The position numbers and the translations under genes were made by a program. From Gemmatimonadota bacterium (lineage in GTDB: Bacteria > Gemmatimonadota > Gemmatimonadetes > Longimicrobiales > Gaopeijiaceae): a stretch of 64,000 nt of DNA. Below, piece by piece: positions 1 through 64,000 of this stretch (position 1 is the first letter of the stretch; each line of letters starts with the position of its first letter). The notes below the pieces were generated by a model. The model searched no databases, was not told the origin of the DNA, and was given only the letters and a program-made list of their open reading frames with translations. Where the stretch lies: the NCBI GenBank assembly GCA_026706635.1, contig JAPOYJ010000072.1, positions 1-64,000 of the forward strand. Direction: 5' to 3'.

Positions 1-398
1 CCAGTCTCGAACACCTGTCCCTCAGCCACAATAGGCTACGCGGCGAGATTCCGCCCGAGCTGGGCGACCTGCCCAGTCTCGAACACCTGTCCCTCAGCGA
101 CAATAGGCTACGCGGCGAGATTCCCCCGGAGCTGGGCGACCTATCGAATCTCCGCGAGTTGTCTCTCGCTGGCAATTCGCTAACCGGCAAGATTCCGCCC
201 GAGCTGGGCGACCTGTCGAATCTCACGGAGCTGCTTCTCAGCAACAATTCTCTGACCGGTGAGATTCCGCCCGCTTTCCTCGATCTTTCGCTGTACCTGT
301 TCGAATGGAGTGCCAACGACGGCCTTTGTGCACCGAACACAATCGAGTTTGACGAATGGCTGGACGGCCGGAGCTGGGAAGGTCCGAGGTGCGACTGA
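1..398 (+). CDS. LRR protein, C-terminal part (5' end outside window)
   Basis: The reading frame is open from position 3 back to the window edge, so only the C-terminal end is seen. It encodes plant-type leucine-rich repeats of about 24 residues with the core [13 protein letters not shown]. The tail (NDGLCAPN...EFDEWLD...GPRCD) matches the tails of the LRR lipoproteins at 595 and 4201, so it is their paralogue and probably also a surface lipoprotein. Bases 1-72 and 73-144 are almost identical 72-bp tandem units, which points to recent unit duplication. No catalytic function is visible; LRRs usually bind protein or glycan ligands. Confidence 0.85.
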   Translation, partial: SLEHLSLSHNRLRGEIPPELGDLPSLEHLSLSDNRLRGEIPPELGDLSNLRELSLAGNSLTGKIPPELGDLSNLTELLLSNNSLTGEIPPAFLDLSLYLFEWSANDGLCAPNTIEFDEWLDGRSWEGPRCD

Positions 399-461
399 GT
401 TCAGGATTGGCTGTGACGAATGGAATTGGCGCACAGGCTCGCGCGCACCGACGGCGGCGAG

Positions 462-544
462 GCGCGTCGGCGACGGTGTAACACCCGTCGTCAACTCCCG
501 TCGGGAACCGCCGCGCGTCCGTCTGGATCCTTGCGCATGGGTCT
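462..544 (-). pseudogene. thiG/thiS-upstream remnant in an LRR leader
   Basis: Bases 462-486 match thiG codons at 2961-2985 with one mismatch in 25; read on the minus strand they still encode GCYTVADA. Bases 493-544 match the region just upstream of thiS (3453-3504) with about three mismatches in 52. The leader of the LRR gene at 595 therefore looks like a collapsed copy of the thiG-thiS-LRR arrangement seen intact at 2428-3999. This suggests that the whole block was duplicated and the extra thi genes were then deleted. Confidence 0.7.
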
Positions 545-594
545 GCCTCGGAACTATGATGATGTAGCCGACGCTCCAACAAGGGGACCATGCC

Positions 595-2307
595 ATGCCG
601 GTGGAATCGTCATCGCGATCTGGCGCGCACACCTCCCTCCGCCTCGCCTTGAGCGTATCCGTCCTGGCTGCGGTCGCCGCCTGGGTGGTCGGGTGCGGCG
701 ATCCCCAGCCGCCGGTTGCAGTCGGGAGCATGCCGGAGCTGACGGTGTACGTCGACAGCACCGAGTCGGTCGATCTTGCAGGGTACTTCAGCAGCCCGGA
801 CGGAAACGGCCTTACGTACACAGCCACCACATCGGACGCCGGGGTGGCGACGGCGTCCGTGTCGGAGGGCGTGGTCACGGTGAGCGGCGTGTCGGAGGGT
901 ACCGACACAGTGAAGGTGACCGCGACCGACCCGGACGGGCTTTCGGCGATGCAGGTATCTTCGGTGATCGTCGGCCTCACTGACCGGCAAGTGTTGGAGA
1001 TCCTGTACGACGAACTGGGCGGCGACAACTGGAGGGACAACACGGGCTGGAAGACCGACGCGCCCCTTGACGAGTGGTACGGGGTGAACACCAATGCGGA
1101 CGGCCGGGTTGATACGCTGTTTCTCGGCGGCAATTCCCTAACCGGCGAGATCCCGCCCGAGCTGAGGTACCTGTCGAATCTCGGAACCCTGGATCTCGCC
1201 CGCAATTCGCTGACCGGCGAGATTCCGCCGGAGCTGGGCGACCTGTCGAATCTCCGCGAATTGTGGCTCTCCTACAATTGGCTGACCGGCGAGATTCCGC
1301 CTGAGCTGGGCGACCTGTCGTATCTCGTATACCTAGGTCTCGGCGGTCTCGGCAACAACCCGCTAACCGGCGAGATTCCGCCGGAGCTGGGCGACCTGTC
1401 GTATCTCCAGGGGTTGTATATCAGCAACAGTCAGCTGACCGGCGAGATTCCGCCGGAGCTGGGCGACCTGTCGAATCTTCAAGCGTTGGATCTCGGCGGC
1501 AATCAGCTGACCGACGAGATTCCGCCAGAGCTGGGCGACCTGTCGAATCTCGGAACCCTGGATCTCGCCCGCAATTCGCTGACCGGCGAGATTCCGCCGG
1601 AGCTGGGCGACCTGTCGAATCTCGCGTGGCTGCATCTCTACGACAATCAGCTAGCCGGCGAGATTCCGCCGGAGCTGGGCGACCTGTCGAATCTCGTATA
1701 CCTAGGTCTCGACGACAATCAGCTAGCCGGCGAGATTCCGCCGGAGCTGCGCGACCTGTCGAATCTCGAGTCGCTGCGGCTCAACGACAATCAGCTGACC
1801 GGCGAGATTCCGCCGGAGCTGGGCGACCTGTCGAGTCTCCACCGGTTGCATCTCCACGACAATCAGCTAGCCGGCGAGATTCCGCCAGAGCTGGGCGACC
1901 TGTCGAATCTCGAGTCGCTGCGGCTCGACGTCAATCAGCTAACCGGCGAGATTCCGCCCGAGCTGGGCGACCTGTCGAATCTCGATTACCTCTACCTCGA
2001 CAACAATTCGCTAACCGGCGAACTTCCGTCCCGGCTGGGCGACCTGTCGAGTCTCGAAGGCCTAGGTCTCCGCAACAATCGGCTAACCGGCGAGATTCCG
2101 CCTGAGCTGGGCGACCTGTCGTATCTCCAGGGGTTGCATATCAACGACAATCAGCTGACCGGCGAGATTCCGCCCGATTTCCTCAACCTATCGTGGCTTT
2201 GGCGGTTCTCTTGGGAAGACAACGACGGTCTTTGTGTGCCGAACACAACCGAATTCGATGATTGGCTGGACGAAATGGATAATCCGACCGGCCCGAGGTG
2301 CGATTGA
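595..2307 (+). CDS. Plant-type LRR lipoprotein with cadherin-like N-terminal domain
   Basis: 570 residues. A hydrophobic signal ends in the lipobox VVGC (about residues 32-35), predicting a lipid-anchored exported protein. Residues about 45-125 form an Ig/cadherin-like domain (pattern DLAGYFSSPDGNGLTY...GVATASVSEGVVTVSG). An N-cap follows (LYDELGGDNWRDNTGW...W.GV) that resembles plant LRRNT modules, then some 15 LRRs of about 24 residues. The cap ends NDGLCVPN...GPRCD. DNA units are 72 bp and highly alike, so copy number could change by slippage. The start ATG lies in a leader shared with the paralogue at 3557. The ligand is unknown; adhesion or host interaction is inference. Confidence 0.88.
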   Translation: MPVESSSRSGAHTSLRLALSVSVLAAVAAWVVGCGDPQPPVAVGSMPELTVYVDSTESVDLAGYFSSPDGNGLTYTATTSDAGVATASVSEGVVTVSGVSEGTDTVKVTATDPDGLSAMQVSSVIVGLTDRQVLEILYDELGGDNWRDNTGWKTDAPLDEWYGVNTNADGRVDTLFLGGNSLTGEIPPELRYLSNLGTLDLARNSLTGEIPPELGDLSNLRELWLSYNWLTGEIPPELGDLSYLVYLGLGGLGNNPLTGEIPPELGDLSYLQGLYISNSQLTGEIPPELGDLSNLQALDLGGNQLTDEIPPELGDLSNLGTLDLARNSLTGEIPPELGDLSNLAWLHLYDNQLAGEIPPELGDLSNLVYLGLDDNQLAGEIPPELRDLSNLESLRLNDNQLTGEIPPELGDLSSLHRLHLHDNQLAGEIPPELGDLSNLESLRLDVNQLTGEIPPELGDLSNLDYLYLDNNSLTGELPSRLGDLSSLEGLGLRNNRLTGEIPPELGDLSYLQGLHINDNQLTGEIPPDFLNLSWLWRFSWEDNDGLCVPNTTEFDDWLDEMDNPTGPRCD

Positions 2308-2427
2308 GAGGAGGATTGGCTGTGACACGAGCTGGTGTGCAGACGCCGCGAGTCCGGGTGGGCGGCGAGGCCCCGGGCTGCCAGGGCGCGGCGAAATGGC
2401 GAGTACCGTAGCCGCCCCACGGCCTGC

Positions 2428-3225
2428 TTAGACACCGCCCAGCATTCCCGCGCGCGGCGAAGACGGCACCGCGATCTCCCTAGCCTCCATCCGGCCCGCA
2501 AGATAGGCGTCACGTCCCGCCTGCACCGCTAGCCTCATGGCTCGGGCCATCGCCACCGGATCGGCGGCGCTTGCGATCGCCGTGTTCATGAGCACGCCGT
2601 CCACCCCCTGCTCCATCGTGACGCACGCATCGGACGCTGTGCCCACCCCCGCGTCGACGATAACCGGAACCGAGAGCCGCCGTTTGATCTCGCGGATGTA
2701 GTAGGGGTTGACGACGCCGAGACCGCTGCCGATCGGGCTCGCGAGCGGCATCACGGCGACGCACCCTGCGTCCTCGAGGCGCAGTGCCGCAATCAGATCG
2801 TCGGAGGTGTAGGCCATGACGCTGAAGCCCTCGCCGACCAGCTGGCGGGCCGCCTCGATCGTGGCTGCCGTGTCGGGCAGGAGGGTGCGCTCGTCGCCGA
2901 TGACCTCGAGCTTCACCCACTCGCTCAGGCCTGCGGCGCGGCCTAGGCGCGCGTACCGTAGCGCGTCGGCGACGGTGTAGCACCCAGCCGTGTTCGGCAG
3001 GAGGAAGAACTCCGCCGGATCGAGGTGGTGCAGAATGCCCTCCTCAGCGCCTCGGTCCAGATCGACGCGCCGAACCGCCACCGTCACCATCTCGGCGCCG
3101 CTCGCACGGATCGCGCCGACCATCTCGGCGTTGCTGCGGTACTTGCCCGTCCCCACGATCAGGCGCGAGGCGAAGGTCCTGCCTCCGATGACGAAATCCC
3201 CGTCGACCACGGTTGTGCCCGACAC
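2428..3225 (-). CDS. thiG: Thiazole synthase ThiG
   Basis: 265 residues, normal for ThiG. It makes the thiazole phosphate of thiamine from deoxyxylulose phosphate, dehydroglycine and ThiS-thiocarboxylate in the cytosol. Visible family signatures are FASRLIVGTGKY near the N-terminus, the Schiff-base lysine in WVKLEVIGD, and the phosphate-binding segments ASPIGSGLGV and VDAGVGTASDA. The GTG start follows directly after the thiS stop (TAGGTG), so the two are translationally coupled. Confidence 0.95.
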   Translation of the reverse strand: MSGTTVVDGDFVIGGRTFASRLIVGTGKYRSNAEMVGAIRASGAEMVTVAVRRVDLDRGAEEGILHHLDPAEFFLLPNTAGCYTVADALRYARLGRAAGLSEWVKLEVIGDERTLLPDTAATIEAARQLVGEGFSVMAYTSDDLIAALRLEDAGCVAVMPLASPIGSGLGVVNPYYIREIKRRLSVPVIVDAGVGTASDACVTMEQGVDGVLMNTAIASAADPVAMARAMRLAVQAGRDAYLAGRMEAREIAVPSSPRAGMLGGV

Positions 3226-3426
3226 CTACCCGCCCCCCACGAAGTGAACGACCTCGAGGACGTCGGCCTCGCTGACCGGAGTGGCGTCCAGGCGGTCGCG
3301 CGCGAGGATCCGGCGGTTGTGCTCAACGACCACCATTGCGGGCTCCACACCGAGCTCGGCCAGGAGACCCGCGACGCTCAGCCCCTGGGCCACGTTCCTC
3401 GTCTCGCCGTTCAGCACGATGTTCAA
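3226..3426 (-). CDS. thiS: Sulfur carrier protein ThiS
   Basis: 66 residues, beginning NIVLNGETR and ending HFVGGG. ThiS carries sulfur as a C-terminal glycine thiocarboxylate and is the sulfur donor for ThiG. The family ends in GG; here one further glycine follows (GGG). A TTG start is chosen because it places residue 1 exactly where family members begin; no ATG is in frame nearby. It abuts thiG. I looked for a TPP riboswitch upstream and did not see its conserved blocks. Confidence 0.88.
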   Translation of the reverse strand: MNIVLNGETRNVAQGLSVAGLLAELGVEPAMVVVEHNRRILARDRLDATPVSEADVLEVVHFVGGG

Positions 3427-3556
3427 GCCACCCGCCGGGGTCTCGTCAGCGTGACTCCCGTTGGGAACCGCCGCGCGTTCGTCTGGATCGTTGCGCATGG
3501 GTCTAGGTCTGGATTTGGTGAGGAAGTCGACGCTCCAACAAGAAGACTGGCAGTCC

Positions 3557-3999
3557 ATGGATAAACTAAGGCGAGCACCGAGAGGGGCGCTGCGGCGGGG
3601 GTCCTGTTCGCGGACCGCCCCATCTGGCGGGCGCGCCTCCCTCCGGCCCGTTCTGACCGCCTCGGTCCTGGTCGTAGCAGCACTCGGGGCGGCCTGCTGC
3701 GGCGAGAACGAGCCGCCCACGGCTAGAGCCATACCGGGACTGACGATCGACGTCCGCCGCACGGATTCGGTCGATGTCGCGAGGTACTTCAGCGATCCCG
3801 ACACCGGTGTCCCTGCGTACGCGGCCATCACGTCGGGCAACGGGGTGGCGACGGCGTCCGTGTCGGAGAGCGTGGTCACGGTGAGCGGCGTGTCGGAGGG
3901 CGCATCCGAAGTGACGGTGACGGCGACTGAACGGGCGGGCTGTCGGCGTCTCAGGACTTCGCCACAACCGTCCGCCGCCTCACTGAGCGGCGAGTCTAG
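3557..3999 (+). pseudogene. Truncated LRR lipoprotein paralogue
   Basis: It starts like the intact paralogues: signal with lipobox LGAAC, then the cadherin-like domain (DVARYFSDPDTG...GVATASVSESVVTVSG). After VTVTATER the frame shifts by one missing base. In the other frame homology continues (SQDFATTVRRLTERRV), then hits TAG at 3997 just before the N-cap and all LRRs. The homology ends three bases before the palindromic repeat core at 4003. The product would be a lipid-anchored stub at most. Confidence 0.8.
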
Positions 4000-4002
4000 A
4001 AG

Positions 4003-4041
4003 TGTAAACTATGATTTACATTATGTAACCTAGAGATTACA
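4003..4041 (+). repeat. Twin-palindrome repeat core, copy 1
   Basis: Two 18-bp imperfect palindromes, TGTAAACTATGATTTACA (4003-4020) and TGTAACCTAGAGATTACA (4024-4041), separated by TTA. Same 18+3+18 layout as the cores at 10734, 17399, 31919, 36139, 41592, 46922 and 63053. The flanking parts of the full element are not recognisable here. Confidence 0.85.
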
Positions 4042-4043
4042 AT
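4015..4043 (+). promoter_or_regulatory. Candidate promoter inside repeat core
   Basis: TTTACA (4015-4020), 17 bp, TACAAT (4038-4043): each hexamer matches the sigma-70 consensus at five of six bases, at optimal spacing. It points to the LRR gene at 4201. The overlap with both palindromes could make it an operator-controlled promoter. This is a sequence match only. Confidence 0.45.
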
Positions 4044-4200
4044 GCGGTCGCTCGGAAGACGCCGACCCTCGGTGCCGACAGCGGTGAAACGCCGGACTGG
4101 AGGTTCTGTCGGCCGCCGTACGGCTGCCCAGCTTCTTGCGCATGGCGCAGCCTCAAGGCAGGTTGCCACCACACATCGACCCGCCAACGGGAGGCGTGCC

Positions 4201-5916
4201 ATGTCCGTAGAGTATCGCCACCGGGATACTCATCGCCACCGAAGGGGCGGCGCTCTCACCCTCGCCTTGAGCGCCTCCGTCCTGGCCGCGGTCGCCGCCT
4301 GGGTGGTCGGGTGCGGCGAGCCCCAGGCGCCCGTTGCAGTCGGGGATATACCGGAGCTGACGGTGTATGTGGACAGCACCGAGTCGGTTGATATCGCGCG
4401 GTATTTCAGCGACCCTGACGGAGATGCCCTCACGTACGCGGCCTTCGTATCGGACACCGAGGTGGCGACGGCGTCCGTGTCGGAGAGCGTGGTCACGGTG
4501 AGCGGGGTGTCGGTGGGTACCGACACGGTGGCGGTGATTGCGACTGACCCGGACGGACTTACGGCGAGGCAGGCCTTTTCGGTGACTGTCCGCCTCACTG
4601 ACCGGCAAGTGTTGGAGATCCTGTACGACGAACTGGGCGGCGACAACTGGGGAGTCACCACGAACTGGAAGACCGACGCACCGCTTGAGGAGTGGTTCGG
4701 GGTGAGCACGGGTGCGGACGGCCGGGTTGATACGCTGGAACTCTCCAACAATTCGCTAACCGGTGAGATCCCGCCCGAGCTGGGCGACCTGTCGGATCTC
4801 GAATACCTGAGTCTCGGCTACAATTCGCTGACCGGCGAGATTTCGCCCGAGCTGGGGTACCTGTCGAATCTCGAATGGCTGTCTTTCCACGGCAATTTCC
4901 TAAGCGGCGAGATTTTGCCCGAACTAAGTGACTTGTCGAATCTCAACAAGTTGTATCTCTCCGACAATCGACTAACCGGCGAGATTCCGTCCTGGCTGGG
5001 CGACCTATCGAATCTCGAAACCCTGAATCTCAGCAACAACCAGCTAACTGGCGAGATCCCGTCCCAGCTGGGCGACCTGTCGAGTCTCGAAGGCCTAGGT
5101 CTCGGCAACAATCAACTAACCGGGGAGATTCCGCCGTGGCTGGGCGACCTGTCGAATCTCGAATACCTGGATCTCGGCAACAATCAGCTAACCGGCGGGA
5201 TTCCTTCGGGGCTGGGCGACCTGTCGAATCTCGAATGGCTGCATCTCGGCGGTAATTCGCTCACCGGCGAGATTCCCCCAGAGCTGAGTAATCTGTCGAA
5301 TCTCTTTTGGCTGGAACTTCCCAACAATTCGCTCACCGGCGAGATCCCGACCGAGCTGGGTGACCTGTCTGATCTCTACGCGTTGTATCTCAACGACAAT
5401 CAGCTTACCGGTGGGATTCCTTCAGGGCTGGGCGACGTGTCGAATCTCAGAGATCTGTATCTCAACAACAATCAGCTTACCGGCGAGATTCCGCCAGAGC
5501 TGGGCGACCTGTCGAATCTCGACGATCTGTATCTCGGCAACAATCTGCTAACCGGTGAGATTCCGCCGTGGCTGGGCGACCTGTCAAGTCTCAACTATCT
5601 GTATCTCGGCAACAATCAGCTAACCGGCGGGATTCCACCGGAGCTGGGCGACCTGTCTTATCTCTACAACTTGTATATCAACGACAATCAGCTAACCGGC
5701 GAGATCCCGCCAGAGCTGGGTGACCTGTCGAATCTCACCAGGTTGTATCTCAACGACAATCAGCTTACCGGCGAGATTCCGCCAGATTTCCTCAACCTAT
5801 CGGCGCTTTGGTGGTTCTCTTGGGACGACAATGACGGTCTTTGTGCGCCCGACACCAGCGAGTTCGACGAATGGCTGGACGAAATGCTGGAACGGAGTGG
5901 CCCGAGGTGCGATTGA
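4201..5916 (+). CDS. Plant-type LRR lipoprotein with cadherin-like domain
   Basis: 571 residues from the ATG at 4201, which follows GGGAGG by seven bases; the frame is open back to 4042 but that extension resembles nothing. Lipobox VVGC, then a cadherin/Ig-like domain ([16 protein letters not shown]), the N-cap LYDELGGDNWG...[14 protein letters not shown], about 17 LRRs and the tail LCAPDTSEFDEWLDE...GPRCD. Closely related to the protein at 595. Predicted to be anchored on the cell surface; the ligand is unknown. A repeat-borne promoter lies at 4015-4043. Confidence 0.88.
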   Translation: MSVEYRHRDTHRHRRGGALTLALSASVLAAVAAWVVGCGEPQAPVAVGDIPELTVYVDSTESVDIARYFSDPDGDALTYAAFVSDTEVATASVSESVVTVSGVSVGTDTVAVIATDPDGLTARQAFSVTVRLTDRQVLEILYDELGGDNWGVTTNWKTDAPLEEWFGVSTGADGRVDTLELSNNSLTGEIPPELGDLSDLEYLSLGYNSLTGEISPELGYLSNLEWLSFHGNFLSGEILPELSDLSNLNKLYLSDNRLTGEIPSWLGDLSNLETLNLSNNQLTGEIPSQLGDLSSLEGLGLGNNQLTGEIPPWLGDLSNLEYLDLGNNQLTGGIPSGLGDLSNLEWLHLGGNSLTGEIPPELSNLSNLFWLELPNNSLTGEIPTELGDLSDLYALYLNDNQLTGGIPSGLGDVSNLRDLYLNNNQLTGEIPPELGDLSNLDDLYLGNNLLTGEIPPWLGDLSSLNYLYLGNNQLTGGIPPELGDLSYLYNLYINDNQLTGEIPPELGDLSNLTRLYLNDNQLTGEIPPDFLNLSALWWFSWDDNDGLCAPDTSEFDEWLDEMLERSGPRCD

Positions 5917-5918
5917 GT

Positions 5919-6620
5919 TCAGAGGGCATCAAGGTAGCGCCCCACAGCCGATCCCGGGTCGCCTGCCTCCCAGACGCCGCTCGCCGCCGCCACCCCATGG
6001 GCGCCGACGTCCAGCAGTCCGCGAGCTTCGGCCGGACCCACTCCGCCGATCGCGAGCACCGGAAGCCCGGTAGCGACGCAGGCGGCCGCGACCGCATCCG
6101 GGCCGATCGCGCCGCCGCCCGGATGAGACGGGGTGGGATACACGGAGCCCAGAAGAAGCCAGCTCGCCCCGCTCCCGTCGAGTTCGGGCACTTGTGCAGG
6201 CGAGTGTATCGACTTGCCGAGGAGCAGCACCCGGCGCGGTGATTCGGTTGGGTCGGACCGCCGGGCGGCACTTCGCACAACGGCCAGCGCATCTGCGACC
6301 CCAATTGAGTCCTCCCGGAGCTGTGCACCCCCGGCCCCCACCGCGAGCGCCACATCGACCCGGTCGTTGACGACGATCAGTGTCCCAAGCTCCGCCGCCG
6401 CCTCCACCAGCCACTCCGCCACCTCGCAGAGGCGTGCCGCGGAGCTCGAGCGCGCCCGCAGGTGGAGCGCCACCCGGCCCCGCCCGGCGTGCGCCACCCG
6501 CAGCAGCCTCCTCCTCCAGTCGGGAGCGGCGATAACGGCGTCGCCCGCGACGACGTGCAGTCTCGGGACCCCCCGGAAGTCCTCTGCGCGACCAACGACC
6601 GCCACGCTACGAGAGGACAT
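5919..6620 (-). CDS. thiE: Thiamine-phosphate synthase-like protein (ThiE/TenI family)
   Basis: 233 residues. ThiE joins HMP pyrophosphate and thiazole phosphate to thiamine phosphate. Family segments visible are VNDRVDVALAVGAGG (usually NDRVDVALAVGADG), LLGKSIHSP (usually GxSxHS), LLLGSVYPTPSHPG and LPVLAIGGV. The ATG overlaps the end of fmt by 14 bases, so it is the last gene of the minus-strand operon. GGAQLRE replaces the usual DGVHLGQ, so a TenI-like variant is possible. thiS-thiG lie 2.5 kb away. Confidence 0.82.
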   Translation of the reverse strand: MSSRSVAVVGRAEDFRGVPRLHVVAGDAVIAAPDWRRRLLRVAHAGRGRVALHLRARSSSAARLCEVAEWLVEAAAELGTLIVVNDRVDVALAVGAGGAQLREDSIGVADALAVVRSAARRSDPTESPRRVLLLGKSIHSPAQVPELDGSGASWLLLGSVYPTPSHPGGGAIGPDAVAAACVATGLPVLAIGGVGPAEARGLLDVGAHGVAAASGVWEAGDPGSAVGRYLDAL

Positions 6621-7560
6621 CGCCCACGCGCGCGCCTCGGCCGCATAGCCACGCCTCGGCCGCAATGCGCCGCCGCCCCGGCTGCTGCACCTCGCCGATC
6701 CGGAGCGCTCCGTCGCCCGCAGCCACCACAAGCCCGCCCTTGGGGTCGGCCCCCAGCACTTCCCCGGGCGAGGTGCCAACCCCCCGGAGGTCCCCCAGGC
6801 GCGTCTCCGGCACCACCTCGGGTGCATAGAGCTTGAGGGGGGTGCCGTTCAGGACGCTCCACGCGCCGGGCGCCTCGTCCATCGCCCGGATCAGGCACGA
6901 CACCCTGCGTGCGCTCCTGCTCCAGTCGATCCGCGCCGACCCCCGGTCCACCTTGGGGGCGAAGGTGGCCGCTTCGTGGTCCTGCTCCACCTCCCTGAGC
7001 GCGCCCCGCTCCATCCTCGCCAGGGTATCCGCAAGGAGCTCCGCGCCGAGCTCGGAGAGACGCCGCGACAGCACCGCGGCCGTTTCGGTGGCGCCTATTG
7101 GCACCATCGTCTGGGCGAGTATCGGGCCTGCGTCCATCGCCTGCACCATCCGCATGATCGTCACCCCGGTGGTGTCGAAGCCGCGCGCGATCGCCCAGTT
7201 GATCGGCGCCGCCCCGCGCAGAGCCGGAAGCAGCGACGGATGCACGTTGAGCGACCCCCGCTCGGGTGCCTCGATCAGGACATTGGAGAGGAACTGGCCG
7301 TACGCGACCACCACCGAGGCATCTGCGCCGAGGCCTCGCACCTCCTCGACGAAGTCGGGGTCGCGAGTGCTATTGGGGGCCAGCACCCGGTATCCGCACT
7401 CCTCGGCAAGGGTTCTGACCGGGGACGGCTTCGGCTTCCTTCCTCTCCCCGCGGGACGGTCCGGACGCGTCACCACCGCGGCGATCTGGTGGCCTGCGTC
7501 AGCCACCGCCCGCAGCGCGGGAAGGGCGAAGGCGGGCGTTCCCCAGAAGATCAGGCGCAA
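6607..7560 (-). CDS. fmt: Methionyl-tRNA formyltransferase
   Basis: 317 residues, family length. It formylates initiator Met-tRNA with 10-formyl-tetrahydrofolate. MRLIFWGTPAFALPALRAV is the typical N-terminus; VNVHPSLLP-type and GVTIMRMVQAMDAGP segments carry the formyl-transferase active site (Asn/His/Asp). It sits directly after def, the enzyme that later removes the formyl group, a common pairing. Confidence 0.95.
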   Translation of the reverse strand: MRLIFWGTPAFALPALRAVADAGHQIAAVVTRPDRPAGRGRKPKPSPVRTLAEECGYRVLAPNSTRDPDFVEEVRGLGADASVVVAYGQFLSNVLIEAPERGSLNVHPSLLPALRGAAPINWAIARGFDTTGVTIMRMVQAMDAGPILAQTMVPIGATETAAVLSRRLSELGAELLADTLARMERGALREVEQDHEAATFAPKVDRGSARIDWSRSARRVSCLIRAMDEAPGAWSVLNGTPLKLYAPEVVPETRLGDLRGVGTSPGEVLGADPKGGLVVAAGDGALRIGEVQQPGRRRIAAEAWLCGRGARVGDVLS

Positions 7561-7567
7561 TCGGCCT

Positions 7568-8080
7568 TCACCCGGCCGCAGCCCGCAGCTTCCGCCACTT
7601 GCGGAGGAGGAGAGAGCGCTTCAGCTGCGAAACGCGGTCGATGAAGAGGACTCCGTCCAGGTGGTCGATCTCGTGCTGGAGCGCCCTGGCCAGGAGCCCT
7701 TCGGCCTCGATCCGCACCGGAGCGCCCTCCGTATCCGACCCCTCGACCACCACGCGGGCGGGTCGGGGGACGAGCTCCTCGATCCCCGGGATGCTGAGAC
7801 ATCCCTCGACCGCCTTCTCGATCGTCCCGCCCCGCTCGGCGACGACCGGATTGACGAGAGCGTGCCGGTGCCGCGCACCATCCTCCTCCGCTACGTCCAC
7901 CACCAGGACCCGTTCGGAGACCCCCACCTGCGGCGCCGCCAGGCCGATGCCCCCGGCATCGTACATCGTGTCGAACATGTCCCGGACCAGTCGGCGGGTC
8001 TCCTCCGTCACCGTCTCGACCGGACGCGCCCGCTCGCGCAGGAGCTTGTCGCCCATGATCCGGATCTCGCGCAGCGCCAT
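7568..8080 (-). CDS. def: Peptide deformylase
   Basis: 170 residues. A metalloenzyme that removes the N-formyl group from nascent proteins. All three motifs are intact: GIGLAAPQ (44-51), EGCLS (92-96) and HEIDH (136-140), giving the Cys/His/His metal ligands and catalytic Glu. Seven bases separate it from fmt. Confidence 0.96.
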   Translation of the reverse strand: MALREIRIMGDKLLRERARPVETVTEETRRLVRDMFDTMYDAGGIGLAAPQVGVSERVLVVDVAEEDGARHRHALVNPVVAERGGTIEKAVEGCLSIPGIEELVPRPARVVVEGSDTEGAPVRIEAEGLLARALQHEIDHLDGVLFIDRVSQLKRSLLLRKWRKLRAAAG

Positions 8081-8119
8081 GTAACCCGCCTATCGGCCGC
8101 AGACCGTGGTGTGCGGCAG

Positions 8120-8455
8120 CTACTCCGCCTCGATCTTGCGCGAGATGTGTCCCCGGTCCACAACGAGGCGCGTGTTCTCGCCCGTCTTGATCGTGAGCGC
8201 CTTGTCGGTGGCGTGGACGATGACCCCCAGGATCCCGCCGCTCGTCATCACCTGATCGCCGCGGGCGAGCTCGCTGAGCATCGCCTGGTGGCGCATCCTC
8301 TCCTTCCTCTGAGGCCGGATCAGGATGAAGTAGAAGATCGTGAAGATCGCCAGGAGCTGAAACACCAGCACCATCGTGGAGTTCGCTCCCTCGCGGGGGA
8401 CCAGGGGTAGCGGTGCGGAGGCCAGCGCGAGGGAGAGGCTTGCTGGGTGTGGCAC
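8120..8455 (-). CDS. yajC: Sec translocon accessory subunit YajC
   Basis: 111 residues. One membrane helix (VLVFQLLAIFTIFYFILIRPQ, about residues 29-49) followed by the YajC signature RPQRKERMRHQAML and a small cytosolic domain (GDQVMTSGGILGVIV). YajC associates with SecDF at the translocon. It follows tgt, the usual tgt-yajC order. The first 28 residues are poorly conserved; translation may begin at a later Met. Confidence 0.92.
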   Translation of the reverse strand: MPHPASLSLALASAPLPLVPREGANSTMVLVFQLLAIFTIFYFILIRPQRKERMRHQAMLSELARGDQVMTSGGILGVIVHATDKALTIKTGENTRLVVDRGHISRKIEAE

Positions 8456-8477
8456 GGGGTCGAGCGCTCCTTGAGTG

Positions 8478-10684
<2,207 letters not shown>

Positions 10685-10851
10685 TACAGGAGGGACAGGC
10701 GGGCGAAGTGGTCCAGCCGCGGGTACGGGTCATTGTAAACCATGGATTACATATTGTAAAGCATAGTTTACATGACGAAGAGGCGAGCGAAGCTGTTCGG
10801 CGTGGATGCGGCGATGCTCCCGCCGTGGGAGGTCTGTCCCGGGCTGCTAGC
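10685..10851 (-). repeat. MITE-like repeat, copy 2 (minus orientation)
   Basis: Core palindromes 10755-10772 and 10734-10751 with a 3-bp spacer. The outer end at 10847-10851 reads, on the minus strand, GGCTAGCAGCCCGGGACA, and its TAG is the stop codon of ruvB. After the core, toward queA, a second stretch resembles the left arm again (GCTGGACC...TTCGCCCGCCTGTCC), so the queA leader may hold parts of two copies. Confidence 0.82.
10732..10760 (-). promoter_or_regulatory. Candidate promoter for queA operon in repeat core
   Basis: On the minus strand: TTTACA (10755-10760), 17 bp, TACAAT (10732-10737). The -10-like hexamer is 48 bases from the queA start. Both hexamers overlap the palindromes. 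Match by eye; transcription start not known. Confidence 0.45.
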
Positions 10852-11902
10852 CAAAGAGTCCGGGCTGCCCCTCGTTGACTTCGGCTCCGCCCGCCCGGTC
10901 GGCCGGAAGCTCCCGGCCGCAGAGCTCGTAGGCCCGGGGAGTGGCCAACCGCCCGCGCGGCCCCCTTGCCACCAGCCCCTCGCGGATCAGGAAGGGCTCG
11001 TATACCTCCTCGAGGGTGCCGGAGTCCTCGCCCAGCGCCACGGCGAGCGAGTTCAGCCCCACTGGCCCCCCGTCGAACTTGTCGATGATGGCGAGCAGGA
11101 CCCGCGTGTCCATCGCGTCCAGGCCGTGCTCGTCGACGTCCAGCAGGTCGAGGGCTGAGCGCACCACCTCGGGCTCCAGGACCCCCGACGCCCGCACCTC
11201 GGCGAAGTCGCGCACCCTGCGGAGTAGCCGGTTCGCCACCCGCGGGGTTCCGCGAGCACGTCGTGCCAGCTCGCGCATCCCGGCATCGGTCGCCCCGATC
11301 CCCATCAGCTCGGCGCTCCGCTCGAGGATGACGGCCAGCTCCTCCGGCGGGTAGAAGGAGAGCCGCTCGGTGATCCCGAAGCGCGCCCGCATCGGTGCCG
11401 TCAGGAGCCCGAAGCGGGTCGTGGCGCCGACCAGGGTGAAGGGCTCGACCGCCATCGTCATCGTCTGGGCGCGCGGGCCCTCCGAGAGGCGCACCTCGAC
11501 CCGGTAGTCCTCCATCGCGGGGTAGAGGAACTCCTCGATCACCGGGCGGAGGCGGTGGATCTCGTCGATGAAGAGGATGTCGCCGTCGCGCAGATTGGTG
11601 AGGGCGCCCACCAGGTCGGCTGGCTTCTCGAGTACGGGGCCCGAGGTGTGCGTGAAGTTGACCTGCATCTCGCGCGCCAGGAGCATGGCCAGCGTCGTCT
11701 TGCCGAGACCGGGAGGGCCGTGAAAGAGGATGTGGTCGAGCGGCTCGCGCCGCGCAGTGGCCGCCTCGATAGCGATGCCGAGAACCTCCTTGAGGCGCTC
11801 CTGGCCGATGAAGTCGGCAAGGCTCCGCGGCCTGAGCGACCCCTCCGCCCCGCGCTCGTCGGGAAGCGCCTCGGGGGTGGTGACCTCGACCCGGCTAGCC
11901 AC
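10847..11902 (-). CDS. ruvB: Holliday junction branch migration helicase RuvB
   Basis: 351 residues. AAA+ motor of the RuvAB complex. Walker [11 protein letters not shown], Walker [10 protein letters not shown], sensor region [19 protein letters not shown], and a C-terminal winged helix. Order yebC-ruvC-ruvA-ruvB. Its stop codon TAG is contributed by the end of the repeat element (GGCTAGCAG on the minus strand). Confidence 0.96.
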
Positions 11903-11908
11903 GGGACG

Positions 11909-12511
11909 CTACCTGCCTTTCGCCGGCCGGCGGCTGGCGAGCACCCGCCTGACGAGCTCCTCGCTCCCCTCCGCCTCCCCCTGCCCCATCGCCTTCTGCA
12001 CGGCGGCGTCCGCGTCGGCGAATGTGTACCCGAGGCCGGTGAGCGCCGCGACGGCCTCCGCGGCAACGCCGGCCTTCCCATCGGGAGCGCCCTCGGAGGC
12101 GGCGATGTCACCCACCTTGTCTGCCAGATCCAGGATGATGCGCTCCGCCGTCTTCTTGCCGAGTCCGCTAACCTGCACCAGCGCACTCGCGTCCTCGGAT
12201 GCGATCGCCCGCGCCAGTCGGCCGGCCCGGTAGGCGCTGAGCATCGCCATCGCGAGGCGGGGACCCACCGTGTGCACCCCGAGAAGCCGTCGAAAGAGCG
12301 CCCGCTCGCTCTCCTCCACGAAGCCGTAGAGGCAGGGCGCGTCGTCCTGGACGACGTAGGCGGTAAGGAGCGTCGCGTCGCCGCCGGGCGGGGGCAGACG
12401 GCCGTGCACCGTGAGCGGAACGTGCACCTCGTAGACGACCCCACCCGCCGTCTCGAGCTCGGCGCGCCCGGGCTCGAGCGCCAGCAGCCGTCCCCTGACC
12501 CTCGCTATCAA
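11909..12511 (-). CDS. ruvA: Holliday junction DNA helicase subunit RuvA
   Basis: 200 residues with the TTG start at 12509-12511, which overlaps the ruvC stop (TTGA) and gives the usual N-terminus MIARVRGRLL. Helix-hairpin-helix repeats (LLGVHTVGPRLAMAML and VSGLGKKTAERIILDL) bind the junction; the C-terminal domain (EAVAALTGLGYTFADADAAV) contacts RuvB. Longer upstream readings of the frame are not conserved. Confidence 0.94.
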   Translation of the reverse strand: MIARVRGRLLALEPGRAELETAGGVVYEVHVPLTVHGRLPPPGGDATLLTAYVVQDDAPCLYGFVEESERALFRRLLGVHTVGPRLAMAMLSAYRAGRLARAIASEDASALVQVSGLGKKTAERIILDLADKVGDIAASEGAPDGKAGVAAEAVAALTGLGYTFADADAAVQKAMGQGEAEGSEELVRRVLASRRPAKGR

Positions 12512-13065
12512 GGCGACACCCGGCCCGCTCCGGTCGGCCGGTCCACCCCGCCCACCGGTACAAGCGGTGCGCGGAAGTGGTGGCAGAGCGCCGCAGCCAC
12601 ACCGTCGGCCGCGTCGCTCGGGGTGGGGTCGGCCGCGAGCCCGAGGTGGCTCCGCACCATGAAGGCGACCTGCTCCTTCGTAGCCGTGCCACTTCCCGCC
12701 ACGGCGCGCTTGATCTGGGCGGGCGCGTACTCCGCGACTGCGAGACCCCGCCCGACAGCCGCCACCACGATCGCGCCGCGCGCCTGCCCGAGCGTAAGCG
12801 CGCTCCGGGCGTTGCGGCCGTGGAAGGCGCTCTCGAGCGACATCGCCGTCGGCGAGTAGTGGTCGATGAGCGTGCAGACCTCCTGGTGGATCTCGTAGAG
12901 CCTCTGGTGCAGCGAGCGGCCGCGCGAAGTCCTGATCGCCCCGCACGCCACGAGCTCCATCCTGGTCGTCGTAGCGCGCGGACCAGACGCGACAACCCCG
13001 AATCCCGTCACGGCGGTGCCGGGATCGATCCCCAGCACGACACTCCTGGTGCGCGAGTCCGTCAA
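12508..13065 (-). CDS. ruvC: Crossover junction endonuclease RuvC
   Basis: 185 residues. Resolves Holliday junctions. RNase H-like fold with acidic residues in VLGIDPGTAVTGFGV, SLESAFHGRN and PSDAADGVAAALCHH. Overlaps yebC and ruvA by four bases each. Confidence 0.95.
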   Translation of the reverse strand: MTDSRTRSVVLGIDPGTAVTGFGVVASGPRATTTRMELVACGAIRTSRGRSLHQRLYEIHQEVCTLIDHYSPTAMSLESAFHGRNARSALTLGQARGAIVVAAVGRGLAVAEYAPAQIKRAVAGSGTATKEQVAFMVRSHLGLAADPTPSDAADGVAAALCHHFRAPLVPVGGVDRPTGAGRVSP

Positions 13066-13808
13066 CGCTCCCCCGCCAGGAGCGCCTCGTCCAGGTCGGC
13101 GTTGGAGTCGACGTGCTGCACGTCGTCGTGGTCGTCCAGCAGCTCGAGCAGCTTGAGGAGCTGCCCGCCATCGCGGCCGCTCACCGCGATCTCGTTCTTA
13201 GCCACCATCGCCAGCTCCGCGGCCACCACCGGGATCCCCGCCGAGACCAGCTCCTGGCGCACTTCGTGGAGGGTGCCGGCCTCGGTAGTCACCACGTACT
13301 CCCCGTTCACGCTCGCCACATCCTCGGCACCTGCCTCCACAGCGGCCTCGAAGACCGCGTCCTCGTCCAGATCGGACCCGTCCACGGTGATCACGCCCCT
13401 GCGATCGAACTGCCACGCCACCGACCCGGATGTGCCCAGATTCCCGCCGTTCTTGTCCAGGATGTGGCGCACCTCGGCCACCGTGCGCTTCTGGTTGTCG
13501 GTGAGCGTCCGGATGTAGAGCGCCACCCCGCCGGGCCCGTAGCCCTCGTAGGCGATCTCCTCGTAGGTGACGCCCTCCAGCTCCCCGGTGCCCCGCTTGA
13601 TCGCCCGGTCGATGTTCTCCTGCGGCATGTTGGCGGCCTTGGCCGTGTCGACCGCGAGGCGGAGGCGGGGGTTGAAGTTGGGGTCGCCCCCCCCTTCCCT
13701 GGCCGCGACGGTGAGTTCCCGGATCAGCTTGGTGAAGACCTGCCCGCGGCGCTGGTCGTTGGCGGCCTTCTTGCGCTTGATCTGCGCCCACTTGCTGTGC
13801 CCCGCCAC
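13062..13808 (-). CDS. yebC: YebC/PmpR-family regulator
   Basis: 248 residues. Starts MAGHSKWAQIKRKKAANDQRRG, the family hallmark. Members act as transcriptional regulators or as helpers of ribosomes at proline stretches. First gene of the yebC-ruvCAB operon. Confidence 0.95.
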   Translation of the reverse strand: MAGHSKWAQIKRKKAANDQRRGQVFTKLIRELTVAAREGGGDPNFNPRLRLAVDTAKAANMPQENIDRAIKRGTGELEGVTYEEIAYEGYGPGGVALYIRTLTDNQKRTVAEVRHILDKNGGNLGTSGSVAWQFDRRGVITVDGSDLDEDAVFEAAVEAGAEDVASVNGEYVVTTEAGTLHEVRQELVSAGIPVVAAELAMVAKNEIAVSGRDGGQLLKLLELLDDHDDVQHVDSNADLDEALLAGER

Positions 13809-14117
13809 GGCGGACTCCCTTCGGTGCGGGTGGGTGGAGGATGGGCGGCAGGAGAGTGGCCCGCCGACCGCCGGGCTCGAAAAAATATACAGCAGGAGGC
13901 GTGGCTGCCGGGGCCGTGTGCCAGACTGGATGCACGGTGTTCCTGCGCAACTGGTGCCTCTGGCTACGGTATCCCGCGCAATTCCCGGAGTGCTCGTGTA
14001 GTGCGCTGCGCTGGTACCCGACGGGCACCTTGCGTATCATTACCGCGCCCTGCCAGCTAAGCTGCTGGGCGCGGCCGCGGATGGTCTTCCACGCACTGCT
14101 AGGAGAGCCTGCCGGAA
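13809..14117. promoter_or_regulatory. Divergent intergenic region yebC / lipA
   Basis: No gene seen. An AT-rich island at about 13879-13893 (AAAAAATATACAGC) gives TGTATATT on the minus strand, a candidate -10 for yebC. TATCAT near 14034 is a weak -10 candidate for lipA. The stretch TCTTCCACGCACTGCTAGG near 14088-14102 resembles a decayed right end of the dispersed repeat. Confidence 0.4.
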
Positions 14118-15212
14118 GTGACATTGCCAACCGAAGCGGTTCAGCCGGAGGAAGCGCCGCTGCTAGGATACGCCCCCACCGGCAAGGACAGCGGGAAGGT
14201 CAAGCCCAAGGGCACCACCCGGATCCGCGCCCACCGCAGGCTCAAGACCATCGCGATCGCCGACCGCAAGCCGCCGTGGCTGAAGGTGCGCTCGCCCGGA
14301 GGTCCGAACTACCTGCGCCTCAAGCGGCTCATGCGCAGCCAGGCGCTGCACACGGTCTGCGAGGAGGCTGGCTGTCCGAATATCGGGGAGTGCTGGGAGG
14401 CCGGCACCGCCACCTTCATGATCCTGGGCGATGTCTGCACCCGCGCCTGCAAGTACTGCGCCGTGGCCCACGGGCTCCCCACCGAACTCGATCTCGACGA
14501 GCCGCGGCGCGTCGCCGAGACGATCGAGGCGATGGCGCTTGAGCATGTGGTCATCACCTCGGTCAACCGGGACGAGCTGGCCGACGGCGGCGCCGGCGTC
14601 TACGCCTCCACCATCCGCGAGGTGCGCACCCGGCTGCCGGAGTGCTCGGTCGAGGTGCTGATCCCCGACTTCAAGGGCGACGAGGGTGCGCTTCGGATGG
14701 TGATGGAGGCACGCCCGGCGATCCTCGGCCACAACCTGGAGACCGTCGAGCGGCTGCATCCCGAGGTGCGTCCCGGCGGGCGCTACTGGCGCTCGATCTC
14801 GTACCTGGGACTCGCGAAGCGGATCAACCCGTCGATCCTCACCAAGACCGGGGTCATCCTCGGGATGGGAGAGACCGAGGGCGAGATACGCCAGGCGATG
14901 GGCGACCTGCGCGAGGCATCGGTCGACATCCTGACGCTCGGGCAGTACCTGCGTCCGTCGAGGCAGCACATCCCAGTCGCCCGGTGGGTGACTCCGTCGG
15001 AGTTCGAGGAGTGGAAGGCGATCGGCGAGGGGGAGTACGGCTTCGGCCACGTCGAGTCCGGCCCCCTGGTGCGCTCCAGCTACCATGCCAAGGAGCAGGC
15101 GCGCGAGGTCGAGGCGGGGGGTGCCGGACCGATCACCGAGGTGCTGGAGGTTGATCTGCCGGCCCCGGCCGAGGTACTGGCGCCGTGCGGTGCCAACCCC
15201 GGGGCGGGCTGA
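14118..15212 (+). CDS. lipA: Lipoyl synthase
   Basis: 364 residues, GTG start. Radical-SAM enzyme that inserts sulfur into octanoyl groups on E2 proteins. The auxiliary cluster motif CEEAGCPNIGEC (CX4CX5C) and the radical-SAM motif CTRACKYC (CX3CX2C) are both intact. It lies three bases before pdhA, and its product activates the lipoyl domain of PdhC in the same cluster. The N-terminus is about 40 residues longer than in enteric LipA. No lipB is present. Confidence 0.95.
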   Translation: MTLPTEAVQPEEAPLLGYAPTGKDSGKVKPKGTTRIRAHRRLKTIAIADRKPPWLKVRSPGGPNYLRLKRLMRSQALHTVCEEAGCPNIGECWEAGTATFMILGDVCTRACKYCAVAHGLPTELDLDEPRRVAETIEAMALEHVVITSVNRDELADGGAGVYASTIREVRTRLPECSVEVLIPDFKGDEGALRMVMEARPAILGHNLETVERLHPEVRPGGRYWRSISYLGLAKRINPSILTKTGVILGMGETEGEIRQAMGDLREASVDILTLGQYLRPSRQHIPVARWVTPSEFEEWKAIGEGEYGFGHVESGPLVRSSYHAKEQAREVEAGGAGPITEVLEVDLPAPAEVLAPCGANPGAG

Positions 15213-15215
15213 CCC

Positions 15216-16343
15216 GTGCCCTCCGCGGGAACCGAGCAGGGCGACATGCCGGGAGGGGTCGGCGCGCCTGAGGCCGAAGGTAGCCCCGATGAGGGTGGAA
15301 TCGCCGGGTTCTCGCGCGAGGAGATGCACGCCCTCCTCGCCGAGATGCTCCTCTACCGCCGCTTCGAGGAGAAGGCGGAGGAGGCGTACGCAATCGGGAA
15401 GATCGGCGGGTTCTGCCACCTCCACATCGGCCAGGAGGCGCTCTCCGCAGGCGCGATCGGGCCGCTTCGGAGTGACGACCAGGTCATCACCGCCTACCGC
15501 GAACACACCCAGGCGATCGCAAAGGGAATATCGCCGAGGGCGGCGATGGCGGAGCTCTTCGGGCGGGTGGACGGATGCTCGGGGGGACGGGGCGGGTCGA
15601 TGCACCTCTTCGACCCCTCGGTGGGGTTCTACGGGGGCCACGGGATCGTGGGCGGCCAGATTCCGCTCGGCGCCGGGCTCGCGTGGGCGATCCGCTACCG
15701 GGGGGGCGACCAGATCTGCCTCTGCTTCATGGGCGACGCGGCCGTCAACCAGGGTGCCTTCCTGGAGTCGCTCAACATGTCCGCGATCTGGCAGCTGCCG
15801 ATCATCTACGTCGTCGAGAACAACGGATACGGGATGGGGACGGCCTTCTCGCGCGTCTCCGTCACCGAGATGGAGAGCCGCTCCGGCGCCTACGGCATCC
15901 CGGCGCACACCGTGGACGGCCAGGACGTCCTGGAGTGCTACCGCTTCTTCGAGGCGCTCGCCGAGGAGGTGCGCGGAGGCGACGGCCCGCACTTCGTGAA
16001 CGCCGTCACCTACCGCTTCCGGGGGCACTCGATGTCGGACCCGGTCTCGGGGACCTACCGCTCCAGGAAGGAGGTCGAGAGCCAGAAGAGGGAGCGGGAC
16101 CCGATCTCGCTCCTCCGCGACCGCATGTTCGAGGCGGGCCTCCTGACCCCCGAGGAGCTGCAGGCGCACGACGACCGCGCCCGCGAGCTCTGCGCGGACG
16201 CCGCCGACTTCGCGGACTCGTCGCCGACGCCGGACCCCGCCACCCTCTACGACCACGTCTACGCCGAGGTCGGCGATCGCGGACGCCTCTTCCTGGATGG
16301 GCGGGATGCGGCGCGCGCGGCCGCCGGAGGTGCCGGGCGATGA
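15216..16343 (+). CDS. pdhA: Pyruvate dehydrogenase E1 alpha
   Basis: 375 residues, GTG start. With PdhB decarboxylates pyruvate using thiamine diphosphate. The TPP motif GDAAVNQGAFLESLNMSAIWQLPIIYVVENN is split by a short loop as in the family; YREHTQAI and the phosphorylation-loop-like RFRGHSMSDP are present. ATGA overlap with pdhB. The first 30 residues are low-complexity. Confidence 0.94.
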   Translation: MPSAGTEQGDMPGGVGAPEAEGSPDEGGIAGFSREEMHALLAEMLLYRRFEEKAEEAYAIGKIGGFCHLHIGQEALSAGAIGPLRSDDQVITAYREHTQAIAKGISPRAAMAELFGRVDGCSGGRGGSMHLFDPSVGFYGGHGIVGGQIPLGAGLAWAIRYRGGDQICLCFMGDAAVNQGAFLESLNMSAIWQLPIIYVVENNGYGMGTAFSRVSVTEMESRSGAYGIPAHTVDGQDVLECYRFFEALAEEVRGGDGPHFVNAVTYRFRGHSMSDPVSGTYRSRKEVESQKRERDPISLLRDRMFEAGLLTPEELQAHDDRARELCADAADFADSSPTPDPATLYDHVYAEVGDRGRLFLDGRDAARAAAGGAGR

Positions 16344-17320
16344 CCGAGATGACGTACCGGGACGCCCTCAACGCTGCCATGCTCCAGGAGATGGACCGCG
16401 ACGACTCGGTCTTCCTCCTGGGGGAGGAGGTCGCCGAGTACGACGGCGCCTACAAGGTCTCGCGCGGCATGCTCGAACGCTACGGCGAGCGGCGGGTGGT
16501 CGACGCTCCGATCAGCGAGCTCGGGTTCGCGGGTCTCTGCGTCGGGGCCGCGATGGCCGGACTCAGGCCGATCTGCGAGTTCATGACCTTCAACTTCTCG
16601 ATCCTGGCGCTGGACCAGGTGATCAACGGCGCTGCCAAGATGCTCTACATGAGCAACGGGCAGATTCCGGTGCCGATCGTCTTCCGGGGTCCGACGGGGG
16701 CCGCGCTCCAGCTCTCCGCGCAGCATTCGCAGGCGTGCGAGGTCTACTACGCGCACGCGCCCGGCGTGAAGCTCGTCGTGCCAGGCACCCCGGCCGATGC
16801 CAAGGGCCTCCTGGCGGCCGCGATCCGCGACGACGACCCGGTTGCCGTCATGGAGGGCGAGCTCCTCTACAACGTGCGCGGCGAGGTCCCCGACGGCGAG
16901 CACGTGGTCCCCCTGGGGGTGGCCGACCTGAAGCGGTCCGGGGGCGATGTGAGCATAATCACGCACGGCAAGATGATCCACGTCGCGCTGCAGGCGGCGG
17001 GGCAGCTGGCGCAAGATGGAATCGAGGCCGATGTGCTCGATCTGCGGTCGCTCAGGCCGCTGGATGTGGACGCGATCCTGGCGACGGTGGCCCGCACCAA
17101 CCGCGCCGTCTACCTGGAGGAGGGGTGGCCCTTCGCCGGGGTCGGCGCCCAGGTGGCGTCGCTGATCCAGCAGGAGGCCTTCGACGACCTCGACGCTCCG
17201 GTTGCCAGGGTGACGCAGGCCGACGTCCCGATGCCCTACGCCAAGAACCTCGAGCAGCTCGCCAAGCCCGGTGCCAAGGCCGTGGTGGAGGCGTGCCGCA
17301 GGGTCCTCTACCTGGGGTAG
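16340..17320 (+). CDS. pdhB: Pyruvate dehydrogenase E1 beta
   Basis: 326 residues. Transketolase-type partner of PdhA (N-terminus MTYRDALNAAMLQEMDRD; GEEVAEYDGAYKVSRG; EFMTFNF; AQHSQ). The ATG overlaps the pdhA stop. Its TAG stop lies at the left edge of a repeat element, which separates it from pdhC. Confidence 0.95.
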   Translation: MTEMTYRDALNAAMLQEMDRDDSVFLLGEEVAEYDGAYKVSRGMLERYGERRVVDAPISELGFAGLCVGAAMAGLRPICEFMTFNFSILALDQVINGAAKMLYMSNGQIPVPIVFRGPTGAALQLSAQHSQACEVYYAHAPGVKLVVPGTPADAKGLLAAAIRDDDPVAVMEGELLYNVRGEVPDGEHVVPLGVADLKRSGGDVSIITHGKMIHVALQAAGQLAQDGIEADVLDLRSLRPLDVDAILATVARTNRAVYLEEGWPFAGVGAQVASLIQQEAFDDLDAPVARVTQADVPMPYAKNLEQLAKPGAKAVVEACRRVLYLG

Positions 17321-17577
17321 GCAGCCCGTGAACAACCCTCCCACGGCATTCGAGCAGCGCTGCATCCCCGCTGGACCGCTTCGCTCGCCTGTCCGCATTG
17401 TAATGTATGCATTACAATATGTAATCTCTGATTTACATTGCCTCTACCCTCGGCTTCGCTCTGTGTTGCTCCTCGGGCCAATAGCGCTGCGGCTATTGGC
17501 CCTTCGTCGCGCCTTGCCAGCGGAGCGCTTCGCCGCTCTCGGTGCTCGCGCGAGGCTGTCCACGGACTGCTAGCGAC
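17318..17577 (+). repeat. MITE-like repeat, copy 3 (full length)
   Basis: The best complete copy, about 255 bp. Left end TAGGCAGCCCGTGAACA, right end TGTCCACGGACTGCTAG: imperfect terminal inverted repeats flanked by TAG on both sides. Inside are a small CCGTG/CACGG hairpin, the twin-palindrome core (17399-17416 and 17420-17437; the first has perfect 7-bp arms TGTAATG/CATTACA), and an 11-bp perfect hairpin GGGCCAATAGC/GCTATTGGCCC. It sits between pdhB and pdhC, ending just before the pdhC start. Confidence 0.88.
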
Positions 17578-18855
17578 ATGGCTACCAAGGTTCATATGGA
17601 GGCGCTCTCGCCGACGATGGAGGAGGGCCAGGTCGTGCGCTGGCTGAAGGAGGTCGGCGACCCGGTCGGGCAGGGCGACATACTCGCCGAGATCGAGACC
17701 GACAAGGCGACGATGGAGCTGGTGGCGCGTGGGGAGGGTCTGCTGAGGCGGATCCTCGTGGCCGCAGGGGGAACGGCGCCGGTCGGCGAGGTGATCGCGA
17801 TCATAGCAGCCGAGGGAGAGGAGGTCGAGGCGGCCCCGGATGCGGGTCCGACCGGTAGCGAGGCGACGGCGGAACGGGCGGCGGACAGCTCCCAAGGGGA
17901 GCGAGAAGCGGAGTCGGGCGGCTCCGAAGACCCGGCGGCACCTTCGACGACCGCACGGCGAGGCGCGGCCGGAAGGGTCAGGGCGTCGCCTCTCTCAAAG
18001 CGCCTTGCGCTTCAGCTGGGGGTGGAGATCGAGTCCCTGGAGGGCACGGGGCCGGGCGGGCGGGTGGTCAGGCGCGATGTGGAGGCGGCCGCGGAGGCAC
18101 GGGCGGCGCAGGAGGAGCGCGATGCGGGGCCGGGGCCGGTGTCGGGTGCCGCACTCCACCCGGAGGAGGAGTTCGAGGACGTTCCTCTCACCCAGATGCG
18201 GAAGACGGTCGCCCGCCGTCTCGCCGAGTCGCTCGGTCCGGTGCCCCACTTCTACCTGACGGTCGACGTCGACATGACCAGGGCGCTCGCCGCCCGCGCC
18301 CGCGTGAACGAGATCCTCTCTCGGAACGGCGGCAAGGCGTCTGTAAACGACGTGATCATCAAGGCGGCGGCCGTGGCGCTGACCCGTCACCCCGAGTGCA
18401 ACGCCTGGTGGCGGGGCAGCTCCATCCGGCGCTTCAATCGCGTCCATATGGGGGTGGCGGTGGCGGTCCCCGACGGGCTCATCACCCCCGTGATCCGCGA
18501 TGCGCACATGAAGGGCCTGGATGCGATCAGCCGAGAGGTGCGCGAGCTGGCCGCGCGGGCCCGCGAGAAGAAGCTTCAACCGCACGAATACACTGGCTCG
18601 ACCTTCTCGATCTCCAACCTGGGGATGTTCGGGATCGAGGAGTTCACCGGCGTCATCAATCCACCGGAGGCCGGCATCCTGGCCGTCGGCGCGGTCGAGG
18701 AGCGCCCGGTCGCCTTCGCCGGCGAGGTTTTGCTTCGCAGCCGCATGCGAATCACGATGAGCTGCGACCACCGCGTCATCGACGGTGCCCAGGGAGCCCG
18801 ATTCCTGGCGACGCTGAAGTCCTACCTGGAAGAGCCTCTGGCGATTCTCATCTAG
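17578..18855 (+). CDS. pdhC: Pyruvate dehydrogenase E2 (dihydrolipoamide acetyltransferase)
   Basis: 425 residues. N-terminal lipoyl domain with the lipoylated lysine in EIETDKATMEL (about 40-50), an Ala/Glu-rich linker, a peripheral-subunit-binding domain (ASPLSKRLALQLGVEI...GTGPGGRVVRRDV) and the acyltransferase domain with catalytic MSCDHRVIDGA near the end. The ATG at 17578 is three bases beyond the right end of the repeat. Its stop TAG is the start of another repeat fragment. Confidence 0.95.
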   Translation: MATKVHMEALSPTMEEGQVVRWLKEVGDPVGQGDILAEIETDKATMELVARGEGLLRRILVAAGGTAPVGEVIAIIAAEGEEVEAAPDAGPTGSEATAERAADSSQGEREAESGGSEDPAAPSTTARRGAAGRVRASPLSKRLALQLGVEIESLEGTGPGGRVVRRDVEAAAEARAAQEERDAGPGPVSGAALHPEEEFEDVPLTQMRKTVARRLAESLGPVPHFYLTVDVDMTRALAARARVNEILSRNGGKASVNDVIIKAAAVALTRHPECNAWWRGSSIRRFNRVHMGVAVAVPDGLITPVIRDAHMKGLDAISREVRELAARAREKKLQPHEYTGSTFSISNLGMFGIEEFTGVINPPEAGILAVGAVEERPVAFAGEVLLRSRMRITMSCDHRVIDGAQGARFLATLKSYLEEPLAILI

Positions 18856-18889
18856 CAGCCTGTGGACGAACCTCCCACGGCATTCGAGC
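18853..18889 (+). repeat. Repeat element left-end fragment, copy 4
   Basis: TAGCAGCCTGTGGACGAACC followed by TCCCACGGCATTCGAG: only the left arm remains. The TAG serves as the pdhC stop codon. Confidence 0.85.
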
Positions 18890-18915
18890 TAGCACGAACG
18901 ATTGGCGAGCAGACA

Positions 18916-20322
18916 ATGAGCGGAGACAACGACTACGATGTCGTCGTGATCGGTGGTGGGCCTGGTGGCTACGTAGCGGCGATCCGTGCGGCCCAGCTCG
19001 GCCTGAGGACAGCGTGCGTGGAGGCCGACAAGCTGGGGGGCGTCTGCCTGAACGTCGGCTGCATCCCCACCAAGGCGCTCCTGAGCAGCGCGCTCCTCGT
19101 CGGCGAGCTGAAGAACGCCAAGGGACACGGGATCACCTTTTCCGACTTTGCCACCGATCTGGGTCCGGCCCAGAAGCGGAGCCGTGCGGTCGCCAAGAGG
19201 CTCTCGAACGGGGTGCGCTTTCTCCTTCGCAAGAACAAGGTCGCGCACATAGAGGGCTATGGGCGGCTCCTCGGCGACGGTCGGGTGGAGGTCGAGGCGA
19301 AGGACGGTAAGGAGGTGCTGAAGGCGGGCGACATCATCGTCGCAACCGGTTCCAGGCCCCGCAGCCTGCCCTTCCTCGAGATCGACGAGGAGCGTGTCTG
19401 GTCCTCCACGGGCGCCCTCTTCCAGCCGAAGGCGCCGGAGTCGCTCGTAGTCGTGGGGGCGGGTGCGGTCGGGATGGAGTTCGCCGACATCTACGAGGCG
19501 TACGGCACGGAGATAACGGTCATCGAGGCGATGGACCGGGTGCTGCCGCTCGAGGATCGGGACTCGTCAGCCATCGTCGAGCAGAGCTTCCGGGAGCGCG
19601 GCATGGCGGTATTCAAGGGTGCGCGCGTCGAGTCGACCGAGGTCGGGAGCGACGGCGCATCCATCTCCTTCACCGACGGCGAGGGCAGGCAGCGCACCAT
19701 CGACGCCGAGTACGTCCTATCGGCGGTGGGACGGGTGCCGAACACCGAGGATGTCGGGCTGGAGCGGGCGGGCGTCGGGAGAACCGAGCGCGGCGGATTC
19801 GTGGCCGTCGACGAGGCGATGCGCACGAGCGCGGCCGGGGTGTGGGCGGCGGGCGACTGCGCGGGACGACAGCTCCTCGCGCACAAGGGGATGCACGAGG
19901 GCGTGGTCGCGGCGGAGCACATCGCAGGGGTGGGGCACCACACGGTCGACTATGGCAACGTGCCGAACTGCACCTACTGCCATCCGGAGGTGGCATCGGT
20001 GGGAATGAGCGAGGAGCAGGCGCGCGAGGCGGGGCTGGATATCGAGGTCGGGACCTTCCCCTGGGTCGGCAACGGCAGGGCTCTGGCGGCGGGCGACTCG
20101 ACCGGCTTCGTGAAGGTGATCCGCGAGCAGCGCTACTCCGAGGTCGTCGGAGCGCACATCGTGGGACCGCACGCCACCGAGCTGATCGGAGAGTTCGTCC
20201 TGGCCCGCCACCTGGAGTCCACCGCCGAGGAGATCGACATCGCCATGCATCCGCACCCCACGCTCTCCGAGGCGGTGGCGGAGGGCGCACTGGCGGCGCT
20301 GGGGCGGGCCCTGCATATCTGA
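18916..20322 (+). CDS. lpd: Dihydrolipoamide dehydrogenase (PDH E3)
   Basis: 468 residues from ATG 18916; an upstream in-frame GTG would add residues encoded by the repeat fragment (VDEPPTAFE) and is unlikely. FAD motif VVIGGGPGGYVAAI, redox disulfide GGVCLNVGCIPTK, NAD motif VVVGAGAVGMEFA, FAD motif GVWAAGDCAG, and C-terminal catalytic HPHPTLSE. Re-oxidises dihydrolipoyl groups of PdhC. Confidence 0.96.
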   Translation: MSGDNDYDVVVIGGGPGGYVAAIRAAQLGLRTACVEADKLGGVCLNVGCIPTKALLSSALLVGELKNAKGHGITFSDFATDLGPAQKRSRAVAKRLSNGVRFLLRKNKVAHIEGYGRLLGDGRVEVEAKDGKEVLKAGDIIVATGSRPRSLPFLEIDEERVWSSTGALFQPKAPESLVVVGAGAVGMEFADIYEAYGTEITVIEAMDRVLPLEDRDSSAIVEQSFRERGMAVFKGARVESTEVGSDGASISFTDGEGRQRTIDAEYVLSAVGRVPNTEDVGLERAGVGRTERGGFVAVDEAMRTSAAGVWAAGDCAGRQLLAHKGMHEGVVAAEHIAGVGHHTVDYGNVPNCTYCHPEVASVGMSEEQAREAGLDIEVGTFPWVGNGRALAAGDSTGFVKVIREQRYSEVVGAHIVGPHATELIGEFVLARHLESTAEEIDIAMHPHPTLSEAVAEGALAALGRALHI

Positions 20323-20378
20323 CGGGCCTCGGGCTTCGGGATGCCGACGCTGCCCGCCTTGCGGCGGCCTGCCCTACC

Positions 20379-20930
20379 CTAGAACAGCCGACGCAGGTCG
20401 ATGGTCACGTCCAGGCCGCAAAGCAACCCCGTAAGGGTGCCGTCCACCGAATCGGTCCCGTCTACCGGGTCCTCCGTCAACACTGCGCCCTCGCTCACCA
20501 GGCTCACCTCGCAGCTCGAGCCTCCCTCGGAGTCCCTGTCCCAGGTGAACCCGCCGTTCATCCGGTACTCGAGCCTAAAGTCGTCGAAGGAGACCCCCCA
20601 GCCCTTTGCCTGCACCTGCAAATCGGGGTCTCCGTCCACCGTAAAGGGTGTTCCGGCCGAGGTCACTGCACAGGCGGCCGGTCTAATGGACCAATCCGCC
20701 TCAGCCCGGATGGTGTCCCCTTCCAAGTCTTCCACCTCGCGAAGGAGCTCGACCGTCGCAGAGCCGCCTGAGGGGCAGGACACCGATTCCGTGTCGCCTT
20801 CACGGGAGAGCCCCGCCTCGTCGGCGAGCTGCGTGAGCGCCGTAAGGACGCCGACGGCCTCCTCTTCGGTGATCGGCTCCACGCCGCACCCTGCGCACAG
20901 CACCGCGGTAGCCAGAATCAGCTTTTTCAT
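20379..20930 (-). CDS. Putative lipoprotein of unknown function
   Basis: 183 residues with a short signal and lipobox (LCAGC, about residues 11-15). Contains several cysteines and the acidic stretch ITEEEAVGVLTALTQLADEAG. No family recognised. Convergent with lpd, 56 bases apart. Confidence 0.75.
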   Translation of the reverse strand: MKKLILATAVLCAGCGVEPITEEEAVGVLTALTQLADEAGLSREGDTESVSCPSGGSATVELLREVEDLEGDTIRAEADWSIRPAACAVTSAGTPFTVDGDPDLQVQAKGWGVSFDDFRLEYRMNGGFTWDRDSEGGSSCEVSLVSEGAVLTEDPVDGTDSVDGTLTGLLCGLDVTIDLRRLF

Positions 20931-21009
20931 CGTTCCAGAACCCCTTTCGAGTCGACATTCGGACACCTTCCCGCCCGGTCGCTCCCAAACGCCCGCACGA
21001 CATACGACG

Positions 21010-22242
21010 TCACGATGTCGATTGCGCCGCCGGATCGATCCCCCGGATCTGGAGCAGCCTGACGAGCGCCTCGCCGATCTTGTTGTTGGGCGTCGACGCA
21101 CCTGCGGTGATCCCCAGCACGAAGGGCCCCGCCGGCAGCCACTCCCTCGTCACGACCTCGGGTGCATCGGGGTCGAGCTCCGGCTTGTGGCGGATCCAGC
21201 CCGTCGCGGTGTCGATGCACGCCGAGTCGGCGATATGGTAGGAGGCGGTGTACTCGCGACAGAGGTGGGCCAGGTGGTTCGTATTGGAGGAGTTGTAGCC
21301 GCCGACCACAATCATCACGTCGGGCGGCTCCTGCATGAGTTCCAGCACTGCGTCCTGCCGTTCCTGTGTGGCCGAGCAGATGGTGTCGAAGGACCGTAGA
21401 TTCTCCGCGGCGTGCGCCTCGCCGAAGGCGTCGGCCATCATCTCGCGCAGGCGGTTCGCGATCGCCAGGGACTCGGTCGCGAGCATCGTGGTCTGATTGG
21501 CGACGCCGACCCTCTGCAGGTCCTCGTCGGGGTCGAACCCGTCGGAGCATCGGCCCTCGAAGCGACGCAGGAACTCATCGCGGCTCAGGGTGCCGGCCGC
21601 GCCGGTCATGTAGTCGCCCACCACCTCGGCCTCGGCCATGTCGCGCACCGTGATGTACCTGCCGCCCTCGTACTTCGTCACCTGGCTCGCCGTCGCACGC
21701 GACTCCTCGTGGGTGTACTTGCCGTGGATCACGGCCGTGTAGCCGTCGCGGGCGTAGCTGTGCACGCGCTTCCAGACGAGGAGGACCGATCCGCACGTGG
21801 TGTCGACCAGGACGCAGCCGATGGCGCGGAGCCGCCGCATGTCGGCGAGGGTGACGCCGAAGGCCGGGATGATCACGACGTCGTCGGGGGTGACGTCGCC
21901 GAAGTCGAAGCCGCCGCCGCTGGGCTCGATCACCTGGATGCCCGACTCCAGCAGACGGCCGTTCACATGCGGATTGTGGATGATCTCCCCGACGAGGAAT
22001 ACGCGCTTGTCGGGAAACTGGAGCCGCGTCTCGTAGGCGTAGTCGATGGCACGATCCACCCCGTAGCAGAAGCCGAAGTGCTTGGCGAGGCGCACGGTGA
22101 CGTCGCCAAACCGGTCGGCGTAGCCGCGCGAACGGATCCGCTCGACGATCCCCGAGTGGTACTCGGTCTCGATGACCGGGGCGACCTGGGCCTTGAGACC
22201 AAAGCCCTTGCGGAAATAGGTCTGGGTGGCTTCTGCTGGCAC
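21010..22242 (-). CDS. ispH: 4-hydroxy-3-methylbut-2-enyl diphosphate reductase
   Basis: About 410 residues; long form of the cyanobacterial/plant type, recognised by RKGFGLKAQVAP...TEYHS near the N-terminus. Last step of the MEP isoprenoid pathway. The three Fe-S ligating cysteines are in HFGFCYGVDRA, LVDTTCGSV and SFDTICSATQERQ. GTG at 22242 is preferred because it follows CGGAG and lies downstream of an AT-rich promoter-like box; in-frame starts up to 22347 exist. Confidence 0.92.
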   Translation of the reverse strand: MPAEATQTYFRKGFGLKAQVAPVIETEYHSGIVERIRSRGYADRFGDVTVRLAKHFGFCYGVDRAIDYAYETRLQFPDKRVFLVGEIIHNPHVNGRLLESGIQVIEPSGGGFDFGDVTPDDVVIIPAFGVTLADMRRLRAIGCVLVDTTCGSVLLVWKRVHSYARDGYTAVIHGKYTHEESRATASQVTKYEGGRYITVRDMAEAEVVGDYMTGAAGTLSRDEFLRRFEGRCSDGFDPDEDLQRVGVANQTTMLATESLAIANRLREMMADAFGEAHAAENLRSFDTICSATQERQDAVLELMQEPPDVMIVVGGYNSSNTNHLAHLCREYTASYHIADSACIDTATGWIRHKPELDPDAPEVVTREWLPAGPFVLGITAGASTPNNKIGEALVRLLQIRGIDPAAQSTS

Positions 22243-22367
22243 GGCGACTCCGGGCAACTGGATGAGCTTCCCCCCACACTCCGGCGACAGCGCTGTAGAA
22301 TATAGGCAAGGCGTGGCGATCATGGCACCGAGTCGCCGCCGGTCCATCCCTCCCAGGGGCGTGACGA
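22243..22367. promoter_or_regulatory. Divergent region ispH / M42 peptidase
   Basis: Contains the AT-rich stretch TAGAATATAGGC near 22294-22305, which reads as a -10-like TAGAAT on the plus strand and TATATT on the minus strand. Probably overlapping divergent promoters; -35 boxes are not clear. Confidence 0.4.
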
Positions 22368-23435
22368 GTGAGCGGAGACATCTCCTTTCTGAAGCGGCTT
22401 CTCGCCGAACCGGGGCCGTCCGGGTTCGAGTCGCGGGCCGCGCGCGTGTGGAGGGAGGAGGCCACCACCTTCGCCGAGGTGTGGTCGGATGTCGTCGGCA
22501 GCAGCTACGCGGCTGTCAGACGGGACTCCCGTCCCCTCGTCCTGCTGGCGGGCCACATCGACGAGATCGGGCTTCAGGTCACCCACATCCACAAGTCGGG
22601 GCTCCTCTACTTTGCGGGGATCGGCGGCTGGGACCCGCAGGTGCTCGTCGGACAGCGAGTGAAGGTGCTGGGGGCGAAGGGCGACGTCCCCGGGGTCATC
22701 GGACGTCGTGCGATCCACCTGATCAAGCCGAAGGACCGGAGCAAGGCGGCCGAGGTCGGCAAGCTCTGGATCGACGTCGGCGCCGAGTCGAGGGACGACG
22801 TGGGCGAGCTCGGCGTGCGCGTCGGCGACCCGGCCGTTCTCGACGCGGGGTTTCTTCCCCTGGCGGGCGACCGCGTGGCGGGGCGGGCGCTCGACAACCG
22901 GGTCGGCGCCTTCGTCGTCCTGGAGGCTCTCCGCATCGCCGCCTCGGCGGAGGGGAAGGCAGGGGTGGTGGCGGTGGCGACCGCCCAGGAGGAGATCGGC
23001 TACACCGGGGGTGGCGCTCGCGCCAGCGCCTTCGGCCTCTCACCCGATGTGGCACTCGTCGTCGATGTGACGCACGCCACCGACGTGCCGGATGTGGACA
23101 AGCGCGAGGTAGGAGAGCACGAGCTCGGCGGCGGGCCGGTCCTCACCCGCGGGTCGGCGACTAGTCCGGTGGTCTTCGAACTGCTCGCCGAGACCGCCGA
23201 GGCGCACGAGATCCCCTACACGATACAGGCCGCACCGCGCCGCACCGGGACCGACGCGGACTCCATCCATCTGGCTCGGGAGGGCGTGCCGACAGGTCTC
23301 GTCTCGATCCCCAACCGCTACATGCACTCGCCCAGCGAGATGGTCGCCACCGGCGACCTCTTCCGAACCGCGGAGCTGCTGGCGGCGCTCTGTGCCCGCC
23401 TGGGCGACGGGGATGTCGACCTGACCAGAAGGTGA
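22368..23435 (+). CDS. M42-family metallopeptidase
   Basis: 355 residues, GTG start. Dinuclear-metal aminopeptidase of the glutamyl aminopeptidase/FrvX group. Ligands and catalytic residues visible: AGHIDEIG (His, Asp), GRALDNRVG (bridging Asp), AQEEIGYTG (catalytic and ligand Glu), VDVTH (Asp) and YMHSPSE (His). Predicted cytosolic. Confidence 0.92.
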   Translation: MSGDISFLKRLLAEPGPSGFESRAARVWREEATTFAEVWSDVVGSSYAAVRRDSRPLVLLAGHIDEIGLQVTHIHKSGLLYFAGIGGWDPQVLVGQRVKVLGAKGDVPGVIGRRAIHLIKPKDRSKAAEVGKLWIDVGAESRDDVGELGVRVGDPAVLDAGFLPLAGDRVAGRALDNRVGAFVVLEALRIAASAEGKAGVVAVATAQEEIGYTGGGARASAFGLSPDVALVVDVTHATDVPDVDKREVGEHELGGGPVLTRGSATSPVVFELLAETAEAHEIPYTIQAAPRRTGTDADSIHLAREGVPTGLVSIPNRYMHSPSEMVATGDLFRTAELLAALCARLGDGDVDLTRR

Positions 23436-23525
23436 GGGCGCATTGACTGGAGGAGAGGTCGGCGTTTCATTGGGCGTTGCCGTGCTCGTAGCGTGCGGAC
23501 GATCCTCCCCGAACCTAGGGTACCA

Positions 23526-23996
23526 ATGGTAGATGCCAGGGCAGTCGTAAAGGAGCTCCAGCAGATGCGCGACGAGGGACACCTCTCCGACGCCCTGCTG
23601 CGCCGCGCGGTAAGGTCGCTGCACAGCGCCGACCAGCGTGCGGACTGGGTCGGTGCCTACCTGCTCGACGACGAGGCGGGCGAGCTGTGGCTCCACAACT
23701 ACGTCGGCGCTCCGACCGAGCACGCGAAGATCCCCGTCGGCCAGGGGGTCTGCGGCACGGCCGTCGAGGAGGGAACCAACCTGAACGTCCCCGACGTCTC
23801 GGAGTTCGAGGGCTACCTGTCGTGCAATCCCGATGTGAAGTCGGAGCTGGTGGTTCTGATCAGGGCGGGCGAGACCATCTACGGCCAGCTGGACCTCGAC
23901 TCGCACCAGCCGGCGGCCTTCGCCGAGGCCGACGAGGCGAAGGTGCAGGCGATCGCGGACAAGCTCGCCGAGCAGCTGGCCCGCGAAGGCAACTGA
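23526..23996 (+). CDS. GAF-domain protein, free methionine-(R)-sulfoxide reductase-like
   Basis: 156 residues. The single GAF domain shows WVGAYLLDDE, YVGAPTEHAKIPVGQGVCGTA and YLSCNPDVKSELVV, the pattern of fRMsr (YebR/YtsP): two of the redox cysteines are kept (GVCG and LSCN). Family function is reduction of free Met-R-sulfoxide. ATG at 23526 chosen over 23493 because conservation begins there. Confidence 0.82.
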   Translation: MVDARAVVKELQQMRDEGHLSDALLRRAVRSLHSADQRADWVGAYLLDDEAGELWLHNYVGAPTEHAKIPVGQGVCGTAVEEGTNLNVPDVSEFEGYLSCNPDVKSELVVLIRAGETIYGQLDLDSHQPAAFAEADEAKVQAIADKLAEQLAREGN

Positions 23997-24075
23997 CGCG
24001 CGAACGCAGCTGACGACTCACCGCAAGGCGTCGGCGGCGCGGTCTGGCGCCGGGGATCTCGCGCCGAGGTGGCTC

Positions 24076-24780
24076 GTGGCGGAGAACGCAGGCCCCCTCA
24101 CCCTGGACGGGACGAGGAGCTACATCGTCGGACAGAGCGTCGTCGTGGTGATCGACCCAGGGCCGCCGCTCGAGGGGCACCTGGAGGCGCTTACCACCGA
24201 GCTGGAGTCCGCGGCCGAGGTGAGGGTGGTCGTGACGCACGCCCACGGCGACCATGCGGGGGGAGCGGCTGCGCTGGCGGAGCGGACCGGGGGCGAGGTG
24301 TGGGGACCGGAGGTCGGAAGGGAGCTCCGGGACGGCCAGGAGCTGGCGACCGACTGGGGGCCCGTGGTCGCCGTATCCACGCCGGGCCACTCCCGGCGCC
24401 ACTTCTGCTATCGTCATCCGGCCACGGGAGCGGTCTTCACCGGGGACCTCATCCTGGGCGAGGGCGATACGACATGGGTGGGCGAGTACTCCGGCGCGGT
24501 GGCCGAGTACCTGTCTTCGCTGGAGGTAGTGGAGTCGCTCGAGGCGCGAGTCCTCTATCCCGGCCACGGCCCCCCGCTCTCCGACCCGGTCGAGGCGGTC
24601 GCGCGCTACCGGACGCACCGGCTGCGGCGGATCGAGCAGGTGCGCCGCGCCCTCGCCGAGACGGGCACCGGGGACCCCCGCGAACTTGCCCGCGCGGTGT
24701 ACGGCAGCCTCCCCCCGGAGCTCTTCGAGATGGCGACGGCCGGAGTGCGGGCCGCCGTGGAGTACATAGGCGGCCCGTGA
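24076..24780 (+). CDS. MBL-fold metallohydrolase
   Basis: 234 residues, GTG start. Metallo-beta-lactamase fold with the zinc motif THAHGDHAGG, then TPGHS, FTGDLILG and YPGHGP, and a C-terminal winged-helix-like tail as in LACTB2-type proteins. Substrate unknown (thioesterase, glyoxalase II or RNase are all possible). GTGA overlap with glcDE suggests co-translation with the glycolate oxidase operon. Confidence 0.88.
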   Translation: MAENAGPLTLDGTRSYIVGQSVVVVIDPGPPLEGHLEALTTELESAAEVRVVVTHAHGDHAGGAAALAERTGGEVWGPEVGRELRDGQELATDWGPVVAVSTPGHSRRHFCYRHPATGAVFTGDLILGEGDTTWVGEYSGAVAEYLSSLEVVESLEARVLYPGHGPPLSDPVEAVARYRTHRLRRIEQVRRALAETGTGDPRELARAVYGSLPPELFEMATAGVRAAVEYIGGP

Positions 24781-27254
24781 ACCCCGATCTCGCCGATGCA
24801 CTGACGGAGATCTGCGGCCCGGACGCGGTGATCGTGGACCGCGATCGGCTGCTGGCGTACGAGTCGGACGGACTCACCGCGTATCGGCACCGGCCGGGCG
24901 CGGTGGTGCTCCCGCGCACCACGTCGCAGGTGCGCCGCTCGGTCCTGGCGGTGGCGAGACACGGTCTGGCCGTCGTCCCGAGGGGGGCCGGGACCGGGCT
25001 CTCCGGCGGTGCGGTTGCCCTGGATGGCGCCGTCGTGCTCGGGACCGCGCGGATGGACCGGATCGTCGAGATCGATGCGCCCAATCGCCGGGCGGTCGTG
25101 CAGCCGGGGGTGGTCAACGCCGACCTCTCCGCCGCGCTCAGGCCGTACGGGCTCCATTACGCCCCCGATCCGTCGTCGCAGAGCGCCTGCACCCTGGGGG
25201 GGAATGTGGGGGAGAACTCGGGCGGACCGCACTGCCTCAAGTACGGGGTGACCTCTCGCCATGTGACCGGACTTGAGATCGTTCTCTCCGACGGCTCCGT
25301 CGCGCAGCTGGGAGGCATGGGTGGAGAGGCGGAGGCGGGCTACGACCTAGTGGGCGTCGTGGTGGGCTCGGAGGGCTGCTTCGGTGTGGTGACCGAGATC
25401 GAGGTCGGGCTTCTTCCGCTCCCGGAGGGGGTGCGCACCCTCCTCGGGATATTCGACCGGATCGAGGACGCGGCCAGGGCCGTCTCGGAGATCGTGGGCG
25501 TAGGTCTCCTCCCCGCCGCCATGGAGATAGTCGACGGACCGACGATCCGGGCCGTCGAGGAGAGCGTCTTCGCCGCCGGGTACCCCACTGATGCCGGCGC
25601 GGCTTTGGTGGTCGAGTTCGACGGGGTGGATGCTGGCCTGGACGAGGAGTCGGCCCGCGCCGCTGGGATCTGCGAGCGCATGGGTGCCCGCGAGGTGCGG
25701 CGGGCCAGCTCGGAGGAGGAGCGGGCTGCGCTCTGGAAGGGGCGCAAGAAGGCCTTCGGGGCGATGGGCAGGATCGCCCCCGACCTGCTGGTCCAGGATG
25801 CGACGGTCCCCCGCACGGCGCTCCCGTCCACCCTGAGGGGGATAGCCGAGATCGCCGCGCGCTACCGGCTCTCGGTCGCGAATGTCTTTCATGCGGGCGA
25901 CGGCAATCTGCACCCCAACATCGTCTTCGACCGGCGCAACCGCGAGGAGTCGGAGCGCGTCGAGCGCGCCTCGGCCGAGATCATGCGGCTCTGCGTCGGG
26001 GCAGGCGGCACGATTACCGGGGAACACGGGGTCGGGCTGGACAAGAGGCGCTACATGGAGCTGGTCTGCGGCCCGGCCGAGGTGAAGGCGATGCGGGGTG
26101 TGCGGCGGGTATTCGATCCGGGCGGAACCATGAACCCCGGGAAGGTGCTGCCGGACGCTCCGGGGGAAGGTGACGATCGGCGGGCGGCGCAGGGAGGTCC
26201 GGCCCCCCGGCGATCGGTGGGAGGTGGGGGAGCGCGTGGCACCGAGTCCGTCCTGGAGCTCCTGCCCGCCGGGCAGAAGCTCGTCGGGGAGGAGGCCGCC
26301 GAGTGGCTGGGCGGCTCCGGCGCCAATGCCGTCGTCTTTCCCGGGAGCGTGGAGGAGGTGGCCGCGGTGGTGCGCAGGGCGGCCGGGTCGAGCGTGCCCC
26401 TCCTTCCCGCAGGAAGTGGCAGCCGCCTCCGGTGGGGCGGTGGATGGCCGTCGGGCACCGGTGGGGTCGTCGTCTCGACCGGGCGCATGGCCTCGCTCGT
26501 CCACTACAAGCCAGCCGACCTGACGCTGACCGCGGGGGCTGGGATGCGGTGGCGGGACCTCGACGCGAAGCTCCGGCCCGAGGCCCAGTGGCTGCCCCTC
26601 GAGACGCCCGGTCTATGGTCGGGGACGGTCGGCGGAGCGGTGGCGCGCGGGGGAGCTGGTCCGCTTCGAACCCGCTACGGCGCCGTGCGCGACAGCGTTC
26701 TGGGTCTCGAGGTGGTGACGGGCGCGGGGGAGGTGCTTCGCCTCGGGGGACGGGTGGTCAAGAACGTGGCGGGGTTCGATCTGGTGCGCCTCTTCACCGG
26801 AAGCCACGGTACCCTTGGGATCGTGACCCAGGCCTCGATGCGGCTCTTTCCCCGTCCCGAGGTCGATCTGACGCTCCGCTTCGAGGGGGGGCGGGAGCGG
26901 CTGCTGGAGGGTGCCGCGGCGCTCCGCACGGGCCTGCTCCCGGTCGCGGCGGTGGAGCTGCACGATGGGGTGGTCGCTGGCCGCGAGTGCGCAACTCTTA
27001 GGGTGAGGGTGCTCGGCGGAGCGGCCGAGGCGGAGGATGTGCGCACCCGCGCCGAGGCCACGGTGGGGATCGAACCGGTCGACGTGCTCCTCGGCAAGGA
27101 GAGCGAGAGCTTCCACCGTCGCTCCACCGACGTCGCGCCGGAGCCACTCCGGCCGGCCGCGGTCACCCCCCGGGAAAACTCTGCGAGCAGTCGGCTCGCG
27201 GACGGAATCAAGGGGCTCTTCGACCCGCACAGGATCCTCCCGAGGCGGCCGTGA
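24777..27254 (+). CDS. Fused glycolate oxidase subunits GlcD-GlcE
   Basis: 825 residues in one frame. Residues 1 to about 465 are a complete GlcD-type FAD-linked oxidase (PRGAGTGLSGGAV, GGNVGENSGGPHCLKYG, VFHAGDGNLHPN, ITGEHGVGLDKR, end MNPGKVLP). A Gly/Arg-rich linker of about 25 residues follows. The rest is GlcE-like (FAD-binding segment LPAGSGSRLRWGG, GTVGGAVARGG, KNVAGFDLVRLFTGSHGTLG, end KGLFDPHRILP). In most bacteria these are separate genes. GTGA overlaps join it to the MBL gene and to glcF. A longer start at 24069 is rejected because it runs through the MBL gene. Confidence 0.9.
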   Translation: MNPDLADALTEICGPDAVIVDRDRLLAYESDGLTAYRHRPGAVVLPRTTSQVRRSVLAVARHGLAVVPRGAGTGLSGGAVALDGAVVLGTARMDRIVEIDAPNRRAVVQPGVVNADLSAALRPYGLHYAPDPSSQSACTLGGNVGENSGGPHCLKYGVTSRHVTGLEIVLSDGSVAQLGGMGGEAEAGYDLVGVVVGSEGCFGVVTEIEVGLLPLPEGVRTLLGIFDRIEDAARAVSEIVGVGLLPAAMEIVDGPTIRAVEESVFAAGYPTDAGAALVVEFDGVDAGLDEESARAAGICERMGAREVRRASSEEERAALWKGRKKAFGAMGRIAPDLLVQDATVPRTALPSTLRGIAEIAARYRLSVANVFHAGDGNLHPNIVFDRRNREESERVERASAEIMRLCVGAGGTITGEHGVGLDKRRYMELVCGPAEVKAMRGVRRVFDPGGTMNPGKVLPDAPGEGDDRRAAQGGPAPRRSVGGGGARGTESVLELLPAGQKLVGEEAAEWLGGSGANAVVFPGSVEEVAAVVRRAAGSSVPLLPAGSGSRLRWGGGWPSGTGGVVVSTGRMASLVHYKPADLTLTAGAGMRWRDLDAKLRPEAQWLPLETPGLWSGTVGGAVARGGAGPLRTRYGAVRDSVLGLEVVTGAGEVLRLGGRVVKNVAGFDLVRLFTGSHGTLGIVTQASMRLFPRPEVDLTLRFEGGRERLLEGAAALRTGLLPVAAVELHDGVVAGRECATLRVRVLGGAAEAEDVRTRAEATVGIEPVDVLLGKESESFHRRSTDVAPEPLRPAAVTPRENSASSRLADGIKGLFDPHRILPRRP

Positions 27255-28696
27255 AGCTGAGCGAAGAGGGGCTGGCCCGGGCGCTCGCCGAGCAGGACGA
27301 CGCTCTCGCGAAGTGCGTGCACTGCGGCTTCTGCCTGCCCGCATGCCCAACCTACCGCCGCCTGGGCGACGAGGCGGACTCGCCGCGCGGGCGCCTCTAC
27401 CTGATGCGGGCCGTCGTCGAGGGCAGGCTGGACCCCGGGTCGGACGCCTTCGAGACGCACATCGCCCGCTGTCTCGGCTGCCGGGCCTGCGAGCCCGCCT
27501 GCCCCGCCGGGGTCGAGTACGGCCGTCTCCTCGAGCTCGCCCGTCAGGTCGGGGGTAGCGCGCGGCCGCCGCCCCACATCTCCCGGCTGCTGCTCGCCAC
27601 CTTTGGCACGAAGTGGGCGAGCCGCCTGGCGATGCTCGGGGCGCGGCTGCTGCGAGCCTCCAGGATACCCGATCTCCTGACCTCGGCGGTCTCCTGGGCG
27701 AGACGGCGGTCGGGCGAAGAGTCCGCGGTCGAATCCGAGCCGCACTCCGCTCGGCAGCGCTCGACGGCGCGGTGGGGGAGCCTCTGGCTGGCCTTCGCGA
27801 TGGTCTCTGCATCCGCCCCGCCACGTCGGCTCTTCGCCGAGGTACGCAGACGCAACGCGCCTCGAATGCCGTCAGGGTCTCTTCCACGGGCTGCTGGAGC
27901 CGACGACCGGCCAACGGTGGGCGTGCTCGCCGGATGCGTGCAGGCTGGGCTCTTCTCGCGGGTGAACGCCGCCACCGAGCGGGTGCTGGACGCCAATGGG
28001 TACCGCGTCCTGACGTTTCGGGCGCAGGGCTGCTGCGGCGCGCTTCACGCCCACGGCGGGGACCTCGGACGCGCCCGGGCTCTCGCGCGGCGCCATATCG
28101 CCGCCTTCGAGCAGGCGGGTGTCGATTTCGTCGCCTCCAACGCCTCGGGGTGCGGTGCCGCGATGGCGGACTACGGATCGCTCCTCGCCGCCGACGATGC
28201 CATGGCCGAGAGCGCCCGCGACTTCGCGGCGCGGGTCAGGGACGTGTCGCAGCTCCTCGCCGAGCGGGGGGGCCGCGCCGGGGCGCCGCTTCCGCTCAGG
28301 GTCACGTACGACCCTCCCTGCCATCTCATACACGCCCAGGGGGTCGCAGAGGCCCCGCTCACGGTGCTCCAGTCGATCCCCGAGCTGCAGGTCGTTCCCC
28401 TCGCCGACGCGGCCGAGTGCTGCGGGGGGGCTGGAATCTACGGCCTCGCGAACCCGGAGCTCGGCGGGTGGATAGGGGCCGACAAGGTGCAGAGCGCGCT
28501 GAGGACCGGCTCGGAGGCGGTCGTCACAGGGAATCCCGGGTGCATGATGCAGATCGGGGCCGGACTCGCGCTGGCGGGCAGCCGGGTTCGTACGGTTCAC
28601 CTGGTCGAGATGCTCGACGAGAGCTACCGCCTGGGCGGCGTGTATGGGGACCGTGATTTACAACGCCCGTGCCTCGAGGCGCCAGATGGCCGATAG
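27251..28696 (+). CDS. glcF: Glycolate oxidase iron-sulfur subunit
   Basis: 481 residues, GTG start overlapping the glcDE stop. Two ferredoxin-type [4Fe-4S] motifs: CVHCGFCLPACPTY and CLGCRACEPACPAG. Two CCG domains follow (QGCCGALHAHGG; AECCGGAGIYG) with cysteine clusters that pass electrons onward. Residues about 197-218, between the ferredoxin part and the first CCG domain, are encoded by a reverse fragment of the dispersed repeat and are not expected to be conserved. Confidence 0.92.
   Translation: MKLSEEGLARALAEQDDALAKCVHCGFCLPACPTYRRLGDEADSPRGRLYLMRAVVEGRLDPGSDAFETHIARCLGCRACEPACPAGVEYGRLLELARQVGGSARPPPHISRLLLATFGTKWASRLAMLGARLLRASRIPDLLTSAVSWARRRSGEESAVESEPHSARQRSTARWGSLWLAFAMVSASAPPRRLFAEVRRRNAPRMPSGSLPRAAGADDRPTVGVLAGCVQAGLFSRVNAATERVLDANGYRVLTFRAQGCCGALHAHGGDLGRARALARRHIAAFEQAGVDFVASNASGCGAAMADYGSLLAADDAMAESARDFAARVRDVSQLLAERGGRAGAPLPLRVTYDPPCHLIHAQGVAEAPLTVLQSIPELQVVPLADAAECCGGAGIYGLANPELGGWIGADKVQSALRTGSEAVVTGNPGCMMQIGAGLALAGSRVRTVHLVEMLDESYRLGGVYGDRDLQRPCLEAPDGR
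27840..27903 (-). repeat. Repeat fragment translated inside glcF
   Basis: Read on the minus strand the stretch begins CAGCAGCCCGTGGAA and continues ACGGCATTCGAGGCGCG, the left arm of the repeat (compare 30364-30410, where GGCATTCGAGGCGCG is identical). The insertion keeps the glcF frame open and adds about 22 residues. Confidence 0.78.
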
Positions 28697-29858
28697 CATG
28701 ACGGCTCCGGGTACCGGGACGCCGATTGCCGTTGCCGACGGCGACCGGCTCGCGCCCGAATGCCTGGACCTCCTCCGCGAGCTGGTCGAATGCGAGTCGC
28801 AAACCGGCGACACCCGGGCGAACCTGCACGTGGCCGCCATCCTGGAGGCCTTCCTGACGCGAGTCGGCGGCCAGGTGGAGCGCATCGAGGCCCCTGGGTA
28901 CGGTGACCATCTCCTGGCGCGCTTTCCTGGGAAGATCCAGGAGTCCGAGCGGCCCGTCCTCCTCCTGGGGCACATGGACACGGTGCATCCGGTCGGGACA
29001 CTGCGGGAGCTTCCCTTCGAGGTCGCCGGCGATCGGGTCCGGGGGCCCGGCGTCTACGACATGAAGGGCGGCCTGGCGGTGTCGCTCTTTGCTCTGCGCC
29101 TACTTGCGGAGCGAGGGTCGGGAGCTCGCACGGGCCTCACCTGCATGGTGACGTGCGACGAAGAGGTGGGATCCCTCCACTCGAGGGAGCGCATCCAGGC
29201 GGAAGCCGGGGGGCACCGGGCCGCCCTCGTGGTTGAACCTTCGGCGCCCGGAGGGGCCGTCAAGACCCGTCGGAAGGGGGTGGCGGACTACGTGCTGAGC
29301 GTCAGGGGGGAGTTGGCGCACGCTGGCATCGAGCCGGAGGCGGGGGCGAGCGCGATCCACGAGCTGGCGAGGCAGATCTGCGGCGTCTACGACCTCTCCA
29401 ACCCGGGGGCGGAGACGACTCTGAACGTCGGCCTAGTCGAGGGCGGCACGAGATCGAACGTCGTAGCGAGAAGGGCGAGCTGCACTATCGATGTTCGCTT
29501 CTTCAGCAATGCGGAAGCCGAGCGCGTCGAGGCGGCGCTACGTAGCGTGCGTCCCCGCGACCCGCGTTGCAGACTCTCTGTTCAGGGAGGTGTCAATCGC
29601 CCTGCTCTGGAAAAGACCGACGCATCGGAGGCGCTGTATCGCGCCGCGGCCGCCGTGGCCGCCGATCTGGGGTTCGGGGTGGGCGAGGCCTCCACCGGCG
29701 GAGCGAGCGACGGCAATCTGACCGCCGCCGTCGGGTGCCCTACCCTCGATGGCATTGGCCCCGACGGAAGGGGTGCGCACACGCTAAAGGAGTATATATT
29801 TCGAGAGGAGGTTGGACGGCGCATTGCTTTCCTGGCTAGATTGATTGAGACTCTATAG
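28686..29858 (+). CDS. M20 peptidase, carboxypeptidase G2-like
   Basis: 390 residues. Zinc peptidase motifs: LLLGHMDTVHPVG, GPGVYDMKGG, CDEEVGS, VVEPS, and the C-terminal GASDGNLTA...DGRGAHTLKEY. Likely removes glutamate or similar residues from N-acyl or peptide substrates. The ATG at 28686 is preceded by GAGG at good spacing and overlaps the glcF end by 11 bases. Confidence 0.9.
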   Translation: MADSMTAPGTGTPIAVADGDRLAPECLDLLRELVECESQTGDTRANLHVAAILEAFLTRVGGQVERIEAPGYGDHLLARFPGKIQESERPVLLLGHMDTVHPVGTLRELPFEVAGDRVRGPGVYDMKGGLAVSLFALRLLAERGSGARTGLTCMVTCDEEVGSLHSRERIQAEAGGHRAALVVEPSAPGGAVKTRRKGVADYVLSVRGELAHAGIEPEAGASAIHELARQICGVYDLSNPGAETTLNVGLVEGGTRSNVVARRASCTIDVRFFSNAEAERVEAALRSVRPRDPRCRLSVQGGVNRPALEKTDASEALYRAAAAVAADLGFGVGEASTGGASDGNLTAAVGCPTLDGIGPDGRGAHTLKEYIFREEVGRRIAFLARLIETL

Positions 29859-29912
29859 TCGCGGGGTATTCCGCCCCGACCGATTACTTCAACGAGAAAG
29901 GCCGTACCCCGG

Positions 29913-30365
29913 ATGGATGCAACGAGCAGACGCCACTTTCGCGCAGCACTGAAGCAAGCCGAAGCTGATCTGGCTGCACACGAGAGGAACGGTGAAGCGC
30001 TGCGCAATACCGTTAGCGCCTTGCAGCAGCTGCTCGGCGCGGGCGCCCCCGCGCCGAAGCCGAAGCCGAGGCGCAAGAAGGCGAAGCCGCGCAAACGTCC
30101 CGGCCCTAAGCGCTCGGGCGCAGGTCACCCCGATGTGCCAGCCCACACCTACCGGGGAATGGGGCCTTCAGTGGCGTACAGGAAGTTCGTGGCCGACTAC
30201 GGCGACGGCTACACCGCCCCGCAGATTAGGGACGCACTGGTCCAGGGCGGGGTAAAGTCCGCTTCGGAATCATCGCTGCTCACTGGCATTCACGCGGTGC
30301 GCCGCAGGGATCTTGCCAAGGCCAAGGTGGCTGCCAAGGCCGCGAAGAAAGCCGCCGCGAACTAG
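29913..30365 (+). CDS. Small basic protein with coiled coil and Lys/Pro-rich linker
   Basis: 150 residues, unrecognised. An N-terminal helix with heptad character (about 5-42), a strongly basic linker (PKPKPRRKKAKPRKRPGPKR, about 49-68), a compact segment (YRKFVADYGDGYTAPQIRDA, about 87-106) that could be a small winged helix, and an Ala/Lys tail. The composition suggests a nucleic-acid-binding protein; that is inference. Its stop TAG begins a repeat copy. Confidence 0.6.
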   Translation: MDATSRRHFRAALKQAEADLAAHERNGEALRNTVSALQQLLGAGAPAPKPKPRRKKAKPRKRPGPKRSGAGHPDVPAHTYRGMGPSVAYRKFVADYGDGYTAPQIRDALVQGGVKSASESSLLTGIHAVRRRDLAKAKVAAKAAKKAAAN

Positions 30366-30503
30366 GACTGTGGACAAAGCCCTGGCGGCATTCGAGGCGC
30401 GCTGCATCCGCGCTGGACCGCTGCGCTCTGCGCTGCTCCTCGCACGAATGGCGCTGCTAGTCGCGCTTCGTCGCGCCTCGCCAGCCCGGCTCGCCAGCAG
30501 ATA
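30363..30503 (+). repeat. Repeat element without core, copy 6
   Basis: Left end TAGGACTGTGGACAAAGCCC, then GGCATTCGAGGCGCGCTGCATCCGCGCTGGACC and a right-arm part (TGCTCCTCGCACGAATGGC...CGTCGCGCC). The twin-palindrome core is absent: left and right arms are joined directly. The TAG is the stop of the preceding gene. Confidence 0.8.
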
Positions 30504-30504
30504 G

Positions 30505-30543
30505 CCAACACGGCCTCGTGACAGCTGTCCGAGGCCGTGTTGG
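30505..30543 (+). terminator. Long perfect hairpin before menC-like gene
   Basis: CCAACACGGCCTCG pairs perfectly with CGAGGCCGTGTTGG (14 bp) around an 11-base loop that itself contains GACAGCTGTC. No T-run follows, so it is not a classic intrinsic terminator. It ends 15 bases before the ATG at 30559, where it could hinder or regulate initiation. Confidence 0.5.
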
Positions 30544-30558
30544 GGGGTGCGGGGGCTG

Positions 30559-31665
30559 ATGAAGATCCGTCGGGCGGTGCTTCGCGAGGTGTCGCTGGGG
30601 CTCGCGGAGCCCTTCGAGATCAGCAGCGGCCGCACAACAACCCGTCGTACGCTCCTCCTTACCCTCGAGGGCGGTGGTCTGGAGGGCTGGAGCGAGTGCG
30701 TCGCTGGCGGGTCGCCCACCTACTCCTACGAGACGGTGGACACGGCGTGGCACGTGCTGGCGAGGTGGCTGCTTCCAGATCTATTGAGGCACGAGGCTGA
30801 CGACGCCAGGCGTCTTGCGTCCGCCCCGTGGCTGCGAGGCCACCCGATGGCGAGGGCCACCGTCGAGATGGCCACCTGGGATCTCGAGGCGAAGCGTCGG
30901 GGCGTTCCGCTGAGCGCCCTGCTCGGTGGGCGTCGCCGTGAGGTTCCGGTCGGAGTCTCGGTGGGCATTCAGCGGGACGCAGTCGTGCTCCTTGGCAAGG
31001 TCGACGAGTACCTGGCGGAGGGGTATGCCAGGATCAAGGTCAAAATAAAGCCGGGCCGCGACGTGGAGATGCTGACGGCGGTGCGCGACCGCTATCCGGA
31101 TGTCTCGCTGACCGCCGACGCCAACTCGGCGTACAATTTGTCCACTGACTTGGATGTGCTATGCGCGTTGGACGAGCTGTCGCTTGCGATGATCGAGCAG
31201 CCGCTCGGGCACGAGGACCTGTTGGACCACGCGGCGCTTCAGCGACGCATGGCAACGCCCATCTGTCTCGACGAGTCGATTCGGTCGGCGGGCGATGCGC
31301 GGCTTGCCATCCACATCGGAAGCGGGGCGATCGTCAACATCAAGCCGGGGCGGGTAGGCGGATTGGCCGCCTCGGTGGAGATTCACGACCTCTGCTGCGC
31401 GGAGGGCTGGCCGGTCTGGTGCGGCGGCATGCTCGAGTCGGGGATCGGGCGGGCGCACAACGTCGCGCTCGCGGCGCTTCCGGGGTTCACGTTGCCCGGC
31501 GACATCTCCAGCTCGAGGCGCTACTGGAGGGAGGACATCGTGCACCCCGAGTTCGAGATGCGGAACGGGTCAATGGCAGTTCCGACCGGGCCGGGCATCG
31601 GTGTAGCGCCCCGCATGAGGCGGATCGAGGCGCTGACTGTTCGCAAGGAGGTCTTCGCACCCTGA
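30559..31665 (+). CDS. menC: Enolase-superfamily enzyme: o-succinylbenzoate synthase / N-succinylamino acid racemase type
   Basis: 368 residues. Catalytic set of the MLE subgroup: KVK (160-162), metal ligands in ADANSA (Asp187), IEQPLG (Glu213) and CLDES, and the second base lysine in NIKPGRVGG. GGMLESGIGRAHN and ALPGFTLPGDISSS are typical of the OSBS/NSAR family. It may make o-succinylbenzoate for menaquinone or racemise N-succinyl amino acids; no other men genes are nearby to decide. Confidence 0.85.
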   Translation: MKIRRAVLREVSLGLAEPFEISSGRTTTRRTLLLTLEGGGLEGWSECVAGGSPTYSYETVDTAWHVLARWLLPDLLRHEADDARRLASAPWLRGHPMARATVEMATWDLEAKRRGVPLSALLGGRRREVPVGVSVGIQRDAVVLLGKVDEYLAEGYARIKVKIKPGRDVEMLTAVRDRYPDVSLTADANSAYNLSTDLDVLCALDELSLAMIEQPLGHEDLLDHAALQRRMATPICLDESIRSAGDARLAIHIGSGAIVNIKPGRVGGLAASVEIHDLCCAEGWPVWCGGMLESGIGRAHNVALAALPGFTLPGDISSSRRYWREDIVHPEFEMRNGSMAVPTGPGIGVAPRMRRIEALTVRKEVFAP

Positions 31666-31669
31666 TGAT

Positions 31670-32042
31670 GCAGCCCGTGGACAGGCCTCCCACGGCATTC
31701 GAGCAGCGCTGCATCTCCGCTGGACCGTAGTGCTCTGCGTTGCTCCTCGCACGAATAGCCCTGCTATTCGCCCTTCGTCGCGCCTTGCCAGCGGAGCGCT
31801 TCGCCGCTCTCGGTGCTCGCGCGAGACTGCCCACGGACTGCGGCAGCCCGTGGACAGGCCTCCCACGGCAGGAGCAGCGCTGCATCTCCGCTGGACCGCG
31901 GTGCTCGCCGGTGCAGATTGTAATCTGTGCTTTACAATATGTAATCCATGGTTTACAGTGGCCCTACCCTTGGCTTCGCTCCGCGTTGCTCCTTGGACCG
32001 GTGGCGCTGCTAGGAGCCCGTGGACGATCCCCCCACGGTATG
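31670..32042 (+). repeat. Tandem array of three repeat copies (7, 8, 9)
   Basis: Copy 7 (31670-31841) has both ends but no core; its hairpin is CGAATAGC/GCTATTCG. Copy 8 (31843-32012) has left arm, core (31919-31936 and 31940-31957) and a truncated right arm. Copy 9 (32013-32042) is a left end only, GAGCCCGTGGACGATCCCCC. This array fills the space between the menC-like gene and the PilB-like gene; no other gene is seen. Copy 9 encodes the C-terminus of the PilB-like protein on the minus strand. Confidence 0.85.
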
Positions 32043-33806
32043 CGGACGTAGGCAGGCGGTACAGTACCGCCAGTGAGGCTCCAGGTGCTCGCCACAGGAG
32101 CAGACGTTGGCGCGGGCGCGCCCGCACATCGGGCACCCAGCCGCGCCAGCGGGCAGGGCCGTGCCGCACGTCTCGCACTTCTCGCCCACGCCGCCGGTGA
32201 GCGCCATCACGCGGCCCGCCTCGTGGGGCGTTGTCACGCCGTCGGCCACCTTTCTCTGGGCGTCGAGCTCCATGGAGCGCATGCCGCCCCGCCGGGCGAG
32301 GACCCTCAGGGTAGCGATCGAGGCGCCGTTCGCGATCTCGGTCCTGATCTCGTCGTCCACGACAAGCACTTCGAATACGCCGCTTCGACCCCGGTAGCCC
32401 TCGCGGCACACCGGACATCCCTCGGCGGTGCGTCCCTCGCACCTCGCGCAGAGGCGGCGGACCAGGCGCTGCGCGACCACGCCCGAGAGTCCGCCCGCGA
32501 CGAGAAACGGCGGCACCCCCATCTCGGCGAGGCGCGAGACCGCGCTGGGCGCGTCGACGGTGTGAATCGTCGAGAGGACCAGGTGGCCGGTCACGGCCGC
32601 CGACATCGCGATCTCGGCGGTCTCGCGGTCGCGCACCTCCCCCACCATGATCACGTCGGGGTCCTGGCGCAAAATGGCGCGCAGGCCGTCCGGGAATCCC
32701 ACTCCCGCCTTGCGATCGATCCCCACCTGGGCTACCCCGGGGAAGTGGTACTCGACGGGGTCCTCCAGGGTGACGACGTTGATGCTGTCGGCGGCCAGCT
32801 CGGATACGGCCGCAGCCAGCGTCGTGGTCTTGCCGCTTCCGGTCGGACCGGCGGCTAGCACCACCCCCTGACTCCGCTCGAAGAGGCGGCGCAGGCGTCC
32901 CAGGTCGTGCTCCGACATCCCCAGTGCGCGAAGGTCCGATGGCGCGTCCGCCGGGTCGAGGAGCCGCAGGACCGCCTTCTCGCCGCTCCTAGTGGGGATC
33001 GTCGAGACCCGAACGCCGAGCTCGGCACCCTCGCGCCGGAAGGTGAAGGCACCGTCCTGGGGTCTGCGCCTGACCGAGATGTCCAGGCCAGCCATGATCT
33101 TGACGCGCGAGATGACGCCCTCGTGGGTGTCCGAAGGCAGCTCTGCGGCGGTCGCGAGGACCCCGTCCACCCGCAGGCGAACGCGCGACCCGGTCTGGGA
33201 CGCCTCGATGTGCACGTCGCTGGCGCGGCTCTCGACCGCTGTGGCCAGGAGGTGATCGACGACGCCGATGACCGAGGCCGCCGAGGCCTCCCTCTCCAGC
33301 AGCCGGAGTCCACCCTCCGGAACCGGGGTGCCGGGGCCGTCGAGTCCGCCCATCAGCTCGGGCAGCTCGCCGCCGTACGCCTCGAGCACGGCTCGCCGCA
33401 CCTCCGATTCCGGCGCCACTACTGGATCGACCTGGCATCCGGAGCGAAAGCGCAGGTCGTCCAGCGTGTCCACATCGAGAGCGTCGGCCATCGCCACGGT
33501 TAGGCGGCGCCCCCTGAGTGCCAGCGGCAGCACGCCCCGGCTGCGGGCGACGTGCGCCTCGATCTTGGCGATGGCGCGGGGCTCCGGGCGGAGCGGTGCT
33601 GGCAGGAAGGGTATGCCGAGCTGGGTGGCCAGTGCGCCTGCGACCTGCACTTCGTCCACCACGCCCCGGCGGAGCAATACGTCCCCGAGCCGCCTCCCCG
33701 AGCGGTCGCCTTCGGCGCGGGCGTCCTCGAGAGCCCCCCGGGCGACCGCCCCGCTCTCCAGGAGGATCTGCCCGAGTAGCTCGTCTTGCCCCGTCATCGG
33801 AGGCAA
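32010..33806 (-). CDS. GspE/PilB-family ATPase with C-terminal zinc ribbons
   Basis: 598 residues. N-terminal GspE-N domain (LGDVLLRRGVVDEVQVAGAL), then the secretion ATPase: Walker A AAGPTGSGKTTTL, Asp box VTLEDPVEYHFPG, Walker B DPDVIMVGEVRDRETAE, His box GHLVLSTIHTVDA, and the family tetracysteine (CARC...CPVC). Unusually, about 45 more residues carry further CxxC pairs (CETCG, CPMCG, CSCG, CTAC), predicting extra zinc ribbons. The last nine residues (TVGGSSTGS) and stop come from a repeat fragment. No pilus or secretion partners are adjacent. Confidence 0.88.
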   Translation of the reverse strand: MPPMTGQDELLGQILLESGAVARGALEDARAEGDRSGRRLGDVLLRRGVVDEVQVAGALATQLGIPFLPAPLRPEPRAIAKIEAHVARSRGVLPLALRGRRLTVAMADALDVDTLDDLRFRSGCQVDPVVAPESEVRRAVLEAYGGELPELMGGLDGPGTPVPEGGLRLLEREASAASVIGVVDHLLATAVESRASDVHIEASQTGSRVRLRVDGVLATAAELPSDTHEGVISRVKIMAGLDISVRRRPQDGAFTFRREGAELGVRVSTIPTRSGEKAVLRLLDPADAPSDLRALGMSEHDLGRLRRLFERSQGVVLAAGPTGSGKTTTLAAAVSELAADSINVVTLEDPVEYHFPGVAQVGIDRKAGVGFPDGLRAILRQDPDVIMVGEVRDRETAEIAMSAAVTGHLVLSTIHTVDAPSAVSRLAEMGVPPFLVAGGLSGVVAQRLVRRLCARCEGRTAEGCPVCREGYRGRSGVFEVLVVDDEIRTEIANGASIATLRVLARRGGMRSMELDAQRKVADGVTTPHEAGRVMALTGGVGEKCETCGTALPAGAAGCPMCGRARANVCSCGEHLEPHWRYCTACLRPHTVGGSSTGS

Positions 33807-33839
33807 GAGTGGGTCTAGCCCGCGGGCGTCTCCATGGTC

Positions 33840-34409
33840 CTACGGGACCGGACCACCCGGACGCAGGTCCAGAGTAACTTCGGCGGCGACATGGCCGATG
33901 TCCGCCCGCTCCTTGAGTGCGTCGCGGAGCCGCGGGTCGATCTTCTTGTACGCGGCCAGCACGCCGTTGCGGAGCTTGAGCCGCAGCACTCTGGTGGCGT
34001 TCACGTCGGGGCGGCTGGTGCGGCTCTCCTTCTTGGCCTCCTCGAGGTGGCGCGGCGTGACCTCGAAGGGCACCACCCCGATGTCGTCGTGGCGGTCGTG
34101 GTCCAGATACTGCACCGAGACGCTCACGTCGCCCCGCGCCATCTGGTGCGAGATGTCCCCGACTGCGCGAAAGCGCGCCGCGAGGGGGCTGATCTCGGCG
34201 CTCTGCGCGGCCCTCTGGTAGCCAGCTTCGATCAGGGCGAAGAGCCGCCGCATGCGCTCCGGAGTGGTGGCGTCGCCGTCGGGGATCTCCGTGTCCATCT
34301 CGCGGCCGCGCGCCTGGCGATCGTTGAGCGAGAGGGCACGCTCCATGTCGCGGGTGCGAGCCCGGTCGATGTTCTCGAGGATGCGGTCGGGGTTGGTCCT
34401 GTAGCTCAT
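33840..34409 (-). CDS. Hypothetical protein
   Basis: 189 residues, charged, no signal or membrane segment. Nothing recognised; the middle is helical and basic (FEVTPRHLEEAKKESRTSRP). Starts ten bases after the Yip1-like gene, so it is probably co-transcribed with it. Confidence 0.65.
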   Translation of the reverse strand: MSYRTNPDRILENIDRARTRDMERALSLNDRQARGREMDTEIPDGDATTPERMRRLFALIEAGYQRAAQSAEISPLAARFRAVGDISHQMARGDVSVSVQYLDHDRHDDIGVVPFEVTPRHLEEAKKESRTSRPDVNATRVLRLKLRNGVLAAYKKIDPRLRDALKERADIGHVAAEVTLDLRPGGPVP

Positions 34410-34419
34410 CTGGCGGGCG

Positions 34420-35160
34420 TCACCCTCCGAAAGCCGTCTGGAACGCTGCGACGATCGAGGCGAAGACGACCAGCAGGACCATCATCACCGCCACCGTGCC
34501 TCCCCATCTTGGCCGATTGCCGACGATCGAGAGGCCGAAGCCCGCGATCAGCGTGCCCCAGATCCCGAAGAGATCCATCGCGTTGAGGAGCGCAAGGAAG
34601 AAGCCGTCTGGAATTGGAAGAAAGCCCACCAGGTCGGCAAGCGAGAGCGTATCCTGCACATTGCCGCTGGCAATCTTCAGCGGCGTCGTGGCAAGCGCTC
34701 CGACTGCACCGATGAGCGTCCCATGGGACAGGACCGCGAGGTGGTGCCTGTAGGTGGCGCGGTCGCCCCGAATAACGACGAAGATGACGTACGTGACCGC
34801 GCTCACGACGAAGAGCATCGCCAGCAAGAACGGGCCAGCGATGACGCCCTGTACCTTGAATAGCCACGGGGGAAGGTCGCGGACGACGGCCGCTTCCTCC
34901 GGACTCATTTGGGAAATGGCGGCGTCGGGGAAGAGCTCGGTCGGAATGAGGACGATCGAGAGAGTCACCATGAACGCCCCAAGTAGCGCGGTTACAAACC
35001 ACACCGGGCGCGCCGCCAGCCCCCGAAATAGATCGCCCGGCTGAAAGAACACCATCCGGAGCCGCTTGGGAAGGGCCAGCGCCGGCTCGGCGACTTCGTC
35101 ACCCACCGCAGCCCCTCCCGCCGCATGGGCGCCCGTCTCGTCGTAGTGCGAATCCGTCAT
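34420..35160 (-). CDS. Yip1-domain membrane protein
   Basis: 246 residues with about five hydrophobic segments after a soluble N-terminus. The start (FFQPGDLFRGLAARP) and central YRHHLAVLSHGTL...GALATTPLKI fit the Yip1 superfamily of polytopic proteins. Role unknown. Confidence 0.75.
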   Translation of the reverse strand: MTDSHYDETGAHAAGGAAVGDEVAEPALALPKRLRMVFFQPGDLFRGLAARPVWFVTALLGAFMVTLSIVLIPTELFPDAAISQMSPEEAAVVRDLPPWLFKVQGVIAGPFLLAMLFVVSAVTYVIFVVIRGDRATYRHHLAVLSHGTLIGAVGALATTPLKIASGNVQDTLSLADLVGFLPIPDGFFLALLNAMDLFGIWGTLIAGFGLSIVGNRPRWGGTVAVMMVLLVVFASIVAAFQTAFGG

Positions 35161-35191
35161 TTCCTAATCCGTCCGGGTTGTGGTTGGTCGG

Positions 35192-36073
35192 TCATCGGTC
35201 GCGGGTGATCCGCTGCGGCCCCATCAGCGCGATCTCGCCGGGCGGACGCCCCTCCATCGAGGCACCGCCCCTGAGGTCCCGGTGCAACTCGGCGTAGTGA
35301 AGGAGACGGTCCTCCGGGTCCCAGAAGAGACGCCCCGTGACGATCCCCTCTATGGACTGGCTGGTTGCGAGCCCCCCCTGGCTCCCGCTCCCGGAAATCC
35401 GCACCTCGGCGTGAAGGGAAATCTCGAGCACCGGGCGTCCGTCCACCATGGTGTCGCCCACCAGCCTATAGGCGCGATTCGTCGTCGAGGTGGTCGCCAT
35501 GCCTCCCGCGGAGGAGTGCCAGACGGCCGAGTCGCTCCAGCTGTCGCCCGCCTCCACGGCGCCTCCTGGCAGTCCTGGGAAGAGGTCGTGGGGGAGCTGG
35601 TTGAAGAGCGAGAACTGACCGGCGTCGTCGGAGAGGTCGGGGCCGGAAACCGCCTCGGTGACTCCCCTGCTCCCCACCAGGAAGACCATCTCGCCCTGTG
35701 CGTCGTCGCTGTCGAGCGTCTGCACACCCATCGCCGGATTGCCCACCGAGCCGCCGAAGTCGACGATCTCGGCCACCACCCGCATCCCCTCCGACTCCTC
35801 CTCGAAGGCCAGTCGAAGCGAGGTGCTGGCCACCGCGGTCAGCTCGACTCCTCCCGGTGCCGAAGCGATCGTGATCGCCATCGTGTCGTGCACGTGGTAG
35901 GTGGGGCGCTCATCCGCCGGCTCCCCGTGAGCGAGGGTGCGCTGCGGCACTGCGAACACCGTGGTCGGGAAGGCAGAGACGGCGGCCAGCGACGCGGCGA
36001 TGGCCCAAACTCGATTGGTTGTATTCGACTTTCCGCATCTCGATAGGCCCCTCCGACCTGGCAGCCCGTGCAC
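35192..36073 (-). CDS. Exported protein of unknown function
   Basis: About 293 residues with a signal peptide (VWAIAASLAAVSAFPTTVFA) and a beta-rich domain. No family recognised. The only near-upstream start in frame is GTG at 36071-36073, inside the left end of repeat copy 10, so the element seems to supply the start codon and the first residues. The first portion of an even longer frame is pure repeat sequence. Confidence 0.65.
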   Translation of the reverse strand: MHGLPGRRGLSRCGKSNTTNRVWAIAASLAAVSAFPTTVFAVPQRTLAHGEPADERPTYHVHDTMAITIASAPGGVELTAVASTSLRLAFEEESEGMRVVAEIVDFGGSVGNPAMGVQTLDSDDAQGEMVFLVGSRGVTEAVSGPDLSDDAGQFSLFNQLPHDLFPGLPGGAVEAGDSWSDSAVWHSSAGGMATTSTTNRAYRLVGDTMVDGRPVLEISLHAEVRISGSGSQGGLATSQSIEGIVTGRLFWDPEDRLLHYAELHRDLRGGASMEGRPPGEIALMGPQRITRDR

Positions 36074-36205
36074 AAACCTCCCACGGCATTCGAGCGGCGC
36101 TGCACCTCCGCTGGACCGCCTTGCTCGCCTGTCCATACTGTAATCTACGCCTTACAATGTGTAATCCATGGTTTACAATGCCAGCGTCCCTCGCTTCGCC
36201 CTGTG
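36061..36205 (+). repeat. MITE-like repeat, copy 10
   Basis: Left end GCAGCCCGTGCACAAACCTC, left arm, core (36139-36156 and 36160-36177), then only a short right arm. Lies between the exported-protein gene and the Kbl-type gene, both on the minus strand. Confidence 0.85.
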
Positions 36206-36303
36206 TCGCTCCAGCCCCGCAAGCTACCGGTTGCGGACGGGCCGGGCAATGACCGGGAGATCATGCGCAGAGCACGCGGTACCGACGGTGCCCCGACGTC
36301 CCC

Positions 36304-37527
36304 CTACCGCGCCGCCGCCAGCGCCGCCAGCACCTCGTCGATCGTCGTTCTGGTGTGGTCCGCGTTGACTTGGAACCGGATCGACTCGTCGCCCCTGGGC
36401 ACCACCGGGTAGGCGAGGCCGGTAGCCAGCACGCCCGCTTCGAAGAGGGCGGCGACCAGCCGGCGAGTCTCGACGGTGTCGCGCACCATGAGGGGGGTGA
36501 TCGGGTGATCGCTCGGAATCGTCTCGAATCCGATCTCGACGAGGCCGGACTCGAAGCGCTTCGTCAGCCCGCGGACGCGCTTCAGCCGTTCGGAACCCTC
36601 GTCGCTCCGGACGATCCGGAGGGCCCGTAGAGCCGCCGCCGCCTCGCCCGCCGTTATCGGGTTGGAGTAGATGTAGAGGGGGGCCGTCTCGCGCAGGTAG
36701 CGAACCAGGCCGCTCGTCGAGGCGACGTAGCCGCCGTTCACCCCCAGGGCCTTGCCGAGCGTCCCGATCAGGATATCGCAGGGCGGGCTCCCGGTGTACT
36801 CCTCGGTTCCCCGCCCCGTGGCCCCGAACGCCCCCACGCCGTGCGAGTCGTCGACGACCACCACCACATTCTCCGGGTAGTCGGGGTCGTGGCGCTCGGC
36901 CAGCTCCATCACCTCGGCCAGGTCGGCGTAGTCGCCCCGCATCGAGAAGACCCCGTCGGTCACCAGGACGACCCTGCGCGCCCTACCCTTCCACGCCTCG
37001 AGCTCGGCCTCGGCCGCCGCCAGGTCGAGGTGTGGATAGATCGCCTTGCCCGCCGGGCGCGACATCCGGATCGCGTTGATGATGCAGTTGTGGTTCAGCT
37101 CGTCGGAGATCAGCACCGTTGCGCGGTCGGTTAGCGCGGAGAGCGCGCTCACCACGGCCGCGTACGCGGAGGAGAAGATCATCGCCTCCTCCCTTCCGTG
37201 GAAGGCGGCCAGCTCACGCTCCAGCGCCACATGCGGCGTGTAGGTCCCCGCGATGAAGCGCACTGCGCCGGGCCCCGCCCCCATCTCGCGTGCGGTCCGC
37301 TCCTCGGCCGCGACAACCTCGGGGTGCAGCCCCAGGCCCAGGTAGGAGTTGGAATTCATGCGGATGAAGGGCTTGTCGCCGTGCCCCTCCAGCAGAAAGC
37401 GCGGACCGTGGCCGCCCTCCGGTGGGAGAATCCCGCGAACCACCACCTCGGTACCCTTGGCGGTGCCTTCCTCCTCCATCCGAGCGACGATCGCGCCGAG
37501 CGTGCCGGAAAGTCGATCCATTGGCAT
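36304..37527 (-). CDS. kbl: 2-amino-3-ketobutyrate CoA ligase / AONS-type PLP enzyme
   Basis: 407 residues from MPMDRLSG. Alpha-oxoamine synthase fold: NSNSYLGLG, GAVRFIAGTYTPHVALE, DELNHNCIINAIRMS, VVVVVDDSHGVGAFG and the PLP lysine in IGTLGKALGVNGGYV. With the threonine dehydrogenase at 41649 it would cleave 2-amino-3-ketobutyrate to glycine and acetyl-CoA; a BioF-type activity cannot be excluded. The frame is open further upstream but unlike the family. Confidence 0.85.
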   Translation of the reverse strand: MPMDRLSGTLGAIVARMEEEGTAKGTEVVVRGILPPEGGHGPRFLLEGHGDKPFIRMNSNSYLGLGLHPEVVAAEERTAREMGAGPGAVRFIAGTYTPHVALERELAAFHGREEAMIFSSAYAAVVSALSALTDRATVLISDELNHNCIINAIRMSRPAGKAIYPHLDLAAAEAELEAWKGRARRVVLVTDGVFSMRGDYADLAEVMELAERHDPDYPENVVVVVDDSHGVGAFGATGRGTEEYTGSPPCDILIGTLGKALGVNGGYVASTSGLVRYLRETAPLYIYSNPITAGEAAAALRALRIVRSDEGSERLKRVRGLTKRFESGLVEIGFETIPSDHPITPLMVRDTVETRRLVAALFEAGVLATGLAYPVVPRGDESIRFQVNADHTRTTIDEVLAALAAAR

Positions 37528-37695
37528 TGCTAGACGAGCCTTTCGGGGAGCTAGCGGACGGTTCCGCAGGCGTTTTGCCTCTACTCCATGGCGCATCCGA
37601 GATGCGGACGCAAGGTGGCGGAAAGGGCCGCCACATGTGCAAGAGAACGCAGAGACCGCCCGCAATCAAGAGGAGTGATCCCATACAATCGACAC

Positions 37696-37713
37696 TGTAA
37701 TGAAAAGTTGTCA
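37696..37713 (+). repeat. Possible single decayed palindrome of the repeat core
   Basis: TGTAATGAAAAGTTGTCA has the 18-bp length and outer bases of the core palindromes (compare 63053-63070), in the region upstream of the LRR gene at 37824. No second palindrome or arms. Confidence 0.3.
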
Positions 37714-37823
37714 TAATGCCATGCATTGGTTGCGTCGGTCTGGCCACGACGTAGCCGTCGGAGCAGTTGCGTTGCCCCAGGCCGCGTCTCACATTGGTCG
37801 TGCAATTGGTGGGAGGAGCTCGA

Positions 37824-40466
37824 GTGAAGAACCCAGCACCCCGGCGAACCGGAAGCGTTGCGTTGGGGGCGGCTTCCGTCTTCTTGGCGGCGGTCGTGGT
37901 CTTGGGCGCGTGCGAGAGCGCACAGCCGCCTGCGGCGCGCGACCCGATTCCCCAGGTGACGATCCACGCCGGGGAGACGGACACGGTCATGGCGTGCTTC
38001 AACGACCCGAACGGCGATGTGCTGACCTATTCGGCCACCTCGTCGGATGCCGGTGTGGCCACCGTCTCCGTTTCCGGGACGAACGTCACCGTAGCCGCGG
38101 TCTCGCCCGGGAGCGCGTCGATTACGTTGACGGCGCGTGATCCGGGCGGTATGGAGGGCCAGCAGAACTTCGACGTAGTGGTGCCGAATCGGGCACCGCA
38201 GCCGGCTGGCACCATTTCGCCTGCCACGGTCTCCGTCGGCCAGTCGGAAGCTACGGATCTCTCCTCGTACTTCACCGAGCCGGACGGGGAGGCGCTGGTC
38301 TACGGAGCCGCCTCGTCGAATGAGGAGCTGGCCGGAGTCGCAGTGTCTGGCAGTGTGGTTACAGTCACGGCGATCGCCAAGGGCGCCGTGACGGTGACGG
38401 TGACGGCGAAGGACCCCGGTGGACTCTCGGCGGAGCAGAGCTTCCGGGTGACGGTCCCCAACCGGGCGCCGGTGGCGGTGGGCGAGTTGGAGGACCTGGA
38501 GGTGGAGGTTGACAGCACGGCGGAGCTGGACGTCGCCGACTCCTTCGAGGACCCGGACGGCGACGCGCTGACGTATGCGGCCATCTCGTCCAGCCCGACC
38601 ATGGCGACGGTCTCGGTGTCGGGGAGTGTGGTGACGGTTACTGGCGTCGCTAAGGGCACGGTGACGGTGACGGCGACCGACACGGAGGGGCTCTCGGCGG
38701 GGCAGAGTTTTCGGGTGACCGTCGCAAATCCGGACCGGGTGGCGCTGGTGGCGCTATACGACGCATTGGGTGGGGCGGGATGGGTGACGAATTCGAATTG
38801 GAAGACCGACGCCCCATTGGGTGAGTGGCACGGGGTCACGACGAACGCGGACGAGCGGGTCGTGATGCTGGAGCTGAGGGAGAACGGTCTCGTCGGCCAG
38901 CTCCCGGCTGCACTGGGGAGGCTGCACCTACTCGAGCGCCTTGATCTCGCCCTGAACGGTGCCGGAATCACCGGCTCGATCCCGCCCGAGCTGGGCGATC
39001 TGGCGGCCCTTGAAGAGCTGTGGCTGGAATCCAATTCGCTGACGGGTGCGATCCCGGTTGAGCTGGGCGACCTGTCGAATCTTAGGGACCTGCTGCTTGC
39101 GGAGAACCTGCTGTCCGGTCCGATCCCGCACGAGCTGGGCGACCTCGAGGGGCTGGTGGAGCTGTCGCTTGCGGGGAACGAACTGACGGGTTCGATTCCC
39201 GCGCCGCTCGGCGGTATGGGGGAGCTCGTGGTGCTGGCGCTGCAACAGAACCAGCTGGTAGGAGCTCTGCCCGCCGCGCTCGGCAACCTCGGGGCGCTCG
39301 AGTTCCTCTACCTCCACGGGAACGAGCTGACGGGCTCGATCCCGGCTTCCCTCGGCGACCTCGACGGGCTCGTCGAGCTCTCGCTTCGGGACAACGAGCT
39401 GGAGGGCGAGATTCCGGCCGCCCTGGGGAGCCTCTCGAGCCTCGAGCAGCTGGCGCTGCAGCGCAACCAGCTTCGGGGCAACGCCGGGCTGACGGGCGCG
39501 CTGCCGCTCGAGCTGGCCGGTCTCGGCGCGCTGCTGACCTTGGACCTAAGGGAGACGGGGCTCTGCGCGCCCAGGGACAGCGCCTTCCAGGAGTGGCTCG
39601 ATGGCGTCGAGACGCGCCTCGGCGTCTGGGACTGTCCGAGTCCGGACAAGGGGCCGCTGGAGGAGCTGTACGAGGCGACCGGAGGCGGGAGCTGGACGGA
39701 CAACACCGGCTGGCTGGAGGCGCGGCGTCTGGGGGACTGGTACGGAGTGACGACGCGGAGCGGGTCGGGCCACGTGGCGCGGCTGGAGCTTGGGGAGAAC
39801 AACCTGGCGGGAGAGATTCCCTCGACGCTGGGAGACCTCGCCGACGTCGAGGTCATCTACCTCCACGGGAACGAGCTGACGGGTTCGATCCCGGCTTCCC
39901 TTGGCGACCTTGATGGGCTCGTCGAGCTCTCGCTTCGGGACAACGAGCTGGAGGGCCAGATTCCCGCAGCTCTGGGGAGTCTCTCGAGCCTCGAGCAGCT
40001 GGCGCTGCAGCATAATCAGCTTGAGGACAGCCTGCCCTCGTCTCTCGGCAGACTGACCGAACTGGTGTCACTGTACCTTCACGAGAACGAGCTGACTGGA
40101 TCGATCCCCGATTCGCTTGGCAACCTTGCCGCCCTCGAGGAGCTCTCTCTCCGGGACAACGAATTGACCGGAGAGATCCCCTCCTCTCTGGGCGACCTGG
40201 ACTCCCTCAGGCTGCTGGCGCTCCAGCGTAACGACCTGGAGAACGCCCTGCCCTCCTCCCTAGGGAACCTGACGGAGCTGGAGCAGCTGCTCCTGAACGG
40301 CAACGCGGAGCTGTCAGGGCCGCTGCCTTCGAGTCTGACCAACCTGACAGATCTGAATACGCTGGATCTGCGTGATACCGACCTCTGCGCACCCACGGAC
40401 GAGGACTTCCAGGAGTGGCTGGAGGGGATCGAGACGCGCCGGGGCGTATACAACTGCACCGATTAG
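37824..40466 (+). CDS. Large LRR lipoprotein with cadherin-like repeats
   Basis: 880 residues, GTG start preceded by GGGAGGAG. Lipobox VLGAC, then three cadherin/Ig-like domains (each ending DPGG or TEGLSA.QSFRVTV), an N-cap ([10 protein letters not shown]...W.GVTT), about eleven LRRs, a CxxP cap ([15 protein letters not shown]), then a second N-cap ([16 protein letters not shown]) with about eight more LRRs and a second cap. Segments 39313-39408 and 39862-39957 are nearly identical, so the second module arose by duplication. Its TAG is followed by CAGC, possibly a decayed repeat end. Confidence 0.88.
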
Positions 40467-40585
40467 CAGCGACCCGGCCCGCGTGGCTTGGTCGATCACG
40501 GGGATCAAGGCGAGCCGCCTGCGGTTGCCTGCGACTCCGAGGGGCCGGGCCCGGTGCGAAAACAACCAAAGCGGAGTTCCTGACC

Positions 40586-41516
40586 ATGCTCATGTTACCT
40601 GACACCTTCGGCAACTCCATCGTCCGCTTCGCAGCCAGCGTCGGAGTCGTAGTTGGGTCTCTCTCCTGCGGGACCGGGCCGCCGGACCCGGCGTCGGACA
40701 GGGATCTGCTGGAGGATCTGTACGAGTCGACTGGCGGAGAGGAATGGACGGACAACTCGGGCTGGCTCGAGGCGTCGCTGCTAGGGGACTGGTACGGGGT
40801 CACGACGCACAACGGCACCGAGGATGTGGCGCGACTGGAGCTCGGGGAGAACAACCTGGCGGGAGGGATCCCCTCGACGCTTGGCGAACTTGCATCCGTA
40901 GAGGCGATCTGGCTCTACGGGAACCAGCTTAGGGGTGGGATTCCGGAGTCCCTTGGCGACTTGGACGGACTGCTGGATCTGTCGCTGCGCGACAACCAGT
41001 TGAACGGTGAGATCCCGGCCACCCTAGGCAATCTGTCGAGCCTGGAGCAGCTCTCGCTGCAGCGGAACGAGCTTGAAGGCAGGGTGCCGGCGCTCGGCAA
41101 TCTGACCTCACTGGTGGGATTGTTCCTGCACGAGAACCGATTGACCGGAGCGATCCCCTCGGCTTTGGGCGACCTCGCCGCTCTCGAGGAGCTTTCTCTC
41201 CGGGACAACCAATTGACTGGTGAGATCCCCCTCCTCTCTGGGCGATCTCGGCTCTCTCAGGCTGCTGGCGCTCCAGCGCAACGACCTGGAGGGTGCCCTG
41301 CCCTCCTCCCTGGGAAACCTGACGGCGCTGGAGCACCTGCACCTGAATGGCAACGCCGGCCTGTCGGGGCCATTGCCCCTGAGCCTGAGCAACCTTGCCA
41401 TGCTAGCGACGTTGGATGTGCGGGAAACGGGCCTGTGCGCACCGACCGATTCCGACCTCCAAGCGTGGCTGGCGGGGATCGTGACGCGGCGCGGCGTCCA
41501 TAACTGCACGGGCTAG
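40586..41516 (+). pseudogene. Frameshifted LRR protein (module duplicate)
   Basis: Resembles the second half of the preceding gene: signal-like N-terminus ending SLSC, N-cap LYESTGGEEWTDNSGW, then LRRs. At about 41228-41233 the run ATCCCCCTCC has one C more than the equivalent ATCCCCTCC at 40177, moving the frame; the remaining LRRs and cap (LCAPTDSDLQAWLAG...VHNCTG) continue in the next frame to TAG at 41514. Either a real frameshift or a homopolymer sequencing error. Confidence 0.75.
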
Positions 41517-41650
41517 CAGCCCGTGGACAAGCCTCCCACGGGAGGAGCGGCGCTGCATCACCGCTGGACCGCTTCGTTCGCTTGTCCATAATGTAATCTA
41601 CGCTTTACAATATGTAATCCATGGTTTACAATGCCAGTGTCCCCCGCTTC
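41514..41650 (+). repeat. MITE-like repeat, copy 11
   Basis: Left end CTAGCAGCCCGTGGACAAGC; its TAG ends the LRR gene. Core 41592-41609 and 41613-41630 is the closest to the consensus, with TTTACA and TACAAT 17 bp apart. The right arm is lost where the next gene ends. Confidence 0.87.
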
Positions 41651-42626
41651 AACGCGCCAGGACCGCGGCCCGGCGCCTGCGCAGACCCTCCAGCCCCTGC
41701 AGCATCGCGTCGACCATCTCGGGGAGCTCGTACTCGTGGTGCCACCCCCACTCCTCGCGCGCCCTGGCGTCGTCGATGCGCGTCGGCCACGAATCCGCAA
41801 TCGCCTGGCGGACCGGGTCGGGCTCGAAGGCGATCTCGAACTCTGGACGGCGTGCCCTGATCGCATCGGCGAGCTCGGCGGGGGTGAAGTGCATGGCGGA
41901 GACGTTGTAGGCGTTGCGGTGGCGAAGCGAAGACGAGTCGGCGTCCATCAGCTCGAGGATCGCCCTGATCGCGTCGGGCATGTACATCATCGCCATGCGG
42001 GTGTCGGGGTGCAGCGGGCAGCTGAAGCGACGGCGCTCGACGGCGGCGTGGAAGATCTCCACCGCATAGTCCGTTGTGCCGCCACCGGGCGGTGCCGTGT
42101 ACGATACCAGACCGGGGAAGCGCAGCCCCCGAACATCGACGCCGAAGCGAGCGTGGTAGTAGTCGGAGAGCATCTCGCCGGCCACCTTGGTGACGCCGTA
42201 CATCGTCGTCGGGCGCAGCACGGTGGTCTGGGGGGCCGGGTCGCGGGGAGACTCGGGGCCGAACACCGCGATGGAGCTGGGAGCGAAGACCCGGCAGCCG
42301 ATCTTGGCCGCCGCCTCGAGCACGTTGACCAGCGAGTCCATGTTGACCCGGTACGCCCGGTAAGGACTCGCCTCCGCCGCCGCCGACAGGATCGACGCCA
42401 GGTGGAGGATGCAGGTGGTGCCGAAGTCCCTCGCTGTCCCGAGAAGCGCGTCCGCGTCGAGGCAGTCCAGCTGCCCGACCTGCGCGCCCGGCCCGCCGCG
42501 AGCCCACACGGAGGGATCGCGAACGTCGGTCGCGAGGATGGCGTCGGCGCCGTGGCGGTTGCCAAGGTGCCGGACTAGCTCGGTGCCGATCTGTCCACCG
42601 GCACCGGTTACGAGGAAGCGCTCCAT
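41649..42626 (-). CDS. SDR-type L-threonine 3-dehydrogenase
   Basis: 325 residues from MERFLVTG. NAD-dependent epimerase fold: GAGGQIG, ILHLASILSA, PSSIAVFGP, MYGVTK (YxxxK), then the segment RFPGLVSY...PGGGTTDYAVEIF characteristic of SDR threonine dehydrogenases. Oxidises threonine to 2-amino-3-ketobutyrate, the substrate of Kbl at 36304. Its 3' end abuts repeat copy 11. Confidence 0.85.
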   Translation of the reverse strand: MERFLVTGAGGQIGTELVRHLGNRHGADAILATDVRDPSVWARGGPGAQVGQLDCLDADALLGTARDFGTTCILHLASILSAAAEASPYRAYRVNMDSLVNVLEAAAKIGCRVFAPSSIAVFGPESPRDPAPQTTVLRPTTMYGVTKVAGEMLSDYYHARFGVDVRGLRFPGLVSYTAPPGGGTTDYAVEIFHAAVERRRFSCPLHPDTRMAMMYMPDAIRAILELMDADSSSLRHRNAYNVSAMHFTPAELADAIRARRPEFEIAFEPDPVRQAIADSWPTRIDDARAREEWGWHHEYELPEMVDAMLQGLEGLRRRRAAVLAR

Positions 42627-42666
42627 TCCATGAAATGACGCCCGGAAGCGACCACGGGGCAAGACG

Positions 42667-43164
42667 TTAGTGGCGCATCTCCCGACCGGGGCGACGGAAC
42701 CAGGGCCCGCCCTCGCGGCGGAAGCGGTCACGATCGCGACGCCGGAAGTCGCGAAAGCGCTCGCGCTGCTCCTCGGTCAGGAGCTGGTCGATCTCGGCGT
42801 TGAGCGAGTCGAGGCCGCGCTCGAGCCTCGGCAGCACCTCCTGCATGGCGGCCTGCGCCCTGTTCCGCCTCCGTTCCATGGCCTCCTCGATCGCGTCGCG
42901 CTGCTCCTCGGCGAGCCCCAGCTCCCTGGCCATTCGCTCCGTCACCCGGGTGCGGGCAAGCTCCCGGTAGCCTGGGTATCGGTCCAGCATGCCGCCGGGT
43001 CCACCCGGAGGGCGACCGCCCGGACCGTCCGGGAAGGGTGGACGGCCGGTCGCCGAGTAGCCGTCCCCTCCGTCGTCCAGGAGGCGCATGGCTCCCACCG
43101 ACGCGAAGGCCCCCGCTAGGAAGGACGCAGCCAGCACCAGTACTGCCGTGGTTCGACTCTTCAT
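42667..43164 (-). CDS. CpxP/Spy-like periplasmic protein
   Basis: 165 residues. Signal anchor (TTAVLVLAASFLAGAFASVGA), a Gly/Pro-rich stretch, then a helical domain with two LTxxQ-like motifs (LGLAEEQRDAIEEAM and LLTEEQRERFRDF), as in Spy/CpxP/CnrX-type chaperones or sensors. Directly overlaps the putative anti-sigma gene, so it may sense envelope or metal stress. Confidence 0.8.
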   Translation of the reverse strand: MKSRTTAVLVLAASFLAGAFASVGAMRLLDDGGDGYSATGRPPFPDGPGGRPPGGPGGMLDRYPGYRELARTRVTERMARELGLAEEQRDAIEEAMERRRNRAQAAMQEVLPRLERGLDSLNAEIDQLLTEEQRERFRDFRRRDRDRFRREGGPWFRRPGREMRH

Positions 43165-43550
43165 GGCGAGTACTCCTCGATCGCCAGAACCAGCTCCTCG
43201 ACCGTCGGCGCATGGCTCCCATCGATCCATGCCGCGACCGACCACGGAACCACCACCTCGTCGAGACCGGCCTCGACCGGGGCGGGAGTCTCAGCCGTCG
43301 GCACGAGGAGCAGTGTGGCGAGCGCGGCCGCCATCAGCCCGGCGGCACCCACCATGACGGGCCTGCCCCACTGGGTCAGCGTCAGCGAGAGGGTGCGCCG
43401 CCTGACCTCCAGGAGCGGCTCCGCCTCGGCCACGATGCGGGCCACGAGCGCCTCCCAGCGTCTCGGATCGCGCTCGGGCGCAAGTTCGCCGACCTCGGAC
43501 CTCCCGGTTGCACCACCGGTGCGCACGTCGTTCATTGGAATTTCTCTCAT
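43161..43550 (-). CDS. Putative membrane anti-sigma factor
   Basis: 129 residues with a cytosolic N-terminus (helical, WEALVARIVAEAEPLL) and one membrane helix (VMVGAAGLMAAALATLLLV). Placement between an ECF sigma gene and a CpxP-like gene is the main reason for the call. No zinc anti-sigma motif is seen. Confidence 0.7.
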   Translation of the reverse strand: MREIPMNDVRTGGATGRSEVGELAPERDPRRWEALVARIVAEAEPLLEVRRRTLSLTLTQWGRPVMVGAAGLMAAALATLLLVPTAETPAPVEAGLDEVVVPWSVAAWIDGSHAPTVEELVLAIEEYSP

Positions 43551-43581
43551 CGCTCTCAGATCCTCTCCTTCCCAGCGTTAT

Positions 43582-44142
43582 TCACGGTGTTCCGGGCGCG
43601 ACCCGCCCCGCAAGGAGCTTGCGCATCGCCTTCCTCGCAACGTGCAGGTGAACGCGCGACGACCCGGACGAGATGCCGAGCTCGCCCGCGATCTCCCTGT
43701 GACTCCAGCCCTCCAGATCGTACAGGAGGAGGACCCTACGCTGCAGCTCCGTCAGCTGCCTGATCGCCTCGCGCAGCTGGCCGCGCAGCTGCATCCTGCC
43801 GACGGAGGCCAGGGGGTCGTCCCCCGAGGTCGCCGACCGCGCCTTCTCGAGCGGAAGCGTCGCCCTTACGCGGCTGTGTTCGCGGCGGTTGTGCGCCGTG
43901 TTGCGCACGATCGCCATGAGCCAGGCACCGAACCGCTCCGGATTGCGGCAGTCGTCGATGCGCTCCAGCGCCCGTATGAAGGCATCCTGGCACACATCGT
44001 CCGCGTCGTCTGGGTTTTCGAGCGTAGAGCGCGCCACCGAATGCGCCAGCCGCAGGTGACGCCGGACGAGCTGGTCGAAGGCCTTCGTCTCCCCCAGCCG
44101 TACCCGAGCGACCAGCATTCCATCGGTCTCGCCGCTGTCCAT
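43582..44142 (-). CDS. ECF RNA polymerase sigma factor
   Basis: 186 residues. Region 2 (DADDVCQDAFIRALERIDDC and FGAWLMAIVRNTAHNRRE) and region 4 (LTELQRRVLLLYDLEGWSHR, EIAGELGISSGSSRVHLHVA) are complete. First gene of the sigma/anti-sigma/CpxP-like module. Confidence 0.93.
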   Translation of the reverse strand: MDSGETDGMLVARVRLGETKAFDQLVRRHLRLAHSVARSTLENPDDADDVCQDAFIRALERIDDCRNPERFGAWLMAIVRNTAHNRREHSRVRATLPLEKARSATSGDDPLASVGRMQLRGQLREAIRQLTELQRRVLLLYDLEGWSHREIAGELGISSGSSRVHLHVARKAMRKLLAGRVAPGTP

Positions 44143-44215
44143 TCAGTCAGTCCCGGCCTCTGCGGAAGTGGGCCATCTCATTTTCTAGCTGTAGACAGCC
44201 CCCACGGGCAAAGCG

Positions 44216-44542
44216 TTATGCATTCGGCTTGCGCGGGGTCCACCGGCCCGCGTCACGCTCCTCGTACTTGGCCATGACCCGTTCGAAGGCGGCGTCCAGG
44301 TCGATCCCGCGCTCGTTCGCCAGGCAGAGGAGCACGAAGAGCACGTCGGCAATCTCCAGCTCCAGCTCGCGGGGATCCTCGTCGTCGCGCTTGGGCTTTG
44401 CGCCGAAGCGGTGATTGACCTCGCGCGCCAGCTCGCCCACCTCCTCGATAAGGCGGGCCAGGATCGCGAGCGGCGGCCAGTACCCCTCCTCGAAGCGACT
44501 GATCCAGCCATCGACCCGCGCCTGCGCCTCGGCGAGCGTCAC
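44216..44542 (-). CDS. MazG-like nucleotide pyrophosphohydrolase
   Basis: 108 residues, GTG start overlapping the preceding stop (GTGA). The family EExxE and ExxD pattern is present: LIEEVGELAREVN and ELEIADVLFVLLCLAN. Members hydrolyse (d)NTPs to monophosphates, often for house-cleaning. Confidence 0.85.
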   Translation of the reverse strand: MTLAEAQARVDGWISRFEEGYWPPLAILARLIEEVGELAREVNHRFGAKPKRDDEDPRELELEIADVLFVLLCLANERGIDLDAAFERVMAKYEERDAGRWTPRKPNA

Positions 44543-45588
44543 GTCGCGGCCTCGCGGTCCGTATACGGGTGCGGTGTGAGCACGACCTTCCCGAAGACCC
44601 CGCCCGCTTCGAGCAGCCGGTGAGCCGCGCGCGCCTCGGCCAGCGGGAGCTCCGCGTGGATCGGGGGCGCGATGCGACCGTCGAAGACGAGCGCCATGAC
44701 GGCCCTGAAGTCCGCTGGCGTGCCCATCGTCGAGCCGACAATCGACTGCTTGCGCCAGAAGAGGCGCCGGATGTCGATGTGCCCGTGGTGTCCCGTTGTC
44801 GCTCCGTAGCAGACCAGACGGCCCCCGACCGCGAGAGCCCGGAGAACGTCGGGCCAGATCGCCTCCCCCACCGAGTCCAGACAGATGTCCACGCCGCGCC
44901 GACCAGTCGCCCGATACAGCTCGCGAGGCCAGGCTGGTTCCCGGCGGTCGAAGGTGTGGTCGGCCCCCAGCGCGCCCACCTCCGCCGTGCGCGAAGTCAG
45001 CGCATAGACCTCGGCACCCGCCAGCCCCGCTATCTGCACGGCGACCGTCCCCACACCCCCGCTGGCTCCCGTCACCAGGACGCGCTCCCCGGCGCGGAGT
45101 CCCCCCTGGGCGAAGAGCCCGTGCCAGGCGGTCACCCCGACGAGGGCCCCGGCGGCGGCCACCGAAGCCGGAAACGCCTCGGGCAGCTCGACCAGGTTGG
45201 CCACGGGCACCACGGCAAATTCGGCGAAACCACCCTGAGTGTGCTCGCCGATAATTCGAAGCGGGTCGGCTCCTGCCAGGGTGGCCAGCTCGTACCAGTC
45301 GTACCCCAGCGAGGGATCGACGACGACCCGCCTTCCGATCCACCCCCGATCGCCGTCGCTCCCCACGGCGTCGACCGTCCCGGCGAAGTCGGAGCCGCCG
45401 ATGTGCGGCATCGGAATCTCGATCGGAAGTCCGCGCCGCACCCAGAGGTCGAGGTGGTTGAGAGAGGCGGCCTCGACCCGAATGCGAGCCTCGCCCGGTG
45501 CTGGCTCGGGCCTCTCGACCTCCTCCACCGAGAGGACCTCCGGGCCACCGTTCTCGTGGAAGACGGCGGCGAGCATCTTCACTGGCAT
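44539..45588 (-). CDS. Zinc-type alcohol dehydrogenase / quinone oxidoreductase family
   Basis: 349 residues. MDR fold: NHLDLWVRRGLP, HIGGSDFAGTVDAVG, cofactor motif VLVTGASGGVGTVAVQIAG. The structural-zinc cysteine cluster is missing, as in NADPH:quinone reductases. Substrate unknown. Translationally coupled to the MazG-like gene. Confidence 0.87.
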   Translation of the reverse strand: MPVKMLAAVFHENGGPEVLSVEEVERPEPAPGEARIRVEAASLNHLDLWVRRGLPIEIPMPHIGGSDFAGTVDAVGSDGDRGWIGRRVVVDPSLGYDWYELATLAGADPLRIIGEHTQGGFAEFAVVPVANLVELPEAFPASVAAAGALVGVTAWHGLFAQGGLRAGERVLVTGASGGVGTVAVQIAGLAGAEVYALTSRTAEVGALGADHTFDRREPAWPRELYRATGRRGVDICLDSVGEAIWPDVLRALAVGGRLVCYGATTGHHGHIDIRRLFWRKQSIVGSTMGTPADFRAVMALVFDGRIAPPIHAELPLAEARAAHRLLEAGGVFGKVVLTPHPYTDREAAT

Positions 45589-45658
45589 CTGGCTGCTATG
45601 GCGATTGTCGGGTATTGCACTTACTTACTAGCAGTCCTCGAATAATCTCGCCTCTCCT

Positions 45659-45692
45659 ACCGTGGGAGGTTTGTCCGAGGGCTGCCAGACGC
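45659..45692 (-). repeat. Repeat element left-end fragment, copy 12
   Basis: Reads on the minus strand GGCAGCCCTCGGACAAACCT, then CCCACGG: left arm only. Located between divergent genes at 45588 and 45727. Confidence 0.75.
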
Positions 45693-45726
45693 AGGGTTGG
45701 AAGATAGAGCAACCGGAAGAGCCAGC

Positions 45727-46098
45727 ATGAGCGAGAGCGCCGCTGCGGCCAGGGCAGGGGAGAGCGCTGAGGACTGCACGCTCGGCGGGTACTTATCGGT
45801 GCACGATCGCCCGCCGGCCTTCGAGGCGATCGACGGCCAGCCCTACACGGTGTCGATCGAGGTGGAGAGGACCGGCGACCTCAGGAAGCCCGTGGCGGGG
45901 TTCCTGGTCTTTCCGCGCTGGGCCGAGACGGGGCTGGGCATAGTGGACCACGTCGAGAGTCCCGTACTCTGGAGAGCCGCGACCCGGGGCGTTGTGATGA
46001 AGCGGGCCGGGGCGCTGGAGCTGACGGAAGTGCAGCGTCTCCTGAACGAGGCCGTCCTGCGCAAGGCGGGAGCCGATGTGGCTGGGAACGGGTCGTGA
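45727..46098 (+). CDS. Hypothetical protein upstream of queE
   Basis: 123 residues, no signal. Begins with an Ala/Ser-rich tail, then a compact domain (YLSVHDRPPAFEAIDGQPYT, VAGFLVFPRWAETGLG). Not recognised. GTGA overlap with queE implies co-translation. Confidence 0.65.
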   Translation: MSESAAAARAGESAEDCTLGGYLSVHDRPPAFEAIDGQPYTVSIEVERTGDLRKPVAGFLVFPRWAETGLGIVDHVESPVLWRAATRGVVMKRAGALELTEVQRLLNEAVLRKAGADVAGNGS

Positions 46099-46787
46099 AG
46101 GAGCCGCAGGCGGGCGCCGCTGGCGGGACCTCCCTTCGGGTGACCGAGATCTTCCACTCGATCCAGGGCGAGTCCACCTGGGCGGGGCTGCCGTGCACCT
46201 TCGTGCGCCTCACCGGGTGCCCGCTCCGGTGCGTCTGGTGCGACACCGAGTACGCCTTCTCCGGTGGCGACCGCGTCCCCCTTGGCGAGATCGAGACCCG
46301 CGTCGAGGCCTTCGGGTGCAGGCTGGTCGAGATCACAGGCGGCGAGCCGCTGGCGCAGAGGGCGACGGCGACCCTCGCCCGGCGCCTCCTCGACGACGGC
46401 TACACGGTTCTGGTCGAGACCTCGGGGGCGCTCGACGTGGGAGTCCTGGACGATCGGACGCACCGGATCATGGACCTCAAGTGCCCGGGGTCGGGCGAGG
46501 CCGCGCGCAACCTGTGGTCGAACCTGGATCGGCTGACCGGGCGCGACGAGGTCAAGTTCGTGGTTGCCGATCTGGATGACTTCGATTGGGCGGTCGGCGT
46601 CGTTCGCCGACACCGCCTCGCCGAGCGGCTGGACGAGGGATCGCTCGGCGCCCTACTCGTCTCGCCGGTCTGGGGAATGGAGGGTCAGCACGAGCTCGCC
46701 GCCGCAATTCTGGCAAGCGGCCTGCCAGTGCGCTACCAGACCCAGCTGCACAAGCACATCTGGGGCCCTGATCGAGCTGGCGTGTAG
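46095..46787 (+). CDS. queE: 7-carboxy-7-deazaguanine synthase
   Basis: 230 residues. Radical-SAM enzyme of queuosine synthesis. N-terminus VTEIFHSIQGESTWAGLP and the cluster motif CPLRCVWC (CX3CX2C); EITGGEPL and DLKCPGSGE are family segments. The window also holds queA and tgt, but not queC, queD or queF. The TAG stop is the first part of repeat copy 13. Confidence 0.94.
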   Translation: MKEPQAGAAGGTSLRVTEIFHSIQGESTWAGLPCTFVRLTGCPLRCVWCDTEYAFSGGDRVPLGEIETRVEAFGCRLVEITGGEPLAQRATATLARRLLDDGYTVLVETSGALDVGVLDDRTHRIMDLKCPGSGEAARNLWSNLDRLTGRDEVKFVVADLDDFDWAVGVVRRHRLAERLDEGSLGALLVSPVWGMEGQHELAAAILASGLPVRYQTQLHKHIWGPDRAGV

Positions 46788-47015
46788 CAGCCCGTGGACA
46801 AACGGCATTATCTGCGAAACAATGCCGGTGAGCGCAGCGCGTTTCCGCCCCGTGGGTGGCCACTCGCGGCCATGGGAGATTCGAGCAGCGCTACATCTCC
46901 GCTTTGCCCGCCCGTTCATATTGTAATCTACGCTTTACAATATGTAATTCATGGTTTACAATGCGAGTGACCCAGCTTCGCTCTGTGCTGCTCCTTGGGC
47001 CGGTAGCCCTTCGTG
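46785..47015 (+). repeat. MITE-like repeat, copy 13
   Basis: Left end TAGCAGCCCGTGGACAAA, interrupted by about 80 unrelated bases that include the hairpin CGGCATT/AATGCCG (46803-46827), then GATTCGAGCAGCGCT, the core (46922-46939 and 46943-46960) and a short right arm. Confidence 0.83.
46934..46962 (+). promoter_or_regulatory. Candidate promoter in repeat core
   Basis: TTTACA (46934-46939), 17 bp, TACAAT (46957-46962), pointing to the propeller lipoprotein gene at 47073 with about 110 bases of leader. Confidence 0.42.
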
Positions 47016-47072
47016 GGAACCGACGGTTCCGAGACCCGCTCGGAGCTCCCCGACGACCCGGATGACCCAACA

Positions 47073-48347
47073 ATGAGAAGACGACCACCCCTGCCGACGC
47101 TCGCGCTGGCGCTTGCGGCCGGTGCCTGCTCGGAGACGCACGACGACGCCTCGGCCACCGATCGTCCCCTGACGGCGGAGTTCGTCGAGGTGTTCAGGGT
47201 GGGTGCCTCGGAGCTGCCCGACTGGGCTCAGTTCGGGACGCCTCCGAGCGTGGCGTTCGACGGTGGCGGCAACCTGTTCGTGCTGAACCCGGATGTGCCG
47301 GTCGTCGCTGTCCTGGACCGTGATGGCGAACTCGTCCGCACCCTGGGACGGAGAGGCGAGGGCCCCGGGGAGTTCAGCGGCCCCGACGACATCTACGTCT
47401 GGAGGGACGGCACGGCGGCGGTGGCCGACCGGGGAAGCGGCATATATGTCGTCTTCGCTCCCGATGGCTCCTTCGACCGTCAGGTGAACATGTCGGCGGG
47501 CCAGGTCGGACGTTATGGGATGATGGCCTTCCGGAGCGGTGCCAGGCCACACCCCGATGCTGGCGTACTGGTGGCGCGCGGGATGGGCAGCCATGTCCAG
47601 GAGATGTTCCGACAGATGGAGATGGCCAACCCGACTATCGGTCCGCGCGGCCTGGAGCGGTTGACGCTGGGAGCGATGGGCACCACCGCAGAGCCCATCG
47701 TGAAGGCAGGCGAAGTGCGGGCGCAGGTGCCCGGTGACGAAGAATCCACCGGCACGGACGACCCGAGAAGGTTCGACCCGGGACTGCTCTTCGACGTCCT
47801 GCCCGACGGGTCGGTGGCCTACTGCGATTCCGCTCACTATTCAATCAAGCTCGTTGCGGGCGACGGTGCACCTGTCGCCACCATCGCAAGACCCATCACT
47901 CCCGAGCCGGTGACCGCCGAGATCGAGACTGCCGTTCGGGACTCGGCTATGGCGGAGTTCGAGCGCCTCTACGGCGACCCCGCCAACCCGCAGGGGCCGG
48001 ACCGGGCGCCACCGGAGTTCATGGCGGCGATGGTTGCGGAGCTGCGCGAGAACATCGAGGGCATGCGGTTCAACCACGAGATACCGGTGGTCCTCTCCCT
48101 GGAGGCCACATGGGAGGGCGGGCTCTGGGTGCGGCACCGGCGCGAAGGCGACCCCTGGACGGGAGCGGTCGGGGTGATCGATGTCTGGAGCCCCGACGGA
48201 CGCTACGTCGGCACCCTGCCCCCGGAGGGGCTGCGAATGCCGGACGCCTTCGGCCCCGACGGGCTCATGGCCTACATCGAGCTCGACGAGATGGAGGTGC
48301 CGACGGTCCGCGTGGTCAGACTGGTCGGGCTTGAGCCGCAGGGGTAG
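47073..48347 (+). CDS. Six-bladed beta-propeller lipoprotein
   Basis: 424 residues from MRRRPPLP. Lipobox LAAGAC (about 15-20), then NHL-like blades: SVAFDGGGNLFVLN, VVAVLDRDGELVRTLGRRGE, GPGEFSGPDDIYVWRDG, YVVFAPDGSFDRQ and VIDVWSPDGRYVGTL. RRGEGPGEF is the hallmark of the 6-bladed propeller family common in secreted proteins. Function unknown. Confidence 0.85.
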   Translation: MRRRPPLPTLALALAAGACSETHDDASATDRPLTAEFVEVFRVGASELPDWAQFGTPPSVAFDGGGNLFVLNPDVPVVAVLDRDGELVRTLGRRGEGPGEFSGPDDIYVWRDGTAAVADRGSGIYVVFAPDGSFDRQVNMSAGQVGRYGMMAFRSGARPHPDAGVLVARGMGSHVQEMFRQMEMANPTIGPRGLERLTLGAMGTTAEPIVKAGEVRAQVPGDEESTGTDDPRRFDPGLLFDVLPDGSVAYCDSAHYSIKLVAGDGAPVATIARPITPEPVTAEIETAVRDSAMAEFERLYGDPANPQGPDRAPPEFMAAMVAELRENIEGMRFNHEIPVVLSLEATWEGGLWVRHRREGDPWTGAVGVIDVWSPDGRYVGTLPPEGLRMPDAFGPDGLMAYIELDEMEVPTVRVVRLVGLEPQG

Positions 48348-48510
48348 GGCTCTTCGCAGGGTCCGCCAAAGGCTGGCGGCGTTGCACGGCATGACGTTCG
48401 GGAAGCTGTCCTCGGCGGCTGCGGTGCTCGAGATCACACCCGGCCCACCTACAACCGCGTGAACCCAGTTGTCATGCGGAATCTCGCGATGCGCGATCTT
48501 GAAGAGGCTC

Positions 48511-48528
48511 TTGAGTAAAATCACTCAA
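48511..48528. promoter_or_regulatory. Palindrome upstream of DUF4143 ATPase
   Basis: TTGAGTAAAATCACTCAA: perfect 6-bp arms around AAAATC, 18 bases before the ATG at 48546, in an AT-rich patch. A likely operator or start-region element of the accessory operon. Different from the TGTAA-type palindromes. Confidence 0.55.
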
Positions 48529-48545
48529 TAGCATAGATTCGTCGC

Positions 48546-49799
48546 ATGCCACGCTACGAACGCTCCCAGGTGGCCGCGCTCGGCGAGCGCTTGGCCGAAG
48601 AGCCGCACCGGCTGATCACCCTGTTCGGTCCGCGCCAGACCGGCAAGACCACGATCGTGCAGCAGGCTCTCCGGAGGATGGGCCCGGGCCGCAGCCGGTA
48701 CCTCGCGGTAGACCGGCCACCCGATCCCGTCGCCACGGTGGGTCCCTTCGCCCCGACGACGGTCCTTTCCCCGCCCAGGGCGCGTAACGTCGAATGGCTC
48801 GCGGAGCGCTGGCGAGAAGCGCGGGACGAGGCGGCCCGCCGGGGTCGCTTCGTGCTCGTATTCGACGAGATCCAGAAGATCCGTGGGTGGTCCGAAGCGG
48901 TGAAGGGGCTGTGGGACGCCGACCGCGCCGACGGCTGTCCCCTCCATGTCGTCCTCCTGGGATCGGCCCCGCTGCTCATGCAGTCGGGGCTCACCGAGAG
49001 CCTGGCCGGCCGCTTCGAGGCTGTGCCGGTTTCGCACTGGGCCTTCGCGGAGATTGCCGACGCCTTCGACTTCGATGTCGATCACTTTCTGTACTTCGGG
49101 GCGTATCCGGGCGCGGCGCGGTACGCGTCGAACACGGACCGATGGCGCGGCTACGTCGTCGGCTCGATCGTCGAGCCGAACATCGAGCGCGACATCCTCG
49201 CGCTGACCCGAGTGGACAAGCCAGCGCTGCTCCGGCGGCTCTTCGAGCTGGGCACGGACTATTCCGGGCAGCTTCTCTCCTACAACAAGATGCTGGGCCA
49301 GCTTCAGGACGCGGGCAACACTACTACCCTGGCCCGGTACCTACGGCTGCTCTCGGGAGCGGGGCTGGTCACAGGCATCCCCAAGCACTCGAACCAGCCG
49401 TACCGGACCAGGGCGTCGAGCCCCAAGCTCTGCGTCCTCAACACTGCCCTGATGACCGCTCTCTCCGGCTACACCTTCGACGAGGCCAGGGCCGACCGCA
49501 CCTTCTGGGGACGCATCGTCGAGAGCGCGGTGGGCGCCCACCTTTGCAACACGGCGACTCCCGGCATCCATGTTTGCTACTGGCGGGAGGGGCCGCTCGA
49601 GGTCGACTTCGTGCTGCGAAGGGGGCTGCGGACCGTCGCGGTCGAGGTGAAGAGCGGGCTGCGAAGGGGCCGTCTTCGCGGGCTGGAGGCGTTTGAGGGG
49701 CGCTTCGCCTTCCATCGCTCCGTGCTGGTGGGAGGGGGTGGGGTCTCTCTGGCGGACTTCCTGGCGGTGCCGGCCAGCCACTGGTTCGACGCGGAATGA
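48546..49799 (+). CDS. AAA ATPase with DUF4143 domain
   Basis: 417 residues. Walker A LFGPRQTGKTT (27-37), Walker B RFVLVFDEIQKIRG, sensor LLGSAPLLM, and a C-terminal DUF4143 domain with YWREGPLEVDFVL and VAVEVKSG, a nuclease-like arrangement. The biochemical role of this large family is unsettled. The stop overlaps the next start (ATGA), tying it to the NACHT-nuclease gene. A second ATPase of this family survives as a remnant at 62748. Confidence 0.88.
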   Translation: MPRYERSQVAALGERLAEEPHRLITLFGPRQTGKTTIVQQALRRMGPGRSRYLAVDRPPDPVATVGPFAPTTVLSPPRARNVEWLAERWREARDEAARRGRFVLVFDEIQKIRGWSEAVKGLWDADRADGCPLHVVLLGSAPLLMQSGLTESLAGRFEAVPVSHWAFAEIADAFDFDVDHFLYFGAYPGAARYASNTDRWRGYVVGSIVEPNIERDILALTRVDKPALLRRLFELGTDYSGQLLSYNKMLGQLQDAGNTTTLARYLRLLSGAGLVTGIPKHSNQPYRTRASSPKLCVLNTALMTALSGYTFDEARADRTFWGRIVESAVGAHLCNTATPGIHVCYWREGPLEVDFVLRRGLRTVAVEVKSGLRRGRLRGLEAFEGRFAFHRSVLVGGGGVSLADFLAVPASHWFDAE

Positions 49800-52700
49800 G
49801 CGGGACGGTTCCGCGCACCTGCACGGTCGTTCCGGGGCTGCCCGACAGCGGGCCGCGCGTTCCCCAATCCGACGAGCCGGACTCTCGTCCTCTTCGAGAC
49901 TTCCGGTCGTGCCGGGCCTATGTGCTCCTCGGCGATCCGGGGGCGGGGAAGACCACTGCGTTCGAGGATGAGGTCGGGGAGCTCGGGGATTGCGCGCGCC
50001 TAGTCTCCGCGCGGGACTTCCTCGCGATCGAGGAACCGGATTCCGTCCCGAGCGGGCATACCACCTTCATCGACGGACTCGACGAGGTGCGGGCCGGTCA
50101 GCGGGACGCCCGCTCGCCCTTCGACATGATCCGGCGACGACTACTGGACTTGGGGCGGCCCCGCTTTCGGCTCTCCTGCCGGGAGTCGGACTGGCTGGGC
50201 GAGAACGACCGGAGGCACTTAGCCAGCGTCTCGCCGGGCGGTGAGGTCACCGTGCTGAGGCTCGATCCGCTGACCGAGTCGGATATTAGGCGAGTCGTCG
50301 ATCGCCATGCCGGCATCGCCGATCCGGGAGATTTCATTTCGGAAGCCCATGAACGCGGCGTCGGCGGTCTGCTCCGGAATCCGCAGACGCTGACCATGCT
50401 AGCCGATGTCGTCGAAGGGGGCGGGGACTGGCCAACCAGCCGCGCGGAGACCTTCGAGAAGGCATGCCGTCGCATCGTTCGCGAGCACAACAAGGAACGT
50501 CTGGCTGCCGCGAAGTCGGGGGACGTACCCCCGCCCGGGGAGCTCCTCGACGCCGCCGGACGCCTCTGCGCGGTCCAGCTGCTGACCGGCGCGGCCGGGT
50601 ACTCCCTTCTCGGCAACGGAGGGGACTCCGACTATCTGCTTCCAGATCAGTGCGGCTACGGAGCGCCCGGAGTTCTCCGGCACGCCCTGGCCACCAAGCT
50701 CTTCAGAGGCCAGAGCCGTGGGCGGGTGACTCCAATTCACCGGCAGGTCGCGGAATACCTGGCTGCGCGCCACCTCGCTCGGGTGGTAGAGCACGACAAG
50801 CTGCCCGCCCGCCGCCTGGTGGCGCTGATGGCGGGACACGACGGAACCGTGGTCACCGAGATGAGGGGGTTGTCCGCGTGGCTGGCGGCCCACTCTCCGG
50901 GGGCGCGCCCGCACCTGATCGATCGCGATCCAGTCGGGGTGGGCCAGTACGGCGATGTGAGCGCCTTTGGCACGGAAGGGAAGCGGGCGCTTCTGGAGTC
51001 CCTGGGGCGCGAGCTGCCGAGGCTCGAACACTGGGACGTCGGCCTCGCCGCCGGCTTCAGCGCCCTGGCGACGCCCGACATGGAGCAAACGCTCGCCGAT
51101 CTCCTCGCCGATCCGGAGCGCTGCAGCGATCACCAGCGACTTGTCCACTTCGTGTTGCGGGTCCTTGGGGATGGTCCGGCCCTGCCCGGAGTGTCGGACG
51201 GTCTGCTGCGCGTGGCGTGCGACCCCTCGTGGCGGGCGACGATCTGCACGGGCGCCCTCAGGGCCTATGCTCGTCGTCACCACAGCCCCGACAAGTCCGA
51301 TCGCCTAAGGGCCCTCCTTGCGGAGATCCGCCGCGGCAAGGTGCCCGATCCCGACGACGAACTCCTCGGCACCCTTCTCCGACATCTCTATCCGGGAGAG
51401 CTGGCGCCCCGCGAGCTTTGGGATCTCTTCGCCGAGCCACGGAACCCGGGACGTCTCGGAGCCTACTTCCGCTTCTGGGGATCAGTCGCGAAGCGGAGTC
51501 CCGATGCGCACCTCGCGGAGCATCTCGACACCCTGGCTAAACGCCCACTTCCCACGCCACGGCCGTTTCACCGCCACTACTTCGCGCAGCTGCGACTCGA
51601 CCTGGTAGCCCGCGGCCTCTCCCAGCACGGAGACGATCTGTTCCGTCGCGGTGATGTAGTCCGTCTCTACGACTGGCTGGGCGTCGCGTGTGCGGACCAT
51701 GCCACCTATCTGGATGGCCATTGCTTGGGCGCGACATCGATTCGCGAATGGCTGGAGGGCCGGCCGCAGGTCCAGAAGGCCGTTGTCCTGGAATGCCTGA
51801 GGCGCCAACCCGACGACGCCGACCCCTATCCGCCCCGGCAATCGATACGCGAGCGCCTGTGCGCCTCCGATCTGCCTCGCGACTTCGGCACCTGGTGCCT
51901 GAATCGCGCGGTCCGTGTCGCCAATGGGGTGCCGGACACCGCGACGCAACTCCTGGAACTGGCCTTCTCGGCGCTCGGCGATGATCGCCACAACCAGGGC
52001 CTGTCGCTCGACCGCATCCGCGAAGCCACGCGGGACAGCCAGCTGTTGACTGCACATCTCGCTCGGCTGGAGCGCAGGAGGATCGCATGGAAGCGCGAGG
52101 ACGACGAATGGGCGGACCGACGTCGGCAGTACGAGGAGGAAGAGGCGGATAAGCGAGAGGAGGAGCTCGTCTTTCTCCGTTCCCAGCAAGCCGCGCTGGT
52201 GCGGAACGAGGGCTCTCCGGGGCTGCTCCACCAGCTAGCCCAGCTCTACTTCGGCGACTTTCAGTCGATCTCCGGCGACAAGGAGGCCGGTGCCCGCGCG
52301 CTACGGGATCGCTGGCCCGGCGAGCGTGAGCTCACCGATGCGATTCTGGCGAGCTTTTGCGGTGTGGCGTCGCGGCCGGAGCTGCCGTCGCTGAAGGAGG
52401 TAGCGGCTCTTTCCCGTGAGAACCGCATCCACTACCTGACGCTTCCCTTTCTGGCTGGTCTGGCGGAGGCAGAGCGAACATCTTCCGGGCAGTTGGAAGT
52501 GCTGGCCGGGAGGCGTGTGGCGGTGGCGTCGTACTTCGCTACGGTTTGCGGACAGTATTGCCCTGCGTGGTACGAGACGCTCCTTGACAAGCACCCGGAG
52601 ATCGTTGCCGAGGTGCAGCTGCAACTGGCCCGCGCGATGTTTCGGGGCAACCACACCGTCGATTGCAAGCTTGGCGGACTCGCCCGAGACCCTGACTACA

Positions 52701-53923
52701 GGAAGGTGGCTCGCCTCTCGGTGCCCAGGTTGCTCCGTGCGTTCCCGACCCAGGCCAAACGCCAGCGAGGACATGACCTGCGGTACCTGTTGATCGCCGC
52801 ATTGGAACATTCCGACAGAGGAGAGCTCGTAGAGTTGATTGACTCCAAGCTCTCGCGGTCCAGCCTAGGGGTGTGGCAACGGACCGTCTGGCTCGCGGCC
52901 GGGCTGCTGGCGCGGCCCGAGGCGTACGCGGACGCTCTCCAGGAACATGCGCAGGGCCGCGAGCGCCGACTGGCTGACCTTTCCGCCCTGTTGCCTTGGC
53001 CCCGCGGGCAGGCGGATCGCGTCGAGCCCAGGGCGGTCGCGCTGCTTGTCCGGCTCCTGGGTGCCTCCGTCCCGCCGGAGCGTTTCGAGGACGACGCCGG
53101 GCAAGCCGTAGCCGTTACTGCGTCCATGGAACGGTCGGAACTCGTGGCTAGCCTCATCCAAAGGTTGGCGTCCTCCAGGTCGGCGCAAGCGGGCCACCTG
53201 CTGCAGGGCCTGACCGACGACGAGTCAATGGTTGCCTGGCGGAACGAGCTCGGCAGAGCACGTCACACGCAGCGGGTCATCCGCCGCGACCAGGGCTATC
53301 GCCATCCCGACGCAGACGAGGTCCGCGACACGCTCCGGGGAGCCGCCCCCGCCAACGTCGCCGACCTCGCTGCGCTGCTGGAGGAATACCTGAGAGAATT
53401 CGCGAGGGAAATCGAGCGCGGCGACGCGGATGGGTGGCGGGCGTTCTGGAGCGAGGGCAAGCACCGCAGGCCAGACACACCGAAGGCCGAGGAGTCGTGC
53501 CGCGACGCCATCCTCCGCGAGCTGCGGCACCGGCTGCCGCCCGGGGTGGACCTCCATTCCGAGGCGCGTCACGCGCGGGGCAACCGCTCCGACCTGAGGG
53601 CTTCGTACCTCGGAGCCGACGGGCGCCGCTTCCACATCCCCGTCGAGATCAAGCGCAGCCAGCATCGAGCCGTTTGGACCTCGATCGAGGACCAGCTGAT
53701 CGCAAAGTACGCCATCGATCCCGCCGCGCAGGGCCACGGCGTCTACCTGGTGCTCTGGTTCGGAAGGGAGCACCGGAGGAGATCGCCCTCTGGAGAGCAT
53801 GCCCGTAGCGCTACCGACCTGGAGAGACGACTGCGCAGCACCCTTTCCGACCGGCTGAAGCGCAAGATCTCGGTCTGCGTGATCGACGTGTCGGGAGTTG
53901 CCGGGGCGACCGCGAAGACATGA
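49796..53923 (+). CDS. NACHT/STAND-like NTPase with C-terminal PD-(D/E)XK-like nuclease
   Basis: 1375 residues, soluble. Walker A GDPGAGKT (46-53) and a NACHT-type Walker B FIDGLDE (Asp93, Asp96-Glu97), then LSCRESDWL and the NACHT winged-helix hallmark HRQVAEYLAARHL (about 315-327). A long helical middle follows with a charged coiled coil (about 757-800). The C-terminus has SDLRASY...PVEIKRSQ (Asp1266, Glu1284, Lys1286) and IEDQLIAKYAID...GVYLVLWFG, a restriction-endonuclease-like core. Sensor in the middle and nuclease effector at the end would suit phage defence; no exact family is recognised. ATGA overlaps on both sides. Confidence 0.8.
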   Translation: MSGTVPRTCTVVPGLPDSGPRVPQSDEPDSRPLRDFRSCRAYVLLGDPGAGKTTAFEDEVGELGDCARLVSARDFLAIEEPDSVPSGHTTFIDGLDEVRAGQRDARSPFDMIRRRLLDLGRPRFRLSCRESDWLGENDRRHLASVSPGGEVTVLRLDPLTESDIRRVVDRHAGIADPGDFISEAHERGVGGLLRNPQTLTMLADVVEGGGDWPTSRAETFEKACRRIVREHNKERLAAAKSGDVPPPGELLDAAGRLCAVQLLTGAAGYSLLGNGGDSDYLLPDQCGYGAPGVLRHALATKLFRGQSRGRVTPIHRQVAEYLAARHLARVVEHDKLPARRLVALMAGHDGTVVTEMRGLSAWLAAHSPGARPHLIDRDPVGVGQYGDVSAFGTEGKRALLESLGRELPRLEHWDVGLAAGFSALATPDMEQTLADLLADPERCSDHQRLVHFVLRVLGDGPALPGVSDGLLRVACDPSWRATICTGALRAYARRHHSPDKSDRLRALLAEIRRGKVPDPDDELLGTLLRHLYPGELAPRELWDLFAEPRNPGRLGAYFRFWGSVAKRSPDAHLAEHLDTLAKRPLPTPRPFHRHYFAQLRLDLVARGLSQHGDDLFRRGDVVRLYDWLGVACADHATYLDGHCLGATSIREWLEGRPQVQKAVVLECLRRQPDDADPYPPRQSIRERLCASDLPRDFGTWCLNRAVRVANGVPDTATQLLELAFSALGDDRHNQGLSLDRIREATRDSQLLTAHLARLERRRIAWKREDDEWADRRRQYEEEEADKREEELVFLRSQQAALVRNEGSPGLLHQLAQLYFGDFQSISGDKEAGARALRDRWPGERELTDAILASFCGVASRPELPSLKEVAALSRENRIHYLTLPFLAGLAEAERTSSGQLEVLAGRRVAVASYFATVCGQYCPAWYETLLDKHPEIVAEVQLQLARAMFRGNHTVDCKLGGLARDPDYRKVARLSVPRLLRAFPTQAKRQRGHDLRYLLIAALEHSDRGELVELIDSKLSRSSLGVWQRTVWLAAGLLARPEAYADALQEHAQGRERRLADLSALLPWPRGQADRVEPRAVALLVRLLGASVPPERFEDDAGQAVAVTASMERSELVASLIQRLASSRSAQAGHLLQGLTDDESMVAWRNELGRARHTQRVIRRDQGYRHPDADEVRDTLRGAAPANVADLAALLEEYLREFAREIERGDADGWRAFWSEGKHRRPDTPKAEESCRDAILRELRHRLPPGVDLHSEARHARGNRSDLRASYLGADGRRFHIPVEIKRSQHRAVWTSIEDQLIAKYAIDPAAQGHGVYLVLWFGREHRRRSPSGEHARSATDLERRLRSTLSDRLKRKISVCVIDVSGVAGATAKT

Positions 53924-55717
53924 GTATGCCAACCCGCACTCCGCCACCCGTCCTCGACTTCGGCGGCGACCCCGAACGGGTCTCGCTCTTCGTGGAATGC
54001 CTCCGGCTCGTCCGCGGGTACCAGTTCAACCCGGCCTTCGCAAGCGAGATATCGCAGATCGATCCGCTTCCGCACCAGCGGATCGCGGTGTACGAGCGCA
54101 TGCTGCCGGAGGACCCGCTCCGCTTCCTCCTCGCCGACGATGCGGGTGCGGGCAAGACCATCATGACCGGGCTGTACGTGCGGGAGATGCTCATGCGGGG
54201 GCGCATCCGGCGCGTCCTCGTGGTCCCGCCCGCCGGACTGGTCGGCCGAGGCGCTCGCCGGATGTTCGCGCGACCCGGAGTACTCCGCGCTGGCTTGGTC
54301 GGCTCGGCACCTGCTGCTCCTGACCGCGACGCCCCACATGGGCAGGGACTCGCCCTATCATCACCTCTGGCGGCTTCTGGACCACCGCGTAGGAGCACGA
54401 CGTGCGGATCGTCGACCTCGTGTCCACCGACACGCGCGAGGGCCGGGTGCTCAAGGTCCTCCTGGACAAGCTGGAGACGATCCGGCGGGAGCTGCGGTCG
54501 GACAAGGTCTTCGACGTGATCGGGCGCCTCTTCGAGAACCGGTCGCTACGCGGGCACATGCGCGAGGCGCTGACCGACGAGGGCGAGAGGCGCGCGCGCA
54601 GGCGGCTCGAGGCCGGGCTCACGAGCGAAGTAGTGCGGAAAACGCACAGGTTGGACGAGCAGCGGTATGGGAGACGGGGCGACGTGGCGCGCCGCCTCGG
54701 CACCCTGAAGCACGAGATGGAACGGGAGCGCTATCTGCATCTTCTGCCAGCAAACGTGCGACGGTTCGTCGAGCTCGCATCACCGCTGCTGGGGCTCGCG
54801 GTGCGCGGGGAGCTGGACGGGTCCTTCTCGCTCGTCCCGACGCGACCCGGCGCGTTGGATCCGCTCCTCGCCGCGCTGGAGACGCATCCTGCAGACGCGC
54901 GTGGGCGGTTGCGGGTCCGACGTCCGGAGTCCGGCGAGGTGTGCGTGTGGATGCACCCCGGCGAGCCGGTCTTCGACGCGATGTGCGACCGGGTTCTCGC
55001 CATCTGCGGCCCGGAGGCCGCCCGGGGGGCTATCTTCGTCGATCCCCGCGCCACCGAGGCGTACCTGATGCACCTGGGCGATGTGGCGGTGGAGGAGGAG
55101 GGACGGAGGGCGGAGGACGGGGGGCTGCTGGCGAAGGGCGGGGAGCGATACGCCGAGGACGCGGAGCGGAAGACGCTGAAGCGCCGCCTGCTCGCGCTCC
55201 GGCAGGGCGAAGACGGAAAGGTCCCGGAGATGTCGGTGGAGGAGGTGGGGTTGTTGCGGGGCGTGCCCGATCATCCGCCCGGAGCGGTGCCGCTGGCGGC
55301 CCGGGCCCTGACGCTGCGCGCCGAGGCGTTGGGTCACCTCGATGCGGAGGCCCGGCGTGGGAGAGGGCGCGCGGGGCTTCGGTCCAGGACGTGTCCAGGC
55401 CGCCGGGGGCGCGCGCCGCGGGCCTTCCCGACCACCCCGGATTCGACCTCCTGTAGGAGTCCGCGGACGGTCGCAGGCGCCACATCGAGGTCAAGGGACG
55501 CGCGGGGCGCGGCGCGATCTGGATGGAGGAGAACGAATGGCGGCAGGCGTGCCAGCTGGGCGACGAGTACTGGCTGTACGTGGTCTACCGGTGCGCGACC
55601 GGGGAGCCTGAACTAGTGCGGATTCGGCATCCGTTCGCCAGATTGTTGGCGAAGGGCGCGGCCCGGATGCGGATCACCGTCGGGGAGGTGATGGGGGCGG
55701 CGGAGGGGGACGGGTGA
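53920..55717 (+). pseudogene. Decayed SNF2 helicase (DrmD-like) with DUF3883-like end
   Basis: Starts ATGA-coupled to the NTPase. Frame 1 keeps the N-terminus and motif I (LLADDAGAGKTIMTGLYVRE) to VVPPAGLVG. A deletion removes motif II; frame 2 continues with HLLLLTATPHMG (motif III) and LWRLLD. A further deletion removes motifs IV-VI; frame 3 resumes at VRIVDLVSTDTREGRVLKVL and runs through the C-terminal region. The end (GFDLL, in-frame TAG at 55454, then HIEVKGRAGRGAIWMEENEW) returns to frame 2 and resembles DUF3883. Several lesions, so a true pseudogene. Confidence 0.82.
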
Positions 55718-56493
55718 GGATCATAGTGATTGCGGGGCCAAATGGCGCGGGGAAGACGACCTTCGCGCGACGATTCCTGACCCGCACGCCGAATAGGCCA
55801 GCCTTCATCAACGGAGACGACATAGCGAAGAGGCTGAATCCGGGCGATCCGGCCGCCGTGGCCCAGAGGGCCGGGCGGATGGCGATTCGCGAAATGGAGG
55901 CGCTGGTCGCCCAGCGCGCCGACTTCGTGACCGAGACCACGCTGAGCGGTAGGGGCTATGCCAGACGGATTAGGCGATGGCAGGATGCAGGATACCGCGT
56001 GTCCATCATCCTTCTGCGACTCTCGTCGGCGGACCAGACGGTCCGGCGGGTTGCCAGGCGGGTCAGCGAGGGTGGCCACGACATCCCGGAGGACGTAGCG
56101 CGAAGACGCTTCGAACGGAGCTGGGCCAACTTCCGCGATCTCTACAGCGAGATTGCCGACGACTGGCAGGTCTATGACAATTCCGGCGAAGCTCCGGTGT
56201 TGCTGTCCCAGTCGGAGGGCTGGCAGGAGGTGCGGGAGCCGCGGGCGGTCCGCCGCTACGGAGACGACGATCATCAGATTCCCGAAGACAGGAGAGCAGT
56301 CATGGCCAAGCAGCAGTTCAACCGAATCCCCGAAGGCGAGCCGTCCGTGAAGAGCGTGCTTGCGGCGCTCAGGCAGGCGCGGAAGGACGCGATGGCGCGG
56401 CAGGAGGCGGTCAGGAAGGGCGAACCCGTGTACCCGCCGCACCATGGGCCATGGGAAGGGTACGAGGTGGATGCGGAGTCCCAGGGAGACTAG
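55714..56493 (+). CDS. Zeta-toxin-like P-loop kinase with C-terminal extension
   Basis: 259 residues, GTG start. Residues 1-195 are a zeta-toxin/UDP-GlcNAc kinase-like domain: Walker A AGPNGAGKTTFA, FINGDDIAKRLNP, FVTETTLSGRGY. From residue 197 (ATG at 56302, preceded by GGAGAG) a separate polar segment MAKQQFNRIPEG...YPPHHGPWEGYE continues in frame. It may be an extension or be translated separately as a small antitoxin-like protein. Confidence 0.78.
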   Translation: MRIIVIAGPNGAGKTTFARRFLTRTPNRPAFINGDDIAKRLNPGDPAAVAQRAGRMAIREMEALVAQRADFVTETTLSGRGYARRIRRWQDAGYRVSIILLRLSSADQTVRRVARRVSEGGHDIPEDVARRRFERSWANFRDLYSEIADDWQVYDNSGEAPVLLSQSEGWQEVREPRAVRRYGDDDHQIPEDRRAVMAKQQFNRIPEGEPSVKSVLAALRQARKDAMARQEAVRKGEPVYPPHHGPWEGYEVDAESQGD

Positions 56494-56657
56494 ACGAGCG
56501 CGGGCTGCGCCGGAACGAGCTCTTCGCCAGCGTGGTGCAGGCCGTGCTGGAGATGGCCGAGGCCGGGTCGGGCGAGCGCGCTATGCTGGAGTCGGTGCAG
56601 AACCACCTTCGGGGGGAGGGGGTGGCGAGGGCGGCGCAGAGTCGTTGCTGTAGGGTG

Positions 56658-56924
56658 ATGGCGATCAATCCGATCAAGACCACCCACTACTTTCGCGAAC
56701 AGGTGCTTCGGAAGCGCCCCTACATCGACCCCGCGTGGTGTGCCGAGGTGCTCCGTTCGCCGCTTCGCTCCGAGCGACAACCCGACGGGCGGATGCGCTT
56801 CTGGGGCCGGGTTCCCTACGCCGCGGGCACTTCCGCCAAGGTGCCGCGCGTGGTTACTCTGGAGGATGGGGAGACGATCCACAACGCGTTCTTCGACCGC
56901 GGCTTCATGAGGAGACTGAAGTGA
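56658..56924 (+). CDS. Small protein paired with DUF2283
   Basis: 88 residues from MAINPIKTTHYFREQVL. Pattern HYFREQVLRKRPYID..WC, then DGRMRFWGRV and PRVVTLEDGETIHNAFFDR, a family commonly found just before DUF2283 genes, in a layout resembling toxin-antitoxin pairs. Function unproven. GTGA overlap with the next gene. Longer in-frame starts exist but lack conservation. Confidence 0.75.
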   Translation: MAINPIKTTHYFREQVLRKRPYIDPAWCAEVLRSPLRSERQPDGRMRFWGRVPYAAGTSAKVPRVVTLEDGETIHNAFFDRGFMRRLK

Positions 56925-57136
56925 AGCTCCACTACTATCCCGACACGGACAGCCTCTACATCGAGCTGAGCGCTAGGCCCGGCTCCGAGACCAGGGAGGT
57001 CTCGGAAGGAGTCAACGCAGATATTGATGCCCACGGCAAGCCGGTGGGATTCGACATCGACCGCGCCTCGCGGGTCGTCGACCTTTCCTCCCTCGAGGCC
57101 CAGGCCCTTCCTCTCCGCTCGTATCGGGTATCGTAA
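56921..57136 (+). CDS. DUF2283 family protein
   Basis: 71 residues, GTG start. MKLHYYPDTDSLYIEL, EVSEGVNADIDAHGKPVGFD and IDRASRVVDLSSLE are the DUF2283 signature. Probable partner of the preceding gene, possibly an antitoxin. Confidence 0.82.
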   Translation: MKLHYYPDTDSLYIELSARPGSETREVSEGVNADIDAHGKPVGFDIDRASRVVDLSSLEAQALPLRSYRVS

Positions 57137-57180
57137 GGGCGGGGTGGCCAACACTTAGACGACCCAGACGGAGGCACGCC

Positions 57181-57384
57181 GTGAGACTGAAAGTTGTGGT
57201 GCACCGGGCGGAGGAAGGCGGGTACTGGGCTGAAGTGCCCGCCATACGCGGATGCGTTTCGCAGGGCGAGTCGATGGACGAGCTGTTGGAGAACGTCCGG
57301 GAAGCGGTCGAGGGCTGCCTGTCCGTGGATGTCGCGGAGGTTCCGGTCGCAGAGGACGACCGCGTCGTCGAGATCGCTCTATGA
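57181..57384 (+). CDS. hicB: HicB-like antitoxin
   Basis: 67 residues, GTG start after GGAGG. Partial RNase H-like fold: VVHRAEEGGYWAEVPAIRGC, VSQGESMDELLENVREAVEG. Lacks a C-terminal DNA-binding domain. A HicA-like toxin lies 125 bases on, but on the opposite strand. Confidence 0.82.
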   Translation: MRLKVVVHRAEEGGYWAEVPAIRGCVSQGESMDELLENVREAVEGCLSVDVAEVPVAEDDRVVEIAL

Positions 57385-57508
57385 GGTTAGTCGGAACGCG
57401 GGACCGCGGAATGCGTGGCGAGACGTCTCGCCGACGCGCGGCCTTGCATTGCTGACAACGGGATCGCGGGTGGACACCTCCAGCCGCTGGATCCGTCGCC
57501 GACCCGGG

Positions 57509-57706
57509 TCATAGCTCAGACGGATCGATGCCAGCGATCCGCATCAGGTGCCGCTGCAATCCTCGCTTCAGGTCGGTGTTGCCGTGGACGGGAACCGAAA
57601 TCCGAGCCGCCGCACGCTCCCTGGCGTAAATGTGGTGGCTGCCCCTGATCCGGCACAGTCTCCACCCGCGCGACTCGATCAGTCGGCAGAAGCTCCTGCC
57701 ACTCAT
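57509..57706 (-). CDS. hicA: HicA-like mRNA interferase toxin
   Basis: 65 residues from MSGRSFCRLIESRGWRL. Double-stranded-RNA-binding-like fold with the catalytic histidine in RIRGSHHIYAR, then ISVPVHGNTDLKRGLQRHLM. Intact. Convergent to hicB, whereas hicA and hicB normally form one operon. Confidence 0.85.
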   Translation of the reverse strand: MSGRSFCRLIESRGWRLCRIRGSHHIYARERAAARISVPVHGNTDLKRGLQRHLMRIAGIDPSEL

Positions 57707-57778
57707 GATCTTCACTTGAGCCCCGCAGACGTGGGTGCTAACCCTAGACTCGTCGGCCAATACGTGCCCTCCAATTCG

Positions 57779-58530
57779 TCAGTCCCCGTTTACGGTGTCG
57801 TCCGCAGGCGAGGGCGCTGCTTGGCCCCGTAGCTCGATCATCCCGCGCACAAAGCTGTCGATGATCTTCCACTCGGCGAGACTGAGGTCTCTCGGAGCCT
57901 CCAGCACGATGGGCTGACTCCGGGTCGGCAGCAGAAACGGCTGCGACGGCCAGCGCTCGCCTGATTTATTGGTCTCCGCGTTGACCTCGGGATCAGAGGC
58001 CACAGCGGCGGAGTCATCCGCATCGCCGTCCGGCTCGGCGCCACCGTTCTGGTGACTCGCGGTGGCGTGCTTCTTGGCGGGCGGACGCTTGGGTGCCCGG
58101 AAGTAAGGCGAACGCTCTACTCCAGCGTTATCCAGAGCTCCCAGGAAGAAGCGCACCGCCATCGTGAGCGTGTTTCCAGAGACATTGCCGCGGGCGCGGA
58201 AGGCATCCGCAAGCTGCTGCTCGGTACCCTTCTCGAGGTCCAGATCCTCGAGTAACGGCTTGTAGGCCTCCAAAATGACGCCCCCGAGCGTCGCCTGCCA
58301 CTCGTTGGTATCCAGAGCCTCGACGAGGTTGCGGAGCCTGGGCGTGGGGATACCCATCGTGTCCGTGAGACCGAGAAGGTCAGTGTACGACGGATCGCGC
58401 TCTGGACGCTCCCCGACTTCCCAACCATGACCGTGTGGTCGATGCGGCTGGGTATCCTCTTCTCCCGGAGCTCGCCCAGGAATCCGTCGTCCGCTAGGGA
58501 GCTCTGGGAGAATGTGAGCGCGGGCCAGCT
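57779..58530 (-). pseudogene. DUF5343-type protein, frameshifted
   Basis: The upstream frame encodes LADDGFLGELREKRIPSRID and SGSVQSAIRRTLTF; at about 58383 one C is missing (TTCTCGG for TTCCTCGG) and the family sequence continues in another frame (LGLTDTMGIPTPRLRNLVEA, LGGVILEAYKPLLEDLDLEK). The tail holds a Ser/Ala-rich linker and LSLAEWKIIDSFVRGMIELRG. No start codon is clear in the first frame, so a second lesion is likely. Confidence 0.68.
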
Positions 58531-58702
58531 CCCACACACCGCCCTCGGACAGACCGTCGATCCGAAAGACGGACAGCGATGGAGAGCCACCCATGACAGA
58601 CTTCGGCAGGAAGGCGTTGTACTTCAGCCTGAAGCCTTCGCCCCGCCCGGCGGTCATCCGGCTGGAGAGGGCGAACCGCGTGACAGGCGCGGCCTCAGTC
58701 AA
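58520..58702 (-). CDS. Possible small protein, boundaries uncertain
   Basis: From a TTG at 58702: MTEAAPVTRFALSSRMTAGR, RLKYNAFLPK, LSVFRIDGLSEGGVWELARA. The pattern of a phenylalanine-rich start and SVFR...GLSE...W looks like a real small domain placed just after the gene at 58717. Its end cannot be fixed because the frame runs into the broken DUF5343 gene. Confidence 0.4.
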
Positions 58703-58716
58703 CGTGGGTCGCGAAC

Positions 58717-59223
58717 CTACGCGATCAGTCGGTAGGCCGCGACAATCAGATCGCTCGGAAGTCCGTCGGCGAAGGCACCCGTCCCGGAGACCTGCTCGCG
58801 CCCTAGCCTCGCGGCAAAGCGGACTTGGCCGTCGCGCGCCACGCTGACCGCCAGAGTATTGTCCGGTCCCCGCCACCATTCGAACCCCGCAGCACCATCC
58901 GGTTCGAAGGCCACTTCCGGCACACCCAAACCGCTCGGAAACGCATCCAGCACATGGGCTGCCCACGCCGCTGCTGACGGGTCGGCGGGGGCGGCTCCGT
59001 ACCCGTCCCAATTCTTCTGGCCGCAGTCCCGGAAAGCGTCGCTCAGTGCCTCCCAGCGCCGCTCCCGGACCCGAGCTTGGTCATGGCTCCTTGCGCCTCG
59101 GTCGTCCCGTCGAATCCGTGCCGCCCTCCTGAGGAAGATGTGTGACTCCGGCGATACGCCTCGATCAGTACCCCATCTGGGAAAACGCATTCCCGGCATG
59201 GCCGCTAACGCCGTTCCGCTCAT
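58717..59223 (-). CDS. Hypothetical protein
   Basis: Up to 168 residues; conservation probably begins near RRWEALSDAFRDC. KNWDGYGAAPADPSAAAWAA and the segment PEVAFEPDGAAGFEWWRGPD resemble a domain common beside toxin-antitoxin genes. Function not known. Confidence 0.6.
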   Translation of the reverse strand: MSGTALAAMPGMRFPRWGTDRGVSPESHIFLRRAARIRRDDRGARSHDQARVRERRWEALSDAFRDCGQKNWDGYGAAPADPSAAAWAAHVLDAFPSGLGVPEVAFEPDGAAGFEWWRGPDNTLAVSVARDGQVRFAARLGREQVSGTGAFADGLPSDLIVAAYRLIA

Positions 59224-59582
59224 GAACGATACCCCGCTATCGCCTCCTCGGAGCCCGTGCCAAGTTCGGGAACTCGCTCATCCCGGAGAGCGCATGAGAT
59301 CAAGCGGCGAAGCCGTCGGGCGAAGGGAGTGTCGGGTCGGGATGTCCATACCCCCTAATGTAAATCCGAGATGACAGAATGGAAAGCACGCTTTACGGAT
59401 AGCCAGCCGTGGGCACCTACGAGCGGAAGTCCCGGCTCCTCAAGCTCTTGGGCGGCCCACATACCTGACGCAGCAGCGCTGGTCGCCGCCAGAGCCGAAA
59501 GAAGCCATGGGTGAATGGCCTTGCGCCGCAGCCAACCTGCTTGCACGATAGTGTACGTCAGTCATACGGAGGACATCCCGAT
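59224..59582. other. Intergenic region with decayed repeat
   Basis: No convincing gene. It holds the degenerate twin palindrome at 59359-59397 and, near 59546-59582, the leader of the relB-like gene with GGAGG 13 bases before its ATG. Confidence 0.5.
59359..59397 (+). repeat. Degenerate twin-palindrome core, copy 14
   Basis: TGTAAATCCGAGATGACA, 3 bp, TGGAAAGCACGCTTTACG: the 18+3+18 spacing is kept although several palindrome bases have changed. Confidence 0.6.
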
Positions 59583-59843
59583 ATGCCGAACAAGCTGGTT
59601 CAGGCCCGCATCGATGGGAGCGTAGTCGAGGAGGCGGCGGCCGTGCTGGCGGCCATGGGGCTGACCGTGTCGGGCGCGATGCGACTCCTGCTGACCAAGG
59701 TCGCCCACGAGAAGGCGCTTCCTTTCGCGCCGTTGGTTCCGAACGCCGCCACCATCGAGGCCATGAAGGAGGCCCGGAAAGGTGACCTCCCCCGGTTCGC
59801 CAGCGTGGAGGACCTGTTTGACGACCTCCATGCGGACGATTGA
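59583..59843 (+). CDS. RelB/DinJ-family antitoxin
   Basis: 86 residues. MPNKLVQARIDGSVVEEAAA and LAAMGLTVSGAMRLLLTKVA form the ribbon-helix-helix DNA-binding domain; the acidic tail (FASVEDLFDDLHADD) is the toxin-binding part. Its cognate toxin gene is reduced to a remnant that still overlaps its 3' end. Confidence 0.88.
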   Translation: MPNKLVQARIDGSVVEEAAAVLAAMGLTVSGAMRLLLTKVAHEKALPFAPLVPNAATIEAMKEARKGDLPRFASVEDLFDDLHADD

Positions 59844-59901
59844 GCGTACCGCCGGTTCAAGCGCGACTACGAACGGGTCACATGCCGAGCTCGGTCTCTG
59901 A
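59830..59901 (+). pseudogene. YafQ/RelE-type toxin with internal deletion
   Basis: A 23-codon frame beginning MRTIERTAG and ending GSHAELGL, the usual first and last residues of YafQ-type toxins (typically GSHSELGL at the end). A second frame still shows RFKRDYERV, the next part of the toxin. Roughly 60-70 central codons with the active site are gone. The 14-base overlap with the antitoxin is preserved. Confidence 0.75.
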
Positions 59902-60177
59902 AGTGCTGGTCGGGGAACGAGGTGTCGGTGAGCGTCAGGGGTGACTTGGCGGATGAGGCTCGCGACCGTGCAAACGAGACTCTTGCAGAGGTGTCGAAGG
60001 ATCTGAGCCTGGCGCGCCCGTGAGGGACCGAAGCGTACATCGAACTCGAACAGGTGGCTGTGCAAACCGTCGGAGGCGTCGCGCTGGCGGCACCGTAGCC
60101 GCGATCGCGACGCGGTAGGTCAGCGCGTTAGGGGAACCGGAGGTGAGGATGCCGGAAGGGGTCCAGCCGCACAGGCC

Positions 60178-60792
60178 GTGCCAGCAAGGCTATCGTCGGT
60201 AGCCGCTGCGCTCGCGTCGGCACACGGCGCAGCGGACTCGGCACGGCCGGACCAGGCCCGAAACAACGCCGCCGTCGCGCTGGTGCTCCGTCCGCCACTC
60301 GGGGAGCCCGACCCGTTCCTGGGTCTCTGCGAGCTCCTGACGATAGAGCGGGCCAAGTCTCCCCACGACCCCTGGTCGGGCCAGATGGCGCTCCCTGGCG
60401 GACGCCTCGATCCAGCCGACGGCGGCCTCGTTGAAGCCGCTGTCCGCGAGACGCGCGAGGAGGCCGGGGTGCGGCTGGAGGCGCCGGAGGGAATGCTCGG
60501 CCGGGGCGAGCCGCTTCGCCCGCTGCGGCCAGAGAATCCCCCTATCTCCGTATGGCCTTTCGTATTTCGGGTGCCCTCGCAGACCACGGCGAGCGCCACC
60601 AGCCCCGAGGTGGCGTCCGTGCACTGGTTCGCGCTGGACGACCTGGCCGATCCCGCGAGCCGAGATTCCCACCTGTGGCGAAGGGGGTCGATCTCGCAGA
60701 GCTTCCCGTGCATCAGGATCGAGGGCCGCACGATCTGGGGGCTCACCTACCGGGTTCTGACGCGCTTCATGGAGGTGGCGCTAACAGGGTAG
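60178..60792 (+). CDS. Nudix hydrolase, CoA pyrophosphatase-like
   Basis: 204 residues, GTG start. Nudix box with REXXEE: GGRLDPADGGLVEAAVRETR followed by EEAGV. The segment HDPWSGQMALPGGR is typical of NudL-type CoA diphosphatases. Its TAG (60790) begins a short repeat-end match. A deleted copy of its 3' end lies at 62969. Confidence 0.87.
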   Translation: MPARLSSVAAALASAHGAADSARPDQARNNAAVALVLRPPLGEPDPFLGLCELLTIERAKSPHDPWSGQMALPGGRLDPADGGLVEAAVRETREEAGVRLEAPEGMLGRGEPLRPLRPENPPISVWPFVFRVPSQTTASATSPEVASVHWFALDDLADPASRDSHLWRRGSISQSFPCIRIEGRTIWGLTYRVLTRFMEVALTG

Positions 60793-60805
60793 CCCGTGGA
60801 TGCGC
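60790..60805 (+). repeat. Short repeat-end match
   Basis: TAGCCCGTGGATGCGC resembles the left terminus TAGCAGCCCGTGGACA with CAG lost. The TAG is the Nudix stop codon. Too short to be certain. Confidence 0.45.
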
Positions 60806-61008
60806 ATTCCGACGATTCCGATTACCTTGGCGAAGCGGAGGTCCAGACGGTGCTGAGAGATGGCGGGGGGGAATCGGGAGGGGCGCGCGCCCCTGGAGTC
60901 GGTGCTGAGAGGGTGAGCCTTTAGGGGCGTGGCCTGCCGTCCCGACACGGGAACCGGTACGGTACGGCCCACACCTGACTGGGAACTGGAATGGGAGGGG
61001 GGTTGACG

Positions 61009-61209
61009 ATGAGGAAGCAACTTGAGACGTGGATGCCGGTGGCCGCCATTGTGGCCTCGGCAGTGACAGCGACCTGGGTGGTCAGCGGGGGGATCGCGGC
61101 CCTTGACTCTCGGCTCTCCGGTGTCGAAGCCAAGCTCGACCTATTGATCGAGGGTCTCGACATCGAGGTGTCCGAGAGGCAGCAGGCAGGTCAGGTGGCG
61201 CAACGATGA
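61009..61209 (+). CDS. Small single-span membrane protein
   Basis: 66 residues. One membrane helix (WMPVAAIVASAVTATWVVSG) followed by a short coiled coil (LDSRLSGVEAKLDLLIEGLD). Convergent with the fic gene. Unrecognised, but composition and framing look real. Confidence 0.6.
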   Translation: MRKQLETWMPVAAIVASAVTATWVVSGGIAALDSRLSGVEAKLDLLIEGLDIEVSERQQAGQVAQR

Positions 61210-61236
61210 GTATGCGAACGCCGTCGGGACATAGGC

Positions 61237-62634
61237 CTACTTGCCTCCGGCACCATCCATGGTCTGAGCGTCTTCCGCCCCACTTCTCTTCCGCCGAGCT
61301 AGATCCTCCATGATCCAACGGAGCATCTCATTGACCTGTCCCTTCAGCTCTTCAAGGTCATGATTGTTGTGTTCCCTAGAATAGGTCTTTCCTCGGAAAG
61401 AGTCCCCGCGCGTCTCCGCCCTGAAATTCCAAGTGCTCTCGTCTGTGCTGCACCTGGCCGCCACGTCGACGTCAACATCCACTTCCGTGCCCGCGACATG
61501 ACAGTCCGCCAACAAAAACGACAAAGAAATATCCAAGTGCGCAACGTCATCTGGAACAGACGACGTGTCAGGAGCACCGAACTCGCGCGACAACGAGAAC
61601 GCCCTTCCATCGCTCCCCGTTCCACTGACCCACGGGCCGCCGGAATCAATCACCGTGGGGAAAACATCCGGTACCAAAAGAGTCAACTTCTCGTGGCAAT
61701 ACTTCTTCAGCGGCAACACAACATCCTCCACGTACCGCCTACCCTCCACCGAGGCGCCCGGCCGGGCTCGGCCGACCATGGATCGCTTAAACACCTCGAT
61801 CTCGCGATCGATGTCCTCCGCATCCTCAATTGACTCGCCGCGCGCGGATTTCAAATGCAACCTGAGGGTATGCTTGCAGCACGACGCAATAAACTCGATG
61901 AATCGCGAAAGATCCTCGGTCTTCGCGATATCCTCTATTTCCTGAATGTACCGGCTCCGGTTCTCTCTCTCCACAATCGCCACCGTATATCCGTGCCGGA
62001 TGAGGATCATGTTCATCAGGAGACGGGCCATCCGCCCGTTGCCGTCGTCGAAGGGATGAATACGCACGAACCGGTGGTGAAACGTCGCCGCCACGACAAT
62101 CGGATGCTCGCCGCGGGCCTCCTGGTCACGATACCAGTCGATTAGATCGCCCATCTCCGAACCCACCTGTTCGGGTGGCGTGTAGTAGTGGATCTCTCCC
62201 GTACTGGTCCTGACGTTGTTCGGCGCGGTCTTGTACCGGCCGACCGCAATGAGGCGCTTCGTGAGTCTGCCGTCCCGAGTCAGGGCATCCATCTCGTACG
62301 GCTCCTTCAGGAGAACGGAGTGAAGATTCCGTATGAACACGCTGTTCAGCGCCTCTTCCTGCCTGACGGCCTCCTCCACTGCCTTCACGGCATCATTGTG
62401 ACCCTCGATGTCCAGATGGTCACGCATTGGTTTTCCGTGGGCCGTGAGGCCGTGGAGTATGAGATTCCGGGTCTCGCCGAGGGTGAGCGCATTGCCTTCG
62501 ATGGCGTTGGAATGGTAGTTGAACTCGAGGCGGATCTTCTGCGCGATCCGGGCTATGACGTCAGAAGACAAAGGACGGAGGTCGTCGAGTTCCTGCTTCA
62601 GCCCGTCGACAATCTCGATGGTGTTGCGGGTCAT
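61237..62634 (-). CDS. Fic-domain protein with N-terminal inhibitory motif
   Basis: 465 residues from MTRNTIEI. Complete Fic motif HPFDDGNGRMAR (193-204), predicting AMP (or other nucleotide) transfer to a protein hydroxyl. The class II inhibitory motif SNAIEG (42-47) lies upstream, so the enzyme should be self-restrained. A C-terminal part of about 180 residues (VEDVVLPLKKYCHEKL...SREFGAPD) is not a known domain to me and may recognise the target. Confidence 0.9.
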   Translation of the reverse strand: MTRNTIEIVDGLKQELDDLRPLSSDVIARIAQKIRLEFNYHSNAIEGNALTLGETRNLILHGLTAHGKPMRDHLDIEGHNDAVKAVEEAVRQEEALNSVFIRNLHSVLLKEPYEMDALTRDGRLTKRLIAVGRYKTAPNNVRTSTGEIHYYTPPEQVGSEMGDLIDWYRDQEARGEHPIVVAATFHHRFVRIHPFDDGNGRMARLLMNMILIRHGYTVAIVERENRSRYIQEIEDIAKTEDLSRFIEFIASCCKHTLRLHLKSARGESIEDAEDIDREIEVFKRSMVGRARPGASVEGRRYVEDVVLPLKKYCHEKLTLLVPDVFPTVIDSGGPWVSGTGSDGRAFSLSREFGAPDTSSVPDDVAHLDISLSFLLADCHVAGTEVDVDVDVAARCSTDESTWNFRAETRGDSFRGKTYSREHNNHDLEELKGQVNEMLRWIMEDLARRKRSGAEDAQTMDGAGGK

Positions 62635-62747
62635 CTTGTGCCCTCTCTCACGGTGCCAGGCTCCCACTCAAGGTAGCCTGCTGTCGCCCGAATCCAAAGA
62701 TTCGGCCCGAATCGGGGCTCAGCGCTGCTAGCCACACCCCATGGCGG

Positions 62748-62972
62748 TCAGCAGATACCAGTCCCAACTTCGATGCCGGCTACGCCGTCGGCGCCCCGGT
62801 CGATCACGATATCGACCTCGGAACCGCTGCGATCGAGGAAATGGTGGAAGGTCATCCGAGCACCGTGCCAGCTCGCGTGACGACGGAGCTCCTGCAGCAC
62901 GAAGGTCTCCAGGAGCCGGCCGAAGCGGGGCCGGTTGTAATCCAGAGCGGGACCGTCCAGGCCCAGCAGTGC
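62748..62972 (-). pseudogene. DUF4143 ATPase, C-terminal remnant
   Basis: 74 codons without start: ALLGLDGPALDYNRPRFGRL, LETFVLQELRRHASW, HHFLDRSGSEVDIVID and VAGIEV. This is the family's C-terminal domain; the ATPase part is missing and the end is cut off just after the IEV that normally precedes K. It is not a piece of the gene at 48546, which has a different sequence here. Confidence 0.75.
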
Positions 62973-63046
62973 ACTGGTTCGCGGTCGCCAATCTGGCCGA
63001 TCCCGCGAGCCGGGTCCTCATGTGCTTCATGGAGGTGGTGCTAACC
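62969..63046 (+). pseudogene. Nudix hydrolase 3' remnant
   Basis: VHWFAVANLADPASR followed by FMEVVLT matches the end of the Nudix gene (60618-60789) with about 34 codons missing between the two parts. It lies back to back with the DUF4143 remnant and is followed at once by a repeat core. Confidence 0.75.
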
Positions 63047-63052
63047 CAGGAG

Positions 63053-63091
63053 TGTAAACCACGATTGTCACTATGTAATCTACAGATTACA
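63053..63091 (+). repeat. Twin-palindrome core, copy 16
   Basis: TGTAAACCACGATTGTCA (63053-63070) and TGTAATCTACAGATTACA (63074-63091) with a 3-bp spacer. The second palindrome contains the stop codon of the next minus-strand gene. No arms recognised. Confidence 0.82.
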
Positions 63092-64000
63092 AATCATCGA
63101 TCCACTCGACCAGGAAGATGTTGGTGTTGCCGGGGTGCGACATCCTTCGGTTGGAGGCGATGACAAGGAGTTCGCCGTCCGGGTGGAAGACGGGGAAGCC
63201 GTCGAAGCCCTCGGAATAGGTCACCCGCTCCAGACCCGTGCCGTCCACGTTGATCAGGTAGAGCTCGAACTCGCGTCCGCGCGGGTCGTCCATGTTCGAG
63301 GAGAAGATGATCTTCTCGCCCGATGGGTGCCAGTAGGGGGCGAAGTTGGCCGCCCCGTTGTCCGTAAGCTGGCGTGGATTCGAGCCGTCGGCGTCGGCGA
63401 CCCAGATCTCGAGCGCGGAGGGACGGATCAGCCCGTCGGCCAGCAGCGACCGGTAGTCGGCGATCTCCTCCGGGTCCTCGGGGTAGTGGGCGCGCCAGAC
63501 GATCCTGGTGCCGTCGGGGCTGTAGAAGGCGCCACCGTCGTACCCCAGGCGGTCGGTTACGCGCCGCACGTCGGAGCCGTCGGGGAGCATCGAGTAGAGG
63601 TCGAGGTCGCCGTCGCGCACCGAGGTGAAGATGATCCGGTGGCCGGTGGGCGAGAAGGTGGCTTCGGCGTCGTAGCCAGGGGAGTTCGTTAGCTGCGTCG
63701 GGTTCGACCCGTCCACGCCAGCCGCGAATATGTCGTAGCTCGGATACACGGCCCATACGTAGCCCTGCGAGCGGTCGGGTGGTTCCGGGCAGGCCTCGTC
63801 GTAGTGGTGGGTGGACGAGTAGAGGATGCGGTCGCCGGCCGGGTAGAAGTAGGAGCACGTCGTCCGGCCCAGTCCGGTGCTGACGAGAGCGGTGGCGCCG
63901 GTGGCGGGGTCGAGCGTGTAGATCTGGTCGCACCCCTCGCCCGGAACCGGGCTCGACTGGAAGACCAGGGTGGCGCCGTCGAAGGACCAGTAGGCCTCGG
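63087..64000 (-). CDS. TolB-like PD40 beta-propeller protein (N-terminus outside window)
   Basis: About 303 codons are open to the window edge. PD40/WD40-like blades recur: AEATFSPTGHRIIFTS, GGAFYSPDGTRIVWRA, APYWHPSGEKIIFSS and FPVFHPDGELLVIAS, each preceded by a GSNPTQLT-type strand. Such proteins are usually periplasmic, related to TolB or to the propeller of S9 peptidases. The stop TAA falls inside the palindromic core at 63074-63091. Confidence 0.88.
   Translation of the reverse strand, partial: EAYWSFDGATLVFQSSPVPGEGCDQIYTLDPATGATALVSTGLGRTTCSYFYPAGDRILYSSTHHYDEACPEPPDRSQGYVWAVYPSYDIFAAGVDGSNPTQLTNSPGYDAEATFSPTGHRIIFTSVRDGDLDLYSMLPDGSDVRRVTDRLGYDGGAFYSPDGTRIVWRAHYPEDPEEIADYRSLLADGLIRPSALEIWVADADGSNPRQLTDNGAANFAPYWHPSGEKIIFSSNMDDPRGREFELYLINVDGTGLERVTYSEGFDGFPVFHPDGELLVIASNRRMSHPGNTNIFLVEWIDDL

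Follow-up and report, generated by a model that had tools for sequence, protein, structure and literature searches.

Paired palindromes as putative XRE-family operators dispersed by a MITE-like repeat in one Gemmatimonadota genus

The ARG boxes of ArgR are arranged in pairs of 18 bp + 3 bp + 18 bp, and the paired palindromes described here (twins) share their 21-bp pitch and pairing but have other recognition bases. XRE operators composed of two palindromes are also a known kind. Dimers of the XRE-family protein C.Csp231I, a C protein of a restriction-modification system, bind two palindromes cooperatively and the length of the spacer is critical (PMC4321490). A second XRE-family protein, C.Kpn2I, acts as a roadblock to elongating polymerase at such a site (PMC6237814). 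Twins resemble C-boxes in having two palindromes for what would be cooperating XRE-family dimers, but they read TGTAA-N8-TTACA with a 3-bp spacer, whereas C-boxes read GACT/AGTC or CTAAG-N5-CTTAG, and a non-systematic look at the genes beside twins noted none of restriction-modification type. In Enterococcus faecalis, the CylR1/CylR2 system consists of the membrane protein CylR1 and the repressor CylR2 (PMC5454873); many twin loci likewise hold a gene for a protein of ~150 aa followed by a gene for an XRE protein of 64-75 aa. This likeness is one of protein and gene layout. Unlike CylR2, the candidate reader in Gemmatimonadota has its HTH joined to a PBP_like domain and is encoded at the start of the modABC operon, and the putative operator has been multiplied by a mobile repeat.

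That repeat resembles MITEs, themselves a known kind of element, in its size (~100-250 bp), imperfect terminal inverted repeats, TA/CTAG ends and many copies. It differs from them in bearing a conserved, putative protein-binding operator. Computation establishes the motif, its rigid geometry, the anatomy of the repeat, the placement at gene 3' ends, the conservation of the contact bases and the association with XRE genes. On this sequence evidence, we consider it probable that the 39-bp twin is a CylR2-like XRE operator for two cooperating dimers, with an XRE-HTH protein fused to a PBP_like domain (XRE-PBP) as its likely reader, and that MITE-like spread within one genus dispersed it. In the open-licence literature searched we found neither this twin operator grammar, nor the link between XRE-PBP and modABC, nor the spread to more than 100 maintained sites.

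Twin palindromes in the window and their geometry

The stretch of DNA analysed here (the window, 64 kb, ~68% GC) belongs to a 2.8 Mb assembly in 86 contigs (the home genome, G000), 96% complete. The window holds 15 matches to TGTAA-N8-TTACA, 14 of which pair up, across a 3-bp spacer, into seven perfect twins; no match arose when the window was shuffled by dinucleotides. At the locus shown the features are:

41592..41630, + strand: putative twin operator, two TGTAA-N8-TTACA palindromes with a 3-bp spacer (exact match)
41604..41632, + strand: promoter-like hexamers TTTACA-N17-TACAAT, formed by the same bases as this twin (exact match)
41516..41650, + strand: MITE-like repeat, left part, matching model positions 1-137 and including this twin (nhmmer)

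This twin sits between two 3' ends, those of an LRR gene (40415-41503, +) and an NAD-dependent epimerase gene (41649-42731, -). The hexamers TTTACA-N17-TACAAT recur exactly at all four positions given in the sequence-only reading (4015, 10732 on the minus strand, 41604 and 46934; 0 expected), and further perfect twins lie at 17399, 31919 and 36139. Repeat copies and twins elsewhere in the window are:

17321..17572, + strand: full-length MITE-like repeat with terminal inverted repeats and twin 17399-17437 (nhmmer)
31670..31843, + strand: twin-less repeat copy, modules A-C-D, junction 66/133 (nhmmer)
31843..32030, + strand: repeat copy with twin 31919-31957, adjoining the twin-less copy 31670..31843, between convergent genes (nhmmer)
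36061..36212, + strand: repeat copy with twin 36139-36177 (exact match, nhmmer)
46860..47011, + strand: repeat copy with twin 46922-46960 (exact match, nhmmer)
10716..10847, - strand: repeat copy with twin 10734-10772 (exact match, nhmmer)
4003..4041, + strand: twin lacking clear repeat flanks and so counted as solitary, ahead of an LRR gene (exact match)
63053..63091, unstranded: degenerate twin, 18/20 contact bases, at a gene 3' end (mismatch-tolerant match)
59359..59397, unstranded: degenerate twin, 17/20 contact bases (mismatch-tolerant match)

The palindromes first noticed in the window are real, since seven perfect twins there are joined by others to make 140 in the home genome, against 0 for a reversed-pattern control. 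Among the 159 strong arms, 155 are paired at a distance of exactly 21 bp, and third arms are absent from all twins; such a pattern marks two dimers bound in fixed register. This geometry fits the cooperative dimer pair that had been read from the 21-bp period. Pooled half-sites, common to several species, have the consensus TGTMAWSY, in which the G at position 2 never varies. Site picking made no use of the W, S and Y positions, and these nevertheless agree across three independent sets. The symmetry of the contact bases is preserved between copies and between species, so the twin withstands the second refuting condition set by the sequence-only reading. Symmetric half-site positions agree with one another no more than independence would predict and pairing covariation is absent, so the twin would be read by a protein as a double-stranded site and not as a folded hairpin. 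A hairpin or RNA element was rejected on this ground and by an Rfam search of the window, which returned no match. A BlaI/MecI-type TACA-N2-TGTA as the centre was likewise set aside, because the twin has a 3-bp spacer and its link to XRE genes is far stronger.

Repeat anatomy, placement and constraint

The home-genome repeat is modular, ~250 bp long, with ends GCAGCCCGTGGACA...TGTCCACGGACTGC, terminal inverted repeats and the twin at a fixed place in its centre. Repeat flanks surround 105 of 124 distinct sampled home-genome twins (~85%) and 19 are solitary, proportions that are approximate because the sample (n = 124) was partly fetched around TACAAT-type twins. The repeat often starts at a stop codon (the copy at 17321..17572 begins directly after one, TAG followed by GCAG), which places the twin at a median of 78 bp past the stop. 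Twin-less copies (A-C-D, junction 66/133, and A-D) are common and also have terminal repeats. The ends, checked for target-site duplication, read TAGCAG...CTGCTA or CTAG, and several copies deviate. Three tandem copies with a period of ~250 bp occur in the complete relative G021 (C1:207147-207893, locus L168). Elements of a related family, which have the ends GCGGCCCGCGAACAG...GTCCACGGACCGC (L114, ~12020-12196; L119, ~1314-1490 and 2825-3001), are sometimes found beside or nested with the main repeat.

The related contigs come from Gemmatimonadota metagenome assemblies, and we read the genus as sponge-associated, judging from isolate names alone. Between 22 and 197 twins (<=3 mismatches) are present in 21 of the 22 other members of the genus, against 0 for the reversed control; the sole exception, G009, has no twin at <=3 mismatches. 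The repeat family is found in 23/23 genus genomes, G009 included, and the G009 copies in the 760 kb examined (~22%) either have the twin-less A-C-D structure or are partial. Across 395 genomes of the phylum (<=1 mismatch) the twin array is restricted to this genus, and five genomes of three other genera in the same family, including G163, G278 and G298, have a single twin each.

Twin copies in the home genome lie mostly just after genes, not before them. The same holds for relatives, whose perfect twins have a median distance of 10.5 bp to the stop codon against 29 expected in the same gaps; in G021 the corresponding median is 36 bp, where 67 would be expected. Individual twin-to-stop distances are approximate, since the gene calls came from a home-made codon-usage caller. 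The TAA of TGTAA often serves as the stop codon in relatives, which also have solitary twins close to gene 3' ends, and convergent gaps hold 13 of 35 relatives' twins (23% expected from space). The genes beside solitary or divergent twins have no evident common function, and a common regulon was rejected on this basis.

Constraint on the twin is visible within repeats and at orthologous positions. When repeat copies are located through the left flank alone, they either carry a twin scoring 17-20 of 20 or lack it wholly; the single exception scores 13 owing to a small deletion. This near-perfect-or-absent pattern is repeated in unbiased contigs, where divergence from consensus is 2.0% at contact bases, 23.6% in the spacer and 20.1% in the repeat flanks. 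Within repeats, conservation of the twin may stem from constraint on the copies that transpose and not on each site in place. In the sister species G006 and G010, 8 of 10 twins found in G006 are kept at the orthologous position and the other 2 fall in indels. Changes in the retained twins affect 10/160 contact positions, against 32/152 in N8 plus spacer (Fisher, p = 2e-4) and 71/464 in the 30-bp flanks (p = 0.003). These orthologues indicate constraint in place, for which the repeat data alone are insufficient. Five related species retain the twin at the SulP locus with a freely drifting N8, and in one of the five the twin is decaying. The home-genome copies thus appear to be kept intact by selection.

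XRE genes downstream of twins

A search for a regulator gene with the motif in its own promoter, as had been suggested from the window, led to XRE-PBP in three lineages and to small XRE genes in other phyla. A neighbouring genus in the same family has its sole twin ~100 bp upstream of a gene that encodes an HTH (HTH_31/HTH_3) plus a PBP_like domain (PF12727) and is followed by modA, modB and modC; the operon at L035 has four annotated genes, the regulator and modABC. The orthologue in G021 (51% identity) has a twin ~64 bp upstream, and the home-genome XRE-PBP gene (contig C53) has an imperfect twin, 17/20, ~35 bp upstream. Compared with the G021 orthologue, the home-genome protein (L307/L365, 3484-4266, - strand) is missing ~75 residues of the PBP_like domain.

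In other phyla a small CylR2-like XRE gene lies within 560 bp downstream of the twin in 28 of 35 loci (2.6 expected), with none on the wrong side in the 35. Some XRE genes begin within ~35 bp of the twin; at other loci the two are separated by a gene whose product is 138-171 aa long, and 2/7 of these ~140-170 aa proteins tested gave weak matches to the DUF2178 membrane-protein family. Recurrent two-gene operons of this kind (~140-170 aa protein, then small XRE) are found behind the twin in several bacterial phyla and in one archaeal assembly (L036, L042, L045, L047, L050, L061, L062, L067, L068, L074, L077, L081, L094, L096, L101 and L103). Pfam HTH_3 was detected in 8/8 twin-linked proteins tested, and a recognition helix (S/T)R(Q/H)-x-(I/V/L) is common to 20/20 aligned. 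The closest solved structures to the XRE-PBP HTH and to a Lysobacter XRE protein are CylR2 and a PbsX-family regulator. One 39-bp operator grammar would thereby be tied, in several phyla, to a widespread and little-studied class of small XRE regulators together with their membrane partners, a link that makes twin binding and function directly testable.

The most likely reader in this Gemmatimonadota lineage, judged from gene order and homology, is XRE-PBP at the head of modABC. It is the only strong match to its HTH subfamily in 27% of the home genome and ~10% of G021; given that coverage of the home genome, another XRE protein could be the reader. In 760 kb (~22%) of G009, which lacks twins, neither XRE-PBP nor modA was found. 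We infer both that XRE-PBP binds the dispersed copies and that it senses molybdate. Against this assignment, a molybdate regulator needs no 100+ sites, and the genes beside them share no evident function; the imperfect promoter twin and shortened PBP_like domain of the home-genome XRE-PBP also count against it.

ArgR was considered as another reader and rejected. Its DNA-binding domain (PF01316) has no match in the home genome, with its 140 twins and 96% complete assembly, and is present in 22/22 other genus genomes including twin-less G009. The combination of a truncated XRE-PBP and no ArgR domain in the home genome, the richest in perfect twins, is suggestive only.

Possible functions of the dispersed sites

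We propose that two XRE dimers (Cro/C1-type, HTH_3) would bind the twin side by side. At the modABC operon the twin overlays a sigma-70-type promoter, a position at which binding would block RNA polymerase, and the bound regulator may thus shut its own promoter. At XRE genes, T occupies position six of the -10 at 31/34 gene-facing twin ends against 19/34 away-facing ends (p = 0.002); given the better -10 at the gene-facing end, the ancestral operator is well explained by autorepression through promoter occlusion. This operator would then have been spread by a MITE-like repeat with terminal inverted repeats to roughly 20-250 copies per genome, many of them 3' of stop codons, and the same regulator complex would sit at gene ends. 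If so, a mobile repeat has here taken the operator of a host regulator to at least 100 places, a concrete example with sequence evidence of selection on the sites.

What bound tetramers would do at gene ends is less certain. We tentatively favour a roadblock or insulator, a reasonable function for dispersed twins because C.Kpn2I stalls elongating polymerase; regulator titration and the needs of repeat propagation are the alternatives. In its strongest form, the genus would have turned the XRE operator of a molybdate operon into more than 100 maintained, MITE-spread tetramer sites that block read-through after genes. This extension is speculative and rather unlikely to hold in full; if true, the dispersed sites would constitute a dedicated protein-roadblock terminator or insulator system.

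One rival account, which we regard as unlikely although not negligible, is that the twin persists because movement of the repeat depends on it, as the transposase or regulator site of an autonomous MITE parent, and that the host makes no use of it. The fixed place of the twin within the repeat, its constancy among copies whose flanks vary and the wide differences in copy number between species agree with such a need. However, the common A-C-D and A-D copies have terminal repeats and no twin, solitary twins, which lie outside repeats, have been conserved at orthologous positions, and G009 has the repeat family without the twin.

Somewhat less probable still is that the twin is the site of a genus-specific nucleoid or chromosome-organisation protein, analogous to MatP or Noc sites, and not of XRE-PBP. 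The many sites, the lack of a common function among neighbouring genes, the 3'-end placement and the strong constraint would all suit a protein of this type. The same twin is nevertheless tied to XRE genes in many phyla, and XRE-PBP is the only strong match to its HTH subfamily in the portions of the home genome and G021 that were surveyed, both of which favour an XRE reader.

The sequence-only reading saw in the twin a regulated sigma-70-like promoter that the element could spread to drive downstream genes. Its first half stands in part, as twins do overlay -35 and -10 hexamers at XRE promoters, where the gene-facing end is the better -10; dispersed copies show no significant orientation signal. 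TTTACA-N17-TACAAT is built into the twin (74 in the home genome), some copies lie 30-80 bp ahead of a start codon, and, as had been noted, three of the four matches in the window are directed at gene starts: that of the LRR protein, that of queA (9653-10684, -; QueA PF02547; match 10732-10760, -) and, for the match at 46934-46962, that of an ORF at 47013 with no Pfam match. The fourth, at 41604, is directed into the 3' end of the convergent epimerase gene, and three of the seven perfect twins in the window are directed at gene 3' ends. An early sample (n = 14) gave 11:3 towards gene starts, a bias that weakened with more copies and once repeat orientation was considered: repeat copies with TACAAT are directed at gene starts 43:20, against 16:13 for those without (p = 0.25). 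Most copies lie in the MITE-like repeat after stop codons, solitary copies are close to stop codons and convergent gaps are enriched. Spread of a regulated promoter is therefore not upheld, and we consider it improbable as an account of the dispersed copies.

REP/REPIN-like hairpins moved by a RAYT (Y1) transposase would also be paired, dispersed palindromes at gene 3' ends; a Y1_Tnp protein was detected in 0/23 genus genomes while controls were detected, and the stems show no covariation, which effectively eliminates this option.

A further feature of the window is that two neighbouring genes contain long arrays of 72-bp (24-aa) leucine-rich repeats, at 1056-2300 and 4660-5909, that are ~75-84% alike.
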